DNA of 64,000 nucleotides from Sandaracinus amylolyticus (GCF_000737325.1 NZ_CP011125.1:7130001-7194000); one strand, 5' to 3'. Numbered from the stretch's first letter, positions 1-64,000 are shown. Notes: generated by a model from the letters alone, not told the origin. Made by a program: numbers and translations.

Positions 1-1
1 G

Positions 2-226
2 CGCGCCGGCGTGACGTGGGACGAGGCGCTCGAGGGCGCGCTCGAGGCGTGGATCGCGGTCGGCCCCGAGGGCGGGCTCTCCCCGGCCGAAGAAGACGCG
101 CTCGTCGCGGCGGGGTGGCGCCGCGCGCGGGTCGCGGTCCCGATCATGCGCGTCGAGACCGCGGCTCCGGTGCTCGTCGCGATGAGCGTCGACCGCCTCG
201 CCCGCGCGGCGCTCACTGCAGGGTGA
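2..226 (+). CDS. rsmE: 16S rRNA m3U1498 methyltransferase RsmE, C-terminal part
   Basis: The 5' part lies outside the window; about 74 C-terminal residues are visible. They contain the SPOUT-fold signature of RsmE: VGPEGGLSPAEEDAL, then PIMRVETA (usually LRTETA), which together form the SAM-binding trefoil knot and the dimer interface. RsmE methylates N3 of U1498 in 16S rRNA, in the ribosomal decoding region. The stop codon overlaps the end of the convergent lipoprotein gene by 14 bp. The family call rests on these two motifs and their normal spacing. The start and upstream neighbours cannot be seen. Confidence 0.85.
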   Translation, partial: RAGVTWDEALEGALEAWIAVGPEGGLSPAEEDALVAAGWRRARVAVPIMRVETAAPVLVAMSVDRLARAALTAG

Positions 227-854
227 GCGGGACCACGACCCGCAGGTCCCCCGCGTCGCACCACGCGATCGTGGTCCAGTACGCGTCGTCCGAGATCGCC
301 CAGCGCCCGCGGCACACGTGCTCGCCCTCGCAGCGATCACCGGGCTCGGCGTGGCTCGCGCGCAAGAGCTCGCACGAAGCCTCGTCGCGCAGCTGCCACG
401 GCGTCGGCGGCACTCCGTCGTCGGGCGCCGCGGTGACGGCGCACGCGGTGACGCGACGTCCCGGCCCGCCGGCCTCGCACTGCGCGTCGGGCGCGGTGAC
501 GCACGCGCCCTCGACGTCGATCGACGACGGGCACGGGTGGATCCACTCGAGGTGAGACGGGCTCGACTCGCGCGTTCGCACGAGGCGCGCGCCGAGGCAC
601 ACCACGCCGTCCATCCAGCGGACCTCGACCGTCTCGGCGGCGCACGCGCCGTCGAAGTCGCACGCGTCTCCCGCCGCGCCTCGCTCGCGCGCTTCGCTGC
701 AGTCGTGCCACGGCCCGCCGCGGCTCTCGACCGTCAGCGGTCGCACGGCGGCGTCGCGACCGAGCGCGACGCCCTGCACGCGCTCGGTCTCGAAGCAACC
801 TGCGAGCAGCACGAGCGCGCAGAGCGCGGGTGGGAGCGAGGACCTTCGACGCAT
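213..854 (-). CDS. Cys-rich predicted lipoprotein
   Basis: 213 residues. The start at 854 is chosen because GGAGGT lies just upstream and it gives a clean lipoprotein signal: Met-Arg-Arg-Arg, a hydrophobic stretch, then lipobox LLAGC with the acylated Cys near residue 19. The mature part has about ten Cys, many in CxxxxxC spacing, so an exported, disulfide-stabilised protein is likely. No recognisable enzymatic domain. It is transcribed away from the ECF sigma gene, with a palindrome at 908-938 between them, so it could belong to that sigma factor's regulon (inference). Function unknown. Confidence 0.7.
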   Translation of the reverse strand: MRRRSSLPPALCALVLLAGCFETERVQGVALGRDAAVRPLTVESRGGPWHDCSEARERGAAGDACDFDGACAAETVEVRWMDGVVCLGARLVRTRESSPSHLEWIHPCPSSIDVEGACVTAPDAQCEAGGPGRRVTACAVTAAPDDGVPPTPWQLRDEASCELLRASHAEPGDRCEGEHVCRGRWAISDDAYWTTIAWCDAGDLRVVVPLTLQ

Positions 855-907
855 CGCGACCTCCGGGTGTCCAGCGGACTCGCGCTCTCGGGCCCCGACC
901 GCCCCGC

Positions 908-938
908 ATCGGCTCACCTTCGCGGCGCGTGAGCCGAT
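908..938. promoter_or_regulatory. 10-bp inverted repeat between divergent genes
   Basis: ATCGGCTCAC (908-917) and its exact reverse complement (929-938) are separated by 11 nt. The repeat sits in the 112-bp gap between the lipoprotein gene and the ECF sigma gene, 28 bp before the sigma start codon. It may be an operator for a dimeric regulator or a hairpin in either transcript. No T-tract follows, so an intrinsic terminator is unlikely. Confidence 0.45.
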
Positions 939-966
939 CGACCCCGGTCGCGGCCCTGGAGGCCGA

Positions 967-1575
967 ATGACCTCTCGACGCACGCCGCAGCACGCGGTCG
1001 CCACGCGTCGCGCCGAGCCTGCCGACGACGACGCGGAGCTCGTCGCGCGCGCGCTCGAGGGCGATGCCTGGGCGGAGGCCGCGATCTACCGGCGCCACGC
1101 GCCTCGCGTCGCGAACCTCGCGCTCCGGCTCCTCGGGCGGCGCGAGGACGCGATGGACGTGTTGCAGGACGTGTTCGTCGACGCGTACACGCAGCTCTCC
1201 GCGCTGCGCGATCCGGCTGCGCTCGGCCGCTGGCTGGCGCGCATGACCGTGCACCAGGCACATCGCCGGTTCCGCCGCCGCCGGCTCGCGCGCATGCTCG
1301 GTCTCGATCGCGGCGAGGACGCGACGCTCGACACGCTCGCCAGCCCCGACGTCTCGCCCGAACAGCGCGCGGAGCTCGCGCGCGTCTCCGAAGCGCTCGC
1401 GACGATGCCGCCGCGCCGCCGCTTCGCGTGGACGCTGCATCGCGTCGAGGGCGAGTCGCTGCCGGCCGTCGCGGAGTCGCTCGGATGCTCGCTCGCGACG
1501 GTGAAGCGCGAGATCGCCGCCGCGGAGGAACGCGTGCGCGCGCGGCTCGGCGCCGGACACGAGGAGGGGACGTGA
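967..1575 (+). CDS. ECF-type RNA polymerase sigma factor
   Basis: 202 residues. Region 2 is recognisable near residues 40-95: an Ala-rich helix, then EDAMDVLQDVFVDAYTQL, the core-binding and -10-recognition helices. Region 4 lies near residues 135-195, with ALATMPPRRRFAWTLHRVEG and the helix-turn-helix LPAVAESLGCSLATVKREI. There is no region 1 or 3, which is the ECF layout. GGAGG lies 7 nt before the ATG. The stop overlaps the GTG of the next gene by 4 bp (GTGA), so sigma factor and FecR-like protein are probably translationally coupled, as is normal for a sigma/anti-sigma pair. It should direct a small cell-envelope regulon. The inducing signal cannot be read from the sequence. Confidence 0.93.
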   Translation: MTSRRTPQHAVATRRAEPADDDAELVARALEGDAWAEAAIYRRHAPRVANLALRLLGRREDAMDVLQDVFVDAYTQLSALRDPAALGRWLARMTVHQAHRRFRRRRLARMLGLDRGEDATLDTLASPDVSPEQRAELARVSEALATMPPRRRFAWTLHRVEGESLPAVAESLGCSLATVKREIAAAEERVRARLGAGHEEGT

Positions 1576-2546
1576 GCCGGTCGGACGGTCCGCGCGCATC
1601 GCTGGGACGCGCGCTCGAGGACGCGGTGTCGGAGGCCGAGCTCGCGCACGCGTGGCGCGGCATCGCCGCGCGCAGGACGAATCGGCGGGCGCGGCGCGTG
1701 CTCGCGATCGCCGCGCTGGCCCTCGCGACTGCGGCCATCGTGATGATCGTGATCGCACGTCCGGATCCGTCCCCGCGCGCACCGCAGCAGCGCACGCGCG
1801 AGCGCGCGATGTCGTCGAGCGCGCGAGGCCCGATCGCGCACGCCGACGGAGCGCCGCTCTCGGGCGTCCTCCGCGGCGTGGGCATCACGCTCGACGAGGG
1901 TTCGTCGGTCGAGCCCGACGCGCTCGGCGATCTCGAGGTGCTGGCGAACGACGAGCACGAGGTCGCGTTGCACCTGCGCGCAGGCGGCGCGCGATTCTCG
2001 ATCACGCCCGGTGGCGCGCGGCGCTGGCGCGTCGAGGGCGGCGGCGTGAGCGTGGAGGTCGTCGGGACGGTGTTCTCGGTGCGGCGCGACGGCGCGCGCG
2101 TCCACGTCGCGGTCGAGCGCGGCGTGGTGATCGTCCGCGGCGCGGCCGTGCCCGACGGCGTGCAGCGGCTCGGCGCGGGCGCGTCGATCGACGTCGGACC
2201 GCCTCCGACGCCGCCCGACGTCGAGCCCGCGCCGGCCCCGCGCGAAACACCCCGCCGCGCCGCGCGCACCGAAGCGCAGCCACCCGACGACGAGCCGGCG
2301 CGCTGGCTCGACGACGCCGATCACGCGCGCCGCGAAGGACGCGTCGACGACGCGATCACCGCGCTCGGCGCGATCGTCGAGCGTCACCCGCGCTCGCCCG
2401 AAGCGCCGGTCGCCGCGTTCACCCGCGCGAGGCTGCTCACCTCGCTCGGGCGCGAGGCCGAGGCACGCGACAGCTACGCGCGCGCGATCGAGCTCGGGCT
2501 CCCTCCCGCGCTCGATGCGGCGGCGCGCGAGGCGCTCGCCCGGTGA
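1572..2546 (+). CDS. FecR-domain anti-sigma-like membrane protein with TPR tail
   Basis: 324 residues from the GTG at 1572, which overlaps the sigma stop. The N-terminus (about 1-38) is short and cytoplasmic. One membrane helix at about 40-62 (VLAIAALALATAAIVMIVIA) follows. A FecR domain spans about 100-215, with VEVVGTVFSV and a run ending in GVVIVRG. After a Pro-rich linker, TPR-like helices occupy about 240-320 (DDAITALGAIVERHPRSPEAPVAAF). FecR proteins usually bind and control the cognate ECF sigma through the cytoplasmic segment and sense in the periplasm. The TPR tail is an addition to the classical FecR plan. The stop overlaps the next GTG by 4 bp. Confidence 0.85.
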   Translation: MSRSDGPRASLGRALEDAVSEAELAHAWRGIAARRTNRRARRVLAIAALALATAAIVMIVIARPDPSPRAPQQRTRERAMSSSARGPIAHADGAPLSGVLRGVGITLDEGSSVEPDALGDLEVLANDEHEVALHLRAGGARFSITPGGARRWRVEGGGVSVEVVGTVFSVRRDGARVHVAVERGVVIVRGAAVPDGVQRLGAGASIDVGPPPTPPDVEPAPAPRETPRRAARTEAQPPDDEPARWLDDADHARREGRVDDAITALGAIVERHPRSPEAPVAAFTRARLLTSLGREAEARDSYARAIELGLPPALDAAAREALAR

Positions 2547-3496
2547 GATCGTGGTGCGCTGCGTGCGCGCTCGTGATCGTGCTCGGCTCCGCGGTGCGTG
2601 CTCGCGCGTGGATGCTCTCCGTCGAGGGCTGCGACGACACCGCCGTGCGCGACGGGATCGCGCTCGAGCTCGGCGCGACGCTCGACGACGACCCGTTCCA
2701 CAGGATCGAGATCGCATGCCGCGACGCGTCCGACGCGCGCGTGGTGGTGACCGCGACCGAGCTCGATCTCGTGCTCGAGCACCGCGTCGCGCTCGCCACG
2801 ATCCCGCCGCACCTCCACGCGCGCACGCTGGCGCTCGTCGTCGGCGCGATGGTCGAGTCCGCGCGCGCCGTCGAGGCATCGCCACAGCGTCCCGAGCCAC
2901 CCCCGGTCGAGCCGACGATCGCCGCCGCGCCCCCGCCGGCCGTCGCGCGGATGCCCCTCGAGCTCGCGCCCGTGCCGGTCGCGCCTGCGCCGCACGGCCC
3001 CTCCGACGTCTCGCTCCGCGCCGGCGGTCGCGTCTACCCGCTCGATACCGCGACGGCGCTCGGAGGCGTGCGTGTCGCCGTCGCGTACGACTGGCTCGAC
3101 GTCGAGCTCTCGGTCGAAGCGACCAGCGCACGGAACATCCTCGCCGACGCCGAATCCGTCCTCGCGCTCGCGTCGATCGGCGCGCGCCCGCTCGCGCTGC
3201 GTGAGCGCGTCGTGTCGCTCTCGCTCGGCGTCCACCTCGAAGGCGGCGTGTCGTGGACGGACACTCGGCCGCGCCTCGAGGGGTGGGTCGGCCGGACCAG
3301 CACGAACGCGGTCGGCGGCGGCTTCGTGCGCGCGCTCGTCGGGCTCGCGCTCGACCGCTGGCTCGACCTGCGGCTCGCGATCGACGTCGGCGTCGACTTC
3401 GGCCCGGTGATCGTGACGAGCGACGCGCGTCTGCTCGACGTCGCCGGGCTCTTCGTGGGCGCGACGCTCGGCGTCGCGGTCCCGGGGATCCCGTGA
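2543..3496 (+). CDS. secreted or outer-membrane protein of the ECF/FecR operon
   Basis: 317 residues from the GTG at 2543, coupled to fecR by GTGA. A signal peptide is clear (ACALVIVLGSAVRARA, cleavage near residue 22). Residues 23-110 form a compact domain. A Pro/Ala-rich linker at about 113-150 leads to a C-terminal half of alternating strands (GGVRVAVAYDWLDVELSVEA, then GVHLEGGVSW and AIDVGVDFGPVIV) that reads like a small beta-barrel or surface beta-domain. It is the third gene of the operon and is probably the sensed envelope component or a regulon output. It is not a TonB receptor, so this is not a canonical FecIRA system. Confidence 0.7.
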   Translation: MRSWCAACALVIVLGSAVRARAWMLSVEGCDDTAVRDGIALELGATLDDDPFHRIEIACRDASDARVVVTATELDLVLEHRVALATIPPHLHARTLALVVGAMVESARAVEASPQRPEPPPVEPTIAAAPPPAVARMPLELAPVPVAPAPHGPSDVSLRAGGRVYPLDTATALGGVRVAVAYDWLDVELSVEATSARNILADAESVLALASIGARPLALRERVVSLSLGVHLEGGVSWTDTRPRLEGWVGRTSTNAVGGGFVRALVGLALDRWLDLRLAIDVGVDFGPVIVTSDARLLDVAGLFVGATLGVAVPGIP

Positions 3497-3503
3497 CGAC
3501 GGC

Positions 3504-3938
3504 TCAGGGCGCGCCGCAGGCGATCCACTCGCCGAGCTGGTCCCGCTCGGCGTCGCTCGGGATCGCGGTGCTCGTGCTCGGCGGCATGTACAGGTTCACG
3601 CGCGTCGGGCCCGCCGCCGCCGCCTCGTCGATCGCCTCGAGGTGCATCCGCACGTCCGCGAGCGTCTCGAGGTCCGTGCCGAGCGGCGCCCCGTTCCGCT
3701 CCGCGATCGTCGCGAGCTGCGAGTCGTGGCAGCGCACGCAATACGCCTCGAAGAACTCGCGCCCGAACGTGTCGTAGGTCAGGGTCGATCCGTCAGGACA
3801 GTCCGCTTCGGTCGCGCCCGGCGATCGTGTCCGCAGGCGCATCCCGCCCCCGTCGTCGCCCTCACCGCCCTCGCCTGGCCCGCAGCCCGCGAGCGCCACG
3901 AGCGCCACCACCACGAGCCCCAGCGTGCGTCCGGGCAT
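3504..3938 (-). CDS. monoheme cytochrome c-like lipoprotein
   Basis: 144 residues from the ATG at 3938, the start that gives a lipoprotein signal (LVVVALVALAGC, acyl Cys near residue 19). A Gly/Asp-rich tether follows. The mature domain carries a single heme-attachment motif CVRCH near residue 67 (preceded by REFFEAY), a downstream Met in NLYMPPSTS that could be an axial ligand, and the C-terminal helix DQLGEWIACGAP typical of small c-type cytochromes. It would act at the membrane surface in periplasmic electron transfer. A second such domain occurs at the end of the gene at 37614-38867. Redox partners are unknown. Confidence 0.72.
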   Translation of the reverse strand: MPGRTLGLVVVALVALAGCGPGEGGEGDDGGGMRLRTRSPGATEADCPDGSTLTYDTFGREFFEAYCVRCHDSQLATIAERNGAPLGTDLETLADVRMHLEAIDEAAAAGPTRVNLYMPPSTSTAIPSDAERDQLGEWIACGAP

Positions 3939-3991
3939 GTCTTCGAGCCGTAGCACGCCCTCCACTCCCGCGCCGGAAACGCACAGGTTCG

Positions 3992-4021
3992 TTGACACCT
4001 CCCGAGGGCGCGGGCGAACAT
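3992..4021 (+). promoter_or_regulatory. sigma-70-type promoter for the MshEN-GAF-HEAT gene
   Basis: A perfect -35 hexamer TTGACA (3992-3997), an 18-nt spacer and a weak -10 GAACAT (4016-4021). The predicted transcription start is near 4028, 18 nt ahead of the ATG at 4046. It lies in the only plausible upstream gap and is one of few consensus -35 boxes in this GC-rich window. Confidence 0.5.
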
Positions 4022-4045
4022 CGGAACCCCTCGGAACGACGACGC

Positions 4046-7000
4046 ATGTCCGCCCTCACCTCCCTCCTCGCACGCGACCAGGTGGTCCCGGTTCGCAAGA
4101 TCGAGGAGGCGCTGCAGAAGCAGGTCGTGTCGGGTGGCGAGATGTCGAGCGTCCTGCTCGAGCTCGACGCCGTCGCCGAGAACACGCTCGCCGCGTACTG
4201 CGCCGCGCTGTACGCGCTGCTGCCCGCGACGCGCGACGAGGTGATGCGCGTGCCGCGCGACACGGTGCGCATCGTGCCGCGCGAGATCGCCGAGCGTCAT
4301 CGCCTGGTCCCGCTCGCGGTCGACGGCGGCACGCTGCTCGTCGCGCTCGCGCGACCGCTCGACGCCGACGTCGAGGAGCAGCTCGGCTTCCTGCTCGGCT
4401 TCGAGCTCGTCACGCGCATCGTCTGCGACGTGCGCATCTCCGCCGCGCTGGTCCACCACTACGCGATCGACGCGCCGCCGCGGCACACGCGCCTGATCGA
4501 CAAGCTGCGCGCGCGCGATCCCGGACCGGTCCCGTACGTCGCGCCGCCGCAGGACGGCAAGGTCGATCGCCAGTCGCTCTCGCACATGCCGCAGAAGCGG
4601 CCGAGCGTCGCCGACTGGCTCGACGAGGAGGACGACGAGGAGGAGACGGCGCCGCCGCCGAGCACGCCGATCGTGCGCGCCTCGCAGGTGCCGGAGAGCC
4701 GCACCACCGATCCCCTCGGCGTGCCGCGCGAGGTCGTCGAGCGACACGTGCGCGAGGCCCCGCAGCGTCCGAGCTCGCTCCCGCCGCCGCAGCCGGTCGG
4801 GACCACGGGGAAGCCCCCGACCGACGCGCCCGAGCAGCCTCCGAAGTCCGACCCCGGCAGCGAGACCGCGCGCGCGCTGCGGCGCCTCCGCGGCCCGCTC
4901 ACCGCCGCGCACGCGGTGAAGCTGCTCGAGCAGGCCGAGCACCGCGACGAGATCCTCGAGGTCTTCTTCGCGTTCTCGCGCCAGTTCTTCGACTACGCCG
5001 CGCTCTTCGTGGTGCACGACGACGTGGCCGACGGGCGCGACGCGTTCGGCTCGGGCGCGGGCCTCGATGCGGTGCGGCGCATCGCGGTGCCGCTCGACGT
5101 GCCGGGCACGTTCGGCGAGGTGCGGCGCTCGCTCAAGCCGCACGTCGGCCGGCTCGCGGCGTCGGATCTCGATCGTCTCGTGCTCCGCGATCTCTCTCGC
5201 GGCGCGACCACGCCCGCGCTGGTGATGCCGGTCGCGATCCGCGGGCGCGCCGTGCTGATGCTCTACGCCGATCGTGCGGGCGACTCGTTCACGGTCGCGG
5301 ACCTCCCGGAGCTCGTCGCGTTCGTGCCGCGCGTCGTCGACGCGTTCGAGCGGCTGATCCTGCGGCGCAAGCGCGGCCCGGGGTACCAGCGCGGCACCGG
5401 CGGGGATCGCGGCGGCGCGAGCGGCGGCGAAGAGCCCAGCGAGGGTGAACGAGCCGGCTCCGAGCGCGACACGTTGAAGATGGCCGCGCGCGCGATGGCG
5501 GAGATCACGCCGGTGACGCGGCCGCGCGCGTCGTGGGCGGGCGCGCAGCCCACGCCGTCGACGCCGCCCGACGCGCTCCCCGTGCTCTCGCGCCCCGAGG
5601 ACGCGCCGCGCCTCCCCGATCGTGCGTCGCTCCGTGATCGCGCTGGTCGCGAGCCGGCGCAGCCGGTCGCGACCCCGCAGCGTGCGGCGCCGGTCGCGTC
5701 GCGCTGGGAGTCGGTCGCGCCCCCTGCCGCATCGAGCGCACCGGGCCTCGAGACCGTCCCGAGCGAGCCGCCGCGGCCCGCGGTCTCGCGCACCGCGAGC
5801 TCGCCCGGGCTCGACGTCGCCGCGCTCGCGCGCTCGAGCGCCCCGCGCAGCGCGACGCTGCGCTCGATGCTCGGCATCCCGCGCGCCGCGCCGCTGCCGC
5901 CCGAGGCGAACGTCTCGCTCCCGCCGGTGTCGGAGCGTCCGCCGCCCGCGCCCGCGCGCGACGACGACGAGCCCGAGCTCACGCTCGCCTACGATACGAA
6001 CGGCGCCGATAGCGGCGAGCACGACCTCGCCAGCGACCTCACGCCCGAGCCGCCGCGCTCCGCCGCCCCGCGCGCCGGCGGCGCGTACATCGTCCGCGAC
6101 GCGGGCGTCGACGTGGTCACGGCCGCGCCGCCCAAGCGCAACGCGACCGAGCGGCCGCGCTCGATGCGCCCCGATCCGCGCGCCGAGGTCTCCGAGGACG
6201 ACGTGCCGGTGACGCAGGAGGTCATCCACGTCCCCGCGATCGAGGCGCGCCGGCAGCGGCCTGCCGACAGCGCGCCGCCGCAGCGCCACGCCGCGCCTCC
6301 GTCGAGCGTGGAGAGCCCGACCGTCATCGTCGACATGGGCGATCAGGTCAACGCGATGGTCGTCGACCTCTCGCGCTGCGGGCCCGACGGCGAGCAGGCG
6401 ATCGTCGACTCGCTCGTGCGCATGGGCGAGGTCGCGCTGCCCACGCTCGCGCAGGCGTTCCCCGGGCCGCTCTGGTTCGATCGGCGCCGCCCGTACCGCC
6501 GCATGCCGCGCGGTCGCGACGTGTCGGCGATCGGGCGGGCGCTGGTCGCGTTCCGCGAGCGCGCGGCGCCGTACGTCGCGTCGCTGCTCGACGTCGCGCA
6601 GTCGGACCGTCGCTTCTACGCGACGCTGGTCGCGGGCGAGATCGTCCATCCGACGTTGGTCGCGGCGCTCGCCGATCGCGTGTTCGACGACGACGACGGA
6701 GTGCGCGCGGCGGCGCTCGAGATCCTCCCGCGGTTCCGCAGCTTCAAGGCGGAGTGGGTCGAGACGCTCGCGCAGCTGCGCCGCGCGGCGAAGATCCGCG
6801 GGCGCGATCCGGAGAAGCGCCGGCGCGCCGCGCGCGCGCTCGGCGCGCTGCGCGATGCGGGCTCGGTGCGCCTGCTGATCGAGCTGCTCGACGACGAAGA
6901 CCAGGATCTCGCCGACGTCGCGCACCGCGCGCTCGTCGAGATCGCGTGCGAGGACATGGGGACCGCGGCGCGCCGCTGGATGCCGTGGCTCCAGAAGAAC

Positions 7001-7204
7001 GAGCGCCGCCACCGCATCGAGTGGCTCATCGACGCGCTCTCGCACAGCGACGAGTCGATCCGCACCGCCGCGGGCGACGAGCTCAAGTCGCTCACGCAGC
7101 AGTACTACGGGTTCCACCCCGCCGCGACGCGCAAGGAGCGCGAGGTCGCGCAGCAGAAGTACCGCCGCTGGTGGGAAGAAGAAGGCGCCCGGCAGTTCGG
7201 GTGA
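4046..7204 (+). CDS. MshEN (GspE N-terminal) - GAF-like - HEAT-repeat protein
   Basis: 1052 residues. Residues 1-140 resemble the MshEN/GspE N-terminal domain: a four-helix part, then IVPREIAERHRLVPLAVDGGTLLVA, the segment that binds c-di-GMP in MshE-type ATPases. Residues about 280-450 look like a GAF domain (DEILEVFFAFSRQFFDYAAL through RAVLMLYADR). A long Pro/Ala/Arg-rich disordered linker spans about 460-760. About 790-1052 are HEAT-like helices (PYVASLLDVAQSDRRFYATL, RAAALEILPRF, VRLLIELLDDEDQDLADVAH). No Walker motifs are seen, so it is not an ATPase. A scaffold or effector for a nucleotide second messenger is plausible but inferred. The ATG at 4046 is chosen because longer forms add only Arg/Pro shadow sequence. 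Confidence 0.8.
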   Translation: MSALTSLLARDQVVPVRKIEEALQKQVVSGGEMSSVLLELDAVAENTLAAYCAALYALLPATRDEVMRVPRDTVRIVPREIAERHRLVPLAVDGGTLLVALARPLDADVEEQLGFLLGFELVTRIVCDVRISAALVHHYAIDAPPRHTRLIDKLRARDPGPVPYVAPPQDGKVDRQSLSHMPQKRPSVADWLDEEDDEEETAPPPSTPIVRASQVPESRTTDPLGVPREVVERHVREAPQRPSSLPPPQPVGTTGKPPTDAPEQPPKSDPGSETARALRRLRGPLTAAHAVKLLEQAEHRDEILEVFFAFSRQFFDYAALFVVHDDVADGRDAFGSGAGLDAVRRIAVPLDVPGTFGEVRRSLKPHVGRLAASDLDRLVLRDLSRGATTPALVMPVAIRGRAVLMLYADRAGDSFTVADLPELVAFVPRVVDAFERLILRRKRGPGYQRGTGGDRGGASGGEEPSEGERAGSERDTLKMAARAMAEITPVTRPRASWAGAQPTPSTPPDALPVLSRPEDAPRLPDRASLRDRAGREPAQPVATPQRAAPVASRWESVAPPAASSAPGLETVPSEPPRPAVSRTASSPGLDVAALARSSAPRSATLRSMLGIPRAAPLPPEANVSLPPVSERPPPAPARDDDEPELTLAYDTNGADSGEHDLASDLTPEPPRSAAPRAGGAYIVRDAGVDVVTAAPPKRNATERPRSMRPDPRAEVSEDDVPVTQEVIHVPAIEARRQRPADSAPPQRHAAPPSSVESPTVIVDMGDQVNAMVVDLSRCGPDGEQAIVDSLVRMGEVALPTLAQAFPGPLWFDRRRPYRRMPRGRDVSAIGRALVAFRERAAPYVASLLDVAQSDRRFYATLVAGEIVHPTLVAALADRVFDDDDGVRAAALEILPRFRSFKAEWVETLAQLRRAAKIRGRDPEKRRRAARALGALRDAGSVRLLIELLDDEDQDLADVAHRALVEIACEDMGTAARRWMPWLQKNERRHRIEWLIDALSHSDESIRTAAGDELKSLTQQYYGFHPAATRKEREVAQQKYRRWWEEEGARQFG

Positions 7205-8149
7205 TCACACGAACGGCGGCGACTCCGACTGCATCGTCCGCTCTTCCACGGTCGTGATCTCCACCGCAGCCGCTCTCGCCAGCGCGCCCAGCGCTCTCCG
7301 CGCGCTCGCGGTCGGCGTCAGCTCCGCGACCGCGTCGAACAGCGCGCCCGCGCTCGGATAACGATCGCGCGGCTCGGGCTCGAGCAGGCGCTCGACGATG
7401 CCGACCAGGCGTGGCGGCACGTGCGGCGCGGTCTTCGCGAGCGGCGCGCGATCCTTCGGCGTGCGCATCGGGCCGCGGAACGGGCGGCGTCCCGACGCCG
7501 CCTCGTAGAGCAGCACGCCGAGCGAGAAGAGATCGCTCGCCGTCGATGCTTTCCCCGTCGCCGCGTAGTCGGGCGCCATGTACGCGACCTTGCCCTTCGC
7601 GAACCCGGTCGAGGTCACGGCCGCTCCATCCTGCGCCTTCGCGATCCCGAAGTCCGCGAGCTTCACCTCGCCCACCTCGCTGATCAGCACGTTCGCCGGC
7701 GACACGTCGCGATGCAGCACGCCGTGCTCGTGCGCGTGCTCGAGCGCCGTCGCGAGCTCCAGCGCGAGCAGCGCGACCACGTCCGCCGCGAGCACGCGCC
7801 GGTGCGCGTTCTCGGTGTCGAGCACGCGCCGCAGATCCGCGCCCTCGATCAGCTCGAGCGCCAGGTACGGCGCACCCTCGTGCTCCCCCACGTCCAGCAC
7901 CTGCACGATCGTCGCGTGCCGCAGGCGCGCTGCGATCCTCGCCTCCTCGAGGAACATCCGCACGAAGCGCGCGTCGTCCTGCCACGCGGGGAGGATCCGC
8001 TTCAGACAGACCCGCTGCTCGATGCCGCCCGGCCCGCGCCGCAGCGCTCGGAACGTCTCGGCCATCCCTCCCGCGCCGATCCGCGAGAGCACCTCGTAGC
8101 CCCCGATGTGCTCCCGTCGGGATCCTTCACGCGTGGAGTGCTCGGCCAT
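7205..8149 (-). CDS. Ser/Thr protein kinase (Hanks type), soluble
   Basis: 314 residues, essentially a kinase domain alone: Gly loop [10 protein letters not shown] (24-33), catalytic Lys50 (CLKRIL), HRDVSPANV (146-154), DFG (166-168), then [10 protein letters not shown] where the usual APE is APD. There is no membrane helix and no sensor domain, so it acts in the cytoplasm on unknown substrates. The start at 8149 (MAEHST) directly precedes the conserved [16 protein letters not shown] entry; the upstream extension is antisense to gatC. It abuts the preceding gene tail to tail, with no spacer, and is divergent from gatCAB. Confidence 0.92.
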
Positions 8150-8227
8150 GCAGCGCGCCCATCGGGTCCACCCGCCGCTCGTTGCGTGGCCGCGTGCTAC
8201 CGTCCCGCCCCTTTCGGGAGGACACCC

Positions 8228-8527
8228 ATGACCCAGCGGATCGGTCTCGAGGAAGTCCGGCACGTCGCGGCGCTCGCGCGGCTCGCGCTCGACGAGAACG
8301 AGGTGCGCACGATGCAGGCGCAGCTCGACTCGATCCTCGACTCGATGGCGACGCTCGCGAAGCTCGACACCGAGGGCGTCCCGCCGACGCAGCACGCGCT
8401 CGACATGGTGTGCCCGCTGCGCGAGGACCTGCCCCGCGCGTCGCTTCGCCGCGACGAGGCCCTGCGCGCCGCGGCGCGCAGCGAGGCCGGCGCGTTCGCG
8501 GTGCCGAAGGTCATGGAGGGCGAGTGA
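8228..8527 (+). CDS. gatC: aspartyl/glutamyl-tRNA amidotransferase subunit C
   Basis: 99 residues, normal for GatC. The N-terminal helices [19 protein letters not shown] and the conserved [11 protein letters not shown] segment, which wraps the GatA-GatB interface, are present. GGGAGGA lies 5 nt before the ATG. The ATG of gatA overlaps the stop (TGATG), so C and A are coupled. GatCAB amidates mischarged Asp-tRNA(Asn) and/or Glu-tRNA(Gln). Which is used depends on whether AsnRS and GlnRS genes occur elsewhere, which this window cannot show. Confidence 0.95.
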
Positions 8528-9990
8528 TGCTGCACCAGCGCTCCGCCGTCGCGATCGCCGAGACGATCGCGAAGGGAGAGGTCTCGGCGGTCGAGGTCGC
8601 GCGCGCTGCGCTCGCGCGCATCACCAGCCTCGACGCGGGCATCCACGCGTTCCTGTACGTCGACGCCGAGGGCGCGCTCGCGGCGGCCGCGTCGGTCGAT
8701 CGGGCGCGCGCCGCGGGCCACGCGCTCGGGCCGCTCGCGGGCGTGCCGGTCGCGGTGAAGGACAACCTCTGCCAGCGCGGCACGCCGACGACCTGCGCGT
8801 CGAAGATCCTCGAGGGCTGGATCGCGCCCTACGACGCCGACGTGATCGAGCGGCTGCGCGCCGCCGGCGCGGTGATCGTCGGCAAGTGCAACATGGACGA
8901 GTTCGCGATGGGCTCGTCGAACGAGAACAGCGCGTTCGGCGCCGTGCACAACCCGTGGCTCCAGGGGCGCGCGCCGGGCGGCAGCTCGGGCGGCAGCGCG
9001 GCCGCGGTCGCCGCGGGCTTCGCGCCGCTCTCGCTCGGCAGCGACACCGGAGGCTCGGTGCGCCAGCCCGGATCGTTCTGCGGGCTCGTCGCGCTCAAGC
9101 CGACGTACGGGCGCGTCTCGCGCTACGGGCTCATCGCGTTCGCGTCGTCGCTCGATCAGATCGGGCCCTTCGCGCGCGACGTGCGCGACTGCGCGCGCAT
9201 CACGAAGGTCGTCGCGGGCCACGACGCGCGCGACGCGACCAGCGCCGACGTGCCGGTCGCCGACTACGAGGCCGCGCTCGGCAAGCCGGTGAAGGGCCTC
9301 CGCGTCGGCGTGGTGCGCGACGCGGTGGACGGCCCGGGCAACGAGCCCGGCGTGAAGGCCGCGATGGCGAAGGCGATCGACACGCTGCGCGCGCTCGGCT
9401 GCACCATCGTCGACGTCGCGCTCCCCACCGCGGAGCACGCGGTCAGCGCGTACTACATCGTCGCGCCCGCGGAGTGCAGCTCGAACCTCGCGCGCTTCGA
9501 CGGCATGCGCTTCGGGCCGCGCATCGAGTCCGGCGATCTCAAGGAGACGTACGGCAAGACGCGCGCGCAGCTCTTCGGTCCCGAGGTGAAGCGCCGGATC
9601 ATGCTCGGCACGTACGTGCTCAGCGCCGGCTACTACGACGCGTACTACGCGAAGGCACAGAAGGCGCGCACCCTCATCGCGCGCGACTACGCGAAGGCGT
9701 TCGAGTCGTGCGACGTCGTGCTCACGCCGACCTCGCCCAGCGTCGCGTTCCCGCTCGGCGCGAAGACGCAGAACCCGCTCGAGATGTACCTCGCGGACGT
9801 GTTCACGCTGCCGCCGAGCCTCGCGGGGCTTCCCGCGATCAACGTGCCCGCCGGCCTCGATCAGGGCCTGCCGATCGGCATGCAGCTCACCGCGCCCGCG
9901 TTCCGCGAGGACCTCCTCTTCCAGGTCGCGCACGCGTACGAGCAGGCGACCGAGTGGAAGGATCTCCACGCCCCCATCTTCTCCGCGTGA
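8527..9990 (+). CDS. gatA: aspartyl/glutamyl-tRNA amidotransferase subunit A
   Basis: 487 residues, full length for this amidase-signature enzyme. The Ser-cisSer-Lys triad is visible: PVAVKDNLC (catalytic Lys), then [16 protein letters not shown] and [18 protein letters not shown] (the two catalytic Ser). GatA hydrolyses glutamine and channels ammonia to GatB. It is second in gatCAB, with its start overlapping gatC and gatB 13 nt downstream. A single gatCAB operon in C-A-B order is common in bacteria. Confidence 0.97.
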
Positions 9991-10003
9991 GGCTGAGGCG
10001 ATC

Positions 10004-11470
10004 ATGAGCACGGCGTACGAGACGGTGATCGGGCTCGAGGTGCACGCGCAGCTCCTCACCCGCACGAAGATGTTCTGCGGCTGCGCGACCGCGTACGGCG
10101 CGCCGCCGAACACGCAGATCTGCCCGGTGTGCATCGGCCTGCCGGGCGCGCTCCCGGTGCCGAACCGCCAGGCGATCGAGCTCGCGATCCGCGCCGCGCT
10201 CGCGACCGGGTGCGAGGTGCGCAGCGCGTCGCGCTTCGCGCGGAAGAACTACTTCTATCCCGACCTCGCGAAGGGCTATCAGATCTCGCAGTTCGAGCTG
10301 CCGATGAACGAGCACGGCGCGCTCGAGATCGACGGCCCGAGCGGCAAGAAGACGGTCGGCATCATCCGCATCCACCTCGAGGAGGACGCGGCGAAGAACC
10401 TCCACGGCGTGGGAGCGGGGACCGACACGCTCGTCGACTTCAACCGCGCCGGCGTGCCGCTGATCGAGATCGTCGGCGCGCCCGATCTGCGCAGCGCCGA
10501 CGAGGCCGAGGCGTACCTGAGGGTGCTGCGCGACGTCCTGATGTTCGCCGGCGTGAACGACGGGAACCTCGAGGAGGGCTCGTTCCGCTGCGACGCGAAC
10601 GTCTCGATCCGTCCGGTCGGCGATCCGAAGCTCGGCACGCGCGTCGAGCTGAAGAACATCAACTCGTTCCGCTTCGTGAAGAAGGCGATCGAGTACGAGG
10701 TCGCGCGCCAGGAGGCGCTCGTCTCGAGCGGCGGCAAGGTCGTGCAGGAGACGCGCACCTGGAGCGAGCCCCAGGGCAAGACGCTCTCGATGCGCAGCAA
10801 GGAAGAGGCACACGACTATCGCTACTTCAGCGATCCCGATCTGCCGCCGCTGAGCGTCGATCCCACGTGGATCGACGAGGTCCGCGCGAAGATGCCCGAG
10901 GCGATCCCGGCGCGCCGCGCGCGCTGGCAGAGCGAGCTCGGCCTCACCGAGTACGACGCGCGCGTGCTGAGCGCGCACCCCGGCGTCGCCGCGTGGTTCG
11001 AGTCGGCGGTGATCGACACCGCCGCGCTGACCAAGCAGCCGCTCGCGACGCTCGGCAAGAAGGTCGCGAACTTCGTGCAGAGCGAGGTGCTGCGCGAGAC
11101 CACGACGAACGGGCTCGAGGCGCGCTTCCCGGTCCCGCCGCAGCGCCTCGCGGAGCTGCTCGCGCTCGTCGAGGGCGGCACGATCAACGGCAAGATCGCG
11201 AAGGACGTCTTCGCCGACATGGTGAAGACCGGCAAGGCCCCGAAGGAGATCGTCGACAAGAAGGGCCTCGCGCAGGTGACCGACACCGGCGCGATCGAGG
11301 CCGCGATCCGCAAGGTCGTCGCCGACAACCCGAAGGAGGTCGAGAAGCTCAAGGCCGGCAAGGCCGCCGTGCGCGGCTTCTTCGTCGGTCAGGTGATGAA
11401 GGCGACGCGCGGCACCGCGAACCCCGCGCTCGTCAACGAGATCCTCGACAAGGTGCTCGCCGAGAGCTGA
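10004..11470 (+). CDS. gatB: aspartyl/glutamyl-tRNA amidotransferase subunit B
   Basis: 488 residues. The N-terminal kinase/transamidase domain starts ETVIGLEVHAQLLTRTKMFCGC, with Cys pairs in MFCGCATAYG and CPVCIGLPG (zinc ligands). It continues with FNRAGVPLIEIVG and RCDANVSIRP. The C-terminal helical and YqeY-like tail (about 330-488) binds tRNA, with a PLATLGKKVANFVQSEV-type linker. GatB activates the mischarged carboxylate with ATP and transfers ammonia from GatA. It closes the gatCAB operon and ends 3 bp from the convergent lipoprotein gene. Confidence 0.97.
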   Translation: MSTAYETVIGLEVHAQLLTRTKMFCGCATAYGAPPNTQICPVCIGLPGALPVPNRQAIELAIRAALATGCEVRSASRFARKNYFYPDLAKGYQISQFELPMNEHGALEIDGPSGKKTVGIIRIHLEEDAAKNLHGVGAGTDTLVDFNRAGVPLIEIVGAPDLRSADEAEAYLRVLRDVLMFAGVNDGNLEEGSFRCDANVSIRPVGDPKLGTRVELKNINSFRFVKKAIEYEVARQEALVSSGGKVVQETRTWSEPQGKTLSMRSKEEAHDYRYFSDPDLPPLSVDPTWIDEVRAKMPEAIPARRARWQSELGLTEYDARVLSAHPGVAAWFESAVIDTAALTKQPLATLGKKVANFVQSEVLRETTTNGLEARFPVPPQRLAELLALVEGGTINGKIAKDVFADMVKTGKAPKEIVDKKGLAQVTDTGAIEAAIRKVVADNPKEVEKLKAGKAAVRGFFVGQVMKATRGTANPALVNEILDKVLAES

Positions 11471-11473
11471 GGC

Positions 11474-12400
11474 TCACTCGACGTTCACGACGGCGATGCA
11501 CCACGTGTCGTGCGCGTCGAGCGGCGCACAGCGGTTGTCGTCATCGCAGTACATCGCCTCGCACGCGTGGTCGGCGTGGCACTCGCCGCCGACCGGCACG
11601 CGCGGCATGCAGAGGCCCGGCGACGCCGCGCGCGGATCGCTCACCGCGCGCGCGTCGCAGTAGAGGCCGGACACGCAGTCCTCGGTCGCCGTCGTGCACG
11701 GATCGCCGGCCTCGCCGAGGTCGGTGCAGCGGCCCCGCATGCGGTCGACGGTGCCGGTGATCTCGCAGCGCAGGCCCGGCTCGCACACGTAGCGCGCCCA
11801 GTGGCCGAGCAGATCCTCGCGCGGCGGGACCGGCGGCGTGCAGTCGCCGCCCTCGCGCACGCTGCCGACGAGGAACTCGTTCTGCTTCGGGATCTGGATC
11901 GGGTCGCAATACGGCGCCGCGTCGATCACCGAGCGCAGCCACGCGTCGCCGGCCTCGCGGTTCCACGTGAGCTGATCGCGGAGCGGCTCGAGCTCGGCGG
12001 CGGTCGCAGCGCACCCTGCGATCAGGATGTCGTCGCACTCGCCGGGCGGCAGGACGCGATCCGGTCGGTCGCAGCAGCGCGCGTTGGGCTCGCAGTAGAG
12101 CAGCGCGTAGCGCACGCAGAACGTGTAGTAGTCGCCGGCCAGCGTGCCGGGCTCGTAGCCCGCGTCGGGCACGCTCGGGAGCTGGGCATCGCGCGGCGGG
12201 CGACCCGCATCGCGCGATGCCCCCGCGTCGCGGCGCGACGACGGGTCGGACGGCACCGACGCATCGAAGCGGAGCGACGCATCGAAGCGCAACGACGCGT
12301 CGAGCTCGCCGCTCGGCCCCTCGCCGTCGAGCCCGTGGCTCGCGTAACAACCGGGGAGCGCCAGGCACAGCGCGAGGCCGACGGCGAGTCGTCCGTTCAC
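11474..12400 (-). CDS. Cys-rich lipoprotein with Asp-rich repeat linker
   Basis: 308 residues from the GTG at 12400, which gives the lipoprotein signal VGLALCLALPGC. A low-complexity Asp/Ala/Ser/Arg linker (about 35-75) follows, including two copies of DASLRF encoded by an 18-bp DNA repeat. The mature part is rich in paired Cys (YCEPNARCCDRPDR, EPGLRCEI, GDPCTTATEDCVSGLYC, GGECHADHACEAMYC), resembling Dickkopf-like or myxobacterial Cys-rich modules. It is probably surface-exposed and disulfide-bonded. No Shine-Dalgarno is seen at the chosen start, so the start is less certain than the gene. Function unknown. Confidence 0.75.
   Translation of the reverse strand: MNGRLAVGLALCLALPGCYASHGLDGEGPSGELDASLRFDASLRFDASVPSDPSSRRDAGASRDAGRPPRDAQLPSVPDAGYEPGTLAGDYYTFCVRYALLYCEPNARCCDRPDRVLPPGECDDILIAGCAATAAELEPLRDQLTWNREAGDAWLRSVIDAAPYCDPIQIPKQNEFLVGSVREGGDCTPPVPPREDLLGHWARYVCEPGLRCEITGTVDRMRGRCTDLGEAGDPCTTATEDCVSGLYCDARAVSDPRAASPGLCMPRVPVGGECHADHACEAMYCDDDNRCAPLDAHDTWCIAVVNVE
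12258..12293. repeat. 18-bp tandem repeat, two copies plus a partial third
   Basis: Units at 12258-12275 and 12276-12293 share GACGCATCGAAGCG and differ only in the last four bases. A degenerate third begins at 12294. They are in frame within the lipoprotein gene and encode DASLRF twice on the minus strand. Such in-frame repeats in the tether of a surface lipoprotein can vary in copy number without frameshift. Confidence 0.75.
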
Positions 12401-12517
12401 GACGGCGAGGATGCCGGCGCGCCGGATCGTGCACAACCCGTGTGTCCCGGCGCACGTCACGCCGGCTGAGTGGGCGGCTCGGGCACGATCCGTCACGCCG
12501 ATCCGGACGTCGTCGGA

Positions 12518-13234
12518 TCACGCCGCGGGCTCGTCGACCTCCGGCTCGTCGCCCTCGTCGTCGCCCTCGCTCGCGCCCGGCTTGCGACCGCCGAACCCGA
12601 GCTGCCGGAGCAGCCGCCCGTCGGTGATCACCGCGCGCGCGATGGTGCTCCACTCGAGGTACCACGCCCAGAGATCGCGCTCGGCGAGCGCGTCGTCCTC
12701 GGGCGAGCGCGGCGCGGCCGCCTCCTCGGTGCGCTCGATGCGCTCGACGCGCGCGAGCAGCGCGCGCGCGTCGTCGATCACCGCGTCGGTCAGGCCGCGC
12801 TTCGCGAGCAGGTCGCGCGCGCTGCGGCCCTCGCGGCCGAGCCCGCCGTCGGTGCGCGCGCGCGGCAGCGCGGTGACGCGCTCGACGAACGTGCCGACCG
12901 AGAGGATCACCTCGGGGCCCGTCGTCTGCGAGAGGTTGAGGAACACGCGCTCGTGCGCCTCGGGCGCGTGGTTCCGGAGCACGACCTCGCAGATCGGGAA
13001 CCACTTGTTCTCCCACGCGTCGAGCTCGACCACGACGCGCGGATCGGTGCTCGCCGGCAGCGGCGCGGCGGCGAGGCGCCCCTGGGTGAGACGCCCGAGC
13101 AGCGACAGCCCGCGCGCGAGATCCGCGTCGTCGAAGCCGTGCCGCTGCAGCGCCGCGGCGATCCGCGGGTTGCGAAGGCCCATGAGGAGCCGGAGCACGC
13201 GGCTCGCCTTCTGTCCGATCGTGAGCTTGGCCAT
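12518..13234 (-). CDS. conserved hypothetical protein with acidic tail
   Basis: 238 residues from the ATG at 13234 (MAKLTIGQKASRVL). Mostly alpha-helical. Features seen are a central segment VELDAWENKWFPICEVVLR and LNLSQTTGPEVILSVGTFVERV, a predicted helical region around EDDALAERDLWAWYLEW, and a Glu/Asp-rich C-terminus. There is no signal peptide or membrane helix, so it is cytoplasmic. I do not recognise a family. The long upstream gap with palindromes and G-rich repeats suggests complex control. The upstream extension of the frame is Arg/Gly-rich and was rejected as non-coding. Confidence 0.7.
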   Translation of the reverse strand: MAKLTIGQKASRVLRLLMGLRNPRIAAALQRHGFDDADLARGLSLLGRLTQGRLAAAPLPASTDPRVVVELDAWENKWFPICEVVLRNHAPEAHERVFLNLSQTTGPEVILSVGTFVERVTALPRARTDGGLGREGRSARDLLAKRGLTDAVIDDARALLARVERIERTEEAAAPRSPEDDALAERDLWAWYLEWSTIARAVITDGRLLRQLGFGGRKPGASEGDDEGDEPEVDEPAA

Positions 13235-13377
13235 GAGGATCTGCCCCTTTTCGATCGCGGCAGCGCCTCTCGCGCCCGCGATCCCGGTGAACGGCGCACG
13301 GCCCGAGGCAGGCTCACCACGAGCCCCCCGCGCCGCGCGCACGCCCCCCTCGTCGGGCGATGCGCGCCCCCGTTGCG

Positions 13378-13402
13378 TCGATCGATGCCCCGCATCGATC
13401 GA
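13378..13402. promoter_or_regulatory. 11-bp perfect inverted repeat, 3-nt loop
   Basis: TCGATCGATGC (13378-13388), loop CCC, then the exact reverse complement (13392-13402). It is either a protein-binding dyad upstream of the 12518-13234 gene or a hairpin at the 3' end of the 13600-14250 transcript. No T-run follows on either strand, so a classical terminator is not supported. Confidence 0.5.
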
Positions 13403-13405
13403 TCA

Positions 13406-13422
13406 CGGTCCCCGGGGGACCG
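13406..13422. promoter_or_regulatory. 17-bp perfect palindrome
   Basis: CGGTCCCC and GGGGACCG flank a single central G. It lies 4 bp from the preceding palindrome. The pair may form adjacent operators. No match to a regulator I can name. Confidence 0.4.
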
Positions 13423-13430
13423 AGGGGATC

Positions 13431-13483
13431 GGAGGCGGGGGATCGTCCGCCGGAGGCGGGGGTGACGTCGCGGAGGCGGGGGG
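13431..13483 (+). repeat. three helically phased GGAGGCGGGG repeats
   Basis: Copies begin at 13431, 13452 and 13472, spaced 21 and 20 bp, close to two DNA turns. The third has two extra G residues. Phased repeats often mark sites for a cooperatively binding regulator. The G-runs could also form a quadruplex on the plus strand. They lie about 200-250 bp upstream of the 13234 start codon. Confidence 0.55.
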
Positions 13484-13599
13484 CGCGGTCGCGCGACGCC
13501 CGAGGCCCCATCACGCGACGCGGGGCCGCGGATGCGCGAGGGTGGGCGCACTACGTCGCGACGCCCGAGGCGCCGATCCTCGGCCGGGGGGCGAGAGCG

Positions 13600-14250
13600 T
13601 CAGACGCCGTCGCGCGCGATGCGCGACCACATCGCGCTCGCGCATGCGCGCCACGCGGGATCGTCGACGGCGCGATACCGCGCGTAGGCGTAGGCGAGCG
13701 CGAGCACGTCGGCGCGCGCCGCGTCGGCGAGGCGCGTCGGATCGTCGATCGCGACGCCGTGCTGCGTGAGCTCGTGGCCGACCACGTCGGCGCGACCCGC
13801 GCGCTGCACCCGCTCGAGCGCCGCGGGATCGAGCGCGAGGCCGGTCGCGGCGCCGAGCACCTCGATCTGCTTCGCGCGCTCGCCGCGCAGCTTGCCGGGC
13901 ACGACGAGCGCGACGATCCACAGCGCGAGCAGCGCGACGCTCAGGAGCCACTCGGGCCGCCCGAAGTCGATACTCTCGCCCCACATCAGCGCGAACGGCG
14001 CGACGAACGCGAGGATGGGCAGCCAGACCCGCAGGTACCCGAGCGCGACGCTCGTCGGGTGCAGCGGCAGGTCGATGCCGCTCCAGCGCACCGTCGTGGC
14101 GTTGCCGTGGCGCGAGACCTCCTCGCTCGTCACGTACATCGTGCGCAGCGGGAAGAGCGGCCCGATGAAAGACACGAAGATCGTGCCGACGAAGTGCCCC
14201 TCGCGCGTCTCGTGCACGCGACCCGCCATCATCTCGAGCATCGCGCGCAT
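13600..14250 (-). CDS. membrane protein, two TM helices, unknown family
   Basis: 216 residues from the ATG at 14250. The N-terminal soluble part (1-65) includes HETREGHFVGTIFVSFIGPLF and a strand-rich YVTSEE segment. Two hydrophobic helices follow at about 73-90 (LGYLRVWLPILAFVAPFALM) and 102-118 (LLSVALLALWIVALVVP). A cytoplasmic helical tail ends VDDPAWRACASAMWSRIARDGV. Several in-frame Met near the N-terminus leave the start uncertain by a few residues. It is divergent from the acyl-CoA-dehydrogenase-like gene with a 49-bp gap. Role unknown. Confidence 0.65.
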   Translation of the reverse strand: MRAMLEMMAGRVHETREGHFVGTIFVSFIGPLFPLRTMYVTSEEVSRHGNATTVRWSGIDLPLHPTSVALGYLRVWLPILAFVAPFALMWGESIDFGRPEWLLSVALLALWIVALVVPGKLRGERAKQIEVLGAATGLALDPAALERVQRAGRADVVGHELTQHGVAIDDPTRLADAARADVLALAYAYARYRAVDDPAWRACASAMWSRIARDGV

Positions 14251-14299
14251 CGTACGCCGGGACGTCGCTCGCGTTCCCGCGCCGCGATACCTTGCGCGC

Positions 14300-15256
14300 A
14301 TGCTCCACGAGGTCATGACGCGCGTGCTCCGCCCGCTCGATCCGCCGCTCGCGTTCGAGCGCGCGTCGGACTGGTGGGAGGATCACCTCGACGCGACGCG
14401 GTACTTCGAGCGCCCGGTCGATCGCGCGATCGCGGGGGCAGCGCGCGTGGACCGGCTCGGCTTCGCGTTCGCGGGCGGATATGCCGCGGCGCTGCGCGCG
14501 CTGGTGCCCGATCTGCCGCCCGACGCGCCCGCCTCGCTGGCCGCGACCGAGCAGGGCGGCGCGCACCCGCGCGCGATCGAGACGACGCTGACGCGCGACG
14601 GCGACGCGTGGACGCTGAGCGGGCGCAAGAGCTGGGTGACGCTCGGCGCGCCGGTCGAGCCGGGACGCACCGAGGGGACGATCCTCGTGATCGCGCGGCT
14701 CGCGACGAAGGGCGAGCGTCCCGAGCTGCGCATGGTGCGCGTCGCGGCGAGCGCGCCCGGCGTGACGATCACGCCGCTCGGCGAGATGCCGTTCGTGCCC
14801 GAGATCCCGCACGCGTCGCTCGCGCTCGAGAACGTGCGCGTCAGCGACGCGGACGTGCTGCCGGGCGACGGATACGACCGCTACCTGAAGCCGTTCCGCA
14901 CCGTCGAGGATCTGCACGTGCACGCGGCGGCGCTCGCGTGGCTGCTCGCGATCGGCGCGCGCGCGCGGTGGCCGCACGAGGTGCGCGAGCCGATGCTCGC
15001 CGCGATGCTCGCGGCGCGCGCGCTGACCGACGCGGATCCCTCGGTGCCCGAGACCCACGTCGCGGTGGGCGGCGTGATCGCGACGACGCGCACCGCGATC
15101 GAGGCGTGCGAGCCGTGCTGGTCGTCGGTCGACGAGGCGACGCGCACGCGGTGGGCGCGCGACCGTGCGATCTTCGGCGTCGCGGCGAAGGGGCGCGCGC
15201 AGCGGCTCGCGAGCGCGTGGGCGCGCCTCGAGGGAGAGCCGATCCGCGGCGCGTGA
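14300..15256 (+). CDS. acyl-CoA dehydrogenase-like flavoprotein
   Basis: 318 residues. The middle region has the acyl-CoA dehydrogenase pattern: ATEQGGAHPRAIETTL, then DAWTLSGRKSWVTLGAP (the usual 'T...G.K.WIT' beta-domain), LRMVRVAASAPGVTI and FVPEIPHASLALENVRV. It is shorter than the usual 380-400 residues, and the C-terminal helical domain is reduced; I do not see the canonical catalytic Glu context. It may be a divergent or non-catalytic member. TACCTT lies 6 nt before the ATG with no Shine-Dalgarno, suggesting a leaderless mRNA. Confidence 0.75.
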   Translation: MLHEVMTRVLRPLDPPLAFERASDWWEDHLDATRYFERPVDRAIAGAARVDRLGFAFAGGYAAALRALVPDLPPDAPASLAATEQGGAHPRAIETTLTRDGDAWTLSGRKSWVTLGAPVEPGRTEGTILVIARLATKGERPELRMVRVAASAPGVTITPLGEMPFVPEIPHASLALENVRVSDADVLPGDGYDRYLKPFRTVEDLHVHAAALAWLLAIGARARWPHEVREPMLAAMLAARALTDADPSVPETHVAVGGVIATTRTAIEACEPCWSSVDEATRTRWARDRAIFGVAAKGRAQRLASAWARLEGEPIRGA

Positions 15257-15259
15257 CGC

Positions 15260-15550
15260 TCAGGGATGCGCGCGCGGCGATCCGAGATCGAGCATCAGGT
15301 CGTCGACGTAGCAGTAGCTCCACGTCTCGCCCGGCTCCGCGGAGCTGATGATCGGGTGCCCGGTCTCGCGGAAGTGCTTCGTCGCGTGGCGGTTCTTCGA
15401 GCTGTCGCAGCAGCCGACGTGACCGCACGTCCGGCACCTGCGGAGGTGGACCCAGGTGTCGCCCATCGCGAGGCACTCCTCGCACCCGGCGGCGGGCTCG
15501 GCGGACGGGGCTCCGGTGACCTGATCCACGTGGCTGCAGCGTCGCGACAT
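15260..15550 (-). CDS. UBP-type zinc-finger protein
   Basis: 96 residues. Pattern: CSHVD near the N-terminus, GCEECLAMGDTWVHLRRCRTCGHVGCCD, then HATKHFRETGHPI and WSYCYVDD. These are the Cys/His ligands of the ZnF-UBP fold that in eukaryotic deubiquitinases binds the ubiquitin C-terminus. Stand-alone bacterial copies are known but their ligand is not. The start at 15550 is the only Met that precedes the finger without adding Arg-rich shadow sequence. It converges with the acyl-CoA-dehydrogenase-like gene, 3 bp away. Confidence 0.88.
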   Translation of the reverse strand: MSRRCSHVDQVTGAPSAEPAAGCEECLAMGDTWVHLRRCRTCGHVGCCDSSKNRHATKHFRETGHPIISSAEPGETWSYCYVDDLMLDLGSPRAHP

Positions 15551-15618
15551 CGAAGGCCTCCTGGCGTCGTCGCGTGGTGCAATCGCGGCTCCAGCGGGCT
15601 CCGTGCGAGAGTGGGACG

Positions 15619-16932
15619 GTGCGAACGAGCTTGGTCCTCGCGATCGTGATCGCCGCGTGCGGCGGCGCGCCTCCCGCCTCCGATCGGGCCGAGGCGCGGA
15701 TGCCCTGTGATCGCCTGGCGCGGGAGAGCCCGATCGCGGTCCCCGCGGGGCGTTCGATCGAAGCGACCTGCGGGAACGGGCGTGTCGAGGACCACGCCGT
15801 CGCATGCGTCGAGCGCTGCCAGGGTGGGTGCGGTGACGAGATGGCGTGCGCCGTCGAGTGCAACCACACGCGCGAGGCCTGCGACGGCGCGGATCTGCAC
15901 GGCGAGACCTGCACGTCGCGGGGCTTCGCGAGCGGTGGGCTCGCGTGTCGTGCCGGCTGCGCGGCGCTCGATCTGTCGGAGTGCGATGCGTGCGCGACGT
16001 CCGCGTGCCGCACGATCGATCTCGGCGCGCTCGCGCCCTCCGACGGCGATCTGCGCCTCGTCGCGCTCGGACGGTCGGTGCGTGCGTTCTGGACGACGGA
16101 GATCGACGGCGACCCGCACCTCGTCACCGCGCAGGTCGGGCCTGGCCCGGCGCTCTCCGCGCCGATCGATCTCGGCGTCGAGGTCGCGCGAGAGATCGTC
16201 GCGAGCTCGTCGGCGTGGATCGCCGTCGTCTGGGCGGACGGTGCGATCGTCACCCGCACGATCGACGCGCGAGGACGGATCTCCACCGCGCCCGCCGGCA
16301 TCGCGCCCGATCTCGGGCGCTACCGCCTCTTCGCGGTGCCCGCGCGCGACGGAGCGCTGGTCACCGCGGGCGAGCTCGGGAGCAACCTCGTGCCCGTCGT
16401 GCTCCTCGATCGGCGCGGGACCGTCGTGCCGCTGCCGGCGCGCGGCGCGGTGCACGCGATCGGTCCGCGCGATCGCATGGCGATCGTGCCGATCGCCGAG
16501 GGCCCCGCGACGGTGCAGGTCGCGGGAAGCGAGTCGCTCGCGATCGAGGCGCGCACCGGAGATCGGCTCGCGACCTGGATCCACGTGGCCGAGTCGTGCG
16601 CGGGCGGCGCGTGGTGCTACGGCGGCGCCGCGCTGCTGCGCGACGGATCGATCGGCGTGCCGACCGCGGGCGCGGTGATCGATCCGCCGGCGGTCGCGAT
16701 CGCGGTGGACGGAACCGAGCGCGTCACCTTCGCGGAGCACGCGGACACGATCGACGGAGCCCGCGCGCCCCGCGCGCACGTCGAGATCGATCGCACCGCG
16801 TTCGCGCCGATCGTCCCGACCGAGCACGTCGTGCGCGCAGGCGACGTGATCGCGGCGCGCTTCGATCCCGACGGCGAGGGCCCCGAGGCTCCGCGCGTCG
16901 TCGTCGCGACGCTCTCTCGAGCTCAGCGATAA
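15619..16932 (+). CDS. secreted lipoprotein with Cys-rich N-terminal module
   Basis: 437 residues from the GTG at 15619, the start that gives a short lipoprotein signal (LVLAIVIAACGG, acyl Cys near residue 14). Residues about 40-130 are Cys-rich (CGNGRVEDHAVACVERCQGGCG, ACDGADLHGETC, LACRAGCAALDLSECDACATSAC), similar to the myxobacterial Cys-rich repeat family. The rest is beta-rich with recurring VxVVWADG / RLATWIHVAE strands, like a propeller or beta-sandwich. The last 10 bp overlap the convergent gene. Function unknown; likely surface-exposed. Confidence 0.72.
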   Translation: MRTSLVLAIVIAACGGAPPASDRAEARMPCDRLARESPIAVPAGRSIEATCGNGRVEDHAVACVERCQGGCGDEMACAVECNHTREACDGADLHGETCTSRGFASGGLACRAGCAALDLSECDACATSACRTIDLGALAPSDGDLRLVALGRSVRAFWTTEIDGDPHLVTAQVGPGPALSAPIDLGVEVAREIVASSSAWIAVVWADGAIVTRTIDARGRISTAPAGIAPDLGRYRLFAVPARDGALVTAGELGSNLVPVVLLDRRGTVVPLPARGAVHAIGPRDRMAIVPIAEGPATVQVAGSESLAIEARTGDRLATWIHVAESCAGGAWCYGGAALLRDGSIGVPTAGAVIDPPAVAIAVDGTERVTFAEHADTIDGARAPRAHVEIDRTAFAPIVPTEHVVRAGDVIAARFDPDGEGPEAPRVVVATLSRAQR

Positions 16933-18077
16933 GCGCCGGCCGGCACCGCGCCGCCGACGCCGCGCATCCCGCGCGCGGCCTCCGCGAGCGCGCGCACGAC
17001 GGTCCCGACCGCGCGCGCGTCGTGCGCGACTCCGTCCAGCTGCACGCGGATCCCGGCGTCGTCCGCGCTCACGGCGCGCGCGATCGTCGCGATCCGCACG
17101 ATCGCCTCCGCGGCCTCTCCGCCGAGCGCGCGCCGCGCGCCCGCCTCGTCGCGCGCCTTCACCGTGAACGCCGCGTCGAACGCCGCGACCCCCACCTGCA
17201 CGTCCTGCGCGCCGAACAGCTTGCCCACGTTCTCCGCGACGCCGGTGCGGTACACCGAGAGCCCGAGCCCGAGCGGCGGATCGAAGCGCGCCTCCGCGCG
17301 CGTCACGAGCGCGCCCTTCTCGGTCGTGACGACGACCTGCACGCTCGTGTCGGCGACGCGCCCGTAGATCTGCGAGCGCGTCGCGTCGTACGTCAGGCCC
17401 TCGGTCGTCGCGATCGCGCCCCACGACGCGTCGAGCGCGTGCTCCCACGTCGCGCGCCACCGCCGCCGCGCCGCGATCAGCGCGTGCGTGGCGCGATGCA
17501 GGCAGCCGAGCCGCGCGCCGAGCTGCGGCGCGTCGAGCGCCCAGCCGTCGTGCTGGAGGAACGCCTGTCCGTCGGCGAGCGCGAAGCGACCGATGCGGCA
17601 CGCCTCGAGGACCGGCGGACCGACCGTCGGCTCGCGGAGGACGGCGCGCGCGTGATCGGGCTCGATCGCCTTGATGCGCAGCGCCGCGTCGAGCGCCGGG
17701 TCGCCGAGCACGACGTCGCTCGAGAGTCCGGCGAAGTCGAGCAGGTCACCGAGGATCGCGGTCTGCTCCGAGAGCTCGAGCCCCATGCGCAGCGGCGGAT
17801 CGGGGTACGCGTAGTAGCGCGTCACGTTCACGCGGCGGCGATGCTTCCCGCTCCCGCGCGACTCGCTCGTGAGCTGCACGCGAACGCCGACGCCGTCGCG
17901 CACCGCGACCGCCTCGTGCGTGCCCTGCAGCGTGAGCCCGAGCGCCTCGACCGAGCGCGCGAAGCGCTCGCGGCTCGCCTGCGCCTGGCGCTGTCCGAGC
18001 ACGACGAGCAGCACCACGAAGGCGACGAACGAGCCGCCGATCGCGAGCAGCACCACGAGCCCGAAGAGCGCTTCCAC
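16923..18077 (-). CDS. membrane-anchored protein of unknown family
   Basis: 384 residues from the GTG at 18077. One N-terminal membrane helix (about 5-28, LVVLLAIGGSFVAFVVLLVV) and then a long soluble domain beginning RQAQASRERFARSVEALGL. The domain alternates strands and helices (GVRVQLTSESRG, VVLGDPALDAALRIKAIEP, SVQVVVTTEKGALVTRAEARFDP) and seems internally duplicated: two halves each have a 'DPALDAALRIKA' / 'VAAFDAAFTVKA' segment. It starts 4 bp after the stop of the gene upstream (18082-18933), so the two are probably one operon. Function unknown. Confidence 0.7.
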   Translation of the reverse strand: MEALFGLVVLLAIGGSFVAFVVLLVVLGQRQAQASRERFARSVEALGLTLQGTHEAVAVRDGVGVRVQLTSESRGSGKHRRRVNVTRYYAYPDPPLRMGLELSEQTAILGDLLDFAGLSSDVVLGDPALDAALRIKAIEPDHARAVLREPTVGPPVLEACRIGRFALADGQAFLQHDGWALDAPQLGARLGCLHRATHALIAARRRWRATWEHALDASWGAIATTEGLTYDATRSQIYGRVADTSVQVVVTTEKGALVTRAEARFDPPLGLGLSVYRTGVAENVGKLFGAQDVQVGVAAFDAAFTVKARDEAGARRALGGEAAEAIVRIATIARAVSADDAGIRVQLDGVAHDARAVGTVVRALAEAARGMRGVGGAVPAGAYR

Positions 18078-18081
18078 GTGC

Positions 18082-18933
18082 TCAGCCTCGCCGCACCCAC
18101 TCGGCCTGCTCGCGCGTGAGCAGCACGTGGTCGACCACCCGCGTGCGCGCGATCTGCTCGCGGTTGCCCTGCTGGGTGCGGTGCACGTGGGTGAGCGAGA
18201 GCGTGTTCGTCTCGCCGCAGCCGCTGCACATCGCGAGGTCGACGACGAGGAACGGGTTGTCGTAGGGCTGCGCGCGCGGGACCTCGGTCAGCACGCGCAG
18301 ATCGCGATCGTCGAGCCGCGGCGCGAGCTCGCGCTGCGCCGACACCGGCAGGCGCATCACGTCGGACGCGTAGGTGCACCAGCGCTCGCACTTCTCGCAG
18401 AACACGCCGCCCGCCGCGACGCCGTACGCGACGAAGGGCACGACGCCGAGGACGAAGAGCGCCTCCATGAGCCAGCAGACGCCGAGCATCACGCCGCTGA
18501 CCGCCTCGCCGCCGCCCGTGCCGATCGACCACGCGCCGGTCTCGTAGATGCCCGCGATCATCGCGACGAGCGAGGGCGGCCAGAGCACGTCGAGGAACGT
18601 CAGGCCCGGGACGTCGGCGCGCGCGAACGTCGCGTACGTCCACGGGATCCACGAGAGCGCGTACGACCCCGCGGTCACGAGGAACGCGATGCCCGTGGCG
18701 ATGAAGGGGCTGCGCACCTTCGCCTTCTTGAGGACGAACGCGATGACCGCGCCCATGCCCGCGCCGAAGAGCAGCGGCAGCAAGAAGGCGAGCTGCACCA
18801 CCGGCACGTAGACCATCACGTACGCGTAGACGAACGCCGCCACGAACGCGATCGCGCCGCAGACGGCGAGCGCCGGCGGGAGCCAGAGGAGCGAGAGGCG
18901 GTTCGAGTGACGGTAGTGCGTCGCCGGGATCAT
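18082..18933 (-). CDS. polytopic membrane protein with Cys-pair segment
   Basis: 283 residues with about five hydrophobic helices: [79 protein letters not shown] and others. A soluble C-terminal part contains CEKCERWC and MCSGCGETN, two CxxC pairs that could bind one zinc or form a redox site. It is followed by the membrane gene at 16923-18077. Upstream lies a non-coding region with a DnaA-box-like dyad. No family recognised. Confidence 0.72.
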
Positions 18934-19246
18934 GGCGGGTCGAGGCTCTCATGCGCGCGCGGGCGGCGTCGACCGCCGACCCGGGGTGCGTCACGCACGA
19001 TCCACAAACGCCCCCCAGTGCTCCACAAGTTATCCACAGGTTCCGTGGATAACTCAGTCGCCACCCCCTGCCGCGTTTCGCCTCGATGACGCGCCGCGCC
19101 ACAGCCGGAAACACGGAAGTGCCGAACCGGTCACGATACGCGCGTTCTCGTCACACCCGCGCCACGCGCGACACCCACACCGAGCGGCCCACGTGCTGCG
19201 CGAACGTCACCTCGGCGCGCCCGCTGCGGCGGTTATGCTGGCGACG
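18934..19246. other. 313-bp divergent intergenic region with DnaA-box-like dyad
   Basis: No gene is seen here. It lies between the minus-strand membrane gene and mtnA. It holds two TCCACAA-type half-boxes (near 19000 and 19021) and a perfect inverted pair of TTATCCAC (19028-19054). The right end carries TATGCT (19234-19239), a likely -10 for mtnA. No extended AT-rich unwinding stretch is visible. Confidence 0.6.
19028..19054. promoter_or_regulatory. perfect inverted pair of DnaA-box-like sequences
   Basis: AGTTATCCAC (19028-19037) and GTGGATAACT (19045-19054) are exact reverse complements with a 7-nt spacer. The plus-strand box reads TTATCCACA, the classical 9-mer DnaA box; the minus-strand one reads TTATCCACG. 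Such AT-rich 9-mers are rare by chance at this GC content. Confidence 0.6.
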
Positions 19247-20344
19247 ATGCGCCTGCCCGAGCTCTCCCGCGAGCCGCTCTCCGGAAGCCGCGCGTTCTTC
19301 GCGGTCGAGTACGAGCCCGCGACGAACGAGGTCCTGCTCCTCGATCAGCGGCTCCTGCCCACCGAGATCCGCTACCTGCGGCTGCGCAAGGCGGACGAGG
19401 TCGCGGACGCGATCCGCACGATGGTGGTGCGCGGCGCGCCGGCGATCGGGATCACGGCGGCGTACGGGCTGGCGCAGCTCGCGGCGCAGGAGCGCGGGGA
19501 CGCCGCGGTGTTCTTGATGGCGATCGGGGTCGCGGGGCGCGCGCTCGACGCGACGCGCCCGACCGCGGTGAACCTCGCGTGGGCGATCGCGCGGATGGCG
19601 CGCACCGCGGCGGACGTCGCGAAGCTCGAGCCCGACGCGCGCGCGACGCGGATGATCGCGGAGGCGGAGGCGATCCATCGCGAGGACGTCGCGGCGTGCA
19701 AGGCGATGGGCGCGCTCGGCGCGAAGGACGTCCCGATGGGGGCGACCGTGATCACGCACTGCAACGCGGGCGCGCTCGCGACGGGTGGGTACGGCACCGC
19801 GCTCGGTGTGATCCGGGCCGCGCACGCGGAGGGACGGATCGCGAAGGTGCTCGCGTGCGAGACGCGTCCGTACCTGCAGGGCGCGCGGCTCACGTCGTGG
19901 GAGCTCCACCACGACGGCATCCCGGTCGAGGTCATCACCGACTCGATGACGGGGCACTTCCTGTCGCGCGGCGAGATCGGGTTCGCGGTGGTCGGCGCGG
20001 ATCGCATCGCGGCGAACGGCGACGTCGCGAACAAGATCGGCACCTACGGGCTCGCGGTGCTGTGCGGCGCGCACGAGGTGCCGTTCACCGTCGCGGCGCC
20101 GTGGAGCACGATCGATCGCCGCACTCCGGACGGCAGCGCGATCCCGATCGAAGAGCGCTCGCGCGACGAGGTCGCGAAGGTCGGCGCGAGCGTGCTCGTG
20201 GAGGACGGGATCCCGTGTCGTCACCCCGCGTTCGACGTGACGCCGGCGCGCTTGGTGCGGGCGATCTACACGGAGCGCGGGGTGATCCGGACGGGCGCGG
20301 GAGAGACGCCGGACAGCGTCGTGCGCCGCCCTCAGATGCCGTAG
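19247..20344 (+). CDS. mtnA: S-methyl-5-thioribose-1-phosphate isomerase
   Basis: 365 residues, normal size. Converts methylthioribose-1-phosphate to methylthioribulose-1-phosphate in the methionine salvage pathway. Signatures: [16 protein letters not shown] near the N-terminus, [10 protein letters not shown] with the catalytic Cys, and [18 protein letters not shown] with the catalytic Asp, followed by [13 protein letters not shown]. Two in-frame ATGs exist (19235, 19247). The second is chosen because TATGCT lies 7 nt before it and there is no Shine-Dalgarno for either. No other salvage gene is adjacent. The stop overlaps the convergent gene by 13 bp. Confidence 0.95.
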
Positions 20345-20844
20345 CGCGTCGTCACGACGAGCTCACCGCTCGGGGCCTCGCGGAACGCGAACGCCGCGGA
20401 CTGGAAGCTCGGGAGCGAGAGCGAGGGCCGCACGTTGTTGGAGAAGCCGTAGCCCTCCTGCGGGATGCCGAGGAAGTCGCGATCGAAGCGGCCGTCGCCG
20501 TCCTCGTCGTGCGCGAACGCGAACGCGTAGCGCCCCGGCCGCACGGTCAGCTCGCAGCGCGCCTCGCGGCCGCGGATCCGCACGTGGCACGCCGCGACCT
20601 CTTCGCCCGCGCGCACCCAGCGCTCCGGTCGATCGAAGAGCGCGCCCATCACCTGCCCGCGATCGCTGCGCAGGCCGCGCACGCGGAAGACGAGCGAGAG
20701 CGTCTCGCTCGCGGGTGCCGGCGTGCCCGTGAGGCGCGACACGAGGGCTCGTTGCTGCCCGAGCGCGCTGCCCGCGAAGAGCGTCAGCACCAGCACCATC
20801 GACACACCGAGAGAGACCGCCGACGCTCGCTTGTTCACCGCCAC
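20332..20844 (-). CDS. secreted DUF2141-like protein
   Basis: 170 residues from the GTG at 20844, with GGAGGT 5 nt upstream. A signal peptide ends in FAGSALGQQ (cleavage near residue 30). The mature part matches the DUF2141 layout: [20 protein letters not shown], then [31 protein letters not shown] and a final FQSAAFAFR. These are small secreted beta-sandwich proteins of unknown role. An ATG at 20925 was rejected because a sigma-54-type promoter lies between it and 20844. It lies downstream of the Cu-ATPase gene on the same strand, with its own promoter. Confidence 0.82.
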
Positions 20845-20893
20845 GAGCCACCTCCGCCGCGCGTCCAGTGCTGCGCGCTCACGCGGATGTTTT

Positions 20894-20908
20894 GCGACGT
20901 ACGTGCCA
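20894..20908 (-). promoter_or_regulatory. sigma-54-type promoter (-24/-12)
   Basis: Read on the minus strand: TGGCACGTACGTCGCAAAA. The GG at 20907-20906 and GC at 20895-20894 have the invariant sigma-54 spacing, and only one base of the TGGCACR-N4-TTGCW consensus differs. The predicted start of transcription is near 20882, 38 nt ahead of the GTG at 20844, leaving room for its GGAGGT. Confidence 0.6.
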
Positions 20909-20951
20909 GTCTCGGTGCTCACCATCCGCGTGGCGCCGAGCCACGTGCGTG

Positions 20952-23150
20952 TCAGGGCATGTCGCGATCGCGCCCGAGGCGCTGCGCGCCGAGGCGCAGC
21001 GAGTTGAGCACGACGGTCACCGAGCTCATCGCCATCGCGCCGGCCGCGAGCGCCGGCCCGCTGGTGCCCGCGACGAGCCCGAACCCGCCGAGCGCCGCGA
21101 ACGGCACCGCGACGAGGTTGTACCCGAAGGCCCAGCCGAGGTTCTGTCGCACCACGCGCATCGTCGCGCGCGCGAGCGCGACGGCCTCCGCGATGCGGGC
21201 GGGCGCGGGCTGCGCGAGCGTGACGCCGGCGCTCTCGACCGCCGCCGCGGCGCCGCTGCCCATCGCGATGCCGACGTCGGCCGCCGCGAGCGCCGGCGCG
21301 TCGTTCACGCCGTCGCCGACCATCGCGACCGGACCACGCGCGCGCAGCGACGCGAGCGCCTCCGACTTGTCCTCGGGGCGCATGCCCGCGCGCACCTCGT
21401 CCTCGCGGAGGCCGAGCTCGTGCGCGATCGCGCGCGCGCTCGACGCGTGATCGCCGCTCAGCAGGTGCACGTCGAGCCCGAGCGCGCGGAGCGCGGCGAT
21501 CGCATCGGCGCTGCCCTCGCGCAGCACGTCGCGCACGGCGCAGAGCGCGGCCGGGCGCTCGTCCACGCGCACCAGCACGACCGTGGACGCGTCCGCGCGG
21601 TCCGCGTCGAGCGAGGCGCGCGCCGCGGGGTCGAGTGAGGCGGCGATCGTCTCGTCGATCGAGCGCACCTCGACCGCGTGTCCCTCGACGATGCCGCGCA
21701 CGCCCACGCCCGGGGTCGCGATCACCTCGTGCGCGTCGGGCACGTCGAGCTTCTTCGCCATCGCGCCGTCGACGATCGCGCGCGCGATCGGGTGCTCGCT
21801 GAGCAGCTCGACCGCCGCGGCGAGACGCAGCGCGGCGACGTCGTCCTGGCCCGCGATCCCGTGGGCGCGCACGAGCTCGGGGCGTCCCTCGGTGAGCGTG
21901 CCCGTCTTGTCGAGCGCGACGACCTGCACGCGCGCGAGCGCCTCGATCGCCGCGGCGTCGCGCACGAGGATCCCGTGTCGCGCGGCGCGCCCGATCGCGA
22001 CCGTGATCGCGGTCGGCGTCGCGAGCCCGAGCGCGCACGGGCACGCGACCACGAGCACCGAGACGCCCGCGATGAGCGCGGGCTCGACGCCGCGACCGAG
22101 CAGCCACCACGAGAGCGCCGTGACGCCCGCGATGGCGATCATCACCGGCACGAACACCGCGCTCACGCGATCGGCGACCCGCACGATCGGCGCGCGCGAC
22201 GCCTGGGCCCGCTCGACGAGGCGCTCGACGCGCGCGAGCTCGGTGCCCTCCCCGGCCGCGATCACCGCGATGCGCAGCGCGGTCCCCGCGGCGAGCGTGC
22301 CCGCGAGCACACGATCCCCGGCGGCGCGCCGCACCGGGACGCTCTCGCCGGTGAGCCACGACTCGTCGATCCACGCCTCGCCCTCGAGCACGGTGCCGTC
22401 CGCGGGGATGCGCTCGTGCGCGCCGACGCGCGCTTCGTCCCCGGGGCGCAGCTCGCTCGCCGGGATCACCGCCTCGACGCCGTGCCGCACCACGCGCGCG
22501 GTGGTGGGACGCAGCGCGGCGAGCGCGCGGATCGCAGCGGTCGCGCGCTGCTTCGCGCGCTCCTCGAGGGCGCGCCCGGTGAGCACGAACGCGACGATCA
22601 TCGCGGCGGTCTCGGCGTACGTGTGCACGTGCATCGCGTGGCCGAGGTGTCGCAGCGCGATCGCGAGCGACACGCCGAGCGCGGCGAGCGCGCCGATCGC
22701 GACGAGCGTGTCCATGCTCGCCTCGCGCGCGACGGCCTCGCGCGCGGCCTTCCGCAGGATCGGCCATCCCGGTCCGAAGGTCGCGAGCGCGGCGAGGACG
22801 ATCTCGAGCCACGGCGCGCCGGGCACACCGGGGATCATCGCCGCGCCCATCGCGAGCGCGGCGAGGACCAGCGCGATGCCGGCGCGCGACGACTCCGGGC
22901 GCAGCGAGCGCGCTCGGGCTGGCGCGGCGACGTCGATGGGCGCGAGACCGTAGCCGAGCGCCTCGACGCGCTGGACGAGCGTCTCGGTGGTGACGTCCGC
23001 GCGGCTCGTGACGCGCGCGCGCTCGCGCACCAGATCGACCTCGCATCGCTCGACGCCTTCGATCTTCGAGAGCGCGCGCTCGACCCGCTTCGCGCAGGTC
23101 GCGCACGTCATCCCGCGCACCTCGAAGGTCCTCGTGTCGGCCGCGTCCAC
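20952..23150 (-). CDS. copA: Cu(I)-translocating P-type ATPase
   Basis: 732 residues from a GTG. One N-terminal heavy-metal domain with MTCATC (Cys16, Cys19), several membrane helices, phosphatase loop TGES (267-270), intramembrane CPC (370-372) in VVACPCALGLATPTA, phosphorylation site DKTGTLT (Asp414), HP motif SEHPIARA and hinge GDGVNDAPAL. Near the C-terminus, GYN and MAMSS supply the Cu(I)-specific residues of helices 7 and 8, so copper(I) (or silver) export is the best call. No copper regulator or chaperone lies next to it. Confidence 0.94.
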   Translation of the reverse strand: MDAADTRTFEVRGMTCATCAKRVERALSKIEGVERCEVDLVRERARVTSRADVTTETLVQRVEALGYGLAPIDVAAPARARSLRPESSRAGIALVLAALAMGAAMIPGVPGAPWLEIVLAALATFGPGWPILRKAAREAVAREASMDTLVAIGALAALGVSLAIALRHLGHAMHVHTYAETAAMIVAFVLTGRALEERAKQRATAAIRALAALRPTTARVVRHGVEAVIPASELRPGDEARVGAHERIPADGTVLEGEAWIDESWLTGESVPVRRAAGDRVLAGTLAAGTALRIAVIAAGEGTELARVERLVERAQASRAPIVRVADRVSAVFVPVMIAIAGVTALSWWLLGRGVEPALIAGVSVLVVACPCALGLATPTAITVAIGRAARHGILVRDAAAIEALARVQVVALDKTGTLTEGRPELVRAHGIAGQDDVAALRLAAAVELLSEHPIARAIVDGAMAKKLDVPDAHEVIATPGVGVRGIVEGHAVEVRSIDETIAASLDPAARASLDADRADASTVVLVRVDERPAALCAVRDVLREGSADAIAALRALGLDVHLLSGDHASSARAIAHELGLREDEVRAGMRPEDKSEALASLRARGPVAMVGDGVNDAPALAAADVGIAMGSGAAAAVESAGVTLAQPAPARIAEAVALARATMRVVRQNLGWAFGYNLVAVPFAALGGFGLVAGTSGPALAAGAMAMSSVTVVLNSLRLGAQRLGRDRDMP

Positions 23151-23270
23151 GGGCGATCCCTACGGCCGACCGAGCCTCGCGGCCACGCTGACAGCGACGT
23201 GCGCGTGTCTACCTGTGCGGGGTTGGCCCCGCGCTTCCATCGCCTCCGATTGCGGCATCCGTGGCGCCGC

Positions 23271-24041
23271 ATGGCGCTCCACGCGTGGAAGCGACCCTCC
23301 GATCCCAGCGTGTACGGGTTCCTCGACGTCGACGCGACGCGCGCGCTCGCGTGGATCGAGGAGACTCGCGCGCGCACCGGAGTGCACGTCACGATCACGC
23401 ACCTCGTCGGGAAGGCCGCGGCGATGGCGCTCGCGGCGCGCCCCGACGTGAACGCGATCGTGCGCCGCGGTCGCGGCATCTGGGCGCGCGATCGCATCGA
23501 CGTGTTCTTCCAGATCGCGCGCGACGGCGGCGAGGATCTGCTCGGCGCGCTGGTGAAGGACGCGGACGAGAAGGATCCCGTCGCGATCGCGACCGAGCTC
23601 GATCACCTCGCGAAGCGCGTGCGCGCGCACCGCGACCCGTCGCTCGACGTCACGTCGCGCCTGATGGAGCGCCTGCCCGATGCGCTGATCGGTCCCGCGA
23701 TGCGCGCAGCCGAGACGCTCGGGTACGACCTCGGGCTCGATCTGCGGCGCGTCGGGATCCCGTTCGACGCGTTCGGCAGCGTGATGGTGACGAACGTCGG
23801 CACGTTCGGGCTGACGAGCGCGCTCGCGCCGCTGGTTCCGTTCGCGCGCACGCCCCTCGTGATCACCGTGGGCGCGATCCAGGACACGCCGGTGGCGATC
23901 GACGGGCGCGTCGAGGTGCGTCCGGTGATCGAGCTCGGCGTGACGCTCGATCACCGCATCCTCGACGGCTTCCAGGCGGGCCAGCTCGCGACGCGCTTCC
24001 GCGAGGTGATCGAAGATCCGTCGCGCGCGCTCAGCGCGTGA
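23271..24041 (+). CDS. 2-oxoacid dehydrogenase acyltransferase (E2) catalytic-domain protein
   Basis: 256 residues from the ATG at 23271. Only the catalytic domain of E2 is present, with no lipoyl or E1/E3-binding domain. Seen: THLVGKAAAMALAARPDVNA, VGIPFDAFGSVMVTNVGTFG, LVITVGAIQDTPV and the active site LDHRILDGFQAG with the catalytic His. It may be a stand-alone CoA-dependent acyltransferase or a regulator of such a reaction. The reading frame stays open upstream, with weak alternative starts at 23205 (GTG) and 23223 (TTG), and homologues often carry about 15-20 more N-terminal residues, so the start may be earlier. Confidence 0.85.
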   Translation: MALHAWKRPSDPSVYGFLDVDATRALAWIEETRARTGVHVTITHLVGKAAAMALAARPDVNAIVRRGRGIWARDRIDVFFQIARDGGEDLLGALVKDADEKDPVAIATELDHLAKRVRAHRDPSLDVTSRLMERLPDALIGPAMRAAETLGYDLGLDLRRVGIPFDAFGSVMVTNVGTFGLTSALAPLVPFARTPLVITVGAIQDTPVAIDGRVEVRPVIELGVTLDHRILDGFQAGQLATRFREVIEDPSRALSA

Positions 24042-24747
24042 GCAGCCCCGTCTCCTCGAGGAACGCGCGCATCGCGATCCACGAGCGACGGTCCGCGCGC
24101 TCCGAGTACATCGTGCGTGCGGGATCGTTCGCCGTCGGGTTCGTGAACGCGTGCGTGGTCGCGCCGTAAGTGTGGACCTCCCAGTCGGCACCGAGCTTCG
24201 TCATCTCGGTCTCGAACGCGAGGAGCTGCTCGGGCGTCGCGAGGGGATCGTCGTGGCCGTGCAGCGCGAGGATCTTCGCGCGGATCGGCCCGACCTCGAG
24301 CCCCTCGGGCGCATCGAGGACCCCGTGGAACGAGATCACCGCGCGCAGGTCGGCGCCGGCGCGCGCGAGGTCGAGCACGCAGAGCCCGCCGAAGCAGAAG
24401 CCGATCGCGCCGAGCCGCGACGCGTCGACGCGCGGATGGGCGCGCAGCGCGTCGAGCGCCGCGAGCTTGCGCCCGCGGAGCAGCCCGCGATCACGTCGCA
24501 GCGGCGTGTTCAGCTTGCCGCACTCGATCGCGTTCGTGCCGAGGATGCCCTTGCCGTAGACGTCGATCGCCGCGCCCGCGAGGCCCAGCTCCGACGCGAT
24601 GCGCTCGGCCTTCGCGCGCTCGAAGTCGCTCTGCCCTCGCCACGTCGGCGCGACCAGGATCGCGCCGTGTGGACCTGGGCCCGTCGGGAACGCGAGGTGC
24701 GACTCGAAGGTGACGCCGCCGTGCGTGTACTCGAGCTTCTCGATCAT
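24031..24747 (-). CDS. dienelactone hydrolase family protein
   Basis: 238 residues. The alpha/beta-hydrolase core has the nucleophile elbow GAIGFCFGGLC with Cys as nucleophile, as in dienelactone hydrolase, then ALHGHDDPLATPEQL (acid) and YGATTHAFTNP (His). The start is the ATG at 24747, chosen over the adjacent GTG at 24750. GATGCT lies 6 nt before it and no Shine-Dalgarno is seen. It overlaps the end of the convergent E2-like gene by 11 bp. The substrate is unknown; many members are carboxylesterases rather than chlorocatechol-pathway enzymes, and no such pathway is nearby. Confidence 0.88.
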   Translation of the reverse strand: MIEKLEYTHGGVTFESHLAFPTGPGPHGAILVAPTWRGQSDFERAKAERIASELGLAGAAIDVYGKGILGTNAIECGKLNTPLRRDRGLLRGRKLAALDALRAHPRVDASRLGAIGFCFGGLCVLDLARAGADLRAVISFHGVLDAPEGLEVGPIRAKILALHGHDDPLATPEQLLAFETEMTKLGADWEVHTYGATTHAFTNPTANDPARTMYSERADRRSWIAMRAFLEETGLLTR

Positions 24748-24768
24748 CACCCGAGCATCGCACGGCGC

Positions 24769-25440
24769 TCACGACGAGCGGGGCGCGACGTGCCACGCGA
24801 CGGATGCGACCCACGCGCAGTACGCGACGACGAGCAGCCGGTTCGCGACACCGACCACGGCGATCACGCCGGGCGGCAGCGTCGTGACGGTGCCCGGCTC
24901 GGCCGACGTGTCACCGCCGGCCTGCACGAACGTCGTGATCAAGAGCGCGAACGCGGCGGCCATCAGCACGACGCACACCCACGTGGCGTGCGCCGCCCAG
25001 CGCAGCGCCGGCCGCTCGCGCGCGATCGGCGCGGTGAGCAGGAGCGCCGCGATCGGAAGGCTCGGGATGCCGATCAGCGCGGCGAGCGAGTGCAGCGGAT
25101 GCTGCACGTCGACCACCGCCGCCATCGCCTGGCCCACCCCCGCGAGCACGAGGAAGGCCCACCCGACGCGCTCTCCGCGCGTCGAGACGCGCGGCCGCAG
25201 CGCCAGCGCGAGCGCCCACGACGCGAGCCCCCACGCGACGAACATCAGCGAGAGCACCCACCCGAACCGGCCGTACGCGTACTCGCTCACCATCCGCCAC
25301 GTCGGGTCGAGCTCGGGGCTCAGAACGTGGAGGCTCGCGAGGAGCGCGAGCGTCGCGGCAGCGGCACCGAGCGCGAGGCGCGCGGCCACTGCCGACGACG
25401 AGGGCGCGCTCGAGGCCTCGACGCGCGCCACCGCGCTCAC
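24769..25440 (-). CDS. DUF998-like membrane protein
   Basis: 223 residues from the GTG at 25440, which overlaps the stop of the AHSA1-like gene (GTGA). About six membrane helices: LALGAAAATLALLASL, GWVLSLMFVAWGLASWALALAL, GWAFLVLAGVGQAMAAVV, PSLPIAALLLTAPI, WVCVVLMAAAFALLIT and LLVVAYCAWVASVAW. The motif SEYAYG after the first helix and the DVQHPLHSLAAL loop match the DUF998 family. It is third in an ArsR / AHSA1 / DUF998 operon, a grouping often seen in bacteria. Function unknown. Confidence 0.82.
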   Translation of the reverse strand: MSAVARVEASSAPSSSAVAARLALGAAAATLALLASLHVLSPELDPTWRMVSEYAYGRFGWVLSLMFVAWGLASWALALALRPRVSTRGERVGWAFLVLAGVGQAMAAVVDVQHPLHSLAALIGIPSLPIAALLLTAPIARERPALRWAAHATWVCVVLMAAAFALLITTFVQAGGDTSAEPGTVTTLPPGVIAVVGVANRLLVVAYCAWVASVAWHVAPRSS

Positions 25441-25925
25441 CGCGCGTCCCCCACGAGCGAGGCCACGACCTCGTCGAGCTGGCGCATCGTCTCGCGCATC
25501 CCGTGCTCCATGCCCGACGCGAGCGCCGCTTCGCGCGCCTCGGCGGACGGATAGAGCTCGTGCGACACGTAGCGCGTCGTGCCCTGGTGCTCCTCGAACG
25601 TCACCGTCACGACCGCGTGCCCGGCGTCGGCCATCGGCTCGAACACCTGCGTGTAGACGAGCCGCGTCGGCGACGAGACCTCGGTGTACGTGCCGGAGAA
25701 CGCGAACTCCTGCCCGCCCGCGCGGGTGACGAAGCGATATCGACCCCCGACACGAACGTCGGCCTCGCACGACGTGACCTCGCAGCCGAGCGACTTCGGC
25801 GCCCACCAGCGCTTCACGTGCTCGGGCTTCGTGTACGCCTCGAACACGATGCGCGGCGGCGCGCGGAACGTGCGCGCGATGATGATCTCTCGATCGCCCC
25901 GGAGCTCCATCGACGTCTCGCTCAT
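25437..25925 (-). CDS. AHSA1/SRPBCC-domain protein
   Basis: 162 residues. Typical START-like pattern: IIIARTFRAPPRIVFEAYTKPEHVKRWW near the N-terminus, then VGGRYRFVTR, FSGTYTEVSSPTRLVYTQVFEP, VTVTFEEHQGTTRYV and a long C-terminal helix MEHGMRETMRQLDEVVASL. The fold encloses a hydrophobic pocket; the ligand is not known. GAGGT lies just before the ATG at 25925. It is 7 bp downstream of the ArsR-type gene and coupled to the DUF998-like gene. Confidence 0.92.
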   Translation of the reverse strand: MSETSMELRGDREIIIARTFRAPPRIVFEAYTKPEHVKRWWAPKSLGCEVTSCEADVRVGGRYRFVTRAGGQEFAFSGTYTEVSSPTRLVYTQVFEPMADAGHAVVTVTFEEHQGTTRYVSHELYPSAEAREAALASGMEHGMRETMRQLDEVVASLVGDAR

Positions 25926-25932
25926 ACCGACC

Positions 25933-26280
25933 TCATCCTTTCTTCGTCTTCTTCCGACCACGAGCCTCGTCGTCGCGCTGCAGCTCCGCGATGACCTCGT
26001 CCATCGCGTCGAAGCGCGCGTCCCACACGCGCCGGTAGCGCTCGATCCAGTCGTGGAGCTCGCGCAGCGGGCGCGGCTCGAGCGCGTACAGGCGCTGCTG
26101 CGCGCGCGGCTGGACGTCGACGAGCCCCGCCTCCTTGAGCACGCGGAGGTGCTTCGAGACCTGCGGCTGGTTGAGCTCGAGCCGCTCCGCGATGTCGTTC
26201 ACGGGGCGCGGCCCCGTGCGGAGGAGCTCGACGATCCGGAGCCGGTTCGGCTCCGCGAGCGCTGCGAACGACGCGTGCAT
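25933..26280 (-). CDS. ArsR-family transcriptional repressor
   Basis: 115 residues from the ATG at 26280. Winged helix with LAEPNRLRIVELLRTGPRPVNDIAERLELNQPQVSKHLRVLKEAGLV, the classical ArsR recognition region. There are no metal-binding Cys in the helix, so it is not a metal sensor of the ArsR/SmtB type; it fits the subgroup paired with AHSA1 proteins. A GTG at 26304 was rejected because it precedes the predicted transcription start. The operator at 26306-26329 implies autorepression of the three-gene operon. Confidence 0.92.
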   Translation of the reverse strand: MHASFAALAEPNRLRIVELLRTGPRPVNDIAERLELNQPQVSKHLRVLKEAGLVDVQPRAQQRLYALEPRPLRELHDWIERYRRVWDARFDAMDEVIAELQRDDEARGRKKTKKG

Positions 26281-26290
26281 CACGAGGACG

Positions 26291-26329
26291 TATATGCGCA
26301 CCACAGCATATGCCTGTCAAGGCATATGC
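26291..26329 (-). promoter_or_regulatory. ArsR operator embracing the -35 box, with promoter
   Basis: GCATATGCC and GGCATATGC (26306-26314 and 26321-26329) form a perfect 9-bp inverted repeat. Its 6-nt spacer, read on the minus strand, is TTGACA, a consensus -35. A -10-like CATATA/GCATAT follows 17-18 nt downstream (26291-26297). The predicted start is near 26284, a few bases before the ATG at 26280, so the transcript is likely leaderless. Repressor binding would mask the -35. Confidence 0.75.
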
Positions 26330-26367
26330 GACACGGAGCGCGGGCGCCGCGCGAGCGGCGCCTCGGA

Positions 26368-29300
26368 TCAGCGGAAGTACGGGCGCTCGGGCGCGAACAG
26401 CAGCGCGCGCGCCTCGTCGCGCCACGACGTGGGCGCGCGATCGCCCAGCACGATCACACCCATCGCGATCACGTGCCCGCGCGTCGCGAGCAGCGCGCGC
26501 GACGCGATCGCCTCGAGCGCGCTGGGATCGTCGGCGAGCGTGGGCGACGCGAGCACGTCGGCGAGCCCGTCGTAGACGTGATCGTCGTCGACCGCCCGCA
26601 GGCGCGCGAGGTACGGCGAGGGATCACGATGCTCGCGGATCGCGAGCGCCGCGACCGCGTGCAGGCCCGGCGGACCGAGCGACTCGGGATCGAGCGACAG
26701 CGCACGCTGGACGAGGTCCCCCGACGCACCGTCCGACGCCGCGGCGAGCGCGACGAGCGGTGCGCGCCCCGCGGCATCGGGCACCGCGGACTCGATCGCC
26801 TGCACCGCGTGGAGCACCGCCCCGGACGCGAGCTGTCGATACGCCGCGTACGCCGGCGGCTCGTCGGCGTGAGGGGGCGACTCGAGGCGCAGGAAGAAGT
26901 CGAGCATGCCGCCGCTGCCGTCGGGCGCCTCGATGAACGCGCGCGCGCCCGCGGGGTCCTGGTGGAGCGCCGCGGCGCGCTGGGTGCGCAACATCTCGGT
27001 GCGCGCGTAGTCGAGCAGCCCGCGCAGCGCGGGCGTCTGCACCGCGGTGCTCCACGCGACGAGCGCGTCCTGCCAGCGCTGCGCGCGCGCGAGATCGTGC
27101 GCGACCGCGAACGCGGTCCAGCCGTTCTCGGGATGCGCTTCGTAGAGGCGCGCGTACGCCGCGCGGCGCGCCTGCGCGTCGGTCATGCAGCGGATCGCGA
27201 CGTAGGCGCGATCGGCGTCGTCGGGTCGCTCCGTCGCGCGCACGGTGGCGCGCGGGCACGCCTCGGGGTCGCCGGCGTCCTGCAGCGCGCGCGCGACGAG
27301 CACGGCCTCGGGCTCGATCTGCGCGCGCTCGCGCAGCACGGGGAGCATCGCGGGCGTCTGCGACGCGAACGCGACCCACTCGCCGAAGGCTTGCGAGTCG
27401 ACGGGATCGAAGAGCACGTGCGCGCGCAGCATCGCGAGGCGGTCGTCCTCGGTCGTCAGCGCGGAGAGCTGCGACGCCGGCGGGGCGCTCGCGACCGCTT
27501 CGAGCACGGTGCGACGCGCCGAGCTCGAGTGCGAGCTCACCGAGACGGAGGTCGGAGGCGCGGTGAACACCGCGTCTTCCTCCGCGACGCGCCAGCGCGG
27601 CGCGCCGAGCACACGCTCCGGCGGCGGTAGTCCCGGCCCGTACACGGCTGTCCACTGCACGAGCACCGTCGCCTGCGCGACGTTGTACGCGTACTCCGCG
27701 AACCCTCCGCCGACGCTCGCCTCGAAGTCCTCGACCACCCGCCCGTCGCGCGTCCGCGTGACGACGTGCGCGTGCTCCGACGCGTCGTGCTCGAGCGTCG
27801 CCGCGCTGCGGGCGCCCACGTCGACCTCGTCACCGTCGATCGAGACCACGACCGGGATCGGCAGGCCGTTGAACACGTGCACCGTCGAGCCGCCGATGCG
27901 CCCGCCGATCAGCAGCGCGGGCAGCAGCAGCGCGCTCGCGACCGCGAAGCGCGCCGCGCCGGGGAGGAACCCGTCGGCGGTCTGGAAGCGATCCCACCAC
28001 CCGAGCTTCTTCTGGCGCTCGCGCTCCGCGCCGACGACGCAGGTGCGGTATCGCTCCGGAACGCGCGCGGGCTCGGGCGCCTCGCCGGGCTCGATCCCCT
28101 CGCGCAGCTGTCGCGCGATCGCTTCTTCGACGTCGAGCAACGCATCGAGCGTCGCGTCGGCGAGCGCCTTGAGATCACCCGACGCGCCCGCCGCCCATCC
28201 GTCGACCTTCTGCAGCCAGTCGCCGAGGTTCTCGGGCGACGGGTCGTTCATGCCGAGCGAGTCCTCGAGCACCGTGAACCCGCCGAGATCCGCGAAGCGC
28301 GCGCGCACCGCGGGCGGCAGCACGAGCTGCGGCTTCTGCGACCACACCTGCTCGAGCACGTGCTGCAGATCGCTCGACGCCGAGAGCACGCGGACGCGCT
28401 CGTCGCTGCTCACGCTCCCGTCGGCGAGCACGATGCGCAGCACGTGGTGCAGGTGCCCGTGCGCGTCCGCGAGATCGCGGAACGCGTGGGTCGCGTAGTG
28501 CAGCAGCGCGTGCAGGCTCTCGAGGTACGCCTCCCATCCGCCGCCGAGCGCGCGCGCGGCATCGAGGTGCACCGCGCGGCACGCGCGATCGTGCTCGAGG
28601 ATGCGCGCTTCGATCTCGCGTCGCTCCGAGCGCACGCCCTCGATCACCGAGGCGAGCTCCTTGCGCGGGATCTCGCGGCCTCGATAGCGGATGACACCAC
28701 CCGGCGCGGTGAGCACTCCGTCCGAGAGCCCCTCGAGCAGCGACTCCTCCTCGCGGCGCTCGCGGTACTTCGCGAGCTCCTCACCGAGCGAGCTCGGATA
28801 GAGCGCCTCGAAGCGCGCGAGCAGCGCCTCGCGATCACCGTCCTCGCGATCGATCGAGACCATGAGCTCGGGCGACTCGTGGTACGCGGCGATCGCACGC
28901 CCGAGGTACGCGCCGCGATAACGCGGGTCGAGCGACGCGCGCGCGAAGCGCTCCTCGAACTTCGCGAGGCTCTGGGCCTCGGGCACCGGCTCGGCCGAGG
29001 CGTTCGGGATCTTCGCGAAGAGCAGCGCGAGGAAGCTGCGCGTGATCTCGCGACGCAGCGTCTCGGGATCCGAGAAGAGCGCCCACGCCGGGCGCGGATC
29101 GAGCGACGACCCGAGGTAGATCGCCTTCGCGTGCTCTTCGCGCTCGCGGTTCGGCGGGTGCGTCATCCACATGCGCGGTGGCTGCGCGAGCTCGGAGTCG
29201 AACACGCGATGCACGGCCGCGCTCTCGGGCCGGTCGGGCGTGAGGCCGAACCCGGGCTCGCTCAGGATGCGCCGCAGGTGCTCGAGCGCGGCCGACTGCA

Positions 29301-30291
29301 CCGAGAGGAGATCCGCGACCGGGCGCCCCGCGACCGCCTCCTCGTGCGTGAACGCGATCGCCTCTTCCCACGCCTCGTCTGCGGGCCCGAGGCGATGCAG
29401 CGCGTGAACGAGGCTGTCGCTCCCGCTCACCGACACCGCGACGCGATCCGCCTGCAGCTCCATCTCGCGCCCGAGCGCGCGATGCGCGAGCACGACGACG
29501 CGGAACACCGTGTCGAGCACCGAGCGGATGGCCCACACGAAGAGCCGCATGATCCAGCCGATCCACGCGACGCGGATGTCGATGCTCGAGATGAACGAGA
29601 GCACGCGATCGAACACGCCGCGCGACACGATGATGTGCCCCGCGATCTGCTGCGCGACGTACACCCAGCGACCGACCGCCATCGTGCGCTGCGCGAAGTG
29701 CCCGTACTCGTGCGCGATGACGGCCTTGAGCTCGTCGAGCGTGAGCGCGTTCACGAGCCCGAGGCCGACCTCGAGGTTCTTCTTCGACGGGAAGATCAGG
29801 TTCCAGAACGAGAGGTCGTAGAACACGCTCGCGTTCACGCGCGCCGAGACGAACACGCGGTGCGGGCGCGGCGCGCCGGTCTCGTCGGCGAGGCGGCGCA
29901 GGAACGCGAAGAGCAACGGCTCGCGCTGCTCGTCGAGCTCGACGAGCGAGGGATCCTTCGCGTGCTTCACGACGAAGAGCCCGCGCACCAGGAACGCGAT
30001 GAAGAAGAGCGCGGGCAGCGAGATCCCGGCGGCGAGGAGCACGTTGCCGCCGTGGGCGATCGCGTTGCCGAGCAGGCGATACACCACGCGCGCGAGGTAC
30101 GCGATCAGCCCGAGGTAGACCGCGACGAAGCCGAAGAGGCCCGCGCACGCGAGCCAGGCGCTGCGTTTGTACGCGGTGGATGCGGCCGTGAGCTCGGCCG
30201 GAGGTGCGCTCGGCGAAGGCGGAAAAAGATCGTCGAGCGTCGGCTGGCGTGCTGGCTCGCTCTCACGCGTCCAGGACTCTGCGGCTCCCAT
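26368..30291 (-). CDS. giant M48-family membrane metallopeptidase
   Basis: 1307 residues. The N-terminus has membrane helices at about 48-72 and 82-105. The M48 catalytic part follows: HEYGH at 194-198 and, downstream, ELQAD (Glu278, Asp282), completing the zinc site. Further helices lie around 205-270. From about 330 to 770 the protein is helical (GFGLTPDRPES, RCARDL-type segments). A late membrane segment near 775-795 (ARFAVASALLLPALLIGG) precedes a beta-rich domain and a long TPR-like C-terminus (QRWQDALVAWSTAVQTP). Membrane-protein quality control is the usual role of M48 peptidases; the large C-terminal half is unusual. GGAAGG lies before the ATG. Confidence 0.85.
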   Translation of the reverse strand: MGAAESWTRESEPARQPTLDDLFPPSPSAPPAELTAASTAYKRSAWLACAGLFGFVAVYLGLIAYLARVVYRLLGNAIAHGGNVLLAAGISLPALFFIAFLVRGLFVVKHAKDPSLVELDEQREPLLFAFLRRLADETGAPRPHRVFVSARVNASVFYDLSFWNLIFPSKKNLEVGLGLVNALTLDELKAVIAHEYGHFAQRTMAVGRWVYVAQQIAGHIIVSRGVFDRVLSFISSIDIRVAWIGWIMRLFVWAIRSVLDTVFRVVVLAHRALGREMELQADRVAVSVSGSDSLVHALHRLGPADEAWEEAIAFTHEEAVAGRPVADLLSVQSAALEHLRRILSEPGFGLTPDRPESAAVHRVFDSELAQPPRMWMTHPPNREREEHAKAIYLGSSLDPRPAWALFSDPETLRREITRSFLALLFAKIPNASAEPVPEAQSLAKFEERFARASLDPRYRGAYLGRAIAAYHESPELMVSIDREDGDREALLARFEALYPSSLGEELAKYRERREEESLLEGLSDGVLTAPGGVIRYRGREIPRKELASVIEGVRSERREIEARILEHDRACRAVHLDAARALGGGWEAYLESLHALLHYATHAFRDLADAHGHLHHVLRIVLADGSVSSDERVRVLSASSDLQHVLEQVWSQKPQLVLPPAVRARFADLGGFTVLEDSLGMNDPSPENLGDWLQKVDGWAAGASGDLKALADATLDALLDVEEAIARQLREGIEPGEAPEPARVPERYRTCVVGAERERQKKLGWWDRFQTADGFLPGAARFAVASALLLPALLIGGRIGGSTVHVFNGLPIPVVVSIDGDEVDVGARSAATLEHDASEHAHVVTRTRDGRVVEDFEASVGGGFAEYAYNVAQATVLVQWTAVYGPGLPPPERVLGAPRWRVAEEDAVFTAPPTSVSVSSHSSSARRTVLEAVASAPPASQLSALTTEDDRLAMLRAHVLFDPVDSQAFGEWVAFASQTPAMLPVLRERAQIEPEAVLVARALQDAGDPEACPRATVRATERPDDADRAYVAIRCMTDAQARRAAYARLYEAHPENGWTAFAVAHDLARAQRWQDALVAWSTAVQTPALRGLLDYARTEMLRTQRAAALHQDPAGARAFIEAPDGSGGMLDFFLRLESPPHADEPPAYAAYRQLASGAVLHAVQAIESAVPDAAGRAPLVALAAASDGASGDLVQRALSLDPESLGPPGLHAVAALAIREHRDPSPYLARLRAVDDDHVYDGLADVLASPTLADDPSALEAIASRALLATRGHVIAMGVIVLGDRAPTSWRDEARALLFAPERPYFR

Positions 30292-30403
30292 GGTCGTGTT
30301 CCTTCCCGTTCGTTGGCACGAGGCCGCGAGCGTATCGCGAGTCGGGTGAGCTCGCCGAGGGCCGTTTCGGCGCCGCGGAGCGCCGATGTGGGACGTCGGA
30401 TCG

Positions 30404-31420
30404 TCAGCCCTCGAGCGCGCGCTCGCCCGAGGGCCACACGGCGATCGCGCCCGGTCCGCGCTGCTTCGCGGCGCGCAGCGCGTCGTCGGCGCGACGCTCG
30501 AGCCGCGTCGGGCTCTCTGCGCCGTCCCACTGCACGACGCCGAAGCTCGCGGTGAGCTCGAGCGCCTCGAGCCCCGGCCCGAGCTCGGTCACGCGCTTCG
30601 CGAGCGCGTCGCCGATGCGATCCGCCATGCGCTCCGCGTCGTCGGCGTCGTGCTGCGGGAGCACGATCACCAGCTCGCCTCCGTCGCGACGGATCACCAC
30701 GCCGCGCGCGCGCACCACCGCGAGGATGCGATCGACCGACACGCGCAGCAGCGCGTCGATCGCGGCGCGCCCGAGCTCCTCGCGCAGCTCGGGCAGCGGA
30801 TCGAGATCGAGCGCGATCACCGAGAGCGCGACGCGCCCTTCGCGCGCGCGATGCACCTCGCCCGCGAGCCTCGGCGCGAGGTACCGCGCGCCGAACGCGC
30901 GCGTGCTCGGATCGCGCAGCGCGATCTCCTCGAGGCGCGCGCGCTCGATCGGCGAGACCGCGATCGACGCGAGCAGGATCGCGAGGTCCTCCTTCGACGC
31001 GTCGAACGCGCCGACGCGCTCGCTCGTCACCACGAGCACGCCGATCACCGCACCGGTGATCGCGAGCGGCACCGCGAGCATCGAGCGGATCGCGAAGCCC
31101 TGCCCTCGCACGTCGACGAAGCGCGCGTCGGTCGTGACGTCGTCGATGCGCACCGTCTCGTTGTGATCGACGACCCAGCCCGCGACGCCGACGCCGCGAC
31201 CGAAGGTGACGGGCCGGTACTGCACGCCGGTGCCGGCGCGCGCGCCCGAGAGCAGCTCCGTGCCCGTCTCGTCGAGCACGCGGATCGACGCGTGATCCGC
31301 CTCGAGCAGCGCGAGCGCGGCACGCGCGACGCGGTCGAGCTGCTTCTCGAGCGAGGGCTCGTTCGTGAGCGCTCGATGGAGGTCGATCAGGACGTGGAGC
31401 GTGACCTTCGCGTCGACCAC
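30404..31420 (-). CDS. GAF + degenerate GGDEF protein
   Basis: 338 residues from the GTG at 31420. GAF domain at about 20-165 (DHASIRVLDETGTELLSG, GVAGWVVDHNETVRIDDV, SMLAVPLAITGAVIGVLVV). GGDEF-like domain at about 175-335 beginning LRDPSTRAFGARYLAPRL. The catalytic signature reads RDGGELVIVLP where GGDEF is expected, so the conserved Asp that binds Mg and GTP is lost. It is probably not an active diguanylate cyclase and may be a c-di-GMP/GTP receptor or scaffold (inference). TACGCT lies 6 nt before the start codon with no Shine-Dalgarno, suggesting a leaderless mRNA. Confidence 0.85.
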   Translation of the reverse strand: MVDAKVTLHVLIDLHRALTNEPSLEKQLDRVARAALALLEADHASIRVLDETGTELLSGARAGTGVQYRPVTFGRGVGVAGWVVDHNETVRIDDVTTDARFVDVRGQGFAIRSMLAVPLAITGAVIGVLVVTSERVGAFDASKEDLAILLASIAVSPIERARLEEIALRDPSTRAFGARYLAPRLAGEVHRAREGRVALSVIALDLDPLPELREELGRAAIDALLRVSVDRILAVVRARGVVIRRDGGELVIVLPQHDADDAERMADRIGDALAKRVTELGPGLEALELTASFGVVQWDGAESPTRLERRADDALRAAKQRGPGAIAVWPSGERALEG

Positions 31421-31478
31421 CGCGCGAGCGTAGCATCGTGCCCGTTCACGCGGGCTCGCCGTGGTACAAGCAGCGCCC

Positions 31479-32138
31479 GTGCGCCGGCCGTTCCTCGCGC
31501 TCGCCCTCGCCGCGATCGGCGTCGTCGCGACCTCGGCCTGCGCCACGCGCCAGCTCGCACGCACGGTGGGTCGCGGGCGCACCGAGGTCGGTGTGCTCGT
31601 GGGTGGGCCGCTGCAGAGCAACCTCGGCTTCGCCGCGCCGATCCCCGAGCACCGCGTGCACGGTCGCTACGGGCTCACCGACGATCTCGATCTCTCGGCG
31701 AGCGTGCCGCTCGCGCCGATCGTGTCGTCGATCCTCGCGCTCGACGTCGGGTTCGTCGCGCAGATCGTGCGCTTCCCGCGCTTCGCGATGTCGGCGTCGC
31801 TCCGCCTGCACTGCGTGTACGACCTCGATGACGCGTGGAACGACACGTACTACCCCGAGCTCGGCGTGCACATGGAGCAGCGCGTCGAGCGCCGCGTCGC
31901 GATCATCGCGGGCACCAGCGCGCTGGTGCAGGCGTCGCCGCCCGATCAGCGACCGGGTGTGTTCCTCGCGCCCTATCTCGGGCTCGAGGTGCTGCTCGGC
32001 GAGCACGCGCTCTCGCTCGCGCTCGGGTGGATCAACCCGTGGATGGACGGCAGCTCGATCGTCACGTGGGAGCCCGCGGGCTTCGGCGCGATGACGGTCA
32101 CGTTCGGCTGGCGCATCCAGCCCGGGGGCGTGCGATGA
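31479..32138 (+). CDS. outer-membrane lipoprotein, beta-rich
   Basis: 219 residues from the GTG at 31479, giving signal LALALAAIGVVATSAC with lipobox Cys near residue 21. The mature part is mostly alternating strands (EVGVLVGGPLQSNLGFAAPI, HGRYGLTDDLDLSASVPL, MSASLRLHCVYDLDDAWND, TVTFGWRI), suggesting a small barrel-like outer-membrane fold. The stop overlaps the ATG of the next gene (GATGA), so the two are co-translated. Function unknown. Confidence 0.72.
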   Translation: MRRPFLALALAAIGVVATSACATRQLARTVGRGRTEVGVLVGGPLQSNLGFAAPIPEHRVHGRYGLTDDLDLSASVPLAPIVSSILALDVGFVAQIVRFPRFAMSASLRLHCVYDLDDAWNDTYYPELGVHMEQRVERRVAIIAGTSALVQASPPDQRPGVFLAPYLGLEVLLGEHALSLALGWINPWMDGSSIVTWEPAGFGAMTVTFGWRIQPGGVR

Positions 32139-33013
32139 AGCGCGCGCTCGTCGTCGTCGCGCTCACCTTCGCCGCGTGCGTGCAGATCGAGACGTTCTTC
32201 TTCGCAGGCCGCTCGATCGACGCGTATCGCTGGGACGAAGCGGCGCCCGAGCTCGACGGCGATCTGAGCGATGCACATCCGTCGATCGTGCCCGCGGCCG
32301 ATCGCATCGAGGGCTTCGTGGCGCTCGACGACGAGCGCGAAGTGCACTGGGTCTTCGCGCGCCGCCCCGGCGCGACCACGACGTTCGTCTACTCGCACGG
32401 CAACGGCCCGCACCTCGGGCGCTTCTGGGATCGCGTCGAGCGCCTCTGGGAGCTCGGCCATCACGTGCTGATCTACGACTATCCCGGCTACGGACGCTCG
32501 ACGGGCGAGAGCAGCGAGGCCGCGCTCTACGAGGCGATCGATGCGATCTGGGACGAGGTCGTGCCCTCGATCCCCGAGATCGATCCCACGCGCACGCTGC
32601 TGTACGGACACTCGCTCGGAGGCGGCCCGACGTTCCACCTCGCCGCGCGCGCGCAGCGCGGAGCACCGCGTCCACGCGGCGTGATCGCGGAGTCCGTGTG
32701 GTGCTCGATCGAGGCGCAGATCCAGGAGGGCGCGTTCCTCGATCTCCCGCGCGAGCTGCTCGCGCACCTCGCGATCGACAACTGCGCACGCGCGTCGGAG
32801 CTCGACGCGTCGACGCCGATCACGCTGCTGCAGGGCACCGAGGACGACGTGACCTCGCCGCGACAGTCCGAGCTGCTCGAGAGCGCAGCGACGCGCGCGC
32901 CGGTGACGCGCATCCTCGTCGAGGGCGCGCATCACACGGACCTGCCGAACGTCGCCGGGGATCGCTATCGCGAGTGGATCGACGAAGCGGTGGCTCACGC
33001 GCTCTCGCGGTGA
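32135..33013 (+). CDS. lipoprotein alpha/beta hydrolase
   Basis: 292 residues. Lipoprotein signal ALVVVALTFAAC with acyl Cys near residue 13. The hydrolase core has YSHGNGPHLGRFWDRVE, IYDYPGYGRSTGESSE and the nucleophile elbow LLYGHSLGGGPTF with Ser. A downstream Asp in LLQGTEDDVTS and His in EGAHHTDLP would complete the triad. It resembles the FrsA/BAAT-type hydrolase family found in myxobacterial outer membranes. Substrate unknown. Coupled to the preceding lipoprotein gene by an overlapping stop/start; ends 10 bp from convergent hflX. Confidence 0.85.
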   Translation: MKRALVVVALTFAACVQIETFFFAGRSIDAYRWDEAAPELDGDLSDAHPSIVPAADRIEGFVALDDEREVHWVFARRPGATTTFVYSHGNGPHLGRFWDRVERLWELGHHVLIYDYPGYGRSTGESSEAALYEAIDAIWDEVVPSIPEIDPTRTLLYGHSLGGGPTFHLAARAQRGAPRPRGVIAESVWCSIEAQIQEGAFLDLPRELLAHLAIDNCARASELDASTPITLLQGTEDDVTSPRQSELLESAATRAPVTRILVEGAHHTDLPNVAGDRYREWIDEAVAHALSR

Positions 33014-33023
33014 GCCACCGTCC

Positions 33024-34901
33024 TCAGCGCGCGCGCGATCGCGTGCGCGCCGGCGCGGCCGCAGGCGCGCTCTTGCTGCCCGATCCCGCGATCAGCGCGT
33101 CGATCGCCGCGTCGTCGAAGTAGGGCCCGCGCGGCGCCGGAGCCTCTTCCACGGGGCGCGCGGCGGTGAGCCGCACGCTCGTGATCGACGGCGGGATCGC
33201 GTCGTCGAGATCGAGCTCGTCGCTCCCGGTCGCGCTGCGCGTGACCACGCCCGAGCCGCGCTCGAAGAGCATGCGCTCGAGCCGCTCGAGGAGCGGACCG
33301 AACGTGCTCGGATCGATCGCCGACACCGGCACCGCGTCGCGCGCGCGCACCATCGACGCGACCTCGGACGCCGGGACCCGATCGCACTTGTTCAGCACGA
33401 GCAGGGTCGGGACGTTCGAGAGCTCGAGCTGCCCGAGCAGCTGCTCGGTCGTCTTGATGTGCTCGCCCAGCGCGGGATCGCTCGCGTCGACGACGTGGAG
33501 CAGCAGATCCGCGTCCTGCGCCTCCTCGAACGTCGCGCGGAACGCGGCGAAGAGGTCGACCGGCAGATCGCGGATGAACCCGACGGTGTCGGTGATCACG
33601 ACCTCGCGCTCCTCCGGGAACCGGATGCGGCGCGAGCGGGTGTCGAGCGTCGCGAAGAGCTTGTCCTCGACGATCGTCTCGCTCCCGGTGAGCGCGTTGA
33701 GCAGCGTGCTCTTTCCGGCGTTCGTGTACCCGACGATCGACACGATCGGCACGTCGCGACGGTTGCGGCGCTGGCGTCGATTGCGGCGCTGCACCGCGAG
33801 CTTCTCGAGCTCGCTCTCGAGCCGCGAGATGCGCTCGCGCGCACGACGCTTCCCGATCTCGAGCACGGTCTCGCCGGGCCCTCGCCCGCCGATGCCACCA
33901 GTGAGGCGCGAGAGCGAGTCGTCCTTCTGCCCGATGCGCGGCAGCAGGTACTTCATCTGCGCGAGCTCGACCTGCAGCTTGCCGTCCCGGCTCTCCGCGC
34001 GCTGCGCGAAGATGTCGAGGATCAGCTGGCTGCGATCGATCACCTTGAGGTCGATCGCCTTCGCGATCGCCGCGGCCTGCGCGGGACCGAGGTTGCGATC
34101 GAAGATCAGCACGCTCGCGTCGACCTGCATCGAGCGCTGCACGATCTCGTCGAGCTTGCCGCGGCCCATCACGAACTTCGGATCGATGCGGTCGCGGACC
34201 TGCAGGACCTGATCGACCACCTCGACGCCCGCCGTGCGCGCGAGCTCCGCGAGCTCTCGCAGCGACTCCTCGGCGCGCCACGCGTCGTGCTTCTCGCAGA
34301 CGTGCACGAGGATGGCGCGCCCGTCCTTCGCGTCGACGACGCGCGTGCGCGCGACCCGCGCGAACTCCTGCTCGAGCCCGGCGATCAGCGCCGCAGGATC
34401 GACCTGCACCAGCTCGCCGATCAGCGCCTGGTACGAGAGCGGCCCGATCGTGCGGTGCGGGGACTCGCTCGAGCCCGGCGCGACCGGCACGTTGTGCCCG
34501 TAGTGCACCGTCTCGGGCTCGCCGTTCTTCCCGACGTTGATCGCCGCGACGAGATCGAGCCGCAGGCGCGTGAGATCGACGAGATCGTCGCGCGTGAGCC
34601 CCTCGGGCGTGAGGTGGGTGTGGATGAGACGCAGCCCGCGGAACCGGCCCTGCGCAGCGCGCACGCGCCCGACGTCGGGCAGCATGAGCTTGCTCGAGTC
34701 GCCCACGACGACGAACTGCACGTGCCCGCTGCGATCGGCGATCACTCCGACCTGACGCCCGGTCGACGCGGAGATCTCCGCCATCGAGCGTGCGAGCTCG
34801 GGAGTGAGGAGCCGATCGAAGGGGACGCGTCGCCGGTAGAGGCGCTCGAGCGCGTGAAGGTCGGAGGGGCTGAGACCGTTCGTGTTCCCGTGGATCGTCA
34901 A
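33024..34901 (-). CDS. hflX: ribosome-associated GTPase HflX, long form
   Basis: 625 residues; E. coli HflX has about 426. An N-terminal extension (1-190) precedes the HflX core: DPKFVMGRGKLDEI, the GGIGGRGPGE linker (335-344), G1 GYTNAGKST (391-399), G3 DTVGF and G4 NKCD. The C-terminal 90 residues are low complexity. HflX splits stalled or hibernating 70S ribosomes under stress. The start is TTG at 34901: an in-frame stop lies four codons upstream, and GAGG precedes it at workable spacing. It lies 106 bp downstream of the tRNA-Gln/tRNA-Lys pair on the same strand and may share their transcript. Confidence 0.93.
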   Translation of the reverse strand: MTIHGNTNGLSPSDLHALERLYRRRVPFDRLLTPELARSMAEISASTGRQVGVIADRSGHVQFVVVGDSSKLMLPDVGRVRAAQGRFRGLRLIHTHLTPEGLTRDDLVDLTRLRLDLVAAINVGKNGEPETVHYGHNVPVAPGSSESPHRTIGPLSYQALIGELVQVDPAALIAGLEQEFARVARTRVVDAKDGRAILVHVCEKHDAWRAEESLRELAELARTAGVEVVDQVLQVRDRIDPKFVMGRGKLDEIVQRSMQVDASVLIFDRNLGPAQAAAIAKAIDLKVIDRSQLILDIFAQRAESRDGKLQVELAQMKYLLPRIGQKDDSLSRLTGGIGGRGPGETVLEIGKRRARERISRLESELEKLAVQRRNRRQRRNRRDVPIVSIVGYTNAGKSTLLNALTGSETIVEDKLFATLDTRSRRIRFPEEREVVITDTVGFIRDLPVDLFAAFRATFEEAQDADLLLHVVDASDPALGEHIKTTEQLLGQLELSNVPTLLVLNKCDRVPASEVASMVRARDAVPVSAIDPSTFGPLLERLERMLFERGSGVVTRSATGSDELDLDDAIPPSITSVRLTAARPVEEAPAPRGPYFDDAAIDALIAGSGSKSAPAAAPARTRSRAR

Positions 34902-34970
34902 CTCGGAGCCTCACACTAATGGGCTCGGATCCCGACGTAAAGGGGAGTCGGCCCAACGTGCTGATGGAGA

Positions 34971-35001
34971 ACCTGGTCCCCGGAGCAAGGATCGACCAGG
35001 T
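34971..35001 (-). terminator. hairpin in the tRNA trailer
   Basis: ACCTGGTC (34971-34978) pairs with GACCAGGT (34994-35001) across a 15-nt loop. It starts 7 nt past the tRNA-Lys CCA on the minus strand. The T content after it is low (TTCTCC), so it may be a processing or partial-termination signal rather than a strong terminator. Confidence 0.35.
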
Positions 35002-35007
35002 GGTGAG

Positions 35008-35082
35008 TGGTCCCCCCGACTGGAATTGAACCAGTGGCGAGTCGGTTAAGAGCCGACCGTTCTACCGCTGAACTACGGGGAG
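35008..35082 (-). tRNA. tRNA-Lys (anticodon CTT)
   Basis: On the minus strand: acceptor CTCCCCG pairs with CGGGGGG (one G-T wobble), D-stem GTTC/GAAC, anticodon stem GTCGG/CCGAC with loop CTCTTAA giving anticodon CTT, T-arm ACTGG-TTCAATT-CCAGT, discriminator A and an encoded CCA. A 5-nt gap separates it from tRNA-Gln upstream on the same strand, so both come from one precursor. Confidence 0.95.
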
Positions 35083-35087
35083 AGAGC

Positions 35088-35159
35088 CCTCTGGGGCTGG
35101 GCTCGAACCAGCGACGACTCGGGTCAGAGCCGAGCGTTCCACCGCTGAACTACCCAGAG
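35088..35159 (-). tRNA. tRNA-Gln (anticodon CTG)
   Basis: On the minus strand: acceptor CTCTGGG pairs fully with CCCAGAG, D-stem GTTC/GAAC, anticodon stem CTCGG/CCGAG with loop CTCTGAC giving anticodon CTG, T-arm GCTGG-TTCGAGC-CCAGC, discriminator G73. CCA is not encoded (GCT follows), unlike its neighbour, so a CCA-adding enzyme is needed. The first base pair is C1-G72 rather than the U1-A72 common in tRNA-Gln. Confidence 0.95.
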
Positions 35160-35221
35160 GATGTGGAGGCGATCGCGAGCGCGATCGCCCGGCGAAGACC
35201 GCCCAGGAACAGGTTCGTGGT

Positions 35222-35257
35222 GCTCCGCGATCGTCACGTTCGTCACGATCGCGGAGC
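35222..35257. promoter_or_regulatory. 13-bp perfect inverted repeat
   Basis: GCTCCGCGATCGT (35222-35234) and its exact complement (35245-35257) flank a 10-nt loop. It lies in the 126-bp gap between the end of the 35286-36638 gene and the tRNA-Gln 5' end. It could stop transcription from the former or bind a regulator of the tRNA promoter. No T-run is present on either strand. A shorter dyad with two GCGATCGC octamers lies at 35169-35188. Confidence 0.5.
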
Positions 35258-35285
35258 CCACGGTGTCGGTCTGCCGGAGCTTCGC

Positions 35286-36638
35286 TCAGGCGCCGAGCGG
35301 GCGAAGACGCTCGACCTGGCCGCTGAACCAACCCGCGCGTCGCAGCATCCGCGCGAGCGCCGGATGACCGACGCTCACGCCGTGCACGAGCTCGGGCGTG
35401 GGCCGGAACGGCACCGGCTCACCCTTCGGGCGGGGCGCGATCCAACCCTTCGCGGTCGGATCGACACCCACCGCGCGACACGTCTCCTCGACGTGGGCGC
35501 GCGTGCACCACGCCTCGCCGCGCAGGACCTCCCACGGCGGCGGGAGCGCGCTCCACACCGCCGTGTCGGGCTCGAGCGCGCCGCCGCTCGCGCGGTGCCA
35601 GTGCGCGACGTCGGCCGCCATGAGACGAAGGACCTTCCCGATGCACATCGCGTCGAGCACGTCCTCCATCCCGAGCACGTGCAGCAGCGCGATCCATCCG
35701 TCGCGCGCCTTGTTCCAGGCGCCCGCGAGCTGGTTCCACGTCGAGCTGTCGTCGCCGCGCTTCACGATCATCGTGTCGCGGCGGAAGCGGGACTTCTCCC
35801 ACGTCACGCGCAGCAGCTCGGCGGTCTCGTCGAGCACGCCGTGCCACGTCGCGAGCAGCGCGAGCTTGTCCTCGTCGTGCACGCGGGCGAGCACCTCCGG
35901 GCGCGGCAGCACGTGCGCGATCACGAGCCAGTCGGTGTCCGGATCGCGCTCGCAGCGCGCGATCAGCATCGCGCTGATGTCGTCGAACGCGCGCTGCTGC
36001 GGGCCGTTGGTGAACTCGCTGCGCAGCGATGCGCGCGACGCGTAGTACGCGACGAAGCACGCCGTGCTCGCGTTCGCGAGGAAGCGATCGCGCGGGACGC
36101 GCGAGGCCAGCGACGACTTGCCGATCATCGTGAGCTCGACCTGGCGTCGCACGCGCACGAGGCTCGCGAGCCGCTCCTCCAGGCGGCGCAGCAGCCGGAA
36201 CTTCCGGTTGTACTTGCGCCGCGAGAGGTCGAGGCCCTCGGCCTTGCGGCCGCGGCGATCGAGGCGGTCGCGCTTCCAGTCGATCTCGCCGAAGGACGCG
36301 CGGATCTCGGGCGCGACGTGGCGGAGGAAGGCCTCGACCTTCACGGGATCACCGCACTCGTCGCGGGTGATCGCGAACGACGAGGCGCTCGCGAAGAGCT
36401 GCTTGGCGCGATCGACCTTCGCGGTGATCGCATCGGCGCGCCGGAAGTCGGCGAGCATGGAGCTGAAGCCCCACGCGTTGCGGCGCAGCGAGCCGCGCGC
36501 GGCAGTCTCGAGCGCGACGCGCTCGCGCGCGTTCAGGCGACCATCGAGCTGCTCGAGGATCAGCTCGGCGACGTCCTCGGGGCGTGGGCGCCGCGAGAGG
36601 CCGTCGTACAAGCGGGCGAGGATGTCCGTGGAGCGCAT
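35286..36638 (-). CDS. 450-residue protein of unknown family, sigma-54-linked
   Basis: 450 residues, start ATG 36638 with GGAGG upstream. No signal peptide or membrane helix. Largely alpha-helical and rich in Arg and Trp. Segments worth noting: DILARLYDGLSRRPRPEDVAEL, a basic stretch KYNRKFRLLRRLEERL, STWNQLAGAWNKARDGW, and WHRASGGALEPDTAVWSALPPPWEVL. The basic helical middle could bind nucleic acid, but I see no known motif. A sigma-54 promoter match (36676-36690) sits 26 nt upstream and a large palindrome (36741-36782) about 100 bp upstream. Function unknown. Confidence 0.75.
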   Translation of the reverse strand: MRSTDILARLYDGLSRRPRPEDVAELILEQLDGRLNARERVALETAARGSLRRNAWGFSSMLADFRRADAITAKVDRAKQLFASASSFAITRDECGDPVKVEAFLRHVAPEIRASFGEIDWKRDRLDRRGRKAEGLDLSRRKYNRKFRLLRRLEERLASLVRVRRQVELTMIGKSSLASRVPRDRFLANASTACFVAYYASRASLRSEFTNGPQQRAFDDISAMLIARCERDPDTDWLVIAHVLPRPEVLARVHDEDKLALLATWHGVLDETAELLRVTWEKSRFRRDTMIVKRGDDSSTWNQLAGAWNKARDGWIALLHVLGMEDVLDAMCIGKVLRLMAADVAHWHRASGGALEPDTAVWSALPPPWEVLRGEAWCTRAHVEETCRAVGVDPTAKGWIAPRPKGEPVPFRPTPELVHGVSVGHPALARMLRRAGWFSGQVERLRPLGA

Positions 36639-36675
36639 GGTCGTTCGCCTCCGTCGAGGTGGCGCGGCGACCTGA

Positions 36676-36690
36676 GCAGCAGGCGTGCCA
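36676..36690 (-). promoter_or_regulatory. sigma-54-type promoter (-24/-12)
   Basis: Minus strand: TGGCACGCCTGCTGCT (36690 downwards). GG at 36689-36688 and GC at 36677-36676 have the correct 10-nt separation; one base of the -12 TTGCW differs. Predicted start near 36664, giving a 26-nt leader that contains the GGAGG of the 35286-36638 gene. Confidence 0.65.
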
Positions 36691-36740
36691 CGAGACGGAA
36701 GGCGAGCTCCGCGCGGTTTTGACGCGAATTCCGCGGCTCT

Positions 36741-36782
36741 CGTTTATCCATGCGGCGAACCGACGCGCCGTACGGATAAACG
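36741..36782. promoter_or_regulatory. 17-bp-arm palindrome, possible enhancer site or 3' hairpin
   Basis: Arms 36741-36757 and 36766-36782 pair at 15 of 17 positions plus one G-T, with an 8-nt centre; the outer nine bases (CGTTTATCC / GGATAAACG) are perfect. It begins 2 nt after the xth stop, so it may be the xth 3' hairpin. It is also centred about 98 bp upstream of the predicted sigma-54 start, the usual place for an activator site. Confidence 0.55.
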
Positions 36783-36784
36783 TC

Positions 36785-37570
36785 TCAGCCGATCACGGAG
36801 TCGTCGAGGTCGACGCTGATCGGGCAGTGATCGCTGCCTGGCACCTGCGCATGAATCGCGGCGTCGCGCAGGTAGGGCAGCGCGCCCGGGGACGCGAGCA
36901 CGAGGTCGATGCGCCATCCGATGTTGCGCTCGCGCACGCCGAAGCGCTGGCTCCACCACGTGTAGTGGCCAGGGCCCTTCTCGAACTCGCGGAACGTGTC
37001 GACCCACCCGGTCTCGAGCCAGCGCACGAGCTCGCGACGCTCCTCGGGGAGGAAGCCGCTCGTCTTCTGGTTGTCCTTGGGGCGCGCGAGGTCGATCTCG
37101 TGAGGCGCGGTGTTGAAGTCGCCCATGACGAGGATCGGCAGCCCGTCCTGCTTGTACGGCTCGAGCAGCTTGTGGAGGCGGCGGTAGAAGCGGAGCTTGA
37201 ACGGCACGCGCGAGTTGTCGCGCTCCTGCCCGCTGCCATTGGGGAAGTAGACGTTCGCGATGCGCAGGCGCCCGACGCGCGCGAGCTGGAGGCGCCCCTC
37301 CACGTCGAACGTCTTCACGCCGAGCGAGCTCTCGACTCCGTCGATCGCGAGCTTCGAGAGCAGACCGACGCCGCTGTAGCCCGCACGCTCGGCGCACACG
37401 AAGTGCGCGTGCCAGCCCGGCAGCTCACGGATGGGCCCGGGGACCTGATCGGGACGACACCGCGTCTCTTGGAGCCCGACCACGTCGGAGCCCGAGGTGG
37501 CGAGCCAGTCCGAGAAGCCCTTGCCTGCGATCGAGCGCAGGCCGTTCACGTTCCACGACGAGACGCGCAT
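36785..37570 (-). CDS. xth: exodeoxyribonuclease III
   Basis: 261 residues, normal for XthA. Signatures: MRVSSWNVNGLRS at the N-terminus, GLQETRCRPDQVP (metal Glu), FVCAERAGYSGVGLLSK, VMGDFNTAPHEIDL (catalytic Asp/Asn), and GSDHCPISVDL at the C-terminus with the catalytic His. It cleaves AP sites and removes 3' blocks in base-excision repair. Transcribed alone. Its 3' end abuts the large palindrome shared with the next promoter region. Confidence 0.96.
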   Translation of the reverse strand: MRVSSWNVNGLRSIAGKGFSDWLATSGSDVVGLQETRCRPDQVPGPIRELPGWHAHFVCAERAGYSGVGLLSKLAIDGVESSLGVKTFDVEGRLQLARVGRLRIANVYFPNGSGQERDNSRVPFKLRFYRRLHKLLEPYKQDGLPILVMGDFNTAPHEIDLARPKDNQKTSGFLPEERRELVRWLETGWVDTFREFEKGPGHYTWWSQRFGVRERNIGWRIDLVLASPGALPYLRDAAIHAQVPGSDHCPISVDLDDSVIG

Positions 37571-37613
37571 TCGAGAGGGCGCGTGATCTAACGTCGATCA
37601 CGCGCCCCGTCGA

Positions 37614-38867
37614 TCACTCGAGCGCGCCGCCCTGGATCCAGCGCGCGATGAGCGAGATCTGCGCCTCGTCGAGCGGCGCGACCATACCGCGCGGCATGCG
37701 GCTGCCGCAGAGGTCGACGTTCGCGACCTTGCGCCAGAGCAGGCTGCGCGCCGAGTCGCCCGGCACGACCAGCGTGTTCACGCCGGCACCGCACCCCGCG
37801 GTCACGCCGACCATCGTCGTGTACGCGAGCGCCTGCGTCGAGAGATCGAGCCGTCCGCTGCGCGGCGTGTTCGTGATGTGGCAGGGCCCGCAGCGCGTGG
37901 CGATCACGGTCGTGTAGACCTCGGTGAACGTCGGCGCGGTCGCGCAGCCCGCGGTCGTGTCGCAGTACGAGCCGGTGCCGCACGTCGTGTGCTGCTGCTG
38001 GTGCACGCAGCCCTCGAGCTGATCGCAGCGGTCCGCAGTGCACGCGACGCCGTCGTCGCAGCGGTCGTCGTGCGTCTGGTAGACGCAGCCGAGCCCGAGG
38101 TCGCAGCGCTCGCTCGTGCACTCGACGCCGTCGTCGCACGCGGCGTCGCTCAGCTCGACGACGCAGCGGCCTTCGACGCAGCGATCGATCGTGCAGGTGT
38201 ACGAGTCGGTCTCGGGGCAGGGCATCGCGTCGTTGCACTGCTCGACGAACGCATCGACCATCGGCGCGTCGGGCATCGGCGCATCGGACGGCATGCGCGC
38301 ATCGACGGGCGCATCGCGCGGAACGTGCGCATCGATCGGCACCTGCGCGTCGGGGCGCACGCCCGCGTCCATGCCTCCGCCGTCGAGCGCGAGCGACGCA
38401 TCGGGGGCAGGAGGCGGCTCGCCGCTCCAGTCGACGAGCTCGGAGGCCTCGATCGCGACGGGCCGGCAGCCGTGGTCTCCGCAGGTGCGATCGGCGCCGC
38501 AGAGCTGCCCGATGCAGTCCTCCCAGAGGTCCATGCGCAGCGCGACGGTGCGACCGCGCACGAAGCTGACGCGCGCGGTGCGGCGCAGGATCTCGACCTC
38601 GTCGCGCTCACCGACGACGACGACCTCGAGCGTGCCCGAGCCCTGGCGCGACACGAGCCCGAGCGTGACCGGTCGCTCCGCGCCCCCGCCGAGATCGGCG
38701 AGCGCTTCCTGCGAGACGCCTTGTGGATCGCTCGCGGTGATCCGGATCGCGTCGATCCCTTCGGGCACGTCGAGATCGGTGTCGGTGACCACGACGATCT
38801 CGGTCAGGGGATCGGCCTCGCACGCGGCGATGGACAGGAACAGGAACGGAAGGAGCGAGCGTCTCAC
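37614..38867 (-). CDS. Cys-rich cytochrome-like lipoprotein
   Basis: 417 residues from the GTG at 38867, which overlaps the stop of the TPR gene (GTGA). Lipoprotein signal RRSLLPFLFLSIAAC. Residues about 25-150 form a beta-rich domain. An Asp/Ala/Pro-rich tether (about 170-210) follows, then three Cys-rich repeats (CIDRCVEGRC-type: TCTIDRCVEGRCVV, CDDGVECTSERCDLGLGC, CDDGVACTADRCDQLEGC). The C-terminus has a heme motif CGPCH with a late Met in RMPRGMVAPLDEAQ and the helix LIARWIQGGALE. It would sit on the cell surface as a one-heme electron carrier. Third in a kinase/TPR operon. Confidence 0.8.
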   Translation of the reverse strand: MRRSLLPFLFLSIAACEADPLTEIVVVTDTDLDVPEGIDAIRITASDPQGVSQEALADLGGGAERPVTLGLVSRQGSGTLEVVVVGERDEVEILRRTARVSFVRGRTVALRMDLWEDCIGQLCGADRTCGDHGCRPVAIEASELVDWSGEPPPAPDASLALDGGGMDAGVRPDAQVPIDAHVPRDAPVDARMPSDAPMPDAPMVDAFVEQCNDAMPCPETDSYTCTIDRCVEGRCVVELSDAACDDGVECTSERCDLGLGCVYQTHDDRCDDGVACTADRCDQLEGCVHQQQHTTCGTGSYCDTTAGCATAPTFTEVYTTVIATRCGPCHITNTPRSGRLDLSTQALAYTTMVGVTAGCGAGVNTLVVPGDSARSLLWRKVANVDLCGSRMPRGMVAPLDEAQISLIARWIQGGALE

Positions 38868-39697
38868 CACGTGAGCACCCCCGGCATCGTGTTGCCCATC
38901 ACGGGCTCGGGCGTCTGCGGCGACGTGAGCACGATCGCGGTCGCGGTGACCGCGCCCGCGACGACGAGACCGCCGACCACCGCGAGCGTGATCACGAGCG
39001 CGTCGTCGCCGCCGCCACCACCCTCGTCGCGGTCCACGGGATCGCGCTCGGCGGTCTCGAGCGCGGCGTCGGGCGCGCGGTCGCTCGAGGACGCGCGCGC
39101 CGGCGCGACGGTGAGCGCCTCGCGTGGCACCACGCGCGCCGGGATCGTCAGCGCGAGCTCGCGGCGCTCGGCGTCGCCGATCTCGATGCGCTCGCGCGCG
39201 ACGTCGGCGCCGTCGCGCGTGGCGCGGATCTCGTGCGCGCCGGGATCGATCGGCACCGGCACGCCGACCATCGCCTCGGGGAGCTCGCGCTCTCCGATGT
39301 GCACGCGAACGCCGCTCGGATCGCCGTCGAGGCGCACCGTGAGGCGCCCGACGCGGGGCGCGATCTGATCGCGCTGGCGCTCCGCGGACGCGCGCAGCTG
39401 CGGCGGGATCGTCGGGTCGCGAAGCACGCGCTCGAGGAGCTCGGCCGCCTCGACGAGCTGGCCTTCGTGCGCGAGCGCGGCGGCGAGGTTGTAGGCGATC
39501 GGCGCGGCGGGACGGAGCGCCTGCGCGCGCCGGAACCGATCGATCGCCGCGGTGTAGTCGCCGCGCCGCGCGAGGCCGACGCCTTCCTGGAAGAGCGCGC
39601 GCGCCGCAGCGCCGCGCGCAGGATCGGGATCCTGCGCGTGCGCCGAGGGCGCGAGGAGGAGCGTGGCGAGGAGTGCGAGGGTGGCGATGATCCGCAT
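38864..39697 (-). CDS. secreted TPR protein with PEGA-like domain and C-terminal TM
   Basis: 277 residues. Signal peptide ending LLAPSAHAQD. TPR region at about 25-110 (ARALFQEGVGLARRGDYTAAIDRFRRA, IAYNLAAALAHEGQLVEAAEL). A PEGA-like strand segment at about 115-185 (RLTVRLDGDPSGVRVHIGERELP, PGAHEIRATRDGADVA). After a charged linker, one membrane helix at about 237-260 (ALVITLAVVGGLVVAGAVTATAIVL). The start ATG overlaps the kinase stop (TGATG) and its stop overlaps the next GTG, so all three are translationally coupled. A common partner of myxobacterial kinases. Confidence 0.85.
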   Translation of the reverse strand: MRIIATLALLATLLLAPSAHAQDPDPARGAAARALFQEGVGLARRGDYTAAIDRFRRAQALRPAAPIAYNLAAALAHEGQLVEAAELLERVLRDPTIPPQLRASAERQRDQIAPRVGRLTVRLDGDPSGVRVHIGERELPEAMVGVPVPIDPGAHEIRATRDGADVARERIEIGDAERRELALTIPARVVPREALTVAPARASSSDRAPDAALETAERDPVDRDEGGGGGDDALVITLAVVGGLVVAGAVTATAIVLTSPQTPEPVMGNTMPGVLTW

Positions 39698-41277
39698 CAG
39701 AACCCCGGGTCGTCGAAGAACTCGCTCGACGCTTCGCTGCTGGCCTCGGCGCGCGGCGCGCGCGCGGCGGGACGCGCGGGGAACGAGCGCGCAGGACGCG
39801 CACGCGCGGGAGCCGGCGCTGCGGCGACGGGCTCGGGGGTCGCGGCGACGGGCTCGGCCGCAGGCGGCGTCTCGGGGATCGCGACCGGCGCGGGCGCCGT
39901 CGTGGCGGGCGGAGGCGCGGCGACGATCGGCGCGATGACGGGCGCAGGTGCGGTCGCGGCGGGCGCGCTCGCGCCGCGCGTCATCGCGAACATCGCGAGC
40001 GCACCGAGGAGGAGCGCGATCACGCCGGTCGCCGCGAGCGCGAGCGGACGCGCGCTCGATGGCGGCGGCGCTGCCGGCAGCTCGGGCGCGGTCGGCGTCG
40101 GCGGCGGCAGCAGCGGCATCGGCGGCGGGAGCTGCAGCGCGATCAGCTCCTGCTCGGGCGAGATGATCCACGCGACGACGTCGCGCGTCGTCTCGAGCTT
40201 CGGCGCGCGCCCGAAGTCGTCGCCGAGCAAGCGCGCGACGACCTCGGCGATCTTCGCCGACGTGACCGCGGTGCGTGTCTCGGCGAGCGTGCGCTCGAGG
40301 TCCTCCTGCATCGCGGCGGCGGTGCGATAGCGATCGCTCACGTCGCGCGCGAGCGCGCGCGTCAGCACGCGCTGGAGCGCCGGGGGGATCGTCGTCGGCC
40401 AGGGCGGCAGCGGCTCGCTCGTGATCGCGCGCATCGCGTCGAGGCTCTGCGCGCGCGCGAAGAGGCGCTGTCCCGTGAGCAGCTCGTGGAGGACGATGCC
40501 GAGCGAGAACACGTCGGAGCGCGCGTCGAACGACTGCCCGAGGCACTGCTCCGGCGAGAGATAGCCGGCCTTGCCGCGGATCGTGATGTGGCTGCTCTCG
40601 GCGATCTCGGTCGCGCGCTCCTTCGACGTCGACGCGACGCCGAAGTCGAGCAGCTTCACGGTGCCGTCGTACGCGACCATCACGTTGTGCGGCGAGACGT
40701 CCTGGTGGACGATCCCGAGCGCGCGTCCTTTGTCGTCGCGCGCGACGTGCGCCGAGTGGAGCGCCTCGGCGACGAGCGAGACGATCTTCACCGCGATCGG
40801 CGCCGGCATCGGCTTGCCCGCGCGGCGCGCGCGCGCGCTCAGGTCGCGCAGCGTGACGCCTTCGACGAGCTCCATCGCGAGGAACGGGTGCCCGCTCTCC
40901 ATGCCGAACCGGTACGTGTGGCAGACGTTCGGATGACGGAGACCGAGCGCGACCTTGCCTTCGCGCATGAACATCTCCTCGAAGTCGCGGTCGGCCGCGA
41001 GCTGCGGTCGGATGACCTTCAGCGCGATCTGTCGGACGCTGCCGGCCTGACCGTGCTCGCGCGCGAGGAACACCTCGGCCATGCCGCCGACGGCGATGCG
41101 TCCGAGGATCTCGTAGCCCGCGAAGCGGCGGAGGACCGGGAGCTCCGCGGCGATCTCCGCCGTGCTCCGCGGGACGTCGAATTCGACGTCGAGGATGGGC
41201 TCGCGGAGGCGTGGGCCCGATGCATCGTGCTCGCGCTCTTGGTCGCCGTTCGCAACGGCTGATGCGGGGCGGGACAT
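39697..41277 (-). CDS. membrane Ser/Thr kinase-like protein with HQD loop
   Basis: 526 residues. Kinase domain about 53-320: Gly loop IAVGGMAEVF (61-70), Lys87 (IALKVI), HQDVSPHNVM (191-200) in place of HRD, DFG (211-213), GYLSPEQ with SPE in place of APE. The catalytic Asp193 is kept, so activity is possible; the missing Arg removes the usual activation-loop control. One membrane helix near 420-440 and a Pro/Ala-rich outer tail of about 85 residues ending EFFDDPGF. First of three coupled genes. TACTTT lies 9 nt before the ATG with no Shine-Dalgarno. Confidence 0.9.
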   Translation of the reverse strand: MSRPASAVANGDQEREHDASGPRLREPILDVEFDVPRSTAEIAAELPVLRRFAGYEILGRIAVGGMAEVFLAREHGQAGSVRQIALKVIRPQLAADRDFEEMFMREGKVALGLRHPNVCHTYRFGMESGHPFLAMELVEGVTLRDLSARARRAGKPMPAPIAVKIVSLVAEALHSAHVARDDKGRALGIVHQDVSPHNVMVAYDGTVKLLDFGVASTSKERATEIAESSHITIRGKAGYLSPEQCLGQSFDARSDVFSLGIVLHELLTGQRLFARAQSLDAMRAITSEPLPPWPTTIPPALQRVLTRALARDVSDRYRTAAAMQEDLERTLAETRTAVTSAKIAEVVARLLGDDFGRAPKLETTRDVVAWIISPEQELIALQLPPPMPLLPPPTPTAPELPAAPPPSSARPLALAATGVIALLLGALAMFAMTRGASAPAATAPAPVIAPIVAAPPPATTAPAPVAIPETPPAAEPVAATPEPVAAAPAPARARPARSFPARPAARAPRAEASSEASSEFFDDPGF

Positions 41278-41429
41278 CGTGGAGTCAAAGTACTCGCGCT
41301 CCCGCGAGGCGTCCGTCGGGACGGATCCCGACACGGCGATCGGTCGAGCGATCTCGCGTCGATCCGCGTGCTCCTGCGGGCGCTTCGCTGGACGTCGGAC
41401 CACGTCGCGCGGCACGCTCCGCGCGCACG

Positions 41430-42920
41430 ATGTACCTGCGGCTCGATCGACTCTCCGACGCAGTGCGGAGCCGGCGCACGCGCTCGCTGATCCTGCTCGC
41501 CGCGTCGATCCCGCTCTGGCTCTTCGGGCTCGCGTCCTTCGGGATGATCGCGATGTGGGCCGTCGAGCCGACGCCGACGCCCGACTGGGGCGCCGCGAGC
41601 TTCTGCGCGACGTTCGGCGGCGCGATCCCGTGCCTCGGCGCGATCGCGCTGCTCTTCGCGCGGCATCGCTACGATCGAGGCACGCGCGCGCTGCAGGCGC
41701 TCTTCACCGAGGCGGGCTCCGACGGTCGTGTGGATCGCGCGGCGCTCGAGGCGCGCGGCTGGACGCGCGAGCGCGCGGACGCGGTGCTGCTCGACGCGCT
41801 CGCGCACGGGCTCTTGCGCGAGACCGCGAGCGCGACGCCGCAGCCGATCGGCGCGCAGGCGCTCGCGCCGGTCGCGGGACCGCCGCCGTTCGCGTGGCCG
41901 CAGCCACCGCCGTCTCCGTCACCGGTGCCCGCGAGCTCGCCGCCGTACGTCTCACCGGTCGCGCCGGGTGCGGTGATGTCTCCTCCGCCCGCGCCGTCGC
42001 CGCTGTACGAGCTCGCAGATCCCGTCGCGATGACGCGTGACGCGCGAGCGCGCGCGGCGACCGCATCGCCTGCGTCGAGCGCGCTCACGGGACGCGTGCT
42101 GAAGAGCACGTACCTCGTCGAAGAGCCGCTCGGACGAGGCGGCATGGGCGCGGTGTTCGCCGCGCGCCATCTGCGCACGGGCCGTCGCTACGCGGTGAAG
42201 ACGTTGCTGTCGACCGAGCGCTTCTCGCGCGAGGCGATCCTGCGTTTCGAGCGCGAGGCGCGCGCGGCGAGCGCGATCGGGCACAGCGGGATCGTCGGCG
42301 TGCACGACTTCGATCGCACCGACGACGGGATGCACTACCTCGTGATGGATCTGCTGAGCGGCGAGACTCTCGAGACGCGCCTCGGTCGCAGCGGGCGCCT
42401 CGCGTGGAGCGACGCGCGCCGCGTCGCGATCGAGCTCGGTGATGCGCTCGCAGCCGCGCATCGCGCGGGGATCCTCCATCGCGACCTGAAGCCCGCCAAC
42501 GTGTTCCTCGCGCACGTCGCGGGGCTCGGCGAGCGCGCGGTGCTCGTCGACTTCGGGCTCGCGAAGCCGATGGAGGAGAGCGCGGCGCAGCGCGTGACGA
42601 GCACCGGCGCGGTGGTCGGCACCGCGCTCTACATGTCGCCGGAGCAGGCGCGTGGCGCGCCGCTCGACGCGCGCAGCGACGTGTACGGTCTCGCCGCGGT
42701 GATCTACGAGATGGTCACCGGGGTGCCGCCGTTCCTCGGCCCGAACGCGCTCGCGGTGATGACGATGGTGATGGCCGAGCAGCCGGTGCCGCCGAGCATG
42801 CTCGCGCGCGGGCTCCCCGCAGCGGTCGATCACGCGCTGCTGCGCGCGCTCGCGAAGCACCCCGACCAGCGCCCGAGCGACGTCGCCTCGCTCGTCTCGA
42901 TGCTCGCCGCGATCGCGTAG
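41430..42920 (+). CDS. membrane-anchored Ser/Thr protein kinase
   Basis: 496 residues. Two membrane helices at about 20-47 (LILLAASIPLWLFGLASFGMIAMW) and 54-72, then a small helical domain (about 85-135) and a Pro-rich linker. The kinase domain follows (about 225-496): LGRGGMGAVFAARH, YAVKTLL (catalytic Lys), HRDLKPANVF, VDFGLAK, ALYMSPEQARG. All catalytic motifs are standard. The kinase is C-terminal to the membrane segment, the reverse of the common PknB layout. It is divergent from the HQD kinase and 147 bp ahead of the PQQ-VIT-VWA gene, so may be functionally linked to it. Confidence 0.92.
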   Translation: MYLRLDRLSDAVRSRRTRSLILLAASIPLWLFGLASFGMIAMWAVEPTPTPDWGAASFCATFGGAIPCLGAIALLFARHRYDRGTRALQALFTEAGSDGRVDRAALEARGWTRERADAVLLDALAHGLLRETASATPQPIGAQALAPVAGPPPFAWPQPPPSPSPVPASSPPYVSPVAPGAVMSPPPAPSPLYELADPVAMTRDARARAATASPASSALTGRVLKSTYLVEEPLGRGGMGAVFAARHLRTGRRYAVKTLLSTERFSREAILRFEREARAASAIGHSGIVGVHDFDRTDDGMHYLVMDLLSGETLETRLGRSGRLAWSDARRVAIELGDALAAAHRAGILHRDLKPANVFLAHVAGLGERAVLVDFGLAKPMEESAAQRVTSTGAVVGTALYMSPEQARGAPLDARSDVYGLAAVIYEMVTGVPPFLGPNALAVMTMVMAEQPVPPSMLARGLPAAVDHALLRALAKHPDQRPSDVASLVSMLAAIA

Positions 42921-43005
42921 ACGTGTCCGGCGGGCCGCACGGCGCGTGTCCGCGCCGACGCGCGGCAGCGCGAGCTTGCCGCGTGATCGCTCGGATCTAC
43001 GCGCG

Positions 43006-43020
43006 TGGCACGTGCGCTGC
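43006..43020 (+). promoter_or_regulatory. sigma-54-type promoter (-24/-12)
   Basis: TGGCACGTGCGCTGC with T next: GG at 43007-43008 and GC at 43019-43020 in correct register, one mismatch in the -12 box. Predicted start near 43032, 36 nt before the ATG, with GGGGAGGA in between. Two copies of CGTGTCCG (42922, 42945), 23 bp apart, lie about 85-110 bp upstream of the start and could be activator sites. Confidence 0.65.
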
Positions 43021-43067
43021 TGTCCGCCCGACGAGCGCGCACCTCGGCGTGCGCCGGGGAGGACACG

Positions 43068-46000
43068 ATGGTGCGTTTCGATCGGCGGGCCCGCGCGGCT
43101 CGGCCGCGACGGACGATGCTGCTCGCGTGGACGATCGGCGGGATCGCGCTGCTGCTCGATGGGTGCCCGACGCCCGCGAGCAACCCACGCGCGAGCACGA
43201 CCGCCGCGAGCGCACACGAGCACGATCACTTCGTCGCGATCGAGGGCCACACGCCGCGCGAGATCGATCACCAGGCGCTGATCCGCGACGCGCTCGCGGG
43301 CGTGCCCGAGACCGACGACGGATCGATCGAGCATCGCGTCCCGGTGCGGCGCATCGCGATCCCGCATCCGCCGCGTGGCGGCAACGCGCGCTTCGACTGG
43401 GGCGGTGGACGACGCGGCTGGATCACCGCGCTGCCGAGCGAAGAGCTGCTCACGTCGGCGGCGTACGCGAACGGGCGCGTGTTCCTCGGCGGCGGCTTTG
43501 CCAGCCATCGTTTCTTCGCGCTCGACGCGTACGACGGCGAGCTCGCGTGGTCCGTCGCCGCGCCCGACGGCGGACCGAGCGCTGCGATCGTCGCGAACGA
43601 TCGCGTGATCTTCAACACCGAGAGCTGCACGCTCTTCGTCGCCGACGCGGGCACGGGCGAGATCCGCTGGAGCCGCTGGCTCGGCGATCCCCTGATGAGC
43701 CAGCCTGCGGCCGCCGGCGGGCTCGTCGTGTCGGCGTATCCCGCGGACGGCGCCTACCGCTTCGGCGCGTTCCGCCTCGACGACGGCGAGCCGGTGTGGT
43801 CGACGGCGATCCCCGCCGACGTCATCCAGGCGCCGCAGATCGTCGGCGACTCGGTCTACTTCGCGACGATGGACGGCAGCGTGCTCGAGCTCGCGCTGCG
43901 GACCGGCGAGGTGCGCTGGTCGCGCGACGTCGGCGCGTCGAGCGCGGTGTGGGTCGATCGCGGATCGGTGCTGCTCGCGCGCCGTGTCGACATGCAGGAG
44001 CAGATCGTCGTGCTCTCCGCGCGCGACGGACGCGTCGCGCGCACGGGCGATCGGTTCGCCGCTCCGTACCTCTCGGGCCAGAGCCGCGATCGCGCGCTGG
44101 TGCACGCACAAGCGGGCGCGTGGGGCAACTTCCAGCACGGCGATCACCTCGGGCTGCGCAACGTCGCGGCGGGCTGGGCGTTCCAGGGATCGACGCCGAC
44201 GGTCGCCGACGGTCGTGCGTACTTCGCGATCGGTGATGCGATCCTCGCGCGCGCGATCGACACCGGCGAAGAGGTGTGGCGCCGCACGTATGCGCGCGCC
44301 GGAGGCGCGCAGGCGCTGAGCCCGCCGGCGATCGTCGGATCGCTGCTGGTGTTCGGCACCGTCGACGGTCAGCTCGTCGCGACCGACGTCGACACGGGCA
44401 TGACGATCTGGGCGTACGAGATCGGCGAGCCGATCGTGTTCCAGCCGATCGTCGCGCAGGGCTGGGTCTACGCGACCACCGCGCGAGGCAACGTGATCGG
44501 CCTCGAGGTCGGCGACGCGATGCTCGATGGCTGGCACATGTGGGGCGGCAACGAGCGCCACGCGGGCCCGGTCGAGACCGCGGGCACCGTCGATCCCGCG
44601 CTGCTCGCGAGCCTCGCGCGCCCGACGCGCGGGACGCTGCGCGCCGTCGCGCCCGCGGTCGCCGAGCCCGACGTCGATGGTGACGAAGGCGAGGTCGCGA
44701 GCGACGCGACGCCCGCCGCGATCCCGCCGCCCGCGCCCGAGCGCGATCTGCCGCTGCGCCGCACGTCGATCGACGCGCGCGTCTCGGGGTTCGTCGCCGA
44801 GGTCGAGGTCACTCAGGAGTTCGTCAACGACGGCGACGCGCCGATCGAGGCGGTCTATCTCTTCCCGCTGCCCGTCGACGCCGCGGTGGACGCGATGGAG
44901 ATGCGCATCGGCGAGCGCGTGGTCCGCGGGCGCATCCAGGGGCGCTCGCAGGCACGCCGCACCTACGAGGAAGCGCGCGCGACCGGACGGCGCGCGGCAT
45001 TGTTGGAGCAGCAACGACCCGACCTGTTCGCGCAGCGCGTCGCGAACCTCATGCCCGGTGATCGCATCGAGGTGCGCCTGCGCTTCGTGCAGCCGCTGCC
45101 CTTCGAGTCGGGTCGCTACGAATTCGCGTTCCCGCTCGCGGCGCCGCGCCGCTTCGATCCGAGCGATGCGAGCGCCGTCGCGCAGCAGCCCGAGGAGCCC
45201 GACGCGCGCGCCATCTCGATGTCGCTCGCGATCGACGCCGGCCTCCCGATCGGCACGATCGAGTCGCCGACCCACGACGTCGCGATCGAGCGCGGCGCGC
45301 GCCCGTCGATCGCGAGCGTGCGGCTCGAGGGCGAGCGGGTCCCGAACCGCGACTTCGTGCTGCGCTACACGCTGGGCGGCGACGCGCCGCGCGCGACGGT
45401 GCTCGCACATCGCGGCGCGGAGGAAGGCTGGCTCACGCTGCTCGTGCAGCCGCCCGACGCGCCTGCCGACGAGACGATCGCGCCGCGTGATCTCGTGTTC
45501 GTCGTCGACGCGTCGAGCTCGATGCGCGGCCGTCCGAGCGAGCAGGCGCGCGCGCTGGTGCATCGTGCGATCGGCGCGCTCCGCGCGGGCGACACCGTCG
45601 ACGTGATCGGCTTCGCGGATCGTGTGGTGCGGATGGGCGAGCACGCCGCGGGTGATGCCGACGCGACGGCGCGCGCGGACGAGTTCCTCGCGCAGCTGCG
45701 CACCGTCGGCGCGACGCGCATGGTCCCGGCGATCGAGGAGGCGCTCGATCGTGCGAACGCCGCGAGCGTGCGTGCGCCCGGCCGCGTGCCGCTCGTGGTG
45801 CTCGTCACCGACGGCTACATCGCGAACGAAGCGGAGGTGCTCCGCGCGATCGCGACGCACCTCGGCGCGAGCCGCGTGTACGCGCTCGGCGTGGGGAGCT
45901 CGCCGAACCGGTTCCTGCTCGAGCGCAGCGCGGAGGTCGGGCGCGGTCGCGCGCTGATCACGACGCTCGGCGAGGACGCGGCGCGCGCAGCCGATCGCTT

Positions 46001-47042
46001 CCACGCGTGGATCGATCGTCCGGTGTTCACCGACGTCGAGATCGACTGGGGCGGGCTCGACGTGCAGGACGTCCATCCGACGCGCGTCCCCGATCTCTTC
46101 GCGGACCGCCCGGTGGTCGTGAACGCGCGCTTCGTGCGCGGCGGGCGCGCGACGGTGCGCGTGCGCGGATCGGTGAACGGCCGTCGCCACGAGCGCGCGA
46201 TCGACGTGACGCTTCCGAGCGAGCCCACGCCCGATGGTCCGCATGCATCGCAGGAGTCGCTCTGGGCGCGCGCGGCGATCGGGGATCGCATTCGTCGTCT
46301 CGAGGTGCGCGACGACGAGGATCTCGTGCGCGAGGTGACCGAGCTCGGCCTCGCGCACCACGTCGTGACGCCGTTCACCTCGTTCGTCGCGGTCGAGGAG
46401 ACGCCGGCCGAGCCGAGCGAAGGCGAGCCCGAGGCCGAGGTGCGCGCGACCGTGAGCCCGGCGCGCGCGCTGCCGGGCGACCCCGAGATCCGCATCCCCG
46501 CGCCGCCCGACGCGCGCGCGGTCACGGTGATCCTGCCGTTCGGCGAGACGATCGACGCGCGCTGGGAGCCCGCGATCGATCGCTGGACCGCTCGCTTCCT
46601 CATCCCGCGCGACGCCGCCGAGGGCACGTTCCCGATCGAGATCCTCGTCACGCACGCGGACGGGCACGCGGAGGAGCTGCGCGTCTTCTACACCGTCGAC
46701 GCGAGCGCGCCCGAGGTGGCGATCGAGCTCGACGGCGAGGCGCGCCCCGGCGCGACGATCACGGTGCGCGCGCGGCAGGTGATCACCGAGGCGGATCTCG
46801 CGCAGGTGGGACGGCGCGCGATCGATCCGCAGCGCGCGCAGCTCCTCGCCGACGTGCGGCGCGTCGAGGTGCGCGCGCCCGGCGGTGCTCCGGTCGCGCT
46901 CGTGCTCACCGGACCCGGCACGTGGGAGGGCGCGCTGCGCGTGCCCGACGACGCCGAGGGCACGATGACGCTCGAGCTGTTCGTCGCGGACCTCGCCGCG
47001 AACGTGTCGACGCGGCGCGTGCCGGTGGAGATCGCGCGATGA
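43068..47042 (+). CDS. lipoprotein with PQQ-type propeller, VIT and VWA domains
   Basis: 1324 residues. Start ATG 43068 has GGGGAGGA upstream. Lipoprotein signal TIGGIALLLDGC. A PQQ-like beta-propeller spans about 110-490 (GRVFLGGGFASHRFFALDAYDGELAW, DSVYFATMDGSVLELALRTGEVRWS, each a Trp-ending blade). A VIT domain at about 560-690 has EVTQEFVNDGDAPIEAVYLFPLP and RRTYEEARATGRRAALLEQ. A VWA domain at about 805-985 has an intact MIDAS start VVDASSSM (Asp814, Ser816, Ser818) and VTDGYIAN. A beta-rich tail follows. VIT plus VWA is the inter-alpha-trypsin-inhibitor arrangement. It should bind a protein ligand through a metal, on the cell surface. Its stop overlaps the next ATG. Confidence 0.88.
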   Translation: MVRFDRRARAARPRRTMLLAWTIGGIALLLDGCPTPASNPRASTTAASAHEHDHFVAIEGHTPREIDHQALIRDALAGVPETDDGSIEHRVPVRRIAIPHPPRGGNARFDWGGGRRGWITALPSEELLTSAAYANGRVFLGGGFASHRFFALDAYDGELAWSVAAPDGGPSAAIVANDRVIFNTESCTLFVADAGTGEIRWSRWLGDPLMSQPAAAGGLVVSAYPADGAYRFGAFRLDDGEPVWSTAIPADVIQAPQIVGDSVYFATMDGSVLELALRTGEVRWSRDVGASSAVWVDRGSVLLARRVDMQEQIVVLSARDGRVARTGDRFAAPYLSGQSRDRALVHAQAGAWGNFQHGDHLGLRNVAAGWAFQGSTPTVADGRAYFAIGDAILARAIDTGEEVWRRTYARAGGAQALSPPAIVGSLLVFGTVDGQLVATDVDTGMTIWAYEIGEPIVFQPIVAQGWVYATTARGNVIGLEVGDAMLDGWHMWGGNERHAGPVETAGTVDPALLASLARPTRGTLRAVAPAVAEPDVDGDEGEVASDATPAAIPPPAPERDLPLRRTSIDARVSGFVAEVEVTQEFVNDGDAPIEAVYLFPLPVDAAVDAMEMRIGERVVRGRIQGRSQARRTYEEARATGRRAALLEQQRPDLFAQRVANLMPGDRIEVRLRFVQPLPFESGRYEFAFPLAAPRRFDPSDASAVAQQPEEPDARAISMSLAIDAGLPIGTIESPTHDVAIERGARPSIASVRLEGERVPNRDFVLRYTLGGDAPRATVLAHRGAEEGWLTLLVQPPDAPADETIAPRDLVFVVDASSSMRGRPSEQARALVHRAIGALRAGDTVDVIGFADRVVRMGEHAAGDADATARADEFLAQLRTVGATRMVPAIEEALDRANAASVRAPGRVPLVVLVTDGYIANEAEVLRAIATHLGASRVYALGVGSSPNRFLLERSAEVGRGRALITTLGEDAARAADRFHAWIDRPVFTDVEIDWGGLDVQDVHPTRVPDLFADRPVVVNARFVRGGRATVRVRGSVNGRRHERAIDVTLPSEPTPDGPHASQESLWARAAIGDRIRRLEVRDDEDLVREVTELGLAHHVVTPFTSFVAVEETPAEPSEGEPEAEVRATVSPARALPGDPEIRIPAPPDARAVTVILPFGETIDARWEPAIDRWTARFLIPRDAAEGTFPIEILVTHADGHAEELRVFYTVDASAPEVAIELDGEARPGATITVRARQVITEADLAQVGRRAIDPQRAQLLADVRRVEVRAPGGAPVALVLTGPGTWEGALRVPDDAEGTMTLELFVADLAANVSTRRVPVEIAR

Positions 47043-48838
47043 GGCTCGTCGTCGTCGTCGCCGTGCTCGCGCTCGCATGCGTCGCGCGCGCGCAGCCGCG
47101 GCTCGAGGTGGTCGAGACGATCGGCGCGACGGGCGACGTCCACGACGTCGCGGTGATGCCCGACGGACGCGTGCTCGCCGCGACGTCGGGGGGGCTCGTC
47201 GTGATCGAAGGCGGGCGCGTGGCGCGCACGATCACGAGCGCGGACGGCCTGCCGGGCACGCGCCTCCGCGCGCTCGACGTGATCGACGGTGCGATCTGGG
47301 CGGCGTCGATCGAGGGCGTCGCCGAGCTCGACGGCGCGCTGAGCGTGACGCGCACGATCGCGATCGCGCGCGCGCGCCGCGTCGTCCGCGCGCACGGCGC
47401 GCTCTGGATCGCGACCTACGGGGACGGGCTCTTCCGTGTGCGCGACGGCGCGCCCGAGCCGGTGACGCTCGGCAGCGATCCGGCCTACGCACGACAGACC
47501 GACGCGCTCGCGCGACCCGATGGGCTGTGGATCGCGACCGCGGGGCGCGGAGTGGTGCGGCTCGACGCGAACGGCGTGATCCGCGGGCGTATCCGCCAGG
47601 CGCAGGGCCTATCCCACGATCTCGTGTGGGACCTCGAGCCCGACGGAGACGACGTGCTCGTGGCGACGCTCGCCGGCGTGTCGCGTGTGACGGCGGACGG
47701 AGCGATCACGGCGCGCGCCGACGAGACGCGCGCGGCGCAGCGGCTCGCGGTGCGTGACGTTCGGACGATTCGTCGCGCTGGTGCTCGCACGATCGTCGCG
47801 AGCTGGGGCGGTGGCGTCGCGGAGCTCGACGGCTCGCGCGCGCGTCCGGTCCGAGGCGCGTCGACGCGCGCACGCGCGGTCGTCGCGCAGGGCGACCTCA
47901 CGTGGATCGCCGACGACGCGGGCCTGACGCGCGTCGAGCGCGGTGTCGCGCAGCGCGTGCTCGGTGGCGGGCTGCCCAGCGCGGATCTCACCGCGCTGGC
48001 GCGCTTCGAGGGCGCGATCTGGATCGGCACGTTCGATCGCGGCCTCGCGCGGATGGACGCGAGCGGACGCATCGAGCCGGTGCGCGTCGCGATCGATCGC
48101 TGGCGCGTCGATCCGCGCATCAACGATCTCGCGGTGACGCGGGGCGCGGAGGGCGCGCGCCTGTGGATCGCGACCGACCGTGGGCTGTTCGTGCACGACG
48201 GTCGCCGCTTCGTGCCGATCGACGATCCCGAGGGCCCGGGCGATGGGCACGTGACCGCGCTGCACGTCGATCGACACGGCGCGCTCTGGGCTGCGACCTC
48301 GCGCGTGCTCGCGCGCCGCGACGGTGATCGCTGGCAGCGGTGGAGCGGTGACGACGCGATGCCGATCGCACAGCTGCACGCGGTGACCACCGACGCGCGC
48401 GGGACGGTGTGGGTCGGGAGCCTCCACGGGCTCTTGCGCTTCGACCCGAGCACGGGTCGCTTCGCGCGCGAGTCGGTGGCGACCGGTGCGCTGCCGGTCG
48501 ACTGGGTGACCGCGGTCGCGCCGTGGCGCGGCGGGCTGCTCGCGGGCACCTATCACGGCGGGCTCGTGACCCACACGAGCGGGCGCTTCGTGATCGAGCG
48601 CGAGGGCGCGACGCTGCCCTGTGGATGGATCAACCCCCACGCGATCGAGACGCGCGGCGAGCGCGCGTGGGTGGGCACGCTCGAGGGCGGTCTGCTCGTC
48701 GGCGCGCCCGGCGCGTGGTCGCGTATCGGGCGCGACGAGGGCATGCCGGGCGACGACGTGACCGACGTGCTCGCGATCGACGAGCACGAGGCGTGGATCG
48801 CGACGCGTGCGGGGCTCGCGCGCGTGCGCGTCGAGTGA
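47039..48838 (+). CDS. secreted two-component-regulator-type beta-propeller
   Basis: 599 residues. Signal peptide ending ACVARAQ. About a dozen repeats of the sensor-propeller type (Reg_prop): GRVLAATSGGLVVIE, GALWIATYGDGLFRV, GLWIATAGRGVVRLD, GAIWIGTFDRGLARMD, GTVWVGSLHGLLRFDPSTG, RAWVGTLEGGLLVG, AWIATRAGLARV. In hybrid two-component systems such propellers are the periplasmic sensor of a histidine kinase; here the protein ends with the propeller, with no membrane helix or kinase, so it is a stand-alone secreted version. The ATG overlaps the stop of the VWA gene (ATGA). The two are likely co-translated and may bind each other. Confidence 0.88.
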   Translation: MRLVVVVAVLALACVARAQPRLEVVETIGATGDVHDVAVMPDGRVLAATSGGLVVIEGGRVARTITSADGLPGTRLRALDVIDGAIWAASIEGVAELDGALSVTRTIAIARARRVVRAHGALWIATYGDGLFRVRDGAPEPVTLGSDPAYARQTDALARPDGLWIATAGRGVVRLDANGVIRGRIRQAQGLSHDLVWDLEPDGDDVLVATLAGVSRVTADGAITARADETRAAQRLAVRDVRTIRRAGARTIVASWGGGVAELDGSRARPVRGASTRARAVVAQGDLTWIADDAGLTRVERGVAQRVLGGGLPSADLTALARFEGAIWIGTFDRGLARMDASGRIEPVRVAIDRWRVDPRINDLAVTRGAEGARLWIATDRGLFVHDGRRFVPIDDPEGPGDGHVTALHVDRHGALWAATSRVLARRDGDRWQRWSGDDAMPIAQLHAVTTDARGTVWVGSLHGLLRFDPSTGRFARESVATGALPVDWVTAVAPWRGGLLAGTYHGGLVTHTSGRFVIEREGATLPCGWINPHAIETRGERAWVGTLEGGLLVGAPGAWSRIGRDEGMPGDDVTDVLAIDEHEAWIATRAGLARVRVE

Positions 48839-51382
48839 TCAGCCGCGCACCACCGGCACCTGCGCGTCGAGCAGATAACCCTCTTCCACCGTCTTCACGA
48901 CGTCGCGCAGGCCCATCTTGCGCAGCGTGGAGATCGCGACGCGCACGCGGTGCGCGCCCGCATCGGCGCGCATCTTCTCGCCCGGCCAGCCCGCTTCGAT
49001 CAGCACGTCCCACGAGACCGCGCGCCCCGGCGCGCTCGCGTGCTCGAGCGCGAGCCGATCGAGGATGCGCCGCAGCGGCTTGCGCGTCGCGAGCTCTACG
49101 CGCGCTCCATCGCCGACGCGGAACCACGAGCCCGCATCGCCGATCCGGAGCGCGTCCGCGCGCTCCGGAGGCTGCGATCGTGCGCTCGGCGCGCGGAGCC
49201 GCGCGATCAACGTCATCGCGAGCGACGCCGACGCGTCGCGCTCGAGCGCCGAGCCGACGCTCGCCTCCACGGCGTCGACCAGCGTCCAGAGCGAGGCGTC
49301 GGTCGCGCTCGTGATCCGAGCCCTCGCCGCCACGAGGAGCGCGCGCGCCGCGGCGTCGCGACCGGCGAGCGTCTCGATGCGCGCGAGCACGCACGTGAAG
49401 AAGACCTCGAGCGCCGCGTCGCCGTCCTCCAGCGCCGCGCGAGCGCCTTGCACGAGCAGGCGCGCCTCCGCGCGATCACCGCGCTCCGCGTGGACCACGC
49501 CGAGCAGACCGGCGACGATCGCCTCGAGCGTCACGAAGCCACCGGTCGCGAGCTCCGCGATCGCGTCTCGATACGCCCTCTCCGCACCGTCGACGCGGCC
49601 CTCGAGGTGATCGGCGAGACCGCACAACGCTCGCGCGACCGCGTGCCCGCGACGATCGTGGAGCGCCCCCGCGAGCTCACGGGCGACCGCGAGGTGCGCG
49701 CGCGCATCGTCGAGGCGTCCGTCCGAGAGCTCCACGAGCGCGAGCCTTCGCCGGATCGTGCCCTCGAGCTGGACGGAGCGGCCCGCACGCGCCCGCGCGC
49801 GCTCGAGCGCGTCACGCGTCGCCTCGCGATCACCGCGTGCCCGACCGAGCGCTGCGCGCGCGATCCACCCTCGCGCCGCGGCGCCGGGATCGCCGATCGC
49901 GATCGCACGATCGATCGCGGACGAAGCGCGCTCGAGGTCTCCGCGCTGCGCCGCGATGCGCGAGACCGCGAGCAGCGCGTGCGCCTCGACGGCCGCATCG
50001 CCGGTGTGATGCGCGAGCACGAGCGCCTCACCGAGATCCCGCTCCGCGCCCGTCACGTCGCCTCGCTGTCGTCGCAGCGCGCCGCGCACCAGGAGGCCGC
50101 GCGCCTGCAGCCGCGGATCGGCGCCCGAGCCCGCCGTGACCTCGAGCGCGCGCTCGAGGTGTCGCGCGTAGAGCTCGAGCGGTCCGCGCACCGAGAGCAC
50201 CGGCGCGAGCGCGACCAATGCGCGCAGCGCGAGCTCCGCGATCCGCGCGCTCACCGTGCCGCGACCGAGGATGCGCTCCACCACCGCGAGCAGGTTCTCG
50301 CGCTCGAGCGCGAGCCGTGCGCGGGCCTCGTCGCCGTCGCGCGTCTCCACGCTCGCCGCCCAGAGCTCGGCCTGCTCGACGAAGTGCTTCGCGTGGCGCG
50401 CCTCGAGGTCGCGCGCGCCCTCACCGACGCCGCGCGTCGCGTACGCGCGCACGCTCTCGTACAGCGAGAGCCGCAGCTCGCCGTGCTCGATCGACTGCGC
50501 GCGGATCATCGACTTCGCGCGCAGCGCGGCGACCACGTCGATCACCGCAGGCGCGCCGGGCGCGCTCGTCACGACGACGGCCTCCGCCGCGTCGATCCCG
50601 AACCCACCGCGGAACACCGTGCACTGCGCGAGCACGTCGCGCTCCCAGGGCTCGAGGATCTCCCACGACCACGCGAGAGACGCCTCGAGCGCGCCGTGGC
50701 GCCCGCCCCTTCCGGGGCGTCGCAGGATCTCGAAGCGGCTCCGCAGCCGATGCAGCAGCGCGGCCGGTCCCATCACCGCGAGGCGCGCGGCGGCGAGCTC
50801 GATCGCGAGCGGCACGCGATCGAGCTCGCGCACGATCTCCGCGAGCACCCTCCGCTCGTCATCGCTCGGCGCGTAGCCGTGCCGCTGCGCGCGCGCCGCA
50901 TCGACGAACAGCGCGATCGCATCGTCGTCGGTCGCGAGAGGCCCGACCTCGTACGCGATCTCGCCCGCCATCTGGAGCCGCTCGCGCGAGACCGCGAGCA
51001 CCACGAGCTCGGGCGCCGCCGCGAGCCACTCCGCGATGCGCGCCGCCGCGCCGGGAACGCGATCGAGCGGATCGAGCACCAGGCGAAGCGGACCTCGCGC
51101 GGCGATCGCGCGCGCGGGCCACGACGTCCCGCGCGTCTTTCCGCCCGGTCCGGCGTCGAGCGACGACGCGACGACGTCCGCGAGCGCCTCGACGCTCGTC
51201 GCATCGTCGAGATCGCAGAGCACGACGTCGAGATCGCCTGCCGACACGCGCTGCGCGAGCGCGCTCTTCCCGATGCCGCCGAGGCCCGTGATCGTGACCA
51301 AGCGCTCGCCGCGGGCGAGCAACGCCTCGACCTCCGCGAGCTCGCGCGCGCGGCCCACGAACGCTTCGGAAGGAGGCGGCAT
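48839..51382 (-). CDS. STAND ATPase regulator: NB-ARC-like, TPR, winged helix
   Basis: 847 residues. P-loop GLGGIGKS (33-40) near the N-terminus, then Walker-B-like LRLVLDPLDRV and the LPLAIELAAARL-type helix (VPLAIELAAARLAVMG) of the AfsR/NB-ARC class. TPR-like helices fill about 340-690 (RRQRGDVTGAERDLGEALVLAHHTGD, ALERARARAGRSVQLEGTI). The last 90 residues are a winged-helix DNA-binding domain of OmpR type (AVSWDVLIEAGWPGEKM, VRVAISTLRKMGLRDVV, EEGYLLD), here at the C-terminus rather than the usual N-terminus. Likely an ATP-switched activator. It converges on the propeller gene with no gap, and is divergent from the TetR-regulated hydrolase. Confidence 0.87.
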   Translation of the reverse strand: MPPPSEAFVGRARELAEVEALLARGERLVTITGLGGIGKSALAQRVSAGDLDVVLCDLDDATSVEALADVVASSLDAGPGGKTRGTSWPARAIAARGPLRLVLDPLDRVPGAAARIAEWLAAAPELVVLAVSRERLQMAGEIAYEVGPLATDDDAIALFVDAARAQRHGYAPSDDERRVLAEIVRELDRVPLAIELAAARLAVMGPAALLHRLRSRFEILRRPGRGGRHGALEASLAWSWEILEPWERDVLAQCTVFRGGFGIDAAEAVVVTSAPGAPAVIDVVAALRAKSMIRAQSIEHGELRLSLYESVRAYATRGVGEGARDLEARHAKHFVEQAELWAASVETRDGDEARARLALERENLLAVVERILGRGTVSARIAELALRALVALAPVLSVRGPLELYARHLERALEVTAGSGADPRLQARGLLVRGALRRQRGDVTGAERDLGEALVLAHHTGDAAVEAHALLAVSRIAAQRGDLERASSAIDRAIAIGDPGAAARGWIARAALGRARGDREATRDALERARARAGRSVQLEGTIRRRLALVELSDGRLDDARAHLAVARELAGALHDRRGHAVARALCGLADHLEGRVDGAERAYRDAIAELATGGFVTLEAIVAGLLGVVHAERGDRAEARLLVQGARAALEDGDAALEVFFTCVLARIETLAGRDAAARALLVAARARITSATDASLWTLVDAVEASVGSALERDASASLAMTLIARLRAPSARSQPPERADALRIGDAGSWFRVGDGARVELATRKPLRRILDRLALEHASAPGRAVSWDVLIEAGWPGEKMRADAGAHRVRVAISTLRKMGLRDVVKTVEEGYLLDAQVPVVRG

Positions 51383-51428
51383 GCGGCCCGCAGTCTACGT
51401 CCGGCGCACGTCGTTCTTTCGCCCGCGC

Positions 51429-51461
51429 TTGACGCTAACACCGTTAGCTAACATCATTAGC
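51429..51461 (+). promoter_or_regulatory. tandem TetR-type operators over the hydrolase promoter
   Basis: GCTAAC-ACC-GTTAGC (51434-51448, perfect) and GCTAAC-ATC-ATTAGC (51447-51461, one base off) overlap by 2 bp, centres 13 bp apart. The element sits between a TTGACG (51429-51434) and the ATG at 51464, with TAACAT (51449-51454) as a possible -10. The TAACAC-cGTTA form is like known TetR/AcrR operators. No Shine-Dalgarno is present. Confidence 0.7.
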
Positions 51462-51463
51462 TC

Positions 51464-52306
51464 ATGACCACGACACACTTCGCGCAGCGCTCGGAAGGCC
51501 GCCTCGCCTACGTCGACCAGGGCCCGTCGACCGCGCCCGCCGTCCTCTGTCTCCCGTCGCTCGGCGACACCCGCGCGCAGTACCGTCGCATCGCACCGCG
51601 CCTGCTCGACACCGGCGCGCGCGTGCTCGCCGCCGATCTGCGCGGCCACGGCGAGAGCGACGCGACCTTCGCGCGGCACGACGTGCGCGATCTCGCCGAC
51701 GACCTCGTCGCGGTGCTCGACGCCGCGCGCGTCGAGCGCGCGGTCATCGCGGGCAGCTCGATCTCGGGTGCGGCCGCGCTCCTGGCCGCGGCGCGCCACC
51801 CCGAGCGCATCGCGGGCCTGCTCCTGCTCGGCCCGGTCGCGCGCGACCTCCCGCTCCGGCGCGTGCTCCGCCCGCTGTTCCGCCCGCTCTTCGGAGCGCC
51901 CTGGGGCCCGACGCTGTGGAGCGCGTACTACCGATCGCTCTTCAAGCGACACGTGCCCGAGGATCTCGACGCGCACCGCGCGACGTTGCGCGCGATGCTC
52001 GGCGATCGCGCGCGCCGTCACGCGCTCGTCGAGCTCCTCCGCAGCGATCGTCGCGACGTCGAGCAGTCGATGAGCGCGGTGCGCGCGCCGGTCGCGATCG
52101 TCATGGGCAGCGCCGATCCCGACTTCCCCGATCCGCGCGCCGAGGTCGCCGCGCTCGAGCGCGCGCTCACCGCGACGCGGGTGCGCACCACGACGCTCGA
52201 AGGCGTCGGTCACTACCCGCACCTCGAAGATCCCGACGCGGTGCTCGCCGCGTATCGCGCGCTCGTCGCGGGCGCGTCGCGCACGGTCGAGGGGGTCGCG
52301 TCGTGA
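51464..52306 (+). CDS. alpha/beta hydrolase
   Basis: 280 residues. Cytoplasmic, no signal. Strand and oxyanion region VLCLPSLGDTRAQYRRIAP, ADLRGHGESDATF, nucleophile elbow VIAGSSISGAAALLAA with Ser in GSSIS rather than the usual GxSxG with Gly last, acid in GSADPDFPD and His in GVGHYPHLEDP. Substrate unknown. First of a two-gene operon with a TetR regulator whose GTG overlaps its stop; tandem operators cover its promoter. The nearest annotated analogues are esterases or haloalkane-dehalogenase-like hydrolases, which I cannot separate. Confidence 0.88.
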   Translation: MTTTHFAQRSEGRLAYVDQGPSTAPAVLCLPSLGDTRAQYRRIAPRLLDTGARVLAADLRGHGESDATFARHDVRDLADDLVAVLDAARVERAVIAGSSISGAAALLAAARHPERIAGLLLLGPVARDLPLRRVLRPLFRPLFGAPWGPTLWSAYYRSLFKRHVPEDLDAHRATLRAMLGDRARRHALVELLRSDRRDVEQSMSAVRAPVAIVMGSADPDFPDPRAEVAALERALTATRVRTTTLEGVGHYPHLEDPDAVLAAYRALVAGASRTVEGVAS

Positions 52307-52863
52307 GGTCGTCGCGCACCGACGAGGTCGTCGACGTCGCGATCGCGCTCGTCGAGGCGGAAGGCGAGGAGGGGCTCGGCTGGAACCGCGTCGCGCGCGC
52401 GCTCGGGGTCAAGCCGCCCTCGCTCTACAACCACGTCGAGAGCGGCGCAGACCTCCGACGTCGTGTCGCGATCCGCGGTTGGGAGCGCTGGGAGGACGAC
52501 GCACGCCGCGCGATCGCGAGATCACGCGGACCTCGCGCGCAGCTGCGCGCGCTCGCGACCAGCTACCGCACGTTCGCGCACGAGCACGGCGCGCTCTTCG
52601 CGGTGCTCGGGAGCACGCGCATCGCGCCCGACGATCCCGACTTCCGACCGGTCGCGGGGCGCCTCCTCGCGCTCTTCGAGGCGCCACTCGCCGAGCTGGG
52701 CGTGCCCGCGGCCAAGCGCGTCCACGCGATCCGCACGGTGCGCTCGATCGTGCACGGCTTCGTGCACCTCGAGGCCGCGGGACAGCTCGCGATGGACGCC
52801 TCGATCGACGCGTCGTTTCGCTACGCGATCGAGCTCCTCCTCGACGGGCTCACGTCGGAGTGA
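52303..52863 (+). CDS. TetR-family transcriptional regulator
   Basis: 186 residues from the GTG at 52303, overlapping the hydrolase stop (GTGA). HTH: AIALVEAEGEEGLGWNRVARALGVKPPSLYNHVESGADLRRRVAIRGW, with the recognition helix PPSLYNHV. The C-terminal ligand domain (about 75-186) has the WHG/TetR_C type pattern ALATSYRTFAHEHGALFAVL. It should repress its own operon through the tandem GCTAAC dyads and sense a small hydrophobic ligand, probably the hydrolase substrate. The 3' end overlaps nagZ by 14 bp. Confidence 0.9.
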   Translation: MRSSRTDEVVDVAIALVEAEGEEGLGWNRVARALGVKPPSLYNHVESGADLRRRVAIRGWERWEDDARRAIARSRGPRAQLRALATSYRTFAHEHGALFAVLGSTRIAPDDPDFRPVAGRLLALFEAPLAELGVPAAKRVHAIRTVRSIVHGFVHLEAAGQLAMDASIDASFRYAIELLLDGLTSE

Positions 52864-53914
52864 GCGCGCGCTCGATCTCGGCGCCGCCCGCAGCGTCGAT
52901 GCGCGCGAGCACGTCGGGCGCCGGGCGCGGCACGCGAGGCAGCGCATCCACCCGTCGCGCCGCGACGTCGAGCCGCTCCGCGAACGCGTCGTCGCGCTCC
53001 GCGCGCGCGACCAGCGCCGCGTGGGCCTCGATCACTCGCTCCGGCGTCGCGCACACCAGGAGCGCGTCGCAGCCCGCGTCGATCGCGCGCACCGCGGAGC
53101 CCGCGACGCCCCAGCGATCGGCGACCGCCTTCATCTCGAGATCGTCGCTCACGATCACTCCGTCGTAGCCGAGCTCGCCGCGCAGCACGCCTTCGATCAC
53201 CGCGCGCGAGAGCGTCGCAGGGACGGTGGGATCGATCGCGTCGAACACGACGTGCGCGGTCATGATCGTCGGCACCTTCGCGCGCGCCGCACGGAAGGGC
53301 GCGAGCTCCACGCGATCCAGCCGCGCGCGGTCGTGCGCGATGCGCGGCAGCGCGAGGTGACTGTCGAGATCCGTGTCGCCGTGCCCCGGGAAGTGCTTGC
53401 CGCACGCGAGCACGCCCGCGTCGCCGAGCCCTTCCGCGAACGCGAGCGCGTGTCGGATCACCACGTCCGGCTCGCGCCCGAACGAGCGATCGCCGATCAC
53501 CGGGTTCGCGGGGTTCGTGTCGACGTCGAGCACCGGCGCGAAGTCCACGCCGATCCCGAGCGCGCGCAGCTGCGTCCCGAGCACGCGCGCGGCGCGGCGC
53601 GTGAGCGCGACGTCGTCGCGCGTCCCCAGCACGCGCATCGGCGGCAGCTTCACGAACGGCGCGCCGAGGCGCGCGACGCGCCCACCTTCTTGATCGATCG
53701 ACACGAGCGGCACGTGCCCCGCGCCGAACGCGTCGTGCACCGCGTCGATCACCGCCGCGATCTCGGTGATCGTACCGAGGTTGCGCTTGAACAGGATCAC
53801 GCCCCCGAGCGCACCCTCGGCCGCGAGCGCCGCGAGCGGCGCCGGGAGCACGCGGCCCGGGAACCCCACGATCAACACTCGCCCCGCAGCCCTTCGGATC
53901 GCGTCGTTCGTCAC
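52850..53914 (-). CDS. nagZ: beta-N-acetylhexosaminidase NagZ
   Basis: 354 residues from a GTG. GH3 family. Seen: GVILFKRNLGT, LVSIDQEGGRVARL, KHFPGHGDTDLDSHLALP with the catalytic His/Asp loop, and the nucleophile loop VIVSDDLEMKAV. It removes N-acetylglucosamine from muropeptides during cell-wall recycling in the cytoplasm. TAGAGT lies 6 nt before the start codon with no close Shine-Dalgarno, another possible leaderless transcript. It is convergent with the TetR gene and divergent from the small membrane protein that follows. Confidence 0.94.
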   Translation of the reverse strand: MTNDAIRRAAGRVLIVGFPGRVLPAPLAALAAEGALGGVILFKRNLGTITEIAAVIDAVHDAFGAGHVPLVSIDQEGGRVARLGAPFVKLPPMRVLGTRDDVALTRRAARVLGTQLRALGIGVDFAPVLDVDTNPANPVIGDRSFGREPDVVIRHALAFAEGLGDAGVLACGKHFPGHGDTDLDSHLALPRIAHDRARLDRVELAPFRAARAKVPTIMTAHVVFDAIDPTVPATLSRAVIEGVLRGELGYDGVIVSDDLEMKAVADRWGVAGSAVRAIDAGCDALLVCATPERVIEAHAALVARAERDDAFAERLDVAARRVDALPRVPRPAPDVLARIDAAGGAEIERALTPT

Positions 53915-53971
53915 GCGCGCACTCTACCTCGCGCTGTTCGCGGCGCGCGCGGGGACTATCTCGACGACGTG

Positions 53972-54520
53972 GTGTCTCGCGAGATCGAGCTCTTCGTCGA
54001 GCCCGCTCCGTCGGCCGGGTACCGCGATTCGCCGCGCGCGGGGACGCTGCGGATCGAGCACACGTGGCGCGACGCAGCGGCGTGGCGTGGGGCACCGGCC
54101 GCGCTGCCTTGGCTCGGCGTCGGCATCGCGCTCGGTGCGCTCGGCGTGCGCGCCGGTGGCGACGATCCGCGCGCGTCGCTCGCGCTGCTCGGCATCGTCG
54201 CGGCGTGGCTCTCGCTCACCGTGCTCTTCGCGTGGGAGGTCCTGGCGCGGCTCGTGAACCGCACGCGCATCACCTTCGATCAGCGCGCGCTGCGGGTCGT
54301 CCACGGGCCCGTTCCGCTCGCGACGCTGCGCTCGTTGCGCATCGTGCGCAGCGAGATCGCGGCGTTCTTCGTCGAGCCGAGAAGGACCGAGCGCGGCGAG
54401 CTCGTGCACCACGTCGCCGTCGAGACGGTCGCCGGCGTGCGGACGACGCTGCTCGCGCTCGCCTGCGCGCGACGCGCGGTGACGGTGCGCGACGCCCTCG
54501 CGCGACACCTCGCGGCGTGA
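53972..54520 (+). CDS. membrane protein of unknown function
   Basis: 182 residues. Start GTG 53972; a GTG directly before it (53969) is equally possible. Two membrane helices at about 45-62 (ALPWLGVGIALGALGVRA) and 70-92 (ASLALLGIVAAWLSLTVLFAWEVL), then a beta-strand-rich cytoplasmic domain (NRTRITFDQRALRVVHGPVPL, EIAAFFVEPRRTERG, VAVETVAGVRTTLLAL) like a PH-type or DUF-type domain. It sits alone between nagZ and a convergent lipoprotein gene. Role unknown. Confidence 0.7.
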   Translation: MSREIELFVEPAPSAGYRDSPRAGTLRIEHTWRDAAAWRGAPAALPWLGVGIALGALGVRAGGDDPRASLALLGIVAAWLSLTVLFAWEVLARLVNRTRITFDQRALRVVHGPVPLATLRSLRIVRSEIAAFFVEPRRTERGELVHHVAVETVAGVRTTLLALACARRAVTVRDALARHLAA

Positions 54521-54526
54521 TCGCGG

Positions 54527-55201
54527 TCAGCGCACGAGCCAGGGCTCGCCCTCGCAGGAGCGCGCCGCGAGCTGCCGCACCGCGTCCGCCACGAAGCGCC
54601 GGTTGCGCGTGATCGCCTCGTCGGTGAGCGCGCCTTCGTTCACCAGCAGCGCGGTCTCGACCCCCCAGACCTCGCGCTCCGGATCGCGATGGAACACGAC
54701 CGTCGCGTTCGGCACGAACTCCATGCCGCGCATGCAGCACACGTCGTCCTCGCAGGTCACTCCGTCGCCGTCGGGCCCCGCCGCGATCGACAGCCGCGCG
54801 CGCAGATGATCGACGAGCCATCGCGCGCCGAGCCCGCACGTGCGCGCCGCGAGCGCGCTCGCTTCCGGCGGATACGGCGGGTCGTCACCGCGATCGTCCT
54901 CGCTCTTCGCGAACACGATCCCGTCGTGCGCCGCGACGATGCGCCCGCCCTCGCCCGCGAGCCACGCGCGCACCTCGCGCGCCAGGCTCTCGTCGTCGGC
55001 GACGTCGCGCGTCGTGCCCTCGGGCAGCCAGCTCGTGTCGCACGTCCCCGCGATCACGCGCGGCGCGCTCGGCGCCGACTCGGCGCCTGCCGACACGACC
55101 GGCGGGCACTCGCGCTCCGCCTCTCCTCCGCCACACGCGGAGAGCAGCACGCTCCACAGGGCCACGCGCGCGATCGATCGTCCTCGTGATGTCGTCGGCA
55201 T
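54527..55201 (-). CDS. Cys-containing lipoprotein
   Basis: 224 residues. Signal VALWSVLLSACGGG with acyl Cys near residue 23. The mature part has about eight further Cys (RECPPVV, GTCDTSWLPEG, ARTCGLG, GVTCEDDVCCMRGMEFVP, RSCEGEP) and a C-terminal helical region (EAITRNRRFVADAVRQLA). There is an ATVVFHRDPEREVW strand. No recognised domain; probably surface-located. Upstream GATAGC sits close to the ATG, again without a Shine-Dalgarno. Confidence 0.7.
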   Translation of the reverse strand: MPTTSRGRSIARVALWSVLLSACGGGEAERECPPVVSAGAESAPSAPRVIAGTCDTSWLPEGTTRDVADDESLAREVRAWLAGEGGRIVAAHDGIVFAKSEDDRGDDPPYPPEASALAARTCGLGARWLVDHLRARLSIAAGPDGDGVTCEDDVCCMRGMEFVPNATVVFHRDPEREVWGVETALLVNEGALTDEAITRNRRFVADAVRQLAARSCEGEPWLVR

Positions 55202-55412
55202 CGTCGCTCGCTATCACGCCGCGACGACGACGACGAGCACCGCGCGTCACGGCCCTCCGGGATCCAACGCCACTCGCGTGAGCACGCCACGTCGCGCGCA
55301 GAGGCTCGCCGTGCGGAGGCGCGGAGCTTGCGAACGCGAGCCGGCGAGCTCGCGGTCGGGTCGATTCCGATCGAGGCACGAGGCCACGCGAGCCGCGCGA
55401 AGAGGAGTCGTC

Positions 55413-56618
55413 ATGAGGAGAAACGTGCATCGCGTGATCGCGGGCGTGGTGAGCAGCCTCGCGATGTCGATCGTCGTGGCGGCGAGCCCGTCGCGCGCCG
55501 AGGCCCAGGACGTCGAGGTCGACGAGCCGTGGTTCTTCGTGATCGACGGAATGGTCTCGGGTCCGATCAACGATCTCGCGACCGAGCAGTTCGACGTCGG
55601 CGGCAGCGGCGCGCTCGGCGGCTACCGCTCGTTCGCGCCCGAGATCGCGTTCGGTCTGCGGCTCGGCGGAGGCGCGCTGAGCCCCGGCGAGGTCATCGTG
55701 CAGGACCCCGTCGATCGCGGCTGGCTCGAGTTCGGACAGCTCAGCGCGAGCATGCGCGTGCGCCCGCTCGCGCGGCTGATGAACGGCCGGCGCGGCACCG
55801 GGCTGTGGATCCAGACCGGCGTCGGGCCGTGGCTCGTCGACGGCGACGTGATGCCGGTGTTCGACGCGGGCCTCGGCTACGGCTTCGAGCTCGGCCCGAT
55901 CGTGCTCTCGCCGATGGGCCAGTTCACGCACATCGTCGAGACCGGCGATCGATTCGGACAGGGCTTCGTGCTCGTGTGGAACGGCGGCATCGAGATCGCG
56001 TTCCTCGACGAGGCGCGCACGAGGCCTCCCGAAGGCGCGCTCGACATGAAGCCGTCGTCGGAGCTCGCGAGCGGTCCGCCGCCCGCGCCGATCGAGCGCG
56101 AGGCGCCGCCGCCGGCCGTCGCGCCCGAGCCGCTCCCCGAGGAGGAAGACGTCGCGCAGCCGTTCGTGAACGACCAGCTCGTGATCGACGAGCGCGTGTT
56201 CTTCGACTTCGATCGCTGGGAGCTGCGCGAGACCGGCATGGAGCAGCTCGACGAGGTCGCGCGGCGCTACGAGGAGAGCGGCGACCGCTGGGCCGCGCTG
56301 GTGATCAGCGGGCACGCCGATCGCCGCGGTCCCGAGGACTACAACGTCGATCTGAGCCGCAAGCGCGCCGAGGCGGTGCGTCGTTACCTCTCCGCGCGCG
56401 GCGTGCCCGAGGAGATCGTCGAGATCGAAGCGTGGGGCGAGACGCGCCCCGAGATCCCCGACCCGGAGAGCGAGTACGACCACCAGGTCAATCGCCGCGT
56501 GCAGTTCGACATCGTCTGGCGCGAGGGCATGGAGCCCGAGGGCGTCGCGCCCGATCGTCCGCCGCCGGAGCCCGACTACGTCGATCCCGCACCGCCCCAC
56601 GTGCGCGAATCCGAGTGA
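55413..56618 (+). CDS. OmpA-family outer-membrane protein
   Basis: 401 residues. AGAGGAG lies just before the ATG, and the signal peptide ends SRAEAQD. Residues about 35-200 form a beta-barrel-like domain (GALGGYRSFAPEIAFGLRLGGGAL, TGLWIQTGVGPWLVDG, VLSPMGQFTHIVETG). A Pro-rich linker follows. The OmpA peptidoglycan-binding domain (about 255-380) has VFFDFDRWELRETGMEQL, LVISGHADRRGPEDYNVDLSRKRAEAV and the Asp/Arg residues that hold diaminopimelate. It anchors the outer membrane to the wall. A bidirectional terminator follows. Confidence 0.92.
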   Translation: MRRNVHRVIAGVVSSLAMSIVVAASPSRAEAQDVEVDEPWFFVIDGMVSGPINDLATEQFDVGGSGALGGYRSFAPEIAFGLRLGGGALSPGEVIVQDPVDRGWLEFGQLSASMRVRPLARLMNGRRGTGLWIQTGVGPWLVDGDVMPVFDAGLGYGFELGPIVLSPMGQFTHIVETGDRFGQGFVLVWNGGIEIAFLDEARTRPPEGALDMKPSSELASGPPPAPIEREAPPPAVAPEPLPEEEDVAQPFVNDQLVIDERVFFDFDRWELRETGMEQLDEVARRYEESGDRWAALVISGHADRRGPEDYNVDLSRKRAEAVRRYLSARGVPEEIVEIEAWGETRPEIPDPESEYDHQVNRRVQFDIVWREGMEPEGVAPDRPPPEPDYVDPAPPHVRESE

Positions 56619-56627
56619 CGGAACGAA

Positions 56628-56662
56628 AACGCCCTCCCCGCACGTGATGCGGAGAGGGCGTT
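56628..56662. terminator. bidirectional intrinsic terminator
   Basis: AACGCCCTC... (56628-56642) pairs with TGCGG...GTT (56648-56662) at 14 of 15 positions with a 5-nt loop. It is flanked by AAAA on the left and TTCT on the right, so both strands end in a T-containing tail (TTTT on the minus strand). It sits between the convergent OmpA gene and cysN and should end both transcripts. Confidence 0.85.
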
Positions 56663-56678
56663 CTCGCGTGTCGTCTGG

Positions 56679-57980
56679 TCAACGAGGCTCGGAGAGCAGC
56701 ATCCCCGCGGCGACGGTCGCGTTCGTGCTCTCGTCGACGAGGACGAACGAGCCCGTCGTGCGGTTGCGGCGGTACTCGTCGTAGAAGAGCGGCGCCGTCG
56801 TGCGCAGCTGGATGCGGCCGATGTCGTTCAGCCCGAGGCTCGGCACGCTCTCGTTGCGGTGCAGCGTGTTCACGTCGAGCTTGTACGAGATGTTCGTGAC
56901 CATCGCGCGCACCCAGCGCGTCGTGTGCTTCAGCGCGAGGCGCGACTTCGGCGTCAGCGGCTGGTCCGCCATCCAGCACACCATCGCGTCGAGGTCCTGA
57001 CCGACGACCGGCTTGTTGCTCGGACGGCAGAGCATGTCGCCGCGCGAGACGTCGAGCTCGTCCTCGAGGTGCACGATCACGCTCATCGGCGAGAACGCTT
57101 CGTCGACGGGCCCGTCGAACGTCTCGATCTTCTTGATGCGGGACGTGAACCCGCTCGGCAGCGCGACGACCTCGTCACCCGGCTTGAGGATCCCGCCCGA
57201 GACCACGCCCGCGTAGCCGCGATAGTCCGGGTGCTCGGCGCTCTGCGGGCGGATCACCCACTGCACCGGGAAGCGCACGTCGATCATGTTGCGGTCCGAC
57301 GCGATGTGGACCGTCTCGAGGTGGTGCAGCAGCGGCGCGCCCTGGTACCAGGGCATGTTCTCGCTGCGCGTGACCACGTTGTCGCCGTGCAGCGCGCTCA
57401 CCGGGATGAACGCGATGTCCTGCACGTCGAGCTTGCTCGCGAAGTTGCGGAACTCCGCCTCGATCTTCCGGAACACGCCCTCGTCCCAGCCGACGAGGTC
57501 CATCTTGTTCACCGCGAACACGATGTGCGGGATGCGCAGCAGCGACGCGATGAACGAGTGGCGGCGCGACTGCTCGACGAGCCCCTTGCGCGCGTCGACG
57601 AGCACGATCGCGAGGTTCGCGGTGCTCGCACCGGTCACCATGTTGCGCGTGTACTGGATGTGCCCGGGCGTGTCCGCGATGATGAACTTGCGGCGCGGCG
57701 TCGCGAAGTATCGATAGGCGACGTCGATGGTGATGCCCTGCTCGCGCTCGGCGCGCAGACCGTCGGTGAGCAGCGCGAGGTTCGTGTACTCGTCGCCGCG
57801 ACGGCGCGAGACGTCCTCGACGTGCTGGAGCTGGTCCTCGAAGATCGACTTCGTGTCGTAGAGCAGTCGCCCGATCAGCGTGCTCTTGCCGTCGTCGACG
57901 CTGCCGCACGTGGAGAAGCGGAGGAGCTCCGCGCCCTCCTCCATCGCGATCGGCTCGCGCGAGATCAGATCGCCGCTCAT
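56679..57980 (-). CDS. cysN: sulfate adenylyltransferase subunit 1 (GTPase)
   Basis: 433 residues. EF-Tu-like GTPase: G1 TCGSVDDGKSTL (24-35), G3 IIADTPGHIQYTRN, G4 AVNKMD, and a beta-barrel C-terminus (YRGYAGVVSGGILKPGDEVVALPSG). It couples GTP hydrolysis to APS synthesis by CysD in sulfate assimilation. No APS-kinase (CysC) domain is fused and none is nearby. The start lies 1 bp after the cysD stop, so the two are an operon. Terminated by the hairpin at 56628-56662. Confidence 0.96.
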   Translation of the reverse strand: MSGDLISREPIAMEEGAELLRFSTCGSVDDGKSTLIGRLLYDTKSIFEDQLQHVEDVSRRRGDEYTNLALLTDGLRAEREQGITIDVAYRYFATPRRKFIIADTPGHIQYTRNMVTGASTANLAIVLVDARKGLVEQSRRHSFIASLLRIPHIVFAVNKMDLVGWDEGVFRKIEAEFRNFASKLDVQDIAFIPVSALHGDNVVTRSENMPWYQGAPLLHHLETVHIASDRNMIDVRFPVQWVIRPQSAEHPDYRGYAGVVSGGILKPGDEVVALPSGFTSRIKKIETFDGPVDEAFSPMSVIVHLEDELDVSRGDMLCRPSNKPVVGQDLDAMVCWMADQPLTPKSRLALKHTTRWVRAMVTNISYKLDVNTLHRNESVPSLGLNDIGRIQLRTTAPLFYDEYRRNRTTGSFVLVDESTNATVAAGMLLSEPR

Positions 57981-57981
57981 C

Positions 57982-58890
57982 TCAGAAGTACCCTTCCTTC
58001 TTGCGATCTTCCATGGCGGCCTCGGTGAAGCGATCGTCGGCGCGCGTCGCGCCGCGCTCGGTCACGCGCGACGCGGCGACCTCTTCGATCACCTCCTCGA
58101 TCGTCCTCGCGCCCGAGCGGACCGCGCCGGTGCAGCTCATGTCGCCGACGGTGCGGAAGCGGACGATCTCGCGGAAGAACCTCTCGCCCGGCAGCAGCTC
58201 GGTGAAGTGCGCGCGCGAGTAGAGCATCCCGTCGCGCTCGAACACCTCGCGCTCGTGCGAGTAGTAGATGCTCGGGATCTCGAGCTTCTCCTCGCGGATG
58301 TACGCCCAGACGTCCAGCTCGGTCCAGTTGGAGATCGGGAACACGCGGAAGTGCTCGCCCTTGCGGAGCCGCGTGTTGTAGAGGTTCCACAGCTCCGGCC
58401 GCTGGTTCTTCGGGTCCCACTGCCCGAACTCGTCGCGGTGGCTGAAGATGCGCTCCTTCGCGCGCGCTCGCTCTTCGTCGCGGCGCGCGCCGCCGATCGC
58501 GGCGTCGAACTGGTGCTCTTCGATCGCGTCGAGGAGCGTCGTCGTCTGCAGGCGATTGCGCGACGCGCGCGGGCCCTTCTCCTCGACGACGCGGCCCTTC
58601 GCGATCGACTCCTCGACGCTCGCGACGATCAGGCGCTCTCCGAGCTCCTTCACGCGGCGATCACGGAACTCGATCGCCTCCGGGAAGTTGTGCCCGGTGT
58701 CGACGTGCATGATCGGGAAGGGGAAGCGCGCGGGGCGGAACGCCTTCTCCGCGAGCCGCAGCAGCACGATCGAGTCCTTGCCGCCGGAGAAGAGCAGGAC
58801 CGGGCGCTCACGCTCGGCCGCCATCTCGCGGAGGATGTGGACCGCCTCGGCCTCGAGCGCCTTGAGGTGTCCGAGCTGATAGGAGATCAT
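57982..58890 (-). CDS. cysD: sulfate adenylyltransferase subunit 2
   Basis: 302 residues, start ATG 58890 with AGAGG upstream. PP-loop nucleotide-binding motif LLFSGGKDSIVLLRLAEKAF (SGGKDS at 35-40), then FPIMHVDTGHNFPE, GGARRDEERARAKERIFSHRD and WTELDVWAYI. CysD forms APS from ATP and sulfate with CysN driving it. Followed 1 bp later by cysN. A sigma-70-like promoter lies at 58913-58941. Confidence 0.96.
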   Translation of the reverse strand: MISYQLGHLKALEAEAVHILREMAAERERPVLLFSGGKDSIVLLRLAEKAFRPARFPFPIMHVDTGHNFPEAIEFRDRRVKELGERLIVASVEESIAKGRVVEEKGPRASRNRLQTTTLLDAIEEHQFDAAIGGARRDEERARAKERIFSHRDEFGQWDPKNQRPELWNLYNTRLRKGEHFRVFPISNWTELDVWAYIREEKLEIPSIYYSHEREVFERDGMLYSRAHFTELLPGERFFREIVRFRTVGDMSCTGAVRSGARTIEEVIEEVAASRVTERGATRADDRFTEAAMEDRKKEGYF

Positions 58891-58912
58891 TCGCCTCTCT
58901 TCGCGAGCCCCG

Positions 58913-58941
58913 GAGATACCGCCAGAACGGGTGCGAGGCAA
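58913..58941 (-). promoter_or_regulatory. sigma-70-type promoter for cysDN
   Basis: On the minus strand TTGCCT (58936-58941) is followed by a 17-nt spacer and TATCTC (58913-58918). The predicted start is near 58906, 16 nt ahead of the cysD ATG, with AGAGG in the leader. No riboswitch-sized leader is present. Confidence 0.55.
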
Positions 58942-59059
58942 GTCGTCACAGAATTCTCGCGTCGGAATATGCGGGAATCGTGATCCTCCGTGTTTGCGCC
59001 GCGTCCGCGGCGACGCCAATAAGCGCGCGCCGCCCGTGTGGGCGCGCTCGGAGGTCGTC

Positions 59060-59815
59060 GTGTCGCCACGCTCGAAGGTCTGGTCAGCGGCGCTCGTCGC
59101 CGCGTTGTGCTCGCTCCTCGCGCGGTCCGCGGCGCACGCCGACGACGGCGCGGGCGCGTTCCGTCTCGCGCTCTCGACGGAGCTCTTCGGCTTCTCGCAC
59201 CAGAGCGTGCGCGCTCCCGGCGCCCCCGACGCGCACGAGACCGGACAGATCCGCGTCGGCCTGCTCACGCCGCGCTTCGCGCTGGACGTCGGCGTCGTGA
59301 TCGTGCCGCTCGTGTCGGTCGGCCTGAGCGTCGGGCTCGCGTACTTCGACACCTCGAGCGGGGCGACCACCGCGCAGACGTTCGACTGGTACGCCACGCC
59401 GTGGGTCGAGCTGACGCTCTCGTCGCCCGACGACGCGATCCGACCCTACGCACGCGCGGTGATCGGCACGAACGGGTTCTACCAGACGGTGCACACGCGC
59501 GGCAGCACGACGAGCGGCGAGGCCACGCGCGTGCAGCTCACGACGGGCGCGACCATCGGCGCGCACCTGTTCGCGACCGACGACTTCTCGCTCTCGCCGA
59601 ACGTGTCGGTGCTCCATCGAGTGGGCGACCAGAGCTCGGGCGGGATCGATCCGGAGACGCTGAGCATCGAGCACGTCGAGGTCCTGCTCGGGATCACGAT
59701 CGGCGCGTGGCTCGGTGGTCGTGCATCGGAGCCGCAGGCGGAAGGGGTCGATGACACGCGCGCGGACGAGTCGCCGCGAGAGGACCCCTCGGTGCAGGGC
59801 GCGGCAGCGCACTGA
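59060..59815 (+). CDS. outer-membrane beta-barrel-like protein
   Basis: 251 residues from the GTG at 59060, which has GGAGGT upstream. Signal peptide ending LARSAAHADD. Alternating strands of barrel type: FRLALSTELFGFSHQSV, ALDVGVVIVPLVSVGLSVGLAYF, WVELTLSSPDDAIRPYARAVIG, RVQLTTGATIGAHLF, HVEVLLGITIGAWLG. An acidic disordered C-terminal tail of about 30 residues follows. It is probably a small outer-membrane protein of unknown function. Divergent from cysDN, with the hairpin-forming sequence near 59024-59050 in its leader. Confidence 0.75.
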   Translation: MSPRSKVWSAALVAALCSLLARSAAHADDGAGAFRLALSTELFGFSHQSVRAPGAPDAHETGQIRVGLLTPRFALDVGVVIVPLVSVGLSVGLAYFDTSSGATTAQTFDWYATPWVELTLSSPDDAIRPYARAVIGTNGFYQTVHTRGSTTSGEATRVQLTTGATIGAHLFATDDFSLSPNVSVLHRVGDQSSGGIDPETLSIEHVEVLLGITIGAWLGGRASEPQAEGVDDTRADESPREDPSVQGAAAH

Positions 59816-59821
59816 TCGCGC

Positions 59822-60817
59822 TCAACGCAGCCCGAAGCGCGCGCGGTACTGCGTCGGCGTGAGCTCGGTGTGCGCGCGGAAGAGGCGCGCGAACGAGCGA
59901 GCGTCGACGTAGCCCACGCGCGCGACGATCTCGTCGACCGGCGCGCGCGTGCTCTCGAGCAGCGACTTCGCGGCCTCGAGCCGCACGAGGCGGAGGTACG
60001 CCATCGGGGTCTCGCCCGTCGCGTCGAGGAAGCGGCGCTGTAGGGTGCGGGGCGTGACCGCGAGCGCCGCGGCGATGCGCTCGAGCGAGAGCGCGTGATC
60101 CGCGTGGTGCGCTTCGATCCAGCGCTGGGCGCGCACCGCGAGCTCGTCGCCGTCCTCGACGCGATGCGCGGGGACGAGGTACGGCGACTGCGTCTCGCGG
60201 TTCTTGTCGAACGCGATCGCCTTCGCGGTGCGCGCCGCGATCTCGACGCCCGCGTGCCGCTCGACGACGTAGAGCGCGAGGCTGAGCGCCGCGCTCACCG
60301 TGCCGGCCGTCACGATCTCGCCCTCGTCGACGATCACGCGCGAGAGCTCGAGCTCGACGTCGGGATAACGCGCTGCGAATGCGCGCGCGTAGAGTGGGTT
60401 CGTCGTCGCACGCCGCCGCGCGAGCAGCCCGGCCTCGGCGAGGAAGAACGCGCCGGTGCACACCGACGCGACGCGCGCGCTCGGGCGCTCGGCGAGCCAC
60501 GCGATCGCGTCGCGCTCCGATGCGAGCGTGCGCTCGGGGTCGATCACCGGCGCGCACACCAAGAGATCGCCGCGCCATGCCGAGAGCGCGACGTCGACCG
60601 CGACTCGCCGCGCGGTGAACGTCTCCGCGCCGATGCGCGGCGCGACGACCGCGACCTCGAAGCGCCGCGAGCCGCCCGCCATCGCGACGAGTCGATCCGC
60701 GATCGCGAGGACCTCGACGAAGCCCGCCACCGCGAACTCGAGGCACCCGTCGAGCGCGAGCACGCCCACCCGCAGCGTTTCGTCGCGCACGGCCCCGACT
60801 TCGTCGCTCCTCGCCAT
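59822..60817 (-). CDS. GlxA-type AraC-family regulator
   Basis: 331 residues. N-terminal DJ-1/PfpI-like domain (about 12-190): LRVGVLALDGCLEFAVAGFVEVLAIAD, LLVCAPVIDP, VASVCTGAFFLAEAGLL with the conserved Cys. C-terminal AraC HTH (about 225-331): SLERIAAALAVTPRTLQRRFLDATGETPMAYLRLVRLE and VGYVDARSFARLFRAHTELTPTQYRARF. The start at 60817 has GGAGGA upstream. Probably an activator sensing a small molecule. It is divergent, with a 36-bp gap, from the GNAT-like gene, which may be its target. Confidence 0.93.
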   Translation of the reverse strand: MARSDEVGAVRDETLRVGVLALDGCLEFAVAGFVEVLAIADRLVAMAGGSRRFEVAVVAPRIGAETFTARRVAVDVALSAWRGDLLVCAPVIDPERTLASERDAIAWLAERPSARVASVCTGAFFLAEAGLLARRRATTNPLYARAFAARYPDVELELSRVIVDEGEIVTAGTVSAALSLALYVVERHAGVEIAARTAKAIAFDKNRETQSPYLVPAHRVEDGDELAVRAQRWIEAHHADHALSLERIAAALAVTPRTLQRRFLDATGETPMAYLRLVRLEAAKSLLESTRAPVDEIVARVGYVDARSFARLFRAHTELTPTQYRARFGLR

Positions 60818-60853
60818 GTCTCGAACGTCCTCCGCGCCGCAGCGTAGAGCCTG

Positions 60854-61573
60854 ATGCAAGCGCTCTCGCTCACCTACGACATCGTGCCCGTCGCGTCGCT
60901 CCGTCATGGCGACCGCGACGATCTCTGGGACGTCTACCGCCGGCACTTCGACGCCGCGCGCAGCGAGCTCGACGCGAGCCTCGCGCGCGGCAGCCACGTG
61001 ATCCGGTACCGCCGTCGCGGTGATCAGCGCGCGCGCGGGCTCACCGTGATCTCGCTGCGAGAGGCCGAGCACGCGGGGCGACGCTTCCACTGGCTCTGGG
61101 CGGGCGCGCTCGCGATCGATCGCGAGTGCCGCGGGCGTGGGCTCATCGAGCGCTCGGGCATCGAGACGTTCGCGCGGTTCCGCGTACGCCACCCGAGCGC
61201 GCCGCTCTTCTGGCTGTACGAGAGCATCTCGTTCCAGAGCTTCCGCATGATGGCGCGCAGCTTCGACGTGTACTGGCCCAGACCGGATCACGACACGCCC
61301 GCGTGGGAGCACGGCGCGATCGACACGCTCGCGCGCATCTCGACCGGCGATCGCTGGGACCCCGAGCGACGGATCGTGCGCGCGACCGGACGCAAGCACA
61401 TCCGCCACGAGTCGTCGCAGACATCGGTGGGCGAGGACGATCCGCTCCGCGCGTTCTATCGCCGCATCAACCCCGGCGCGGAGAACGGGGCCGCGGTCGT
61501 GATGCTCGCGCCGCTCGACGCGACGAACCTGCGCGCCGTGCTGCGCCACGCGCTGAGCGCGCGGCGCACCTGA
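60854..61573 (+). CDS. GNAT-fold-like hypothetical protein
   Basis: 239 residues. Residues about 25-150 show a GNAT-like plan: DDLWDVYRRHFDAARSELDASLARG, RARGLTVISLREAEH, then IDRECRGRGLIERSGIETFARFRVRHP with the R-G-RG-L turn that binds acyl-CoA, and LFWLYESISFQSFRMMA. The second half is unusual for GNAT. No signal peptide. Predicted acyltransferase; substrate unknown. It is divergent from the GlxA-type regulator, which probably controls it, and abuts the TonB receptor gene tail to tail. Confidence 0.65.
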   Translation: MQALSLTYDIVPVASLRHGDRDDLWDVYRRHFDAARSELDASLARGSHVIRYRRRGDQRARGLTVISLREAEHAGRRFHWLWAGALAIDRECRGRGLIERSGIETFARFRVRHPSAPLFWLYESISFQSFRMMARSFDVYWPRPDHDTPAWEHGAIDTLARISTGDRWDPERRIVRATGRKHIRHESSQTSVGEDDPLRAFYRRINPGAENGAAVVMLAPLDATNLRAVLRHALSARRT

Positions 61574-63907
61574 TCAGCGGATGTCGATCTCGATGCCGCC
61601 CTGCACCAGCACGGGCTTCGTGCCGCGCGCGCCCCACGCGCGGCGCGTCACGAGCGGCTGCGCGCCGGTCAGGTTCTCGCCGCGCACGTACACGCGGAAG
61701 CCCGGATAGACCTCCACGCTCGCGCTCGCGTCGAGCATGAAGTACGCGTCGGTGAGCTCGATGTCGGGCACGTCGCCCTGTCCCGCGACGTCGCGCATCT
61801 GCGACACGAAGAGCCCGTTCGTGTGCAGCGCGAGCATCCGCCACGTGAACCCGGCGCGCATCGAGAGCTGGTGCTCCGGCACGTACGGGAGGTGGTCGCC
61901 GACCTCGACCTGTCCGAACTGCGGATTCGTCGAGAAGAAGGAGGTCATGAAGCGCGACCACGTCCACGTGTAGCTGGCCGCGAGCGGGATCGAGAGCTCG
62001 TCGACCACGAACGTGTGCGCGGCCTCCGCCTCGATCCCCATCACCAGCACCGCGCCCGCGTTGAACTGACGATCGAGCATGTCCGACGTGCAGCCCGACG
62101 CGAGCGTGCAGATGCTCGAGAGGTTCTGGTAGTCGCTGATGAAGTACGTGAGCTGTCCGTGCGTGAGCTCGTCGATGCGCCCGTATCGCGCGCCGACCTC
62201 GTAGTTCCACGCCGTCTCGGGCAGCACGTCCGCTTCCTGCCCCGGACCGATCGGCGAGAACCCGAGGTGCGCGCCCGCGAACACCGCGAGCTCGGGGAGC
62301 AGCGCGTACTGCACACCGACGCCCGGCAAGAACGCGTATTGCTCGCTCGAGATGCGGCGCCCGGTGTATCGATCCTCGTGCTCGAGCCAGATGAGCTCGG
62401 TGCGGAACCCGGGCGAGATGGTCAGTCGCTCCCAGGTCACGCCCCAGCTCGCATACGCCGCGAGCGCCCACGCGCTGTCGTGGTTGCCCTCGAGCTCGAG
62501 CCCCGCGTTCTGCAGCACCATCTGCTGCTGCAGGAGGTAATACGTGTCACCCGTGTGATTGCGGGTGATCTCGTCGAAGTGGAGACGAGCACCGTAGTCG
62601 ATCCGATGCGCGAAGGGTCCGGTGTCGAACGACACGCGCCCGTTCGCCTGGATGCCCTGCACCGCGAAGATGCGGTGGTTGCGCGCGACGAGCAGCGGCG
62701 CGTCGCTCGGCTCCGCGTCGAGCGTGCCAGTCAGTCGCTCGTACTGGCTCGCATAGATCATCGGATTCTGGAGGATCCGATCGAACCCGACGCGCGTGCC
62801 GCACGTGTCGAGCTCTCCGGCCGGCGTGATCGCGAGCGTGTCGCAGAAATGATCGAGCCGATACCAGGTGCGCTCGAAGTCGTGCCGATAGGCGGTGACG
62901 GTGAGCTCCACGTCCTCCGACTCGATCTGATATCGGAGCTGCACGCGCGTGCGCCACCACTCCATCCGATCGAGCTGCGTCGCCGCATAACGACGATAGG
63001 GATTGTCGCGGAAGTCCTGATCGCTCAGGCCGAGATACGTCTCGTTCGACTGCTCGAGCCCGAGCCCGAACGTGACCTCGAGCCGATGATAGAAGTCGCG
63101 ATCCAGACTGCCGTGCAATTCACCGCGAGCGATGATGTCGGTGCGGTGGAACCCGGTGTCGGTATCGCCGCCCGGCGGCGCATCGAGCTCGTGGAAACCG
63201 CTCGAGCGCAGGTGCAGCGCCTCGACGAGGAACCCGCCCCACTCGTTCGAGTCGCCGTAGTACAGGTGCGCGCGCCCGTACCACGTGTTGCCGAGCGAGA
63301 GATCGATGCGCCCCTCGCGGCGCCCGGGGATCTGACGGCCCTGGAGATCGATCGCGCCACCGACGGTGTGCGGGCCGTAGAGGACCGCGGCGGGCCCGGC
63401 GGTGACCTCGACGCCGGTCATGCGCGCCATCAGCGGGAAGTAATACGCAGCAGGCGCCGAGTACGGCGCGGGCGCGAGGAGGACTCCATCCTCCATCAGC
63501 GTGATCTTCCGGCTGCGCTCGGCGCTCGCCCCGCGGATGCCGATGTTCGGGCGCAGTCCGAAGCCCTCTTCGGTGCGCACGTACACACCGGGCACCTGCG
63601 TGAGCACGGCGAGCGGGTCGTTGTAGTCGAGCTGCTCGAGCTCCTCTTCGCCCATCACGTGCACCGAGCCGCCGGCCCGGAACACCTCCTCGGCGCGCGC
63701 TCGCACGAGCACTTCGCCGGTCGTCAGATCCTCGTCGCGCGCCTCGCGCGTCACGTCGACCTGCTCTTCGGTCGCTGCGCCGTCTTCGGCCTCGACCTCC
63801 GTCGTGTCGTCGCTCGGCGGTGGCTCCTCGCCAGCCTCGGTCTCCTGCGCCTTCGCCTCGACGCTCCACAGGAGCGCCGCGATCACCACGAGCCATTGCC
63901 AGCGCAT
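61574..63907 (-). CDS. FecA-like TonB-dependent receptor
   Basis: 777 residues. Signal peptide ending WSVEAKAQE, then an acidic low-complexity stretch (about 25-65). The plug has LAVLTQVPGVYVRTEEGFG and LRPNIGIRGASAERSRKITL, followed by EDGVLLAPAPYSAPAAYYFPL and VTAGPAAVLYGPHTVGGAID, very close to the FecA pattern. The C-terminal barrel ends with VRGENLTGAQPLVTRRAWG and a final aromatic-containing strand. It imports a siderophore or citrate-type iron chelate with TonB/ExbBD energy. There is no N-terminal FecR-signalling domain. The ATG overlaps the stop of an upstream gene (TGATG), so it is the second gene of an operon. Confidence 0.92.
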   Translation of the reverse strand: MRWQWLVVIAALLWSVEAKAQETEAGEEPPPSDDTTEVEAEDGAATEEQVDVTREARDEDLTTGEVLVRARAEEVFRAGGSVHVMGEEELEQLDYNDPLAVLTQVPGVYVRTEEGFGLRPNIGIRGASAERSRKITLMEDGVLLAPAPYSAPAAYYFPLMARMTGVEVTAGPAAVLYGPHTVGGAIDLQGRQIPGRREGRIDLSLGNTWYGRAHLYYGDSNEWGGFLVEALHLRSSGFHELDAPPGGDTDTGFHRTDIIARGELHGSLDRDFYHRLEVTFGLGLEQSNETYLGLSDQDFRDNPYRRYAATQLDRMEWWRTRVQLRYQIESEDVELTVTAYRHDFERTWYRLDHFCDTLAITPAGELDTCGTRVGFDRILQNPMIYASQYERLTGTLDAEPSDAPLLVARNHRIFAVQGIQANGRVSFDTGPFAHRIDYGARLHFDEITRNHTGDTYYLLQQQMVLQNAGLELEGNHDSAWALAAYASWGVTWERLTISPGFRTELIWLEHEDRYTGRRISSEQYAFLPGVGVQYALLPELAVFAGAHLGFSPIGPGQEADVLPETAWNYEVGARYGRIDELTHGQLTYFISDYQNLSSICTLASGCTSDMLDRQFNAGAVLVMGIEAEAAHTFVVDELSIPLAASYTWTWSRFMTSFFSTNPQFGQVEVGDHLPYVPEHQLSMRAGFTWRMLALHTNGLFVSQMRDVAGQGDVPDIELTDAYFMLDASASVEVYPGFRVYVRGENLTGAQPLVTRRAWGARGTKPVLVQGGIEIDIR

Positions 63908-64000
63908 CAGCGCTCCCCGATCCGAGCGAGCGCGGACGTCGCGACGTCGAGCGGCGGACCCGAGGGCTCCGGGAGGATCCAATCGGCGGGCAGGAGCGAG
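63907..64000 (-). CDS. C-terminal fragment of an unidentified protein
   Basis: An open frame enters from the right edge and ends at the TGA at 63909-63907, with tail residues ending ATSALARIGER. Its stop shares one base with the TonB-receptor ATG, a coupling seen elsewhere in this window, which supports it as a real gene. About 30 residues only; no family can be assigned. Confidence 0.5.
   Translation of the reverse strand, partial: SLLPADWILPEPSGPPLDVATSALARIGER

What the first reader, a model, noticed from the sequence alone, without database searches (positions are those of the whole stretch)
41430..51382. PQQ-propeller/VIT/VWA lipoprotein plus stand-alone sensor propeller, flanked by kinase and STAND regulator
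A 1324-residue surface lipoprotein combining an enzyme-like propeller, a VIT domain and a VWA domain with an intact MIDAS is translationally coupled (ATGA) to a secreted Reg_prop propeller with no histidine kinase. A membrane Ser/Thr kinase precedes them and an NB-ARC/TPR/winged-helix regulator faces them. The order suggests a signalling or adhesion system not covered by standard types. That they form one system is inference from adjacency.
Basis: partly seen in the sequence, partly recalled or inferred. Interest (0 to 1): 0.65.

Follow-up and report, generated by a model that had tools for sequence, protein, structure and literature searches.

The report
Obligate VIT-VWA and propeller protein pair
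Two neighbouring genes in a soil myxobacterium encode exported proteins, one shaped like a human matrix-binding protein and one a double beta-propeller, that stay next to each other or fuse into one gene across a whole bacterial phylum, so they very probably work as one complex whose job is still unknown.

Summary
The genes are real and lie where stated, but the unit is two genes, not four. P0004 (43068-47042) is an exported BamB-like-propeller/VIT/VWA lipoprotein. P0005 (47039-48838) is a secreted stand-alone double Reg_prop propeller, with an ATGA overlap between the genes.

Whole-genome searches show that this pairing is the conserved feature. A distinct C-terminal domain of P0004 ('CTD', residues about 1130-1324, motif PGDPE) occurs in 67 Myxococcota genomes. 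In 64 of 67 testable loci a Reg_prop gene is next door or nearby (58) or fused into the same ORF (6 loci, 5 genomes). Of 21 VIT/VWA loci without a recognisable CTD, 1 has such a neighbour. The pair also occurs in two Acidobacteriota bins. The N-terminal propeller is optional.

The kinase and STAND regulator are kept only in one congener; kinases are not enriched near the pair.

AlphaFold plus Foldseek put the VIT-VWA part on human inter-alpha-inhibitor heavy chain 1 (integrin-beta-like) and P0005 on PorZ and Bacteroides HTCS sensors.

Best reading: an exported complex in which the CTD holds the propeller protein, with a MIDAS and a propeller face as candidate ligand sites. The partnership is well supported; direct contact, ligand and role are inferred. 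I found no description of the module in the open-access library.

The parts
43068..47042 (+). P0004: exported lipoprotein, PQQ/BamB-like propeller - VIT - VWA/hybrid - CTD (1324 aa)
43068..43166 (+). signal peptide with lipobox ...ALLLDGC (Cys33); an alternative ATG lies at 43116
   Evidence: sequence; regular-expression scan only
43365..44627 (+). N-terminal PQQ_2/BamB-like beta-propeller, optional in the family
44757..45086 (+). VIT domain
   Evidence: 2.3e-33
45489..45953 (+). VWA domain with conserved MIDAS residues (DxSxS, D915)
46455..47039 (+). CTD: two predicted beta-sandwich domains, first with the PGDPE motif and no Pfam family, second Big_13-like; marks the VIT/VWA proteins that have a Reg_prop partner
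47039..48838 (+). P0005: secreted stand-alone Reg_prop double propeller (599 aa, about 14 blades)
47969..48832 (+). propeller 2 of P0005, the better conserved half and the only half recognised in minimal forms; suggested docking half
41430..42920 (+). Ser/Thr kinase with apparent N-terminal membrane segments: neighbour, not part of the conserved unit
48839..51382 (-). STAND-like P-loop/TPR protein, convergent neighbour, not part of the conserved unit

Best explanation
P0004 and P0005 are two subunits of one exported, envelope-associated complex. P0004 is a lipoprotein with an inter-alpha-inhibitor-heavy-chain-like (integrin-beta-like) VIT/hybrid/VWA body. Its C-terminal beta-sandwich pair (CTD) binds the secreted double propeller P0005, probably through propeller 2. 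The complex then offers a metal-dependent ligand site (MIDAS) and at least one propeller face to an extracellular or envelope ligand, most likely a polysaccharide or a matrix or surface protein. I take it to be an adhesion, matrix-organising or ligand-presenting complex. Shown here: co-inheritance, coupling and fusion of the genes, co-occurrence of the CTD with the partner, domain folds, MIDAS conservation. Inferred: direct contact, its site, the outer-membrane location, the ligand and the role.
For: Linkage, searched from the propeller side: 29 P0005-profile hits (E<1e-30) in 28 of 183 order genomes; 27 lie directly downstream of, or fused to, a VIT/VWA-type gene, one is nearby, one is at a contig edge. 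Searched from the CTD side: CTD hits in 33 of 183 order and 50 of 377 phylum genomes, 67 in all. Of 68 loci, 56 have a Reg_prop gene directly downstream, 2 upstream or nearby, 6 are single-ORF fusions (G172 twice, G227, G259, G392, G431), 1 ends at a contig edge, 3 have none. CTD-less VIT/VWA loci: 1 of 21 has a Reg_prop neighbour. The CTD first domain is the best conserved part of the protein (mean majority fraction 0.65, against 0.54 VIT and 0.47 VWA) in loci found through the propeller alone. In several minimal forms only propeller 2 is recognised, and it holds more near-invariant residues (27 against 11). Distance-matrix correlation of CTD with propeller 2 is 0.90-0.93, partial 0.53-0.60 after removing VIT/VWA/hybrid divergence. 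Folds: HC1 6fpy, Foldseek E 1e-31, VIA Z 26.9 over 514 residues; PorZ 5m11, TM 0.66, and BT4663. HC1 is integrin-beta-like, with MIDAS-dependent self-association and C3 binding (PMC7170535); PorZ binds an anionic LPS and the surface protein PorU (PMC8545088).
Against: No complex was modelled and no interaction measured. Three CTD loci have no Reg_prop neighbour: G298, G369 (phospholipase-D-like gene downstream) and G378 (kinase downstream). G042:C99 has a propeller partner but no CTD recognised by the independent profile. The lipobox is not found in all relatives by a crude scan (28 of 73 rows, duplicates and wrong starts included). In two fusions (L262, L263) no VWA is recognised, so the MIDAS is not universal. 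Genomes are not phylogenetically independent, and the set of unpaired controls is small.
Confidence: 0.55

Rival explanations
1. Envelope-biogenesis complex: the propellers bind outer-membrane proteins or LPS/polysaccharide in the periplasm or at the surface, as BamB and PorZ do, and the VIT-VWA protein is a chaperone or scaffold for assembling a surface structure rather than a ligand receptor.
For: N-terminal propeller closest to BamB; P0005 double propeller superposes well on PorZ, which delivers A-LPS to PorU (PMC8545088); many lineages add an upstream TPR-DUF2135 subunit; P0004 is related to TIGR03788.
Against: The BamB-like propeller is absent from most pairs; no T9SS or Bam component was seen beside the pairs whose neighbours were examined; no sortase is recognised in the genome.
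Confidence: 0.25
2. Four-gene signalling system: the secreted pair senses a ligand and passes it to the membrane kinase and the STAND regulator.
For: All four genes are kept together in the congener G002.
Against: Neither kinase nor STAND is conserved beside the pair in G007, G009, G025 or G043 in the same arrangement; STAND homologues near no other pair; kinases not enriched near pairs (22/580 against 5/156); the STAND gene is convergent.
Confidence: 0.04
3. The two products are functionally linked but do not touch: for example P0005 is an independent glycan-binding protein and P0004 an independent adhesin, kept in one operon for joint expression.
For: Adjacency alone would allow it; a few unpaired CTD genes exist.
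Against: Fusion into one ORF at six loci in three genome families, co-occurrence with one specific domain, and rare reversed gene order that keeps the neighbours together (L257, L165).
Confidence: 0.16

Closest known systems
Inter-alpha-inhibitor heavy chains (ITIH1/HC1, PDB 6fpy)
   Same: VIT beta-sandwich, integrin-like hybrid domain and VWA with MIDAS in the same order; Foldseek E 1e-31, VIA Z 26.9; sequence match to ITIH4 7e-21 and PARP4 4e-29
   Different: Bacterial lipoprotein; N-terminal BamB-like propeller; C-terminal CTD; co-encoded propeller partner
Marine proteobacterial sortase target protein (TIGR03788)
   Same: VIT-VWA core, 441 bits, best stretch over model positions 168-592
   Different: Below the curated cut-off of 551.65; protein ends in the CTD, not a sorting signal; no sortase recognised in the genome
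[quoted passage not shown]
   Same: Exported stand-alone double Reg_prop propeller; TM 0.66
   Different: P0005 lacks the C-terminal T9SS-like sandwich; NF052228 score 16 against a cut-off of 260
Bacteroides hybrid two-component sensors (BT4663, 4a2l)
   Same: Reg_prop propellers; profile E 2e-52
   Different: P0005 ends after the propellers: no membrane segment or histidine kinase
Dictyostelium Vwa1 (VIT/vWFA) with FbxwD (WD40 propeller), PMC10539598
   Same: A VIT/VWA protein physically associated with a propeller protein by co-IP
   Different: Cytoplasmic, ubiquitin-ligase context, eukaryotic; homology of the propellers not tested
MoxR-vWA-beta-propeller ternary systems (Kaur et al. 2020, PMC7159879)
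   Same: VWA and beta-propeller proteins encoded together, in bacteria with a multicellular habit
   Different: Here exported, no MoxR gene seen; VIT is not mentioned in that paper

Membership tests
VIT-VWA (ITIH-like) proteins | VIT followed by VWA above Pfam cut-offs, HC1-like fold | tested here: met
TIGR03788 marine sortase target | whole-protein score above the curated cut-off | tested here: not met
   441 against 551.65 bits
TIGR03788 marine sortase target | cognate sortase encoded in the genome | tested here: not met
   no PF04203 match in the 10.3-Mb genome
PorZ (T9SS) | score above NF052228 cut-off | tested here: not met
   16.4 against 260 bits
PorZ (T9SS) | two beta-propellers in one exported chain | tested here: met
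   AlphaFold pLDDT 94, 5m11 TM 0.66; export inferred from the signal sequence
HTCS / Reg_prop sensor kinase | histidine kinase in the same protein | tested here: not met
PQQ-dependent dehydrogenase (enzyme-like propeller) | best similarity to quinoprotein dehydrogenases and score above model cut-off | tested here: not met
   BamB best; TIGR03075 40 against 480 bits
BamB (Bam complex lipoprotein) | score above TIGR03300 cut-off | tested here: not met
   89.7 against 285.2 bits
Integrin-like heterodimer (VWA/hybrid subunit bound to a propeller subunit) | VWA docked on the partner propeller | not testable with these tools
   no complex prediction available; the CTD rather than the VWA tracks the propeller partner

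The most novel reading that the evidence does not exclude
A bacterial integrin-like headpiece: an ITIH/integrin-beta-like VWA-hybrid subunit and a propeller subunit form an obligate exported heterodimer that binds ligands in a metal-dependent, conformation-gated way, reached independently of animal integrins.
Probability: 0.08. Interest if true: 0.85.

Novelty: new variant of a known kind. Interest (0 to 1): 0.55.

Why it matters
VIT-VWA proteins occur from bacteria to humans, yet I found no described partner for the bacterial ones. A phylum-wide pair with a dedicated candidate docking domain and natural fusions gives a directly testable complex, a new marker domain (the PGDPE CTD) for annotating it, and a bacterial comparison for ITIH and integrin-type VWA proteins. 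It also corrects the grouping of the kinase and STAND genes with this locus.

Tried and rejected
Four-gene system: rejected on synteny. Enzymatic PQQ propeller: rejected. Sortase-anchored protein: rejected. MoxR-vWA-propeller ternary system: no MoxR gene found beside the pairs whose neighbours were scanned (one sigma-54 activator beside L055 has a weak bpMoxR match); the paper does not mention VIT. TPR-DUF2135 as a universal third subunit: found in 20 rows (18 distinct loci, plus L053) but never beside a PQQ-containing form, and absent from many others; only a weak DUF2135 match elsewhere in this genome. My notebook entry 3 counted 25 TPR loci; five of those belong to a separate VWA_4 family. 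Structure prediction of a natural fusion was not attempted because the tool's stated list of accepted sources does not name loci from the genome search. Literature: no paper in the open-access library joins 'regulator propeller' with 'VIT domain' or with 'von Willebrand' and 'myxobacteria'; most subscription journals are not covered. The CTD alone was not searched by fold, so its fold relatives are untested beyond sequence.

Full report
What is there. The window lies at 7,130,001-7,194,000 of a single 10,327,335-base contig. The size agrees with the 10.33-Mb genome of Sandaracinus amylolyticus DSM 53668 (PMC5010890); the exact number was not found in the paper, so the name is likely but not proven. 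P0004 (43068-47042) is 1324 aa: signal peptide with lipobox, a BamB-like propeller, VIT, VWA with conserved MIDAS residues, and a C-terminal region without a strong Pfam match. P0005 (47039-48838) is 599 aa, starts inside the P0004 stop (ATGA) and consists of Reg_prop repeats only.

The pair is conserved, the four genes are not. In 56 genomes searched, every genome with a P0005 homologue (12, own included) carries it beside a P0004-like VIT/VWA gene. The kinase and the STAND gene flank the pair in the same arrangement only in the congener G002; in G007, G009, G025 and G043 the neighbours differ. Near 71 pair loci, kinases are 22 of 580 genes, against 5 of 156 in the window plus control loci; STAND homologues appear nowhere but in the congener.

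A domain that predicts the partner. Comparing P0004 with its own-genome paralogue (47% identical, residues 24-1149 only) and others without a propeller neighbour shows that residues about 1130-1324 are present only in the paired proteins, where residues 1141-1200 stay near 50% identical even when VIT and VWA fall to about 20%. I call this the CTD. A profile of it (A2) found 33 of 183 order genomes and 50 of 377 phylum genomes, 67 distinct genomes and 68 loci. A Reg_prop gene lies directly downstream in 56, upstream or nearby in 2 (G460, G034), and in the same ORF in 6 (G172 twice, G227, G259, G392, G431); one locus ends at a contig edge (G042:C632) and three have no partner in reach (G298, G369, G378) (G408 confirmed). 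Of 21 VIT/VWA loci without a recognised CTD, only G042:C99 has a Reg_prop neighbour. These counts are not phylogenetically independent.

Wider spread and composition. A genome-contig scan with the propeller profile found the same pair in Enhygromyxa salina, a Kofleriaceae bin, a Vicinamibacteria bin and, in reversed order, a Blastocatellia bin; the last two are Acidobacteriota by title and could include misbinned contigs. The N-terminal propeller occurs only in about ten loci from relatives near Sandaracinus. Other lineages have a TPR-DUF2135 gene, mostly overlapping the VIT gene start (18 distinct loci plus L053), or a VWA_4-type gene there (5 loci), never together with the N-terminal propeller. 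In L262 the VIT-CTD-Reg_prop fusion shows no VWA while the upstream gene belongs to the VWA_4 cluster. Pfam was run on two of the VWA_4 genes only (L100, L242).

Structure. AlphaFold of residues 540-1324 has mean pLDDT 83.9, with strands in the CTD consistent with two beta-sandwich domains. Its VIT-VWA part matches human inter-alpha-inhibitor heavy chain 1 far above other chains (Foldseek E 1e-31; VIA Z 26.9, 514 residues, rmsd 5.0). HC1 was described as integrin-beta-like with a functional MIDAS (PMC7170535). P0005 (pLDDT 94.1) matches BT4663 (best E) and PorZ (best TM among the leading rows, 0.66). The second CTD domain resembles Big_13 Ig-like domains; the first has no family.

Where they may touch. 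The first CTD domain is the best conserved part of the protein in loci found through the propeller alone (0.65 against 0.54 VIT and 0.47 VWA). Propeller 2 is better conserved than propeller 1 (27 against 11 near-invariant positions; one-sided Mann-Whitney p about 2e-4), and the profile aligns only to propeller 2 in G146, G148 and G151. Distances of CTD and propeller 2 remain correlated after removing the divergence of the other domains (partial r 0.53-0.60), but the second CTD domain is as correlated with propeller 1 (0.58). I therefore suggest CTD-propeller 2 docking; this is inference.

Mechanism. The fusions, the coupling and the CTD-partner association make one complex the best reading. 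Its outer-membrane location, ligand and role are inferred from signal sequences, the MIDAS, HC1, PorZ and HTCS sensors. The main rival is an envelope-assembly role like BamB or PorZ.

Verdict.

Noticed in passing
L056 (G000:C1:505000-524900), match 513236-516520: Own-genome paralogue with propeller-VIT-VWA, 47% identical to P0004, but no CTD and no Reg_prop neighbour.
   Followed up: partly
window 39697-42920: Two Ser/Thr kinase genes head to head, 14 bases apart, kept in the congener G002.
   Followed up: no
L262:3390-6986 and L263:3-3560: VIT-CTD-Reg_prop fusions without a recognisable VWA; in L262 the gene directly upstream groups with VWA_4 proteins.
   Followed up: partly
L247:1143-5615: CTD gene with a Ser/Thr kinase directly downstream in place of the propeller partner.
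   Followed up: no
L260:1466-2884: CotH kinase gene 63 bases upstream of the VIT-VWA-CTD gene.
   Followed up: no
window 37617-38870: Protein with a weak, below-cut-off match to Dicty_CTDC slime-mould repeats.
   Followed up: no
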